Positions 1 to 34,135 of a stretch of DNA of 34,135 nt are shown here, piece after piece. Location: positions 1-34,135 of the forward strand of contig RKRY01000168.1 in assembly GCA_007571135.1 (NCBI GenBank). Direction: 5' to 3'. Position 1 is the first letter of the stretch. Each line of letters starts with the position of its first letter. The notes under the pieces were generated by a model, which saw nothing but the letters and a program-made list of their open reading frames with translations, ran no database searches and was not told where the DNA came from. This stretch comes from Candidatus Nitrosopumilus sp. GTDB taxonomy: Archaea > Thermoproteota > Nitrososphaeria > Nitrososphaerales > Nitrosopumilaceae. The translations under genes were made by a program, and so were the position numbers.

Positions 1-779
1 CTTGGTTTTTCACGGCATATCGGGAGGTGCCGTGGTCATGCCTTTCGATCAGTCTTTGTCGGCACAATGATAAGTGATTGTTAATCATAAACACTACGTG
101 GCCGGCCTTCAGGCGCGGTACAGCGACCGGCAGTGGAGCTAAAAGAGCACATATGGACCCAAGACAGGTGGCTGGTTGACCGTCCGATGTTGTTTTGAGT
201 AATTCCAAGTATTCAAACCATGCCGCCTAACTCCCCCTCGTTTCTGGAGTGCAGAAACCGGCAGATCTCAGGGTGCTAAAAAAGCTGTACGTATCACGTG
301 CCGGGTTCTGGCAGGCGTGATTTTCAAACTGCACGTGAGTTTGACAGTGCAGGTGGTTCCAGCCCATCCCATACCGACAAGGCAGGTTATCTGCCGTATG
401 AAGGAAAAATGATTTATCAGTTTGAACATAATTATCAAGAACCCAGATATTTTGCAAGTGGGCAGCAAGGAATAGACGCATTGATCAAAAAAGAGTTGAA
501 ACGGATAAAAAAATTAACAAAAAATCTGAGTCAAGAATAGATTGTGATAATACAGGCTATCTTGGCGCGATGTAACAACGCTACAGATAAGCGTATCCCG
601 GTATCCACTATTCTGCCAAATAATGTTTTTTTGGTAATGCTTTGTCATGTGAAATCCAAATTATTTGAAGGAGAAAAATATTGAGAGTATATGTCTATCC
701 ATGAAATGGTTTTCTTGGGTGGTGTGTTGAATTCCTTTGTAACTGACTTTGTTTTACGTCATAAAGTAATCCATATGTC

Positions 780-1395
780 AGCATCCTTTTGATCAACGAA
801 TTACTGGTTCCAAGGTTTGACAAATCTAGCAAGTTACACAACAAGCCCCGTAAGATCTTGGTCTGAAACCGGACAACAGGACCAATGGCAATACTCCCAA
901 TGCAAACATGCCTACAGGCGGCGTTCTTGCAGACGAGTCTCGGCTTATTCTACGTACCGAAAATTACTGCAATCTGATTCTGTGAACTGTCGTCTTTTGT
1001 TTTTGTTTTTGTTTTTGTTTTTGTTTTTGTTTTTGTTTCTGTCAGCAGATCTTCCACTGTGCCCAAAAGATCCCTTAGTATTAGAGAGTCACAGGTTCTG
1101 TCATCTGTAACTGTTACCTAGACTATTGCCTTTGTGTCCTTGTTTACAAGCAGGTGCAGCTTGACAAACCCGTGCCTTGTCTTCCATTTGTGTCGTATCC
1201 GTTTATTACGATAGCATTACTCAAGGCAGTAAAATCCGCAATCACTGTCATGTATTTGTTAGATCACTACCGGTCGCCACATGTTGCCGATGTCAATATC
1301 CAGCTTTTGAGCCCGCCTAAATGTGGGCATGGTCTGAAACGTCATGCCCTGCAACATTCCCTCAATAATTCCGGATAGTTGCATGTATGGAATCT
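780..1395 (-). pseudogene. Decayed IS5/IS4-superfamily DDE transposase remnant, multiple frameshifts/stops
   Basis: Minus-strand frames give LSGIIEGMLQGMTFQTMPTFRRAQKLDIDIGNMWR, then HKWKTRHGFVKLHLLVNKDTKAIV and VTVTDDRTCDSLILRDLLGTVEDLL, resembling the core of IS5-like transposases; interrupted by stops and frame changes. Boundaries approximate. Confidence 0.6.
995..1041. repeat. (TTTTTG)n hexanucleotide microsatellite, about 8 units
   Basis: G at 999, 1005, 1011, 1017, 1023, 1029, 1035 and 1041 separated by T-runs; encodes (TK)n in the minus-strand transposase-remnant frame. Confidence 0.95.
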
Positions 1396-1461
1396 AAAGT
1401 GTGGTTCTTATTGATGCAGACAGCATGATCATGGCATCTGTATATCAAAACGATGCACCTT

Positions 1462-1497
1462 CTGAAGCGGTTAATCTAACTGTGATCGTCTTTTCAT
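1462..1497 (+). repeat. 36-bp direct repeat, copy 1
   Basis: CTGAAGCGGTTAATCTAACTGTGATCGTCTTTTCAT; 34/36 identical to 1532-1567. Confidence 0.9.
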
Positions 1498-1531
1498 AGA
1501 GACAATTCCACTATTGTGTTTTATTGTATTG

Positions 1532-1567
1532 CTGGAGCGGTTAATCTAACTGTGATCGTCTTTCCAT
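1532..1567 (+). repeat. 36-bp direct repeat, copy 2
   Basis: CTGGAGCGGTTAATCTAACTGTGATCGTCTTTCCAT; separated from copy 1 by 34 bp. Confidence 0.9.
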
Positions 1568-1697
1568 GCTGGATCATACCTGATGACTAGCCCTTTCCCC
1601 GTTTTGCGTACTTGCGATTGTCAGTGTCTGCCACAGAATGTTTTGTCCCTGTTGAGAAATTTTGAACGGTCTTGGACGTGTTATGCAATAAACTACC

Positions 1698-2249
1698 ATG
1701 TCCGCAATCTTAAAATATATCGCTAGTGATATTACTGTGATGATTTCCGAATGGTTTCAAAGAGTAGGAAGCTCGGTTCCAAGAGGATTTTCAAGATACT
1801 TTATCTTAGAGTTGTTGAAGAAGAGATCTCATTCAGGAAAAGAGATCATCGATTATGCTGCAAAGCAGAGCAATGGAATTTGGAGACCGTCACCAGGACT
1901 GATCTATCCCCTGTTGGGCAGGTTACTTGATGAAGGATTGGTTGAGGAGGATGCAGGTGGAAAATATCGGCTAACCAAGAAAGGAAGAAAGACGGCAGAG
2001 GATGTTGACAGAGTAAGCGATATTGTAAGAAGACAGCTTGACGTCCTCTTTAGGCTGGGTAATGTGGGAAGATTTGTTGCAATGGATCTGATTGAAAGAA
2101 TCTCTTCTATGGGGGCAGTCCTAAGTTCAAACATTAGCAATATGACCGAAGGTGAGACAAAAAAATACAGGGATTTCCTTGAATCAGAATTAAAGAAGAT
2201 TCAGGAAAAAGGAGTAAAAACAAGGGGCAAGCAGATAAAGATCGACTAG
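1698..2249 (+). CDS. PadR-family transcriptional regulator
   Basis: 183-aa ORF with winged-helix PadR pattern (FILELLKKRSHSGKEII...PSPGLIYPLLGRLLDEGLVEE...YRLTKKGRK). Confidence 0.85.
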   Translation: MSAILKYIASDITVMISEWFQRVGSSVPRGFSRYFILELLKKRSHSGKEIIDYAAKQSNGIWRPSPGLIYPLLGRLLDEGLVEEDAGGKYRLTKKGRKTAEDVDRVSDIVRRQLDVLFRLGNVGRFVAMDLIERISSMGAVLSSNISNMTEGETKKYRDFLESELKKIQEKGVKTRGKQIKID

Positions 2250-2308
2250 GGCAATAGGAGATCCTCAGAGCCTCAAAATCATAAATAATTCAGTCAAGGA
2301 AAAGTACT

Positions 2309-3178
2309 ATGAAAAGTTTCAAAAAGATGTTAAAGGCAAAAAAACCTCTGGTCATACCAGGAGTTTATGACGCCTTGGGGGCAAAAATCGCTCAAAGGGT
2401 GGGATTTGAGGCAATGTTTCAGACAGGGTACGGAACTTCGGCTACATTGTTCGGAATGCCAGACTATGGGTTTATTGGAGCAACTGAAACCGTAGATAAT
2501 GCAAGGCGAATTTGTAAGGCAGTCACAGTTCCAGTAATTGTTGATTCAGATACCGGGTATGGAAACGCCCTTAGCGTTTGGAAATTAGTCAAAGAACTGG
2601 AGGCTGCAGGCGCATCTGGAATTTTCCTCGAGGATCAAAGGTGGCCAAAAAGATGCGGGCACATGCAAGGCAAGGAAGTAATCACACAAGAAGAGTATAC
2701 TGAGAAATTATCAGCTGCAATCGATGCCAAGGAAAACAAGGATTTCGCCATTGTTGCAAGAACGGATGCACGAGCTACTGAAGGATTAGACGCAGCCATT
2801 GAGAGAGGAAGACAAAACAGGAAAACGGGAGCAGATGCAGTTTTTGTTGAAGCACCCAGATCGATTGAGGAGATGAAAAGGATTGGGAGGGAGATCAATG
2901 CCCCGCTTGTTGCAAATATGATCGAGGGAGGAGCAACCCCATTAAGTTCTGCAGAAACCTTGAACAGGATGGGTTTTAAAATAATCCTATACCCATTGTC
3001 AGTACTATATGCAAATACGTTTGCAACAATGAGCATACTGACTGAGCTGAAGAAATCCGGCACAACATCAAAATTCAGACAAAAAGTTGTAAACTTTGAT
3101 CAGTTCAACGATCTTGTTGAGCTGTCAAAGTTCAGAAAAATGGAAAAAAGGTACGGCTTGCAAAAAAGGAATAAATAA
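2309..3178 (+). CDS. Isocitrate lyase/PEP mutase superfamily protein (methylisocitrate lyase-like)
   Basis: 289 aa; PGVYDALGAKIAQRVGFEAMFQTGYGTSAT, DSDTGYGNALSV, FLEDQRWPKRCGHMQGKEV, ARTDARATEGLDAAIERG motifs. Confidence 0.9.
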   Translation: MKSFKKMLKAKKPLVIPGVYDALGAKIAQRVGFEAMFQTGYGTSATLFGMPDYGFIGATETVDNARRICKAVTVPVIVDSDTGYGNALSVWKLVKELEAAGASGIFLEDQRWPKRCGHMQGKEVITQEEYTEKLSAAIDAKENKDFAIVARTDARATEGLDAAIERGRQNRKTGADAVFVEAPRSIEEMKRIGREINAPLVANMIEGGATPLSSAETLNRMGFKIILYPLSVLYANTFATMSILTELKKSGTTSKFRQKVVNFDQFNDLVELSKFRKMEKRYGLQKRNK

Positions 3179-3199
3179 AAAATTTCAAGTAAAGTGCAG

Positions 3200-3487
3200 C
3201 TATGCTGCGTTTCTCTTTACTTCAATTTCAATTGTTGAAACATTTCTGGTTCTACCGTCTTCTGACTCTAAAGATTCCGAGCCAATTCTGATATTTCCGA
3301 TAGAGTAACCGGCATTTTCTGTTTTGCGTGCAATGATTTGAGCTACGTCTACAGCACGTCCGATGCTGAGTCCTCTAGCTTTGATGTTGACTGCTGGTAA
3401 GTTTGCCAATTGAATTAGTGTTGATGTGACATATGCCATCAGTGGTTTCTTACCAATGAATACGGTGTCTCTTGCTTCGGTTGACAT
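3200..3487 (-). CDS. albA: Alba DNA/RNA-binding chromatin protein
   Basis: 95 aa; VFIGKKPLMAYVTSTLIQLA...VNIKARGLSIGRAVDVAQI...RIGSESLESEDGRTRNVSTIEIEV. Confidence 0.95.
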   Translation of the reverse strand: MSTEARDTVFIGKKPLMAYVTSTLIQLANLPAVNIKARGLSIGRAVDVAQIIARKTENAGYSIGNIRIGSESLESEDGRTRNVSTIEIEVKRNAA

Positions 3488-3598
3488 GCAAAGTTTGGTA
3501 TTTAAGGATAATTTAAAGCTAAGAGGATTTTTTCAAATCAATCAAAAAAATGGAAAATTTGAACTAATATTAACCAGAAAATATGATTTTATTTACAA

Positions 3599-4135
3599 TT
3601 GGAAGACATTGCCAAAGTTTTAGAAAATGGAAGTAATAAAGAAAAAATCCAGATTTTGGAAAGATTGGAATCGGCAAGCGAGCCGGAAATTTTAGATAAA
3701 ATTATCTCAAAATTAGACGATGATGACATCCAAGTTAGGGGAGAGGCGTTTAGTTCACTTGTGCTAAATAAAAACAAGATTTCAGACTCTTTGATAAGGA
3801 ATTTAAAATCCACAAGTAAAAACATCAGAGGTTTTTCGTTACTTGTCTTGGCAAACAGAAATGAGGTAGATGCAGTTCCAGAAATCATCAAACTAGTCGA
3901 AGATGAGCGTTCTATGGTACGAACATGCGCAATAGGAGCTCTGAATTTTCTTAAAGCCAAAGACGCAGAGGGGATTTTCTTGAAATCAATAAACGATAAA
4001 AATCTGGAAGTCAGAAGATGTGCAGTCAAAGCAATCATAGACCTCAAAATTCCAATAAAAGAAGATCAGATTAATGAAATTGTCACAGAAAGTGACAAAG
4101 AGATTGAGAAACTAATTTTGCAGTTAAAAGATTAG
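3599..4135 (+). CDS. HEAT-repeat protein
   Basis: 178 aa with repeated helical units (LDDDDIQVRGEAFSSLV, DERSMVRTCAIGALNFL, DKNLEVRRCAVKAIIDL); likely TTG start. Confidence 0.75.
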   Translation: MEDIAKVLENGSNKEKIQILERLESASEPEILDKIISKLDDDDIQVRGEAFSSLVLNKNKISDSLIRNLKSTSKNIRGFSLLVLANRNEVDAVPEIIKLVEDERSMVRTCAIGALNFLKAKDAEGIFLKSINDKNLEVRRCAVKAIIDLKIPIKEDQINEIVTESDKEIEKLILQLKD

Positions 4136-4209
4136 TGGACCGGAAGGGATTTGAACCCTTGATCCGATGCATGCCATGCACCTATCCTACCAGGCTAGAC
4201 GACCGGCCC
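4136..4209 (-). tRNA. tRNA-Ala (anticodon GGC)
   Basis: Reverse complement folds: acceptor GGGCCGG/CCGGTCC with a G3:U70 pair (Ala identity), anticodon loop ATGGCAT, T arm AAGGGTTCAAATCCCTT; no intron, CCA not encoded. Confidence 0.95.
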
Positions 4210-4328
4210 ATGATCAGAATGCTGATTGGTTAGGCTTAAAATTGGTTATTAACGTTTAGCGGTAACGCTGAAAATCCACTTTTAGATAACACAATATATT
4301 TAACCACCAGAATGGTTGTTGTGTCGTT

Positions 4329-5174
4329 ATGGTGGTAGACAACAAGGCAACTGTCACATATGTGCAATTGCTAAAAGAGGATCTTGTAATTATTAGACTG
4401 GTTCCAAAAGAAGGCGGAGTTCCGGAATACAAGGCCGGACAGTTTATCACGTTAGGACTGCCAAATCCAAACGAGGGAGGAAAAATTGTCAGAAGGGCAT
4501 ACTCGATTGCGTCACATCCTGAAAATAAGGACTATATTGAACTGGTTATACGGTGGGTTAGGAAACCCCTTCCAGGCAGGTTAACCACACAGTTATTCAA
4601 CACAAAGGAGGGTGATGAGATTCTATGGCTAAAGCCAGCAGGCAGGGCATTGCTGATTAACGATGAGTTGCCCAATGGCAAGAAGGACAATAGAAGGATT
4701 GTGTGTATCGGAGGCGGTACCGGTTTGGCCCCATTTGTCAGTTTTGCACAACATCTTCACGATATTGGGGATAAAAGAGAGATCATAGTATTGCACGGTG
4801 CAAGTTATGTCGATGAACTAAGTTACAAGGATCTCTTAACGAATCTAGAGAATGAAAGCATTGCCAGGGGTAGAGATATCTGGAATTTCAGATACAGAGC
4901 TACAATTAGCAGGCCCCAAGAATGGTTTAACAGGGCATGGGCAGGACAAGCAGGCAGAGTTGAAACGTTTCTCAGGCCAAGGGAGGGCGGGATGTCCCCA
5001 TTAGAAGAACTAGTGGGAGAAAAGATCACCAAGGAGAATACCATCTTCTATGTCTGTGGGTGGCAAGGAACCATTGACGGCGTGATGGACTTTTTAAAAC
5101 CAAGAGGATTCGTGACAGAACACGACAAACGTGAAGATGGAAGTTTTGAGATCAAATACGAGTCATACGGATAA
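4329..5174 (+). CDS. Ferredoxin-NAD(P)+ reductase-like FAD/NAD(P)-binding oxidoreductase
   Basis: 281 aa; FAD-binding RRAYSIAS, NAD-binding GGGTGLAPFVSFAQ, C-terminal FYVCGWQGTIDGVMDFL. Confidence 0.85.
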   Translation: MVVDNKATVTYVQLLKEDLVIIRLVPKEGGVPEYKAGQFITLGLPNPNEGGKIVRRAYSIASHPENKDYIELVIRWVRKPLPGRLTTQLFNTKEGDEILWLKPAGRALLINDELPNGKKDNRRIVCIGGGTGLAPFVSFAQHLHDIGDKREIIVLHGASYVDELSYKDLLTNLENESIARGRDIWNFRYRATISRPQEWFNRAWAGQAGRVETFLRPREGGMSPLEELVGEKITKENTIFYVCGWQGTIDGVMDFLKPRGFVTEHDKREDGSFEIKYESYG

Positions 5175-5222
5175 AAGTCAGAAATCAACCATTGAAATAT
5201 GAGGTTTTGTTAGCAATGGCAG

Positions 5223-5831
5223 TTGATCACGGCACTGTACCTTGCACATCTAAATCCCGTAACTAATGCGCATGTAGAAATTATTTCAGATTTGGTCAAA
5301 GATGCAGACATTGTAAAAGTAATGCCCGTAGTCTTCAGAGACGGAAAAGATGAAATTAACAGTAAAAGTTTTCCATTTAATTTTGCCGCAAGGAAGAAAA
5401 TGTTGGAATCGGTATTTGGAGATTCAATTAGGATCACGGACGATTATGCGTTCTTTTCTCCTTTCAAAAGATACATTCCCCCATTGCTGACTCCCAGATC
5501 ATGGGAATTAAGAAAGCGGATTTTACGAGGAGTGGAAGGGGATTTTTTCTCATACACGGGAGACAGGGCCGAAGGAGCGATGCTGAAGATCTACAGGTTA
5601 AAACCCAGGGTGGGAGAGAGAAGGGCGCTATCTGCCGCATCAGTAAAGGAAAAGATCTACAGCGCTGTACGGGGCAACGATTCCCCATGGAAAGACGATG
5701 TCCCGGAAAGTATTGCAAAAGTCATTGAAGAAGAATGGGATACGGTAAAGAGGTTTGCCAATGCAGAGGACCTTACAGCTAGAGTGGCGGGAATGAAATT
5801 CCCCAAAGAGGGGTGGTCAAGAAAATCGTAG
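5223..5831 (+). CDS. Cytidylyltransferase-like nucleotidyltransferase
   Basis: 202 aa from TTG; N-terminal ALYLAHLNPVTNAHVEII resembles the HxGH-type nucleotidyltransferase fold; stop TAG at the edge of a MITE-like element. Confidence 0.55.
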   Translation: MITALYLAHLNPVTNAHVEIISDLVKDADIVKVMPVVFRDGKDEINSKSFPFNFAARKKMLESVFGDSIRITDDYAFFSPFKRYIPPLLTPRSWELRKRILRGVEGDFFSYTGDRAEGAMLKIYRLKPRVGERRALSAASVKEKIYSAVRGNDSPWKDDVPESIAKVIEEEWDTVKRFANAEDLTARVAGMKFPKEGWSRKS

Positions 5832-5908
5832 TCTGTTATACAACCCTGCTCAGATTTGGATAATCCTGACCAAAAATGGCTTTGAGAAACATGGTGTGGA
5901 ACAGACTA
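5829..5908 (+). mobile_element. TA-flanked about 80-bp MITE-like element, family 2 copy E1
   Basis: TAGTCTGTTATACAACCCTG...GTGGAACAGACTA; 9-bp perfect terminal inverted repeats including TA; interior aligns with the reverse complement of 25636-25713. Confidence 0.65.
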
Positions 5909-5949
5909 GAATTGAAAATAGATTAATACGCACGTTATAAAATGCATCT

Positions 5950-6870
5950 ATGAAACTTTTATTGTCAAAATACGTCTGGTTTGACGGAAGATACGCTTTA
6001 GCAGAAAAAGCAAACGTTCCAATAACGACACACGCCATCCATTACGGAACGTCAGTTTTTGAAGGCATTCGGGCATACTGGAATGGAGAGAATCTTCATG
6101 TATTCAGGCTAGACGAGCACGTAAAAAGATTCAGAAGATCAGGTCAATTCTATAATATTTCATTAAATTTTTCAGATGAGGAGATTTCAGGTGCCATCAC
6201 AGGCATTTGTAAAAAAAATAAATTAAAAAGATCATGTTATATCAGGCCATTTTATTTTGTTGGAGAGTACGGAATTGACCTACACGTAACTGAAAAGGCC
6301 CCTACAAATGTTGCTATTATCACATTTCCTTTCGGAGATCTATTTAGCAAAAATGGAATTACGGCTGGGGTGGTTTCCTGGAGAAAATTTTCAGACAGAT
6401 CCACGCCGCCCCAGGCAAAGATGGGCGGAAACTATCTTAACTCCATTATTGCCACACAGGAGGCAAAGCGGAACGGGGTTGATGAGGCAGTTTTGCTCGA
6501 TCATAATGGAAATGTAAGTGAAGCCTCAGGAGAGAACATATTCATAGTCAGGGGCGGTCAGTTGATAACGCCCACCTTAGCTTCATCGGCATTGAATGGA
6601 ATTACAAGGGACACAGTAATAAAAATCGCAGATAATTTAGGAATCAAAGTCGTTGAAAGGGACATTGCAAGAAGCGAGCTGGTCATCGCTAATGAAATAT
6701 TTCTGACAGGAACAGCGGCTGAGATCACGCCGATAATTTCAATGGACTCAAAAAAAATCGGGGACGGAAATCCCGGGGAGATCACAAAGAAGATGATGGA
6801 CAAGTATGCAAACATAGTAATGAACAGAGATGATGGCCGTTATTCCCATTGGCTAACGGCGGTGTACTAG
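5950..6870 (+). CDS. ilvE: Branched-chain amino acid aminotransferase (fold-type IV)
   Basis: 306 aa; HAIHYGTSVFEGIRAYW, KMGGNYLNSIIATQEAKRNGVDEAVLLD, SEASGENIF, ITRDTVI, NEIFLTGTAAEITPI. Confidence 0.95.
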   Translation: MKLLLSKYVWFDGRYALAEKANVPITTHAIHYGTSVFEGIRAYWNGENLHVFRLDEHVKRFRRSGQFYNISLNFSDEEISGAITGICKKNKLKRSCYIRPFYFVGEYGIDLHVTEKAPTNVAIITFPFGDLFSKNGITAGVVSWRKFSDRSTPPQAKMGGNYLNSIIATQEAKRNGVDEAVLLDHNGNVSEASGENIFIVRGGQLITPTLASSALNGITRDTVIKIADNLGIKVVERDIARSELVIANEIFLTGTAAEITPIISMDSKKIGDGNPGEITKKMMDKYANIVMNRDDGRYSHWLTAVY

Positions 6871-7806
6871 ATGAAAATCATTCAGATTGGAACGGGGGGA
6901 TGGGGCAAGAACCATGTGCGAATCCTATCAAAATTAGGCGTACTTTCAGCAATTTGTGACATAGATGAAGAAAGAGGCAGAAGATACGGAAGGGAATATT
7001 CTGTAAATTATTATTCATCACTGGACAGCTTGTTGGGATCAGAGGAATTTGATGCGGCATTTGTTGTAACGCCGACATCCACACATTTACAAATTACAAA
7101 AATTCTACTGGATGCAAAAAAACACGTTTTTGTTGAAAAGCCGCTGACATACAAATCCCAAGATGGAGAAGAATTAGTCAGGCTTGCAGAAAAAAACAAA
7201 GTAATTCTGACATGTGGGTATATTGAAAGATTCAATCCCGCGGTAAAAATTGTAAAAAGGATGGTCAAAGAAAGGAGGCATGGCGATCTGATATTGTTAG
7301 AGTTTCACAGGGAAAACAGGATGCCATTGCACATCAAAGATGTTGGAATTATTAATGATACGTCCGTACATGACATTGATACTGCAAATTGGCTGTTTGA
7401 TGAGACGCCAAGTGTCGTTTTTGCCAAAGCGGGGAGGATAAAGCACGAACATGAAGATTTTGCCAGCATTATGCTAGGATATAAGAATGACAAGGTTGCA
7501 ATAATTACGTCTAATTGGATTGCTCCAAAAAAAGTAAGAAGGTTCAGCGCGGTTTGCACAGAGGCAATCATCTCTTCGGATTTCATAACACAGGAAATCA
7601 CCATCGAGAATAGCGACAAGTCAGAGTCACTTGAAAATGAGAAACAAGAGCCGCTACAATTAGAGATCAAAAGTTTTTTGAATGCAATTGAAGGAAAGGG
7701 CACACATATCGTAACTGCCAAGCAGGCAGTCAATGTAACAGAGATTGCCGAAGCGGCACTTTTATCTAGTCAAAAAGGAGTACCGATTTATCTGGAATTA
7801 AAATGA
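6871..7806 (+). CDS. Gfo/Idh/MocA family oxidoreductase
   Basis: 311 aa; KIIQIGTGGWGKNHVRIL Rossmann motif, VFVEKPL, VHDIDTANWLF. Confidence 0.9.
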   Translation: MKIIQIGTGGWGKNHVRILSKLGVLSAICDIDEERGRRYGREYSVNYYSSLDSLLGSEEFDAAFVVTPTSTHLQITKILLDAKKHVFVEKPLTYKSQDGEELVRLAEKNKVILTCGYIERFNPAVKIVKRMVKERRHGDLILLEFHRENRMPLHIKDVGIINDTSVHDIDTANWLFDETPSVVFAKAGRIKHEHEDFASIMLGYKNDKVAIITSNWIAPKKVRRFSAVCTEAIISSDFITQEITIENSDKSESLENEKQEPLQLEIKSFLNAIEGKGTHIVTAKQAVNVTEIAEAALLSSQKGVPIYLELK

Positions 7807-8072
7807 AAAGATCAATGCTCGATATTTTGGCCTGCCCAATTGACAAGAACCACCCCTTGGAACTATCCGAGATAAACGCCAAAAACGAGATAGTCTATGA
7901 AGGTACGCTGTTTTGTAGCAGGTGTTCAAGATTCTTCCCCATAATTGAAGAAATTCCAATAATGCTGCCCGACGAATTACGGGATAAAAAGCAAGAGATG
8001 GATTTTTTAAAAAGATTCAAAGACCGGCTTCCCGAAAAAATTGTCACGGGGGCAACCCCATGGCATTTGTAA
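7803..8072 (+). CDS. Trm112-like small zinc-binding protein
   Basis: 89 aa; MLDILACPIDKNHPLEL...LFCSRCSRFFPIIEEIPIMLPDE; overlaps the preceding stop by 4 bp. Confidence 0.8.
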   Translation: MKRSMLDILACPIDKNHPLELSEINAKNEIVYEGTLFCSRCSRFFPIIEEIPIMLPDELRDKKQEMDFLKRFKDRLPEKIVTGATPWHL

Positions 8073-8551
8073 AAATGGTCACAAATCAAGTCTCCGATAA
8101 GGCAATAATTGGCCAAAACGTGAAGATCTGGCATTTTACTTATGTCGGAGACGGCGCTGAGATCGGAGACAATGTCTCAATTGGTTCTTTATCTCATATT
8201 GACTACAATGTAAAAATTGGAGAGAATTCTAGAATTGAAGGCCAGGTTTACCTGCCGCCACTATCAAGAATTGGAAAGAATGTTTTTATCGGACCGGCCG
8301 CAGTCCTGACAAATGATCCCTATCCGATGTGTGAGAAAATGGTCGGAGTGACAGTTGAAGATAATGCAGTGATCTGTGCGCGCGCAGTCATCAAGGCGGG
8401 GGTAACTGTTGGAAGAAATAGCGTTGTTGCAATGGGTGCCGTAGTAACCAGGGATGTCCCAGCAGACATGGTAGTCATCGGCTCTCCGGCCACACCCAGA
8501 TACACTAGGGAAGAGTACGACAAGAAACGAAAGGAATGGAAAGAGAGCTAG
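8060..8551 (+). CDS. Left-handed beta-helix (hexapeptide) acyltransferase, WbpD-like
   Basis: 163 aa; repeated [IV]G-x4 hexads (VGDGAEIGDNVSIG, IGKNVFIGPAAVLTND, GRNSVVAMGAVVTRDVPADMVVIGSPA). Confidence 0.85.
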   Translation: MAFVKMVTNQVSDKAIIGQNVKIWHFTYVGDGAEIGDNVSIGSLSHIDYNVKIGENSRIEGQVYLPPLSRIGKNVFIGPAAVLTNDPYPMCEKMVGVTVEDNAVICARAVIKAGVTVGRNSVVAMGAVVTRDVPADMVVIGSPATPRYTREEYDKKRKEWKES

Positions 8552-8778
8552 GATTTAATCTCTTTTCTGAAGATCCAATTTTTGAATGTTGATAAAATTA
8601 AAACCCAGATTACAACTAACATTACCGCAATAACAGCTTTGGCTCCAGAGTTAACAATCCCGTCAAGATCGCCAAAACCGGAAATGGAGATTGGTCCCAA
8701 TACCGTAACGACTAGCCAGCCGCCCATCAAGATTAAAACCCACATGCCAAACAAAAAGCCAGGAATTCCCGATTTCAT
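8548..8778 (-). CDS. Small two-TM membrane protein
   Basis: 76 aa, two hydrophobic segments; 4-bp overlap with the upstream GPT gene. Confidence 0.65.
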   Translation of the reverse strand: MKSGIPGFLFGMWVLILMGGWLVVTVLGPISISGFGDLDGIVNSGAKAVIAVMLVVIWVLILSTFKNWIFRKEIKS

Positions 8779-9767
8779 ATCTTTATCTCCATCATAAACG
8801 CAGTAATTACTGCCAAAATTCCAGAGAAGATGCCAAGCCTAAAAATTGCAAAACAGGCATGTTTTTCTGATAATGGTCTGCCTGCCAAGATTAGCCTCAG
8901 CAAAGTGACCGGTGCCGTCCTATCTTCCGTAGCCTTTAACTTGAAATCTTCTGTGTGCTCTACAGGTCTTACTTTGATTTGTCTGTGCTCTACGATTCTC
9001 TTTACGCTTGAGAGGAATAGAAACGAGTTAATTACGGCCGGAAGAAGGGCTACTGCTGCAATAACTTCCACGCTGCCCACTATTGCAAGTGTCCCATACA
9101 TTGCACCAAGTGCCAATGCGCCCGAGTCACCCGGGAAGATCCTGCTTGGAACTTTGTGATACTTGTAAAATGCAAGAGATACAAAGCCTAGCGGCAAGCT
9201 TGCAGCTGCAATCTCATAGTTTTGGACAATAATCAGGCACAGAGTCAGTGTAAAGCTGGCAATAACCATAAAGCCGCTGGCAACACCATTGAGTACATCA
9301 ATAGAGTTTATCGTGTTTCCGGTAATCGAGATCACCAAAACAATCAGTGCAAGATACAATACCGGAATTTGGACTGTTCCAAATAACGGAAACGCCAGGT
9401 CAGTATCATATGTGCCAAGCAGGATTATGGGAATTGCGGCAACAGCCAAGGTTACCGGTTTAAACCACCCCCCCATTACTTTTCTGTCATCTGCATAGCC
9501 GATGGCAAATGCGGCAACAGTGGTAATTAGGATTGCAAGGATTTCATTTAATTGTAAAAATGCATACAGGATGATTTCAGAAACCGCTATTCCAACAATA
9601 ATGGAGATGCCACCAGGTCTTGCAATCATGACATTCCCCTTTTTGTTTACGTCTTTGACTTGCATGCCGCGTTTGACAAGAAACCTGATGAGTGGGGGGG
9701 TCATCACCAGCACAACAACAAATCCCGCAACGCTGGAGGCCGCAGCAAGCATCACTAAATCAATCAA
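8775..9767 (-). CDS. Glycosyltransferase family 4 / UDP-GlcNAc:polyprenyl-phosphate GlcNAc-1-P transferase (AglH/Alg7-like)
   Basis: 330 aa polytopic; IGYADDRKVMGGWFKP, NTINSIDVLNGVASG, FPGDSGALALGAMYGTLAI. Confidence 0.85.
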   Translation of the reverse strand: MIDLVMLAAASSVAGFVVVLVMTPPLIRFLVKRGMQVKDVNKKGNVMIARPGGISIIVGIAVSEIILYAFLQLNEILAILITTVAAFAIGYADDRKVMGGWFKPVTLAVAAIPIILLGTYDTDLAFPLFGTVQIPVLYLALIVLVISITGNTINSIDVLNGVASGFMVIASFTLTLCLIIVQNYEIAAASLPLGFVSLAFYKYHKVPSRIFPGDSGALALGAMYGTLAIVGSVEVIAAVALLPAVINSFLFLSSVKRIVEHRQIKVRPVEHTEDFKLKATEDRTAPVTLLRLILAGRPLSEKHACFAIFRLGIFSGILAVITAFMMEIKI

Positions 9768-11894
9768 TTACCTGATCCTTCGTAGTTCCGACTTGATGTT
9801 ATCTGCAATGGTTGAACCAATTTTATCAATTTCTGCCAATTTATTTACTGGAATCCTTTTCAAATCATCTACGGTCTTAATCCCGTGTCCGTATAGAATT
9901 CTGGCCCTGACTCTTCCGATGCCCTTTACTCTGACTAGATCAAGAAGATCCTCCCTGATTCCATAGACAATTCTATATCGCAGATCCCCCAACTCCCCAA
10001 GCAGATCAGCCCTTTCAACATGCTTTGAGATCTCTCTGAGGCAGTATGACAGCCAGTTAGCAGTCTCGGCCATCCTATGCATGTCGCCGGACTCTATGTC
10101 CAAACTGTCTGAAAGCGAGAGTTCCGAGGATTCGGTTATCCAAGAATGCAGGGCCAACAGGCTGCGTGAGCAGTCATACTCGGAGATCGGCTCCAACATT
10201 TCGGCGGAATTGTTCTCAATTAACAGGCTGGCAGTCTCATAGTCCTTGTTTCGTAAGGAAAACCTTGGGAAAAACTCCTCACATCTTGAGATTAGGTGTA
10301 AGAATCCAAATGTGTGTTTTCCTCCTTCAGAGGCATTTTCTATGGCATTCCTAAAGGAGGCTGCGGTAAGCGGATCAATGTAAAGCATCGATGTCTTTTT
10401 CCCAAACTCAGTTGCGGCGTATCTCTCCCCTTTTTTCACCAGGAGGTGCTGACTAGACAAAAATCTCAATGATATATCGATCGCAAACTTTATTGTGGGC
10501 TTTCTTGATTGCTGACCGCCTAACGTTTGTAGGAAAAATGTCAGGATCTCTTCTTTTTTGATTCCGGGATTTGCAACTACTACGCCAAGCACGTGGGTTC
10601 TCAGAGATCTGTCTTCTGTAATTTTTGATGCGATTGATTCAGGTTCCCCATTAATGTAATAGTCGATAAGAGCCTCGGCATTTCCATTTCCAACAATAAT
10701 TGATTCGCCATACTTGTCATACTGCGGCCGTCCAGCCCTTCCGCAAAGCTGCTTGTATTCTAAGATGCTAATAGGCCTGTTTGCGCCAACCTTGGCATTG
10801 TATCTATTTACATTAGAGATTACGACTCTTCTTGCCGGAAGATTGACGCCGGCAGCCAGGGTTGGCGTAGATGAAAGCAGTTTGATTGTTCCGTTACGAA
10901 ACTCAGTCTCAATTGCAGTTCGGCAGTTTTGATTCAATCCGGCATGATGAAAGGCAACCCCTTTTTTTACCAACAATGCCAGTGTCTTTACAAGTTCGGT
11001 GTGCTCATTTTGAGATAAAATTTTCCTTGATGTTCCTGCTAGTTTCTTGATGTCTTCTGTTTTTAGCATCGGATAGACTGCATCGGCGGCTTTTGTTGCA
11101 AGTGATCTGGAACGAGCCCTAGTCTCAGCAAACACTAGCGATTGGCCGCCATCCTGAACAGACTGCACGGCCAAATCGATGGGAGTTCCACGTATGCTAC
11201 GTGCAACCTCAAAGGTTTTGCCGTCATTCATAGTCACCCTGCCTGCATCACAAACCCCTTCAGACAACGGAACCGGCCGCCAGTCATTTTTTACCAGCTT
11301 GCATCCCAGCCAAGATGCAAGATCATCAGAATTTGTGATCGTGGCACTAAGACCGACAATTTGAGGCCTTGGTTCTAAGAGTTTTAGCTGTGTCAGAATC
11401 ATTTCAAGTGCAGGACCCCTGCTTTCATCGCCGATTAGGTGAATCTCATCTGCAATTACCAAACCAATCTCATCAATCCATTGGGTGCCATGACGGATGA
11501 TTGAGTCCATTTTTTCGTTTGTTAAAACCAAGATATTGCTTTTGCCCAGGTTCTTTTCGATATTTTCAAAATCCCCGGTAGATATTGCAGCCTTGATCGT
11601 GTTCCCTATTGAGAGCCTCTCTAATTTCTTAAACTCTAGGAATTTTTCAGATGCCAGGGCCCTTAAGGGGCTGAGGTAAATTACCTTGCCCGTGTTCTTT
11701 GAGAGATATCCAAGTATTGCAAGCATTGCAATCAGGGTTTTGCCGCTTGCAGTAGGGGCCGAGACGAGGAGGCTTTGTCCGTCAAGCAGGCCGGATTTTA
11801 CGCTATCAGCTTGGGGAGGATAGAGTTTCGCATAGCCCTGTGACTTTAAGAATCCAACTACAGATTCCGGAAGATCTAATTTCTCTATTTTCAT
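9768..11894 (-). CDS. Hel308/Ski2-like DNA helicase
   Basis: 708 aa; SAPTASGKTLIA Walker A, ADEIHLIGDESRG, TPTLAAGVNLPARRVVI, QLCGRAGRPQYDKYGE, C-terminal HhH. Confidence 0.95.
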   Translation of the reverse strand: MKIEKLDLPESVVGFLKSQGYAKLYPPQADSVKSGLLDGQSLLVSAPTASGKTLIAMLAILGYLSKNTGKVIYLSPLRALASEKFLEFKKLERLSIGNTIKAAISTGDFENIEKNLGKSNILVLTNEKMDSIIRHGTQWIDEIGLVIADEIHLIGDESRGPALEMILTQLKLLEPRPQIVGLSATITNSDDLASWLGCKLVKNDWRPVPLSEGVCDAGRVTMNDGKTFEVARSIRGTPIDLAVQSVQDGGQSLVFAETRARSRSLATKAADAVYPMLKTEDIKKLAGTSRKILSQNEHTELVKTLALLVKKGVAFHHAGLNQNCRTAIETEFRNGTIKLLSSTPTLAAGVNLPARRVVISNVNRYNAKVGANRPISILEYKQLCGRAGRPQYDKYGESIIVGNGNAEALIDYYINGEPESIASKITEDRSLRTHVLGVVVANPGIKKEEILTFFLQTLGGQQSRKPTIKFAIDISLRFLSSQHLLVKKGERYAATEFGKKTSMLYIDPLTAASFRNAIENASEGGKHTFGFLHLISRCEEFFPRFSLRNKDYETASLLIENNSAEMLEPISEYDCSRSLLALHSWITESSELSLSDSLDIESGDMHRMAETANWLSYCLREISKHVERADLLGELGDLRYRIVYGIREDLLDLVRVKGIGRVRARILYGHGIKTVDDLKRIPVNKLAEIDKIGSTIADNIKSELRRIR

Positions 11895-13978
11895 ACTCGG
11901 TTATAGTGACCGGGTTTTGATTCATAAATAGATGCTTCTCTGAGCATTCTTCGAATGTAATTTCTTGCCTCTTCTTCTGTAAATTTCTCAGTCTTTTCTA
12001 GCTCCCTGACAAATTCCTTCTCTTCAACTGCCACCTTGTTGTCACCTTCCAACCCCTTGAGAACGTCCATAAACAGCTGCATCCTTGAAACCTCGCTTCT
12101 TGGTTTTCCTTGAAGGACGCCCATGTCTACCTTGCCAGTGTTTACGTCAACTCCTGCATCCTCAAGCATGCTTTGAAGGAGGAAGATGGCACGATCAGCA
12201 TCCTCCTCTTCGACCTTGTCTTTCATAAGCAGTCTGGCTCGAGCAGTAGAGAGCCTGATAATGCCTTCTAGTTGCCTAGGCGTAACTGTAATCATCTCTT
12301 CGGATTCGACATTTCTCATTTTAAGATAGTAATTAAGAATCTTTTCCTCAGCTTCCTTTGTCAAGTCGGGGGAGCCGTGTTTTGCATATGCAAGATACTT
12401 TGTAAGGAGGTCAACGTCAATTACAGAACGTCTGCCGGTGCCGTGAGGCGCATGCAATTTAATTATGTGCCTTGCAATCTGCTCATCACGTTCTTTTGTT
12501 GGGATGTCCCTTACAACAAAGATCAAGTCAAATCTGGTTAAAAGCGGAATTGGCAGGTTGACATTTTCTGTGATGTTTTTGAAGGGATCATATTTTCCGT
12601 ACATTGGGTTTGCGGCAGCCAAAATTGATGTTCTTGCATTAAGCGTTGCGACGATGCCGCCTTTTGCAATGCTTGCAGATTGCTGTTCCATGACCTCATG
12701 CAACGCGCTTCTATCCTCAGGCTTCATTTTATCAAATTCGTCAATACTGACTAAGCCCTGATCACCTAACACTACTGCACCAGCTTCAAGCATCATAATT
12801 CCTGTTTTGTCACGAACGACAGCCGCAGTAAGGCCCGCTGCAGTAGAACCCCGGCCAGACGTGTACAGTCCGCGCGGCGCAATTCTGGAACAAAACTTTA
12901 GCATCTCACTTTTTGCAGTGCCGGGATCGCCAACAAGAAAAACATTGATGTCCCCCCTAATCTTACTTCCATCGCCTAAAAGCCTTTGATTAGAGCCGAC
13001 TATCAATAACAAAATCGCTTCCTTGATAAGCGAATGGCCCTGAATGTGTGGTGCAAATGAATCAACCAACCTTTGATAGACATCCGGATTTTGTGCCAGT
13101 GCCTTGATCATCTTTTCCTCTTCAGGCGAAATCTCCTCTCTCTCAATTTTTCTGGATGTTTTGGAACCCCGGCCACCTAAAAATTCAATATTGTTTCCTT
13201 CTATTCTTAACCGGTATAGTCCGCTGTGCCCACGCGTGACGCCTGTAACCGATTCTTGTTCTACCCTTACGACCCCCGTTAGTACTACCCTGTCACCGGG
13301 ACGGGCGTTATCTACCAGATCCTGCCTAACGGTCACGTCAATATAGTGGGGAAGCTGTCCAGGCGGCAGGTCTTCAGGAAGTTCCTGCAGCCTCATAATT
13401 TGAAAATCGATGAACTTGCTTTCTTCTGGTTTAAGATCAAAATCTCGTTGCTTGCAATTCGGATTATCGCAGATTACCGGGACCTTTACATCCATTCCTT
13501 TAATTTGGACAACCTTGGTTTTGTGTTCATCAGGACAGACATAGACTAGTTCCTTTGCAAGGGGCTTTACCTCAGAGGCCCTGACTACCATTCCTGAAAC
13601 ACTGGTAATTGTGCCAATTGTTTCGGCATTGATTTGCCTGAGACTTCGTTCAGACGGATAGTTTACTAGCCTTACTCTGACGCTATCCTTTATTTTTTCA
13701 GCATAATCAGAAAATCTTGTTTGCAATACCTCTTTGATTGCTCTAGAGAATGCATCAAGGATCCTATCCGGAGATTCAGCAAACATTACCTCAATGTCTG
13801 GAACTAGAACCAAGTCATTGTAATCAACGATGATATACTTTGCATTCTTTGGCATCATCTCATCAATTGCATCTACGTACTTGTAGTTGCCATCTTTGTC
13901 TTTATAGCGTACCAAGAATTCTTTTACCTTGTCAGACAAGGCAGAATCTGTAAAGACACTAGTCTGAGCGCTACTCAT
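11891..13978 (-). CDS. mcm: MCM replicative helicase
   Basis: ORF track starts at 14023, but ATG at 13978 (MSSAQTSVFTDS) fits better; GDPGTAKSEMLK, SIDEFDKM, LTRFDLIFVVRD. Confidence 0.95.
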   Translation of the reverse strand: MSSAQTSVFTDSALSDKVKEFLVRYKDKDGNYKYVDAIDEMMPKNAKYIIVDYNDLVLVPDIEVMFAESPDRILDAFSRAIKEVLQTRFSDYAEKIKDSVRVRLVNYPSERSLRQINAETIGTITSVSGMVVRASEVKPLAKELVYVCPDEHKTKVVQIKGMDVKVPVICDNPNCKQRDFDLKPEESKFIDFQIMRLQELPEDLPPGQLPHYIDVTVRQDLVDNARPGDRVVLTGVVRVEQESVTGVTRGHSGLYRLRIEGNNIEFLGGRGSKTSRKIEREEISPEEEKMIKALAQNPDVYQRLVDSFAPHIQGHSLIKEAILLLIVGSNQRLLGDGSKIRGDINVFLVGDPGTAKSEMLKFCSRIAPRGLYTSGRGSTAAGLTAAVVRDKTGIMMLEAGAVVLGDQGLVSIDEFDKMKPEDRSALHEVMEQQSASIAKGGIVATLNARTSILAAANPMYGKYDPFKNITENVNLPIPLLTRFDLIFVVRDIPTKERDEQIARHIIKLHAPHGTGRRSVIDVDLLTKYLAYAKHGSPDLTKEAEEKILNYYLKMRNVESEEMITVTPRQLEGIIRLSTARARLLMKDKVEEEDADRAIFLLQSMLEDAGVDVNTGKVDMGVLQGKPRSEVSRMQLFMDVLKGLEGDNKVAVEEKEFVRELEKTEKFTEEEARNYIRRMLREASIYESKPGHYNRV

Positions 13979-14492
13979 TTTTCTCACCTTTGATCTGTCT
14001 TTCAAATTCCACACTGTTGTCATGGATTGATTTGTAAAATACGGCTTCCTCTACGGTTAGTTTGCCGTACAAGTCGGAATTGAGCTTGATGGAATCGGCA
14101 AGTTTGACAAGTTTTCCTCGCCTCATTCTGAATAATTCAAGCATGATGCTTTCTACATGATCATAATCGTCTTTGTTTAGATCCTTCATCACCTCTTTTA
14201 GCTTAATGTAAAAGTGAGAGTCCAATGTTGATAGCTGGTATTCGCCTACCATCTTCTCTTTAGACAGGGCCTGCTTTAACTCGGTAACCATGTCCGGGGA
14301 ATCAAGATCTGCTAAATTTTTGTCAGCTAAAACTTTGCCTACCCATTGGGGAATGTTCAGTACCTCACCTTGTGTGCCTGAAATTTTCAGATCAGCCACG
14401 TCAATCTTGACGTCTTGATTCAGTGTGGTCTTGGCATCCTTTAGGCGATATCCTATCGAGTGCACTTTTTCTACAGTATCTATTTTCATCAC
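13971..14492 (-). CDS. GINS complex subunit
   Basis: 173 aa; VESIMLELFRMRRGKLVKLADSIKLNSDLYGKLTVEEAVFY resembles the archaeal GINS A-domain; overlaps MCM start. Confidence 0.8.
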   Translation of the reverse strand: MMKIDTVEKVHSIGYRLKDAKTTLNQDVKIDVADLKISGTQGEVLNIPQWVGKVLADKNLADLDSPDMVTELKQALSKEKMVGEYQLSTLDSHFYIKLKEVMKDLNKDDYDHVESIMLELFRMRRGKLVKLADSIKLNSDLYGKLTVEEAVFYKSIHDNSVEFERQIKGEKNE

Positions 14493-14493
14493 A

Positions 14494-14610
14494 GATCACT
14501 TATTCTCCAGAAGATCCTCAAGTATTTGATCGATCAATTCTGTTAACAATTTAGTGAGATCAATTGATCCTAACCGATCTCACGCTGATCGCAGAAGCTT
14601 AGGCATGATC
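14494..14610. promoter_or_regulatory. GATC-rich segment in divergent GINS/RfcS intergenic region
   Basis: GATC at 14494, 14513, 14528, 14532, 14558, 14566, 14576, 14587 and 14607; includes palindrome GATCAATTGATC (14558-14569). Confidence 0.6.
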
Positions 14611-14676
14611 TGATTTTAAGATGAGGCATATCACAATAACCAATTCGGTTTTATTGGTGATGATTCAACCCTACTC

Positions 14677-15627
14677 ATGACCGAATCTGGGATGTGGGTT
14701 GAAAAATATCGCCCCCAAAGACTGTCTGATGTTGTCAATCAGACTGAGATCATCGGGAGTTTGGAGGCGCTAATTAAAGATCCGACTGACATGCCGCATT
14801 TGTTGTTCTCAGGCTCAGCGGGTGTGGGAAAGACTACTACGGCACTCTGCGTTACCAGACAGATTCTAGGAGAGTATGCCAAAGACTATACGCTTGAGCT
14901 AAATGCGTCAGATGAAAGAGGAATTGAAATGGTCAGAGAAAAGGTCAAGAAATTTACAAAGATGGCAGGATTTGCAGACATTCCTTTCAAAATTGTCATT
15001 TTAGATGAAGCTGACGAGATGACTGGAAATGCTCAGACGGCACTTCGTCGAATAATCGAGGATGCTGCAGAGAATTGCAGGTTTATTCTCATTGCAAACA
15101 ATGTATCAAAGATCATTGAGCCAATCCAGAGTAGGTGTGCAACATTCAAGTTTACGTCAGTTTCTGAAGGCGACGTGACTTCCAGACTAGACGAGATAGC
15201 AAGAAAAGAGGGCGCAAAGGCAGACAAAAAAGGGCTCAAGGCAATATACGATTATTCAGAAGGTGACTTGCGTCATGCAATTAATTTGATGCAAGCAACT
15301 GCAAGTTTAGGTGCAATTTCAGACGAGAATGTAAAATCATCAGCTGGATTGACAAAGACAAGCGATGTTGACAAAGTTTTAAAAATTGCACTGTCCGGCA
15401 GGGTTACAGATGCAAGGGAGAAGATGATTGAATTAATCAGGGTTTATGGAATGTCGGAATCAGATTTTCTAAAGTATATCAATGCGGCTGCCTTCAAAAC
15501 AAAACATGACAGATTATCTGACATTCTAGAGGTTATTGCAAAATATGATTATAGAATTTTATCTGGTGCAAACTCAGAGATTCAATTATCAGCAATGCTT
15601 GCTGAACTAGCGAATTTGGAAAAGTAA
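14677..15627 (+). CDS. rfcS: Replication factor C small subunit
   Basis: 316 aa; WVEKYRPQRLSDVV, LFSGSAGVGKTTTAL, ILDEADEMT, CRFILIANNVSKIIEPIQSRC. Confidence 0.97.
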   Translation: MTESGMWVEKYRPQRLSDVVNQTEIIGSLEALIKDPTDMPHLLFSGSAGVGKTTTALCVTRQILGEYAKDYTLELNASDERGIEMVREKVKKFTKMAGFADIPFKIVILDEADEMTGNAQTALRRIIEDAAENCRFILIANNVSKIIEPIQSRCATFKFTSVSEGDVTSRLDEIARKEGAKADKKGLKAIYDYSEGDLRHAINLMQATASLGAISDENVKSSAGLTKTSDVDKVLKIALSGRVTDAREKMIELIRVYGMSESDFLKYINAAAFKTKHDRLSDILEVIAKYDYRILSGANSEIQLSAMLAELANLEK

Positions 15628-15630
15628 AAG

Positions 15631-15714
15631 CGCAGAGAGAGGGATTTGAACCCCCGTATGCTTGCGCACACAGGCTCTCAAGGCCCGCGCCCTACCGAGC
15701 TAGGCGACCTCTGC
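15631..15714 (-). tRNA. tRNA-Ser (anticodon UGA)
   Basis: Class II: acceptor GCAGAGG/TCTCTGC, anticodon stem-loop CGGGC-CTTGAGA-GCCTG, long variable arm TGTGCGCAAGCATAC, T arm GGGGGTTCAAATCCCTC. Confidence 0.95.
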
Positions 15715-16426
15715 AAAAATTGTTGAAGGCAACTGATTAAAATTTGTTGGGAAATAATTAGTCTGTTGTGTAACTCCTCCCCATACACACCCATGGCTTT
15801 GATGAGTGGTGGTGGTGGTGGTGGGTGGACACTGCCGTTGTATGCCATATCAGTTCCACCCTCCATGTGCTGTAATCAGATTGCAGGCGGCAACTTTTGA
15901 CATGATCTCATGCACCGTGTTCTCCCACATGATGCCATGACTGACTCGCCAAATATTTCCTTAAACGCAGAGAAGGCGGCCCACATCCAACGCTTGCCAA
16001 ACTTGGATCGCTCCTTCCATCTCTCTGATTCTCCTTCTTTTGCTAGTAAGCGTACCTATAGCTTTTAGGCGATCTGCCAGATGGTCGCGTACGGCTTCCC
16101 CATGATCACCCTTCCTCTGCCCTTTGCAACAGAAGTGATCTTCAATCGTATGGATGTATGGATGGTGCCACGGTTTTGCACTCCTTGTGTATGCCACATG
16201 TAGCGTACGCCGCATCTTCCATGACATGCGCTGTGACATAATTTATGGAAGGTGTGCCAATAGCAGATGCACGAACATCTTCGAGTCGCCTGCGGCATCG
16301 TCGGTAGCCTTGAGTACATGAATAATTCGTGTCCGTTAGACGAGTACTGCATCTTGACAAATCGGCTACCGGCCTTCCACTTTTGGCGTATCTGCTTGCC
16401 GTGGCTGTCTACCTTGATACTGTGCT

Positions 16427-16573
16427 GTCAACAGGTAATCGGTTAAGTCACATAAAGGAACTTGTAAAAAATGAGAGTTCATAGTTTGCATATTCTATAT
16501 TTTTCAATAACTTGCTAGATTTTGCATGATTAGTTGACGTTATCAAGCCTAACTTAACCGATTACGTCAACAG
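16427..16573. repeat. 8-bp target-site duplication GTCAACAG flanking MITE 1A
   Basis: GTCAACAG at 16427-16434 and 16566-16573, immediately abutting the element. Confidence 0.9.
16435..16565 (+). mobile_element. 131-bp MITE, family 1 copy A
   Basis: Ends GTAATCGGTTAAGTCA...TAACTTAACCGATTAC (14 bp perfect TIR); about 80-85% identical by eye to the reverse complement of 24730-24859; no ORF. Confidence 0.9.
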
Positions 16574-17099
16574 CATGAAAGCGTGTCTTGAACCGTCTTT
16601 GTCTGATACCGTAACCTTTTGTCGATCGTCTGTGCGCTGGGATCTTGGATCCTTCTGAGCATCATAGTATGCAGGCACATGCATATAGACATCATTCCAA
16701 GGGCCATGCCGGCAAGCTGCCCATACGGAATCTCATGTACTGGATTATTGCAATGTAGGCAGACAACAAGTTTGCGTATAGAAATGGTGCATCGTTCTTG
16801 CGTTAGTTTGCCTCCTTTGCTCCTATTCCATCAGGCCGTTCGTGTAACACGGACATTTGCCACGGTCAACGTATTTTGCGCTGTCAATACGAGCCAACGA
16901 CACGTCTTAGGACGCCGATCCAAATGCGCCTTGGATGGAAACCCCTGTCCTGATGGCAAAATTGCAGCAACCCGTCATTTCTAGGCAGGGTTGCGCACAT
17001 ATGTAAAATCCCCCGGCGTTTGCAGCCTGGCAATCCATCAATAGTCTAGAAATAATGATACTGCTAGAATTTTAAAAATAAGAAAAAAGAGAGAGTTCT

Positions 17100-17636
17100 T
17101 TAATCGTGTGCGTGTGGATTCTCAGAACCGGATTCCATCAAGACGTATGTACCATTTGCTTTTTCATGGTATTCAATGTATGACGGTTCAATCAAGATTG
17201 CTTTTTCTGGACACGCCTCTTGGCAAGCCATGCATTGCGTACAATCGTGTTCTCTTATTGGTTGTGATTTATCTGTGTAATCTAGACGTTCATCCTGTTC
17301 GGTTAAACCAGTACCGTCAAAGGTCTCATCCAAGCAAGATGATGCGGGGATGTCTTTTTCAGTTCTGTACCACTGGAAAGTCTGTACTGGGCAAACACTC
17401 ATGCACGAGCCTTGTGCTGTACAGTCGTCCCAGTCAACTGCGACAGTAGTACCATGAATTCCAAGTGGAACCTGTTCTTCACCACGTGCTTCATATGCTG
17501 CTTTTACATCATCATTTGAAAATGCTGCGCCGTCAGCTTTGCCTTTACCCCAGATAAAGTGCTTGTTTTCACCGTCACTGTGGTTTGTTTTTCCAGCAAT
17601 CTCTAGATTTTCGACAAATTTCTCATCTATTGGCAT
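17100..17636 (-). CDS. Two-cluster ferredoxin (Sulfolobus zinc-ferredoxin-like), paralog 1
   Basis: 178 aa; [24 protein letters not shown] and CTQCMACQEACPEKAI. Confidence 0.9.
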   Translation of the reverse strand: MPIDEKFVENLEIAGKTNHSDGENKHFIWGKGKADGAAFSNDDVKAAYEARGEEQVPLGIHGTTVAVDWDDCTAQGSCMSVCPVQTFQWYRTEKDIPASSCLDETFDGTGLTEQDERLDYTDKSQPIREHDCTQCMACQEACPEKAILIEPSYIEYHEKANGTYVLMESGSENPHAHD

Positions 17637-17654
17637 GTTGGGATTAATTTTAAG

Positions 17655-17674
17655 ATGTTATTTAAAGCTAGACA
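17655..17674 (-). promoter_or_regulatory. Shared ferredoxin promoter element, copy 1
   Basis: Minus strand TGTCTAGCTTTAAATAACAT with TATA-like TTTAAATA about 20-35 bp before the start. Confidence 0.65.
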
Positions 17675-17753
17675 AAATTAGTTGCAACTAAATCAAACAG
17701 ATCCCGATTTTTACGGTTGAATCCCAACAAATAAAGAAAAGAAAATAATTTTT

Positions 17754-18343
<590 letters not shown>

Positions 18344-18425
18344 GGTAAAACGCAAAATGCTATGGATCACTCAGGTAGGAATCTGATCCCTACGTTCATA
18401 ACGTTGGACGGACAATTCTGGGAAC

Positions 18426-19091
18426 ATGGACATTATCAAGTATGATGTGTATAGGGGACCGAATCTTGGCGTATATGTCAGGACTAACGATAGTGTGGTT
18501 TTGATTCCAATGGGGTTTGCCGAATCAAAGGCAAAAAAATTAGCTGAATACCTGGATGTAGACTATCATTATACCGCAATTGCAAATACCAGACTAATCG
18601 GTTCATTATCGGCAATGAACAACAAGGGGATGCTAATTCCTAGGACGGCTTTTGATAATGAGTATGAATTTTTAAAAAAAGAGACCAAACTGGAGATTGG
18701 CGTATTAGATTCTAAATTCACAGCTTTGGGAAACGTAATTTGTGCAAATGACAGGGGGGCCGTAGTCTCACCATGGTTATCAGATTCGGATTGCCAAGTA
18801 GTTTCAGATGTGTTGGGGGTTGAAGTTTTTCAGAAAAAAATTGCAGGCTTTAATCAAACAGGCGCAGTAATGGTTGCAAATAATTCAGGTGCTGTCATAC
18901 ACCCTGAGGCAGACGAAGAAGATATGAAGACGTTTGCAAATGTTTTAGGCGTGAAAGTTGAGCATAGTTCAGTTAACAATGGAGTTCCGTACGTGTCATC
19001 CGGGGTTTTAGCAAATAACAACAACCTGGTTGTGGGCTCACTTACAACCGGACCTGAAATAATGATGTTGACTAGGGCTTTTCTAAGCTAA
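18426..19091 (+). CDS. eif6: Translation initiation factor aIF6
   Basis: 221 aa; GPNLGVYVRTNDSVVLIP, NTRLIGSLSAMNNKGMLIP, GNVICANDRGAVVSPWL, MVANNSGAVIHPEADEED. Confidence 0.95.
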   Translation: MDIIKYDVYRGPNLGVYVRTNDSVVLIPMGFAESKAKKLAEYLDVDYHYTAIANTRLIGSLSAMNNKGMLIPRTAFDNEYEFLKKETKLEIGVLDSKFTALGNVICANDRGAVVSPWLSDSDCQVVSDVLGVEVFQKKIAGFNQTGAVMVANNSGAVIHPEADEEDMKTFANVLGVKVEHSSVNNGVPYVSSGVLANNNNLVVGSLTTGPEIMMLTRAFLS

Positions 19092-20355
19092 GAACAGAGT
19101 TTGGATCTTCTGTGAGTCGTTCTAGAGAAATAGTCACCTCCTTTCCATCTTTCATGTCACGCAGCACAACATTTCCATGTTCAACTTCGTTTGGACCCAC
19201 GATTATTGAATGCCGGGCGTTTGAAGCTGCATCCATTTGTTTTTTGACATTTCTTCCAGATAAATCAATGTCGGTTGGAATCCTATTGAGTCTTAACAGC
19301 GATGCAATAGAAAATGCAACTTTTTGCATTTCGTCATTGACATAAATTACCGCAATTCTATTTCGGTCTGATTCCGGAATGATGTTTTGTTCTTGCATTG
19401 TTAGAATGATTCTCTCAACTCCTCCTGCAACGCCTGTCGCACAAAGATCATCCCTGCCAAATGCTCTAGTTAGCGTGTCATATCTTCCACCACCCGCCAA
19501 TGCCCCCAGTTTAGAATTTTTATCAAATACCTCAAAGACCATTCCAGAATAATAGTCCAGTCCTCTTACAACTCCAAAATTAATTCTGATATTTGATATG
19601 CCTCTACTTTCAAGTGACGAGAACAGTGATTTTAATTTATTCCATGATTCTAGTTGTGACGTGTCAAGTGTATTTTCAACATCTTGAATTGTTCCTTTAA
19701 TTTGTGAGAAATCCAACATTTCTTCTAGTTTTGATTTATCATATCCTTTTGATTCAAATTCTTTGAGAATTTCCTCTTTGGGTTTTTTTGAAATTTTATC
19801 AACTGCTCTAAGAATATCTTCTACTAGCCGGGGGTCTTTAGAATCAAATGTTTTGTTAATGAAGGATTCGACTAGATTTCGATGGTTAATATCAATTGTA
19901 ATATTTTTGAGAAGCAGCGAATCAAAAAGTCTGGATGTCAATTCAATTATCTCTGCTTCTGATTCTATGGTTGGTTTGCCATAAACCTCTGCATCCCACT
20001 GGTGAAAGTATCTGTACCTTCCCTTTTGCGGTTCATCATAACGAAAAACACCGCCAAACGCAGAGATTTTTGCTGGAAGTTTCATGGATTTTTGGGATGT
20101 GGCATACCTTGTCAAACCCATTGTAAAATCAAAACGTAAGGCAACTTCCCTATTGCCTTTGTCTTTGAAATAATAGATTTCATCACGAATTGCGGCGCCG
20201 GACTTTGTTTCAAGTGTTGCCAGGGATTCTAAGACCGATGGTTCCATGAATGAAAATCCATACAGATTTGATAACTGCTTGAAATGATATCTGATGTGTT
20301 CAATACTTGCATTCTCTTGAGCCTCAAAATCCTTCATTCCCCTAGGCAATTCCAA
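19072..20355 (-). CDS. hisS: Histidyl-tRNA synthetase
   Basis: 427 aa; LPRGMKDF, ALRFDFTMGLTRY, FGGVFRYDEPQKGRYRYFHQWDAEVYG, GGGRYDTL. Confidence 0.95.
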   Translation of the reverse strand: MELPRGMKDFEAQENASIEHIRYHFKQLSNLYGFSFMEPSVLESLATLETKSGAAIRDEIYYFKDKGNREVALRFDFTMGLTRYATSQKSMKLPAKISAFGGVFRYDEPQKGRYRYFHQWDAEVYGKPTIESEAEIIELTSRLFDSLLLKNITIDINHRNLVESFINKTFDSKDPRLVEDILRAVDKISKKPKEEILKEFESKGYDKSKLEEMLDFSQIKGTIQDVENTLDTSQLESWNKLKSLFSSLESRGISNIRINFGVVRGLDYYSGMVFEVFDKNSKLGALAGGGRYDTLTRAFGRDDLCATGVAGGVERIILTMQEQNIIPESDRNRIAVIYVNDEMQKVAFSIASLLRLNRIPTDIDLSGRNVKKQMDAASNARHSIIVGPNEVEHGNVVLRDMKDGKEVTISLERLTEDPNSVLSLEKP

Positions 20356-20444
20356 TTTAATGTTTGATTAGGATCTGGAGATTTAAGCATTAGTGCCAGA
20401 ATTATTTTGGCATTGGAGATTTTTATACAGCGAAAATATCTCAG

Positions 20445-21161
20445 ATGTGTTTGTCAGGCGGAGTGTTACCTTCAGATGATTCAGATTTTAGCTTGCCTGG
20501 AAGGGAGCAAGACAGCAATGTTGGACTTTTCAAGCCCGAGTCTGAAGCTGAAGAAAGGCCAAAAAACAAAGGTATTGTAATTGCTGGATTAATTTTTGCA
20601 GTAGTTGCCGCAGGATCTTTTTCATATTATTTTGTAAATCAGGAAAGAATTGACTCGGAAATTCTAGATGGCATTACATTTACAATTGAAGAAAGGATGA
20701 TTGAAAAATATAACGTTGGACACTTTGGAAGTGATCATGCACATGCTGCGATGGTGATGCATATTAAATCAGAAAGCCTAAATTTTGGTTTGCCTGCATT
20801 TCAGCTTCAAAGTAAGTACATACATTTTGAGAACCACAACCCTTATCAGATTCACAAGCATGCAAACAGAGTTCCCTTAGAAATGCTCTTTGTATCGTTT
20901 GGAATGCAAGTTGATTCCGGATGTATACTATTTGGAGAAAATCAGCTGTGTCAGGACGAGGATAATTCATTGAGATTTTTTATTAATGGAGACGAGGTTG
21001 GAGGGATTTCAGAATATGAGATAATGCACGGAGATAGAATCCTGATATTTTACGGGGATGATAGGTTAGTATCCAAACAACTATCATATCTTGATTCACT
21101 TGAAATTCATGATATTCCTAAACGTGACAAAGTGAATCAGGACAAGGAGATCTTCGTCTGA
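20445..21161 (+). CDS. Single-TM anchored protein with His-rich extracytoplasmic domain, unknown function
   Basis: 238 aa; TM GIVIAGLIFAVVAAGSFSYYFV, then HFGSDHAHAAMVMHI and YIHFENHNPYQIHKHANRVP; TATA-like TTTTTATA upstream. Confidence 0.7.
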   Translation: MCLSGGVLPSDDSDFSLPGREQDSNVGLFKPESEAEERPKNKGIVIAGLIFAVVAAGSFSYYFVNQERIDSEILDGITFTIEERMIEKYNVGHFGSDHAHAAMVMHIKSESLNFGLPAFQLQSKYIHFENHNPYQIHKHANRVPLEMLFVSFGMQVDSGCILFGENQLCQDEDNSLRFFINGDEVGGISEYEIMHGDRILIFYGDDRLVSKQLSYLDSLEIHDIPKRDKVNQDKEIFV

Positions 21162-21554
21162 GGGCATCAGCAGACGGATCTGTAATTCCATTTATGATGT
21201 CCTGTCTTCATTCTGACATGTCTCCGCTGGATTCAAGCACGGCGATCCCGTCGACAGATAAACGATTCGGACGTTACCGCTTTTTCCGAGAAACCTTTCA
21301 AGCACTGTCCTGTGTCCCGTGGTACGGGATTGAGTCACATCCTTTGGACCATCAATCCGCCCGCATCTGGCAGTCGGCACGAATAAAACCGCATTGATTG
21401 TAGTTCTGTTGTCGGTTCTCAGTCTTTCAGCTAAAATGGTCCTGGCAAGCGCGTGGTTGTACGCCATTCCGTTACAGGATAGATGATTCTTTAAGTACGA
21501 AGCTATAATCAACGCTGTTACAAATGAGCACGACGGCCACCGAAATTTGTCCAA
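21160..21554 (-). pseudogene. IS630-family transposase remnant (frameshifted C-terminus)
   Basis: VLERFLGKSGNVRIVYLSTGSPCLNPAETCQNEDR then, in a shifted frame, DIINGITDPSADA; matches the typical IS630 pattern VyLPtGSPxLNxxE...DIINGIxxPSADA. Only the C-terminal portion is convincing. Confidence 0.6.
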
Positions 21555-21634
21555 ATGGTTGGCTTTGGGATCAGCTCCACAGTTCTGACGCGAACCAATA
21601 GTATTTTTATTAAAAACATCTAGAAAGATTTCAA

Positions 21635-22291
21635 TTGAATTCCATTACAACATTAAACAAGAAAATTAAAAATTGCAAAAAATGTCCCAGATTATCTGTT
21701 TACATTAGGGATGTGGCAAAAAACAAAGTCAGACGATTCAGAGATGAGAAATACTATGGAAGGCCATTATCAGGCTTTGGTGACATCAATGCAAAATTGC
21801 TAATTATAGGATTAGCGCCAGCTGCTCATGGAGGAAACAGAACAGGCAGAATGTTTACTGGTGACTCGTCTGGAGAGTGGCTAGCTAGAGCAATGCACAG
21901 GCATGGATTTGCATCGATTCCAACTAGTCAATCAAGAGATGACGGGTTGATCCTCAAAAACACATACATTACTGCGGCAGTTAGATGCGCGCCGCCCCAA
22001 AACAAACCAACAAAGGATGAAATTGACACATGCTTTCAGTATTTAGAGAAAGAAAAGGAGATTCTTTCGAAAGTAACTACAGTGCTTTGTTTGGGAAAAA
22101 TCGGGTATAACACAGCGTGCAAGTTGTTTGAGGTAAAACCAGAGAAATTTGGGCACAATAAATTGTTCAAATATGAAAAAATCCAAATTCTTACGTCCTA
22201 CCACCCTTCAAAACAAAATACCCAGACAGGAAGGCTGACCTGGCATCAATGGTCTTTAGTTTTTGCAAAAGCAAAAAGGCTGGCAAAGTAG
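21635..22291 (+). CDS. Uracil-DNA glycosylase, family 5 (UDGb)-like
   Basis: 218 aa; KNCKKCPRL, GLAPAAHGGNRTGRMFTGDSSG, TSYHPSKQNTQTGRLT. Confidence 0.9.
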   Translation: MNSITTLNKKIKNCKKCPRLSVYIRDVAKNKVRRFRDEKYYGRPLSGFGDINAKLLIIGLAPAAHGGNRTGRMFTGDSSGEWLARAMHRHGFASIPTSQSRDDGLILKNTYITAAVRCAPPQNKPTKDEIDTCFQYLEKEKEILSKVTTVLCLGKIGYNTACKLFEVKPEKFGHNKLFKYEKIQILTSYHPSKQNTQTGRLTWHQWSLVFAKAKRLAK

Positions 22292-23814
22292 CAAACCTTT
22301 ATTGTAAAACCATCCTCAAATTATTTGTGAAAGGGTTTCTAATTTTTTTCTTTATAGTTGCAGCCATCCCACCTGCATTTAGCGAAGAATTTCCAGATTT
22401 GGGTGTAAAAGTTGAAACAGTAGCAGATAATCTAACAATTCCATGGAGTATTGATTGGCTTCCTAATGGAGATGCCATATTCACTGAGAGAAACGGGGAT
22501 CTAAGAATCATACAAGATGGGGAATTGCAAGACGCCCCATTACTATCACTTAGCGTGGCAGGTGTGGAAGGGGGGATGCTAGGAGTTGCAGTTGATCCAT
22601 ACTATTCTGAAAATAATTTCATCTATCTTTACTACACATACAATGAATTCTTGTCCACGCAAAACAAGCTTGTAAGATATTATTTCAGTGATGATACGCT
22701 AACTGAAAGCAAAGTTCTAGTGGATGGAATTCCGGGCGGGCCATTTCATGATGGGGGAAGAATTCAATTTGGACCTGACGAAAAATTATACATTACAACA
22801 GGAGATGCTGGGGATCCAAACTTATCACAAGATCTTGATTCGCTTGCAGGGAAAATTCTAAGAGTTAATTCAGATGGAACGATTCCAGAAGACAACCCAT
22901 GGAAAGATTCGCCAATCTATTCAATAGGCCACAGAAATCCACAGGGGATTGATTGGGACATCAATGGAAATTTGATTGCAACTGAGCATGGACCATCCGG
23001 ATGGAGGGGTAACGCTCATGACGAGCTAAACCTCATTACCCCAGGCTCAAATTATGGATGGCCAGACGTAATTGGAGGCGAGACCAAGATAGGACTGCAG
23101 AATCCGATTTTGCATACGGGAGATGACACTTGGGCACCATCAGGTGGAGAATTTTACGAGTGGGATAAAATTCCTCAATGGACGGGAAAATATTTCGTTG
23201 CCACGCTGAGAGGAAGTCATCTTCACATGGTTGATTTTGATCTACGAAACAATAAGGTGATTTCAAGCGAAAAATTATTTCAAGATGATTTTGGAAGATT
23301 ACGGGATGTACAAACAGGTCCTGACGGATATCTCTACATTCTTACAAGTAACCAAGATGGAAGAGGATCTCCCAATTTAGGCGATGATAAAATCCTGAGA
23401 ATCATGCCATTAAATCCTGCTAATGATTGCAGTGTAACTACAGAAAGCCCAATTGCAGTAGATGCAATTCCAGAAATACAGAATGGAACCACAAAAATCA
23501 AGGTAAGTGGATGCGTTGATGATACTGCAAAATTTAAACTAATCAATTTGGAGATTTTTGATCCCAATGGGGAGTTTGTAACAGGCGGTGTAGTCACACA
23601 AGAGGATGGCAAGTTTGAAAGAACTTTTGAAGGGAAAGTTTCAGTAAATGGAACTTATTTAGTGGTAGCTGATGCAAATGGAGAGTTTGCAGTGACAAAT
23701 ACATTTGTTGTTCCAGAGTTTGGCCAGACTTTAGTGGTAATTTTGATAATCGGTGTTGCTGCAGGATTGATTGGATCAACTAAATTATTTCCAAATATTC
23801 AATTACCGAAATAA
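22249..23814 (+). CDS. PQQ-type sugar/sorbosone dehydrogenase with PEFG-like C-terminal anchor; true start probably downstream of 22291
   Basis: IPWSIDWLPNGDAIFTERNG, GPFHDGGRIQFGPDEKLYITTGDAGD, IYSIGHRNPQGIDWD; C-terminal VVPEFGQTLVVILIIGVAAGLIG. Confidence 0.9.
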   Translation: MVFSFCKSKKAGKVANLYCKTILKLFVKGFLIFFFIVAAIPPAFSEEFPDLGVKVETVADNLTIPWSIDWLPNGDAIFTERNGDLRIIQDGELQDAPLLSLSVAGVEGGMLGVAVDPYYSENNFIYLYYTYNEFLSTQNKLVRYYFSDDTLTESKVLVDGIPGGPFHDGGRIQFGPDEKLYITTGDAGDPNLSQDLDSLAGKILRVNSDGTIPEDNPWKDSPIYSIGHRNPQGIDWDINGNLIATEHGPSGWRGNAHDELNLITPGSNYGWPDVIGGETKIGLQNPILHTGDDTWAPSGGEFYEWDKIPQWTGKYFVATLRGSHLHMVDFDLRNNKVISSEKLFQDDFGRLRDVQTGPDGYLYILTSNQDGRGSPNLGDDKILRIMPLNPANDCSVTTESPIAVDAIPEIQNGTTKIKVSGCVDDTAKFKLINLEIFDPNGEFVTGGVVTQEDGKFERTFEGKVSVNGTYLVVADANGEFAVTNTFVVPEFGQTLVVILIIGVAAGLIGSTKLFPNIQLPK

Positions 23815-23815
23815 G

Positions 23816-24607
23816 ATGGAATATAAAATCGGATGTACGGGATGGAGTTATCAAGGTTGGTCTAGAACATTTTACCCAAAAAATCTCAAGAGTTCAGAGT
23901 GGTTAGGATACTATTCAAAGATTTTCGATATTACTGAAATCAACTCAACATTTTACAGAATTCCATCACAGGAGGTTGTACGAAGATGGAATGCAGATAC
24001 CCCCAGACATTTCCGATTTTCAGCCAAATTTCCATCAATAATTACACATGAAAAGAGGCTAGAAAATGTAAATTCTGAGATTTTTTCATTTTTGTCGTCT
24101 CTAGCACCAATCCATGAAAAAATTTCAGCCCTGGTTTTACAATTGCCTCCTTCGTTGTCGTTTGGTGAGTCAAAATCAAAACTAGATGGAATATTTGAAA
24201 TACTGCCAGATGATTTTCTCTATCCAATTGAAGGAAGACACGAATCGTGGTTTTCTGAAGAGGCAATCTCATTTTTAAAACAGAAAAATCATTGTCTAGT
24301 GTGGAGCGATATTGAAGGAGTAACAAACTCTATGCCAATTACATCAAACTATCTTTATATCAGATTAATCGGGGGCAGAATAATCCCGGATTCAGAATTT
24401 GGACAGATAGCGATTGACAAAAAAGAGCAAATCAAAAGATGGGCCAGAAAACTAGAAAGTATCTCCGATGTGCCACTTGCAATGGTTATGACAAACAATC
24501 ACTATGAGGGATTTGGTCCTGTAACTGCAAACTCTTTGAGAAAGAATCTTGGAATGAAAGAATTAATCTGGGAAGAAAAAAGGCAAAAAACTTTGCAAAG
24601 TTTCTAG
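23816..24607 (+). CDS. DUF72 family protein
   Basis: MEYKIGCTGWSYQGWSRTFYPKNLKSSEWLGYYSKIFDITEINSTFYRIP, LVLQLPPSLSF, EGRHESWFS. Confidence 0.9.
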   Translation: MEYKIGCTGWSYQGWSRTFYPKNLKSSEWLGYYSKIFDITEINSTFYRIPSQEVVRRWNADTPRHFRFSAKFPSIITHEKRLENVNSEIFSFLSSLAPIHEKISALVLQLPPSLSFGESKSKLDGIFEILPDDFLYPIEGRHESWFSEEAISFLKQKNHCLVWSDIEGVTNSMPITSNYLYIRLIGGRIIPDSEFGQIAIDKKEQIKRWARKLESISDVPLAMVMTNNHYEGFGPVTANSLRKNLGMKELIWEEKRQKTLQSF

Positions 24608-24721
24608 AGACATAGATTCTTCAATGGAAATGAGCACCGATCCTGCAAGCCGGTCAGCCAAACAAAAAGGCGATCAGGACATGCGTATGTGTATGTTGTC
24701 AATATTTAAGGCAAGGCAGTA

Positions 24722-24867
24722 GTTTTACTGTAATCGGTTAAGTCAGCTTTGACAATTTCAACAAATTATGCAAGATTTATCAAATTATTGAAAAATATAC
24801 AGTATGTAAGCTATGAACTCACATTTTTTAGAAGTTCCTTTATGTGACTAACCGATTATGTTTTACT
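24722..24867. repeat. 8-bp target-site duplication GTTTTACT flanking MITE 1B
   Basis: GTTTTACT at 24722-24729 and 24860-24867, immediately abutting the element. Confidence 0.9.
24730..24859 (-). mobile_element. 130-bp MITE, family 1 copy B (inverted relative to copy A)
   Basis: Reverse complement aligns end-to-end with 16435-16565; TIR GTAATCGGTTAAGT / (A)TAATCGGTTAGT. Confidence 0.9.
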
Positions 24868-25392
24868 AGCTGCAAGACCAATAGATTCGCCAAAATAATA
24901 TCCGGCAAGAATTGTTCCTGTGGCCCAAATTAAAGAACCTGCAAATGTGTATAAAACAAATTTTGAAACTCTCATTTTTAACAATCCTGCAGGAATTGAA
25001 ATCATTTCCCTCATTACAGGAACCATCCTTCCTAGAAATACTGCCTTCTCACCGTACTTTGCAAACCAAATCTCAACACGTTCTAATTTTGATTCATGGA
25101 CCTTGACATATTTTAGATAGCGCAACAAAACAACCCTTCCAAGCTTTAGAGCAATCAAGTAAATTGCCGAAGTTCCAATGGTTGCGCCTATTGCTCCAAA
25201 AAGTATCATTGGGACAACACCGATCAGAGGAATTCCTTGTTGGTTGGCCAAGAATCCTGCAGTTGGAAAAACTGCTAATGTTGGTATAGGAGGAACGATG
25301 GTTTCAAGAAGGGCTGCAAGAAAGATCCCCTCATAAAGATGATTTCCTAGAAAATCAGAGATCCTTACTAAAAACGAGTCAAACGGTTCCAT
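24856..25392 (-). CDS. DedA/SNARE-associated family membrane protein; stop codon provided by MITE 1B
   Basis: 178 aa; GIFLAALLETIVPPIPTLAVFPTAGFLA, FGAIGATIGTSAIYLIALKLG, FLGRMVPVMREMISIPAGLLKM. Confidence 0.9.
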   Translation of the reverse strand: MEPFDSFLVRISDFLGNHLYEGIFLAALLETIVPPIPTLAVFPTAGFLANQQGIPLIGVVPMILFGAIGATIGTSAIYLIALKLGRVVLLRYLKYVKVHESKLERVEIWFAKYGEKAVFLGRMVPVMREMISIPAGLLKMRVSKFVLYTFAGSLIWATGTILAGYYFGESIGLAASKT

Positions 25393-25436
25393 TTGCTTCT
25401 GACTGCTAGATCTTACTAAATTACTTTACGAGTATG

Positions 25437-25635
25437 TATCTATTTTACAACCCTGCTCAGATTAGGATTACTGCAACAAGCAGGGGCTTTACCGGATGTT
25501 GGATGTCAACGGTCTGGAGGTGTCGTTGTAGACGCACGCCAACAACAAGTCCGCTGATACGACAGGAAAAAGACCCTGTCGCAAGTGGGACGGAGGGATG
25601 AGGTGAAATAAAAGTTACAACAGTCATGATAATGA
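25437..25635 (+). mobile_element. Partial IS630-like end fragment (family 2 copy E3)
   Basis: TATCTATTTTACAACCCTGCTCAGATTAGGAT shares TACAACCCTGCTCAGATT exactly with E1 (5839-5856). Confidence 0.45.
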
Positions 25636-25713
25636 TAGTCTGTTTTACAACTTGTTGTTTAAAGCTACCTTTGACCAAGGTCATCCTAATCCAGACAAGG
25701 TCGAAACAGACTA
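25636..25713 (-). mobile_element. TA-flanked 78-bp MITE-like element, family 2 copy E2
   Basis: TAGTCTGTTTTACAAC...GGTCGAAACAGACTA; same 9-bp termini as E1; interior of reverse complement aligns with E1. Confidence 0.65.
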
Positions 25714-25754
25714 ACAGATGGCACAAATTTATTTGTCCACCGTTGCAATACCAT

Positions 25755-27146
25755 ATGGCAAAATTTTTTGGAACAAATGGGATTCGCGGTGTATTTTCGG
25801 AAGATTTTACATTGGAATTTGTTCATGATATGACTTTGGCAATTGGAACTTTTTTTCAGAAAGGACCAATATTGGTTGGATATGACGGACGTCAATCGAG
25901 TCCTCTGATCTGTAAAGTTGTTTGTTCATCTCTCAATTCTGTTGGAATTGATTGTAAAGTTGCAGGAATTGTTCCAACTCCGTGTTTAGAATATGCTGTA
26001 AAGACTTTGAGATATTCTGGAGGAATAATGATTACCGCGTCTCACAATCCTCCACAATACAATGGAATCAAACCTGTAGCAAGTGATGGCGTTGAGGTTT
26101 CTAGAGAAGATGAACTGATAATTGAGGATATTTACTTACAAAATTGCTGGCTTCAAAATCCAACAAGATTGGGAACCACGGGAACAGAAGAACGCGCTAT
26201 TAAGGCATATCTTGCTGGAATAGCATCGCAGGTTGATTCCAAACTAATAGAATCAAAAAATTTCAAAGTTGTCTTGGATTTAGGCAATGGGGCCCAGGCT
26301 GTTTCCGCTCCCGAATTTGCCAAAATGATCAACTGCCAAACATTTCTAGTAAATGAAAAGGTGGACGGTAATTTCCCCGGGAGAGGCTCTGAACCAACTC
26401 TGCAAAACTTGTCGGAATTATCAAGAGCTGTGCAAGAAAATAACGCCGATATAGGGATTGCGTTTGATGGAGATGGAGATAGAAGCATCTTCTGTGACGA
26501 GAATGGAGAGATCCTAACCGGTGACAAGTCGGCACTAGTGTTAACAAAGCACATCTTGCAAAAAAACCCAAATTCTCTGGTTGTTACTTGCTTGAATTCT
26601 GGTTCAAATGTTGAAGTTTTAGCAGAAAAGTTTGGATCCAAAGTTATCCGAACAAAAGTTGGAAGCGTTGAAGTTTCTCGAAAGATGGTTCCAACTAACG
26701 CCCTGATAGGTTTTGAAGAAAATGGAGGGTTTATGTTTGGAAGACACGGCAAGGTCAGAGACGGATGCATGGCTTTGGCATTGATGTTGGAATTACTGGC
26801 TGCGTCTAGAACGTCTCTTTCAAATGAAATTCAAAGATTGCCTCCCTCATTTACTGCCAAAGATAAGGTTGTCTGCACTCCAGAAGACGTTCCAATCCTA
26901 ATTGCTGCCCTAAAGGAGGAATTTCCAGATTCTGATACCACTGATGGCATCAAAATTTCATCAGATCCGGAAAACTGGGTAATGATCAGGCCTAGTGGAA
27001 CAGAGCCAATTGTAAGAGTCTATGCTGAGGCTGAAAGTCAAGAAAAGCTAGATAGTTTGATGTCTGAGTATATCCAAAAAGTAAATTCCATATTGCCAGA
27101 TAACACTTTTAAAACCAAGCGAAAGGATGAAGGGAATGGAGAATGA
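25755..27146 (+). CDS. glmM: Phosphoglucosamine/phosphomannomutase family protein
   Basis: ATG at 25755 (MAKFFGTNGIRGVF) in the track ORF frame; MITASHNPPQYNGIK, FDGDGDRSIFCDE, GFEENGGFMF, RPSGTEPIVRVYAEA. Confidence 0.9.
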   Translation: MAKFFGTNGIRGVFSEDFTLEFVHDMTLAIGTFFQKGPILVGYDGRQSSPLICKVVCSSLNSVGIDCKVAGIVPTPCLEYAVKTLRYSGGIMITASHNPPQYNGIKPVASDGVEVSREDELIIEDIYLQNCWLQNPTRLGTTGTEERAIKAYLAGIASQVDSKLIESKNFKVVLDLGNGAQAVSAPEFAKMINCQTFLVNEKVDGNFPGRGSEPTLQNLSELSRAVQENNADIGIAFDGDGDRSIFCDENGEILTGDKSALVLTKHILQKNPNSLVVTCLNSGSNVEVLAEKFGSKVIRTKVGSVEVSRKMVPTNALIGFEENGGFMFGRHGKVRDGCMALALMLELLAASRTSLSNEIQRLPPSFTAKDKVVCTPEDVPILIAALKEEFPDSDTTDGIKISSDPENWVMIRPSGTEPIVRVYAEAESQEKLDSLMSEYIQKVNSILPDNTFKTKRKDEGNGE

Positions 27147-27164
27147 ACCTTAGGGTGACGAAGT

Positions 27165-27551
27165 ATGGGAAAATCATATTATGTTAAATTTGAGACGCCA
27201 GAAGACCTCGTTAATCCAATCTTGGAGGCAGTCAGGATAGCTGCTACCAGCGGCAAAGTCAAGAAAGGAACCAACGAAGCAACCAAGGCAATCGAACGTG
27301 GTACCAGCAAACTAATTGTTATTGCCGAAGATGTTGAGCCGCCAGAGGTAGTAGCGCATCTTCCAATTCTGTGTGAGGAACAGGGTGCGGCATTTGCATT
27401 TGTTCCAAGCAAACAGGAATTAGGCAAGTCATTGGGAATCGACATTACTTCTGCCGCTGCAGCAATTTTGGATGCTGGTGATGCACAGCACATCGTAGAC
27501 CAGGTGGTATCATCAATTGCTAAAATTAAAGGCGGTAAGAGTGAAGATTGA
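27165..27551 (+). CDS. rpl7ae: Ribosomal protein L7Ae
   Basis: [39 protein letters not shown]. Confidence 0.97.
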
Positions 27552-27760
27552 GTGCAACTACTGAAGAGATAATTCAGTCTGAAATTATTCAGATTGTTGG
27601 ACGTACCGGTATTGCCGGCGAAGTAATTCAAGTTAGAGTCAAAGTTCTTACAGGCAAGGATAAAGGAAGAATTCTTACACGAAACGTAAAGGGTTCTATT
27701 CGAATGGGAGAAATCCTGATGCTAAGAGAGACAGAAAGAGAAGCAAAGAAGATCAAGTAG
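27548..27760 (+). CDS. rps28e: Ribosomal protein S28e
   Basis: [54 protein letters not shown] start overlapping the L7Ae stop. Confidence 0.97.
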
Positions 27761-27773
27761 TGGGTGTTTAGAG

Positions 27774-27974
27774 ATGAGTCTTTTAGTCAAACCATGTAGT
27801 TTCTGTGACCGACCTGTCGCAAAAGGATCAGGAACAATGTTGGCAAAAAATGATGGTACTGTTCTGTGGTTCTGTTCTGCAAAATGCAAAAAAAACGCAT
27901 TGGAACTAAAACGTGATCCAAGAAGACTAAAGTGGACCAAAAAATACGTCAAAGGCGGAATCAGAAGAACGTAA
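27774..27974 (+). CDS. rpl24e: Ribosomal protein L24e
   Basis: CSFCDRPVAKGSGTMLAKNDGTVLWFCSAKCKKNALELKRDPRRLKWTKKYVKG. Confidence 0.97.
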   Translation: MSLLVKPCSFCDRPVAKGSGTMLAKNDGTVLWFCSAKCKKNALELKRDPRRLKWTKKYVKGGIRRT

Positions 27975-28376
27975 TTGGCCGAACAAACATTATTTATTGT
28001 AAAACCAGATGCGGTATACCGAAATCTAATTGGTGAAGTCATTTCTAGATTTGAGAAAAAAGGTTTTAGAATTTTAAAACTAAAAATGTTTACCTTTACA
28101 CAAGAGCAAGCAGAAAAATTCTATGATGTGCACAAAGGCAAACCATTCTTTGGGGAGTTAACATCATTTATCACTTCAGGTCCTGTAGTTGCCGCAATTA
28201 TTGAGGGAAATAACGCAATTGCAACGACAAGAATCATGATTGGTGCAACCAAATCATTTGAAGCAGTTCCCGGTTCCATTAGAGGTGACTTTGGACTTGG
28301 CTTTAGTGAAAACATCATTCATGCATCAGATTCCCAAGGGAGTTTTGATCACGAATCGAGGGTAGCATTTGAGTGA
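27975..28376 (+). CDS. ndk: Nucleoside diphosphate kinase
   Basis: TLFIVKPDAVYRNLIGEVISRFEKKGFRI, GSIRGDFGL, NIIHASDS; TTG start. Confidence 0.97.
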   Translation: MAEQTLFIVKPDAVYRNLIGEVISRFEKKGFRILKLKMFTFTQEQAEKFYDVHKGKPFFGELTSFITSGPVVAAIIEGNNAIATTRIMIGATKSFEAVPGSIRGDFGLGFSENIIHASDSQGSFDHESRVAFE

Positions 28377-28382
28377 TCTGAT

Positions 28383-30164
28383 TTGCAAATTCGTCAGCCC
28401 ATAGTGGCAGTCCTAGGTCACGTAGACTCTGGTAAAACATCTCTTTTAGATAGAATTCGTGGAACCGGCGTTCAAGGCAGGGAAGCCGGTGGAATCACCC
28501 AACATATTGGCGCTAGTTTTCTTCCAACTGAAACAATCAAGGAGACATGCGGTCTGTTATACAAGCAACTTGAAAAATCTGAAAACAAAGTTCCCGGAAT
28601 TTTAGTTATTGACACTCCAGGACACGAAGTTTTCACAAATCTTCGTTCACGGGGAGGTTCTGCAGCCGATATTGCAATTTTGGTTGTTGATGTAAATCGT
28701 GGATTCCAACCGCAAACTAATGAGAGTTTGAGAATTTTACAAAGCAGAAAAGTTCCATTTGTAGTGGCTCTAAACAAGTGCGATCAGATATCTGGATGGA
28801 GAAGATCCGATACACAATTCATTTCACAGGCAATAAAAAAGCAGGATGCCTCTATTCAAGCAGATCTTGATCAGAAAATCTATGATGTTGTAGGCACCCT
28901 GTCTATTCTGGGCTATCAATCTGAGGCCTTTTATCGCGTAAAGGATTTCAAATCTGAAATCGCCATCGTTCCAATTTCAGCTCGTTTAGGTGTTGGTATT
29001 CCTGAATTATTGAGCGTTCTAGTAGGACTGACCCAGCAATATCTCAAAAAACGACTAGATCAGGAGGAAAAGGAACCTAGAGGGATTGTTCTTGAGGTAA
29101 ATGACGAGGTAGGCTTGGGACAGACTGCAAACATTATTCTGATTGACGGCTCAATCAAAAAAGAGGATAGCATTGTTGTAGCAAAAAGGGATTCTATAAT
29201 CGTTGCAAAACCAAAAGCGCTACTGCTCCCAAAGCCTCTTGATGAGATGAGAGATCCCAGGGACAGGTTCAAACCGGTTCTTTGTGTAAACGCAGCTGCA
29301 GGATTAAAGATCGCATCACCGGAACTAGAGGGAGTTTTGCCTGGAAGTACTCTTTATGTTGCATCAAGCAACGAGGAGGTTGCAAAATACGCCAAACAAA
29401 TCGAGTCTGAAATAAAATCCGTCTTTGTGGATACTAAGGCCAACGGAATTACTCTCAAGTGCGATACGATAGGTTCGCTTGAAGCAATTGCTGAAATGCT
29501 AAGGCGTTCCCAGATTCCTGTTGCCAAAGCTGACATTGGTCCTGTTAACAGACATGATATTATGGAAGCCAAAGCAATCAAAGACAAAGATAGGCATCTT
29601 GGCGTGGTGTTGGCATTTAATGTAAAAATTTTGCCTGACGCAAAAGATGAATCAGAAGACAGTCGTATCAAAATCTTTGAAGATAAAGTAATCTACAGTT
29701 TAATTGATGACTACAATGCTTGGGTTGAGGAAGATTCAGCAAATGAAGAGGATGCAGTATTCTCTGAGCTAACGCCAATTTCCAAATTTACTTTTATGAA
29801 AGGGATGGTTTTTAGAAATAACAATCCCGCAGTTTTTGGTGTCAAAGTAGATGTTGGAACTTTGAAACAAAAAGTACCTTTTATGAATATGACAGGCAAA
29901 AAAGTCGGAATTGTCCATCAACTCCAGATGGATAAAAAAACCGTATCTTCAGCTAAAAGCGGGGACGAGGTTGCCTGTTCTGTTCATGATGCAACTATTG
30001 GAAGGCATCTTTTTGAAGAAGGTGTATACTATACATTTCCGCCATCACATGAGGTAAAATTACTGCTTGACAGATTCATGCACAAGCTTAGTTCAGAAGA
30101 ACATGAAGTTCTTAATGACATAGTTAGAATCCAAAGGAAGAAAGAGGCTGCCTACGGATATTAG
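28383..30164 (+). CDS. infB: Translation initiation factor aIF5B (IF-2)
   Basis: 593 aa; VLGHVDSGKTSLLDRIRG, AGGITQHIGA, IDTPGHEVFTNLRSRGG, NKCDQI. Confidence 0.97.
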   Translation: MQIRQPIVAVLGHVDSGKTSLLDRIRGTGVQGREAGGITQHIGASFLPTETIKETCGLLYKQLEKSENKVPGILVIDTPGHEVFTNLRSRGGSAADIAILVVDVNRGFQPQTNESLRILQSRKVPFVVALNKCDQISGWRRSDTQFISQAIKKQDASIQADLDQKIYDVVGTLSILGYQSEAFYRVKDFKSEIAIVPISARLGVGIPELLSVLVGLTQQYLKKRLDQEEKEPRGIVLEVNDEVGLGQTANIILIDGSIKKEDSIVVAKRDSIIVAKPKALLLPKPLDEMRDPRDRFKPVLCVNAAAGLKIASPELEGVLPGSTLYVASSNEEVAKYAKQIESEIKSVFVDTKANGITLKCDTIGSLEAIAEMLRRSQIPVAKADIGPVNRHDIMEAKAIKDKDRHLGVVLAFNVKILPDAKDESEDSRIKIFEDKVIYSLIDDYNAWVEEDSANEEDAVFSELTPISKFTFMKGMVFRNNNPAVFGVKVDVGTLKQKVPFMNMTGKKVGIVHQLQMDKKTVSSAKSGDEVACSVHDATIGRHLFEEGVYYTFPPSHEVKLLLDRFMHKLSSEEHEVLNDIVRIQRKKEAAYGY

Positions 30165-30165
30165 A

Positions 30166-30594
30166 TCATTCTTTCGAGTGTTTTTTACATATCATATGGA
30201 TGCCTGGTGCTCCAACTGCCCCCATCATCTGATCAACTACCATACCTGCCTTAAACATGATAAATGTAGGAATTGACTGCACTCCGTATTTCATTGATAT
30301 GTTTTGGTTTTGATCGACATTTACCCTTGCAAATTTTATTTTAGGATATTTTTTATCTAGGCTCTCAAAAACTGGATGCATCATTTTACATGGCCCGCAC
30401 CATTCGGCCCAAAAATCTACCAGTGTCGGGGTTTCTGAAGAGATTGTTTGTTGAAAGTTTGAGTCGTTTAAATTTGCTATCCCAAGTTCCGTCTGTGGCT
30501 GATTTTGCTGTCTTAGCATCTCCTCTAATTTTCGTTGTTTGATTTTTTCAATTTCAGGATCATCAGACATTGAGGTAAGGGAATCTTTTTCCAC
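30166..30594 (-). CDS. trx: Thioredoxin (WCGPC)
   Basis: TLVDFWAEWCGPCKMMHPVFESL...VNVDQNQNISMKYGVQSIPTFIMFKAG; start may be 30573. Confidence 0.93.
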   Translation of the reverse strand: MEKDSLTSMSDDPEIEKIKQRKLEEMLRQQNQPQTELGIANLNDSNFQQTISSETPTLVDFWAEWCGPCKMMHPVFESLDKKYPKIKFARVNVDQNQNISMKYGVQSIPTFIMFKAGMVVDQMMGAVGAPGIHMICKKHSKE

Positions 30595-30612
30595 TAAAAA
30601 ATCTATGTCGGA

Positions 30613-30768
30613 TTAATCTCCTTCGGTCTTGATTAGAACTGCTTCAAATCGTCTTGATTTACAGATGGGACACTGATCGATATACTTTGTAAAACTTACC
30701 GAAGTATATGATATTCCACAATCTCCACAAATTCTTAGATTCCTACTAAGCTTTCCCACGAAAATCAT
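30613..30768 (-). CDS. 51-aa zinc-ribbon protein
   Basis: Absent from supplied ORF track; reads MIFVGKLSRNLRICGDCGISYTSVSFTKYIDQCPICKSRRFEAVLIKTEGD*, two CxxC knuckles. Confidence 0.7.
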   Translation of the reverse strand: MIFVGKLSRNLRICGDCGISYTSVSFTKYIDQCPICKSRRFEAVLIKTEGD

Positions 30769-30805
30769 GGAAATGCGTTGTGATTAAAACTTAACTTTTA
30801 TTGGA

Positions 30806-33499
30806 TTACCAAAACTGCCACCATGGTTTTTGAACTGGCTTTGGGAAAATCGTGCAAACTCCATCAATTAGTTTGGTTCCTGGTCCGCAAAATCCAAATT
30901 TCTTTTCTGGTTCAGATTTCTTTGGCTCTAGCGTTTCCACTTTATGGTACTCTTCTGATGGTTCTTCTAATCCTACTGCCTGATAAATTGAATCATACTC
31001 TGAGTAATTATCATCAAACCAACCTTTGTAGCTTGCTTCATTGTTGTATCTGTCAACATAACTTTGTGGGTCCTTTGTTTCATCAACAAATGGTGCTAAT
31101 CCTAATTCTTCTTGTTCTTGGATAGGCTCCGGTTCTTGGATAGGCTCCGGTTCTTGGATAGGCTCCGGTTCTTGGATAGGCTCCGGTTCTTGGATAGGCT
31201 CCGGTTCTTGGATAGAGTTGTTTACAGTAATTGTAAGTGGCGTTGAGTCAAACAATCCATCTTTTTTTACTTCTACATCAAAGGTGTAGGTTTTTCCACC
31301 ATCAGTACTCGTTGGAGCCCATGTGAACATCCCGGTATTTGAAATAATTTTTGTGCCTGTAGGCGCGTTTCTTAGGCTAAAAACATGGTCTTTGATTGTG
31401 CTATCTGTTAATTTTACAGTAAATGACAATAATTTTCCTTCATCGACTGATAATTTCCCAACGGGGCTAATCTCCAATCCTGTAATTTTTGGAGTAGCGG
31501 TTGATTCATTTGACGGTTCGCTTGTTCCCGCTACATTAATTGCTGAAATTCTGTAGGTATATTTTGAATCCGTTACAAGGCCTGAATGAGTATAAATTCT
31601 TGATGTACTCTGGGTGTTCTCCACTATTGTACTAAAGGGACCATTGTTTTTTTTAGATTCAATTTTATAACCAACAACATCTGAATTTCCATCATCCACT
31701 GGTTCGCCCCATGTAAGCTTGATAGATTTTACAGATTCGGTTTCTGCGCGCAGTTTTATTGGAGGTGAAGACACCGTTACTTTAACTTCAGTTGAAGTTA
31801 TCGGCTCTTCTGATGTATCTGTAGAACTTTCTCTAGGTGTAGCAGATGCAGTGTTTGATTCTTCAGTTACGCCGAATCCAATGTTTGCTGCAACTGCATA
31901 AGTGTAAATATTGTCAATTGCCAAATTTGAAACAATAAATGTGGTAGTCTGTCCATTTGTATTTCCAACAATATCATAAACATCATCGCCTATTTTCCGT
32001 TTGATTTCATATCCGCTAATTGATTGACCAAATGTTTGAGATGGAGGTATCCATGACAACTTGATTTGACTGGGAGAAATTGCAGTCGCAGTAAGTGCAA
32101 CAGGTGTTGTAGTATGTTTTGGTTTTTCTGAAACCGATGGCGATGCGTCACTTGTCCCTTCAGAGTTTATTGAATAAACGCGATAATAGTATGTTTCAGT
32201 TTCCTCCAATCCATGATGAATAAACGAGGTGGTTTTGCTTGCAGAATTTTCTATTATTGTAGTGTAATCTTCAGAGCCAACTTTATACTCAATTTTATAT
32301 CCAGTAATTTCCGGAACAGATTCATCTAGTTTAGATTCATCCCAAGTAAGAATTATTGATGTTGGGGAGATCGCCATTGCTTTGAGATTTTCAGGTCTGC
32401 CAGGCGTCATCACAACAGGATCTGAACGAAGTGCCAAAGCCTGGATTCTATCATTTCCTGAATCTGCCACAAATAGCAGATCATTTGTCGAGTCTAATGA
32501 TATTCCTATTGGAGTATTAAACTGGCCATTCTTAGAACCAAAAGTTCCAAATTCTTCAACAAAACACACTCCGTCTGCAATCTCTTGTGCCCCACTTGGA
32601 CATAAAGTGTCATCTATGATCTCGAAGACTTGAATTCGATCATTGTCTGAATCTGCAATGTATAGTAAATCATTTGCATCATCAAATGCCAATCCAGCAG
32701 GATTGTCAAATTGTCCGTCCCCATCACCTGAAGAACCAAATTCCTTTACAAAACAAATACCATCAACTGATTTGACTGTGGCCCCTGGACATAAAGTTCC
32801 AGTTACAAGTTCAAACATAACAATTCTATCATTTCCAGAATCAGTAACAAAGAGAATATCATTGGAATTGTCAATTATCATGCTCGATGGATTTTTGAAT
32901 TTATCATTTCCATCAAAAGAATCAAAATCAAACTTAAAATTCCCTGCTGAGTTAAAAACTGAAATTGAATCTCTTTTTGAATTTGAGACAAAGATGTCTC
33001 TAGTTCTATCTTGAATTACTACTCCCTCTACACCTCCAAGGTATTCGTTATTTTTATTATCTGATGAACCAAATTTGAATCGAAATTTTCCGTTATCATT
33101 AAAAACTTGAATTCTTTCATTGTCTCCATCTACAACAAAATATTTTCCAAAAGCACCAAGAGCTATACTGGACGGATTGTCAAATTGTCCGTCCCCATCA
33201 TTGCTTGCTCCATCTGCATCATCATTGCAATTTTGAATTTGTGCTATGTCACAAAAAGATCCGTATTCAAAATCATGATCTCCATCATCGTCAAATACAT
33301 TTATTCTGTTGTTATCTTTGTCAACAACGTGAATTTCTTTTCCGTCACTACTAACTATGACATCAGTAGGATTGTCTAACTGATCGTCATTGGTTCCGAA
33401 TTCTCCAAACTTGAAATAAAACTCCATTTCTGCATAGGCCAATGGAATTGATACAATACACATTACAAAAAATATGCTCAAAATGATATTTCTCGCCAA
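30806..33499 (-). CDS. Secreted multidomain protein: NHL propeller, FN3 repeats, Ig-like domain, QEPEPI linker, C-terminal VDRYNNE module
   Basis: 897 aa with signal peptide (MARNIILSIFFVMCIVSIPLAYAE); repeated DGDGQFDNPxxIA...NDRIQVF; FN3-like blocks; VDRYNNEASYKGWFDDNYSEYDSIYQAVGLEEP. Confidence 0.9.
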   Translation of the reverse strand: MARNIILSIFFVMCIVSIPLAYAEMEFYFKFGEFGTNDDQLDNPTDVIVSSDGKEIHVVDKDNNRINVFDDDGDHDFEYGSFCDIAQIQNCNDDADGASNDGDGQFDNPSSIALGAFGKYFVVDGDNERIQVFNDNGKFRFKFGSSDNKNNEYLGGVEGVVIQDRTRDIFVSNSKRDSISVFNSAGNFKFDFDSFDGNDKFKNPSSMIIDNSNDILFVTDSGNDRIVMFELVTGTLCPGATVKSVDGICFVKEFGSSGDGDGQFDNPAGLAFDDANDLLYIADSDNDRIQVFEIIDDTLCPSGAQEIADGVCFVEEFGTFGSKNGQFNTPIGISLDSTNDLLFVADSGNDRIQALALRSDPVVMTPGRPENLKAMAISPTSIILTWDESKLDESVPEITGYKIEYKVGSEDYTTIIENSASKTTSFIHHGLEETETYYYRVYSINSEGTSDASPSVSEKPKHTTTPVALTATAISPSQIKLSWIPPSQTFGQSISGYEIKRKIGDDVYDIVGNTNGQTTTFIVSNLAIDNIYTYAVAANIGFGVTEESNTASATPRESSTDTSEEPITSTEVKVTVSSPPIKLRAETESVKSIKLTWGEPVDDGNSDVVGYKIESKKNNGPFSTIVENTQSTSRIYTHSGLVTDSKYTYRISAINVAGTSEPSNESTATPKITGLEISPVGKLSVDEGKLLSFTVKLTDSTIKDHVFSLRNAPTGTKIISNTGMFTWAPTSTDGGKTYTFDVEVKKDGLFDSTPLTITVNNSIQEPEPIQEPEPIQEPEPIQEPEPIQEPEPIQEQEELGLAPFVDETKDPQSYVDRYNNEASYKGWFDDNYSEYDSIYQAVGLEEPSEEYHKVETLEPKKSEPEKKFGFCGPGTKLIDGVCTIFPKPVQKPWWQFW
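31121..31210 (-). repeat. 18-bp tandem repeat x5 encoding QEPEPI
   Basis: GATAGGCTCCGGTTCTTG repeated from 31121, 31139, 31157, 31175 and 31193. Confidence 0.95.
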
Positions 33500-33574
33500 T
33501 TCATATTACATTTGTGCATATTTTTATTAAATTAGAAAATAAATTTCATTACTCTTTTACTTAATTGACTTGAG

Positions 33575-34135
33575 CTAGTTTCTGAAGTGTTTTCTTACCT
33601 TAAATGCGATAAGGATGGGCGTTGCAATATACATTCCAAGATTCAATGCGACTACGGAAATTCCCAATCCCAATACCCCAATCTCTGAGCCATTTTCAGC
33701 TAGGGTCATGATTGAAAGGGTTGATACCATTGGAGTGATGAATGCCCTAACTGCTTCTTGGAACATTGGATTTTCTCTTTCCCAGTCGGCTATTGTTGGT
33801 GAGAACAAATAGTATAATTGATTAAACCCTGCCATGAATGCCACTCCATATGATGTGCTCATTACAGTGTTGTCCCTGACTTCTCTTAGGAACTGTATTT
33901 GGGGGGCAAGTTCTGTACCATATGCTGCAGTTGCAATAAGACAACCACCTCCATGTGAATCATCTACAATTACACATATACCATCAACCAAGTCTGTATT
34001 TGCTCCACATTCTCCAAATTCTGGTTCGTCTTTTAGTGGTTCTTCTAAGCCGACTGCCTGATAAATGGAATCGTAGTTAGGGTAGGACTTGTCAAACCAA
34101 TCTTTGTAGCCGGCCTCGTTGTTGTACCTGTCAAC
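33575..34135 (-). CDS. CFI-box membrane protein, partial (continues past the right edge)
   Basis: Frame open from 34135: VDRYNNEAGYKDWFDKSYPNYDSIYQAVGLEEPLKDEPEFGECGANTDLVDGICVIVDDSHGGGCLIATAAYGTELAPQIQFLREVRDNTV... The 33991 Met is not the true start. Confidence 0.85.
   Translation of the reverse strand, partial: VDRYNNEAGYKDWFDKSYPNYDSIYQAVGLEEPLKDEPEFGECGANTDLVDGICVIVDDSHGGGCLIATAAYGTELAPQIQFLREVRDNTVMSTSYGVAFMAGFNQLYYLFSPTIADWERENPMFQEAVRAFITPMVSTLSIMTLAENGSEIGVLGLGISVVALNLGMYIATPILIAFKVRKHFRN

What the first reader, a model, noticed from the sequence alone, without database searches (positions are those of the whole stretch)
16427..24867. A non-autonomous MITE family with 8-bp target duplications and GTAA termini
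Two unannotated about 130-bp elements (16435-16565 and 24730-24859, opposite orientation) align end-to-end at about 80-85% by eye. They share TIR GTAATCGGTTAAGT and each is flanked by its own perfect 8-bp duplication (GTCAACAG; GTTTTACT), so both are genuine transposition events. TIRs starting 5'-GTAA plus 8-bp TSDs are described for the IS66 family; deriving these MITEs from an IS66-like or other 8-bp-TSD element is inference. No matching transposase is visible here.
Basis: partly seen in the sequence, partly recalled or inferred. Interest (0 to 1): 0.75.

Follow-up and report, generated by a model that had tools for sequence, protein, structure and literature searches.

The report
IS66-driven mini-transposon burst in archaeon
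The two 131-base repeats are real copies of a tiny parasitic DNA element that has spread to well over a hundred sites in this one ammonia-oxidiser-like archaeon, apparently by borrowing the enzyme of an IS66-type jumping gene, and about half of the copies now sit where neighbouring DNA seems to have been lost.

Summary
Both elements (16435-16565; 24730-24859, inverted) are 85% identical and flanked by perfect 8-bp duplications; the nearest congener has the orthologous empty site for the second copy, with a single 8-mer. The family is large: 95 full-length plus 19 partial copies recovered from this 1.47-Mb assembly (I estimate 120-140), 80 of the 95 exactly 131 bp, in recombining subtypes. None of 249 other genomes of the family has the TIR, and a scan of ~85,000 species genomes found no element with both exact tips. 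The IS66 inference is now supported: the same TIR caps an IS66 element in this genome (left end GTAATCGGTTAAGTCAC, IS66 transposase C-terminus, right end GTACCCGGTTAAGTC), and related archaeal IS66 elements have GTA-type tips and perfect 8-bp duplications. No complete IS66 is in the assembly, but eight contigs stop 98-99 bp inside its ends, suggesting dropped near-identical copies. Unexpectedly, about half of the copies lack matching duplications. At the five of these that can be tested, the flanks are collinear elsewhere but 0.3-2.4 kb apart, so these copies seem to mark deletions, probably from recombination between copies; assembly error is not excluded. Known kind, new family.

The parts
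16435..16565 (+). MITE copy 1, subtype A, 131 bp, 14-bp perfect TIR (16435-16448 / 16552-16565)
   Evidence: about 40 near-full-length relatives in the own genome in one search
16427..16434 (.). left target duplication GTCAACAG
16566..16573 (.). right target duplication GTCAACAG
24730..24859 (-). MITE copy 2, mosaic subtype AB (A-like left part, B-like right part), 130 bp; tip at 24859 mutated G->A and one A lost in that TIR
   Evidence: second set of about 40 relatives
24722..24729 (.). target duplication GTTTTACT; single copy ATTTAACT at the orthologous empty site of G139
24860..24867 (.). target duplication GTTTTACT
16240..16700 (-). degenerate transposase-like relic (IS5-like by eye) that hosts MITE copy 1; a second fragment of it lies near 1155-1204
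   Evidence: (repeat D4); no Pfam/NCBIfam hit, so the family is not established; limits approximate
24856..25392 (-). VTT/DedA-domain membrane protein gene; its present stop codon lies in the tip of MITE copy 2

Best explanation
The two elements are members of a ~131-bp MITE family that was mobilised in trans by the transposase of an IS66 insertion sequence (probably single-ORF, ISBst12-like) resident in the same archaeon. The transposase recognises the shared ~15-17 bp terminal repeat GTAATCGGTTAAGTC(A/G)C, joins the element to staggered target DNA and leaves 8-bp duplications (footprints and empty sites are shown; the enzyme's action is inferred). The family expanded to about 120-140 copies in this lineage only, with recombination between subtypes. 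About half of the copies have since lost matching duplications, in all testable cases together with 0.3-2.4 kb of neighbouring DNA, most simply by homologous recombination between two nearby copies (inferred; the 0.9 below is for the IS66-mobilised MITE, the recombination step alone I put at about 0.5).
For: Copies: about 40 + 40 near-full-length hits; 95 full-length plus 19 partial distinct copies, 80 of exactly 131 bp. TSDs: 45/93 with <=1 mismatch vs 0.6 by shuffling. Empty sites: 10/45 TSD+ copies have junction-spanning paralogues; for instance a B-type copy interrupts the IS66 gene itself (TSD CTGCGGCC) while sibling IS66 copies and a congener's IS66 run through without a gap. Orthologous empty sites in G139 for the window copy and four other TSD+ copies (L105; L023, L044, L103). 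Donor: PF03050 fragments in the own genome. The TIR is followed by a coiled-coil-like N-terminus and, in L128 and L083, by the right end GTACCCGGTTAAGTC with IS66 C-terminal coding sequence before it; Pfam PF03050 above its cut-off, NF033517 E=5e-16 on a partial protein. Related IS66 elements have GTAA/GTAT tips and perfect 8-bp TSDs. Eight contigs end 98-99 bp inside the IS66 ends, five right and three left, as expected for near-identical multicopy elements lost in assembly. Deletions: five TSD-less sites have collinear flanks with 0.3-2.4 kb between them elsewhere, while all eight TSD+ sites with a clean comparison have a gap of 0 or -2 bp.
Against: No complete IS66 transposase gene is in the assembly; only C-terminal PF03050 fragments and N-terminal pieces were seen, so the donor's catalytic core was never observed. 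The MITEs share only the TIR with the IS66, not internal sequence. No IS66 copy in this genome with its own TSD was found. Matches between left and right 8-mers of different TSD-less copies are rare (4 of 3074 comparisons at <=1 mismatch), so reciprocal (inversion-type) recombination is not visible. Mosaic copies are not clearly commoner among TSD-less copies (15/44 vs 11/45). The assembly is a 175-contig draft in which contigs <3 kb may be absent, so some 'deletions' could be mis-joins.
Confidence: 0.9

Rival explanations
1. The MITEs are moved by a different 8-bp-TSD transposase and share the TIR with the IS66 only by convergence or because both were once ends of one composite element.
For: Internal sequences of MITE and IS66 ends are unrelated beyond ~17 bp; many other decayed IS families are in the genome.
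Against: A 15-17 bp match including the GTAA tip and the subterminal AAGTC(A/G)C; the 8-bp TSD and GTA-type tip are seen also in related archaeal IS66. Not every transposase family was searched.
Confidence: 0.06
2. TSD-less copies come from abortive or one-sided transposition (adjacent deletions made by the transposase), not from recombination between MITE copies.
For: Deletion joints can abut the element: 0 and 0 bp (L101), 3 and 0 (L037), 9 and 0 (L052), which this model also predicts; cross-matches of 8-mers between copies are nearly absent.
Against: Pairs of copies within 0.2-1.7 kb are common in the genome, giving ample substrate for recombination; mosaic subtypes AB/BA suggest that copies do exchange sequence. 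Deletion by recombination also predicts no reciprocal product.
Confidence: 0.25
3. TSD-less copies are mis-assemblies: the assembler joined the left flank of one copy to the right flank of another.
For: Fragmented draft with many contigs ending inside MITEs or IS66 ends; segments <3 kb could have been dropped.
Against: At the C161 and C135 sites the joined flanks are close neighbours in the same order in four relatives, so the joints are not random; swapped 8-mers are not found on other copies. The missing segments at these two sites (one searched by DNA, one by a single protein) are not on any held contig, which does not rule out a dropped short contig.
Confidence: 0.25
4. Not mobile elements but functional intergenic repeats (RNA or terminator-like) spread by other means.
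For: Both strands of both copies fold more stably than shuffles (z -2.1 to -3.9).
Against: The fold is mainly the TIR stem; 8-bp TSDs, paralogous and orthologous empty sites, insertions inside transposase genes; no Rfam family.
Confidence: 0.02

Closest known systems
IS66 family, ISBst12-type single-ORF members (e.g. ISDge4, PMC12898284: TIR GTGACTACTCAGCA/GTAACTGCTCAGCA, direct repeat CCTCGATG)
   Same: GTAA-type tips and 8-bp TSD; the resident IS66 here carries the same TIR as the MITE and has an IS66 transposase C-terminus
   Different: The MITE has no gene and no internal similarity; the resident IS66 was seen only as ends and fragments, so its single-ORF state is inferred
Sulfolobus MITEs SM1-SM4 (25-44 copies per family, cited in PMC10969869)
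   Same: short non-autonomous archaeal elements in many copies per genome, several families or subtypes in one genome
   Different: Different IS drivers (my knowledge); here at least 114 copies of one family, IS66-linked, in a Nitrosopumilaceae-like archaeon
Bacterial high-copy MITEs (Correia elements, ERIC; PMC10969869)
   Same: short, more than 100 copies in some genomes, inverted repeats
   Different: No Rfam or sequence link found here; 8-bp TSD with GTAA tips

Membership tests
MITE (non-autonomous DNA transposon) | short, no transposase ORF, terminal inverted repeats | tested here: met
   127-132 bp in 95 copies, 14-16 bp TIR
MITE (non-autonomous DNA transposon) | target-site duplications and empty sites | tested here: met
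   45/93 with <=1 mismatch; empty sites
MITE (non-autonomous DNA transposon) | multiple dispersed copies | tested here: met
   at least 114 distinct copies
MITE mobilised by IS66 | TIR shared with an IS66 element | tested here: met
   left end GTAATCGGTTAAGTCAC.. and right end GTACCCGGTTAAGTC.. of the resident IS66
MITE mobilised by IS66 | 8-bp TSD and GTAA-type tips as in IS66 | tested here: met
   MITE TSDs; IS66 elements L132 and L133 (GTAA) and L143 (GTAT) with perfect 8-bp TSDs
MITE mobilised by IS66 | intact IS66 transposase in the genome | tested here: inconclusive
   only C-terminal fragments of PF03050; contigs break 98-99 bp inside IS66 ends
MITE mobilised by IS66 | transposase acts on the MITE ends | not testable with these tools
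   needs an experiment
IS66 family member (the resident donor) | DDE_Tnp_IS66 domain | tested here: met
   PF03050 35.1 bits vs cut-off 23.1, C-terminal part of the profile only
IS66 family member (the resident donor) | full catalytic core; single ORF (ISBst12 group) | tested here: inconclusive
   interior not assembled; N-terminal pieces only

The most novel reading that the evidence does not exclude
A species-specific MITE burst driven by an IS66 element has been reshaping a small archaeal genome: recombination between the dispersed 131-bp copies deletes 0.3-2.4 kb blocks, leaving a single TSD-less MITE as a readable scar, so that missing target duplications can be used as a map of past deletions.
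Probability: 0.5. Interest if true: 0.6.

Novelty: new member of a known kind. Interest (0 to 1): 0.45.

Why it matters
MITEs are little described in archaea (PMC10969869). A search of the open-access library for MITEs with Thaumarchaeota returned one paper, on a bacterium, and one for ammonia-oxidising archaea a general synthetic-biology review. This family gives a large set of insertions in one archaeal species, ties it to an IS66-type transposase, and offers a test of whether tiny repeats drive gene loss: copies with duplications mark insertions, copies without them appear to mark deletions. It would also help to explain why the draft genome breaks into 175 pieces.

Tried and rejected
(1) A 1.4-kb inverted TIR pair at C97:1692-3105 looked like an autonomous element but is two separate MITEs either side of an ordinary gene. 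(2) TSD-less copies as products of reciprocal exchange: left and right 8-mers of different copies do not cross-match beyond a CCTAGGAC trio and two near-matches. (3) TSD-less copies as more mosaic or more diverged: not so. (4) L130, an apparent full IS66 in a congener, looks like bacterial contamination (high GC by eye); not used. (5) Source of the family in other genomes or viruses: no exact-tip element in ~85,000 species genomes or IMG/VR; a protein search for the IS66 C-terminus in genome contigs gave one weak partial hit. (6) RNA family: none. (7) Flank searches in relatives for other TSD-less sites (L077, L047, L079, L028, L071, L095, L113, L015) found at most one orthologous flank and are uninformative. 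The hand-entered query carried about 100 unintended bases after the third site; the C161 and C135 results lie before that point and were redone on fetched sequence.

Full report
OBSERVATION. The two elements, their 8-bp repeats and their 85% identity are as described. The second copy has a damaged tip (ATAATCGGTTA-GT), so the 14-mer TIR is perfect at three of four ends.

SIZE OF THE FAMILY. The 131-mer finds about 40 near-full-length relatives in the own genome and the second copy about another 40 with little overlap, each search scoring only 40 of ~172 candidates. The exact tip GTAATCGGTTA occurs 125 times, the reversed control never. From fetched stretches I recovered 95 copies with both tips (80 of exactly 131 bp, range 127-132) and 19 partial ones, mostly cut by contig ends. 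Only 44% of tips in this set are exact, and about 20 of the 125 exact tips belong to the IS66 element or to other sequence, so I estimate 120-140 copies, about 1% of the genome (estimate). Copies differ by 14% on average, the nearest neighbour of a copy typically by 4.6%, never less than 2.3%. Sixteen diagnostic sites define subtypes A and B, and mosaics AB and BA; all four classes have members with intact TSDs. The window copies are A and AB.

TRANSPOSITION IS REAL. Of 93 copies with both flanking 8-mers, 30 have identical and 45 nearly identical 8-mers; shuffled pairing gives 0.3 and 0.6. Ten of the 45 TSD+ copies have a junction-spanning paralogue in held sequence, mostly because they sit inside other repeated insertion sequences. 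The window copy at 24730 has an orthologous empty site in the nearest congener, G139: both flanks align without a gap and the 8-mer is present once (ATTTAACT). Four further TSD+ copies are likewise contiguous in G139.

RESTRICTION. None of 249 other genomes of the archaeal family, 94 of them congeners, contains GTAATCGGTTAAGT. A scan of one genome each for ~85,000 species and a scan of viral contigs found no element with both exact tips (the own genome is left out there). The burst is confined to this species or a close group not sampled.

THE DONOR. PF03050 (IS66 transposase) finds four fragments in the own genome. Seventeen tips are not MITE ends but lead into GTAATCGGTTAAGTCACGCACAATGTCATACAATTTTGATCC... 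followed by an ORF start MENLDIEALRDENAMMISEIRKKDRIIDEQREQ.... In L128 and L083 this left end is followed in the same relic by a right end reading, inverted, GTACCCGGTTAAGTCGCCACG (in L128 GTACCCGATTAAGTCGCCACG), in L128 with the IS66 C-terminal coding region before it. The C-terminal piece is IS66 by Pfam (35.1 bits, cut-off 23.1) and NCBIfam NF033517 (E=5e-16, partial). MITE ends and IS66 ends agree over 15-17 bp and then diverge. Three independent IS66 elements of the same archaeal family, used as a yardstick, show GTAATAGC.., GTAACTGT.. and GTATATGG.. tips with perfect 8-bp TSDs. Fifteen right-end matches exist; five contigs (C84, C90, C108, C134, C153) stop 98-99 bp inside a near-identical right end and three (C16, C47, C52) stop 98-99 bp inside the left end. 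I read this as collapsed, recent full-length copies whose interiors were dropped. So the claim 'IS66-mobilised' rests on TIR, TSD length and co-residence; the catalytic core of the donor was not seen.

COPIES WITHOUT DUPLICATIONS. The mismatch distribution between flanking 8-mers is bimodal (45 with 0-1, 4 with 2, 44 with 3-8), so slow decay is not the cause. TSD+ sites with a clean comparison sequence show a gap of 0 or -2 bp (8 sites). No TSD-less site does, apart from a tandem pair in L025. Five TSD-less sites have collinear flanks elsewhere with extra DNA between them. At C161:3779, four relatives have 0.3, 2.2, 2.2 and 2.4 kb between a rhodanese-like gene and a V-ATPase subunit I gene, encoding a histidine-kinase-like protein and another protein in G089, or a short lysine/arginine-rich protein in G139. 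At C135:22056, G139 and G138 keep about 1.9 kb with four genes (CBS-domain, two regulator-like, cupredoxin-like; names by eye), and G089 keeps 0.5 kb. At three sites inside IS relics (L037, L101, L052) the missing 0.37-0.82 kb is bounded by the MITE to within 0-9 bp. The C135 interior (by DNA) and one of the C161 proteins are not found elsewhere in the assembly (the tool notes that an empty answer alone proves little). The simplest reading is recombination between two same-orientation copies with loss of the DNA between; transposase-made adjacent deletions and mis-assembly remain open.

EFFECT ON GENES. Copy 1 lies in a decayed transposase relic. Copy 2 lies between the 3' ends of two convergent genes; the stop codon of the VTT/DedA-domain gene is now inside the element tip. 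Both strands fold with the TIR as a stem (z -2.1 to -3.9); no Rfam family matches. I see no evidence for a host function.

KNOWN VERSUS NEW. MITEs, IS66 elements and recombination between MITEs are known kinds (PMC10969869, PMC12898284). The review cites 25-44 copies per Sulfolobus family and does not contain the string IS66. This is therefore a new, large, IS66-linked MITE family in an archaeal group for which I found no earlier report in the open-access library; subscription literature and ISfinder were not searched.

Noticed in passing
window 1155-1204 and 16348-16397: 72%-identical dispersed fragments that look like two relics of one IS5-like transposase gene (KWKxxxxFVKxx motif); no family hit.
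   Followed up: partly
L024, L056, L065, L069, L112 (own genome): Other decayed elements bounded by CGTAGTG...CACTACG, some only ~100 bp long: possibly a second small-element family of a different IS in the same genome.
   Followed up: no
L188 (G139) versus L189, L190, L191 (G089, G138, G150): The gene block between the rhodanese-like and V-ATPase subunit I genes differs among congeners (0.3 kb versus 2.2-2.4 kb), so the site is variable even without MITEs.
   Followed up: partly
window 17100-17636 and 17754-18308 (-): Two adjacent ferredoxin-like paralogues about 70% identical in part of their DNA.
   Followed up: no
window 31096-31233: 18-bp tandem repeat (EPIQEP in the protein) inside the large ORF 30806-33499.
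   Followed up: no
L025 (C156) around 1501-1764: Two MITEs in tandem separated by 2 bp, with a third partial copy just downstream.
   Followed up: no
L130 (G156:C179): IS66 on a contig in a congener bin that looks like bacterial contamination of that bin.
   Followed up: no
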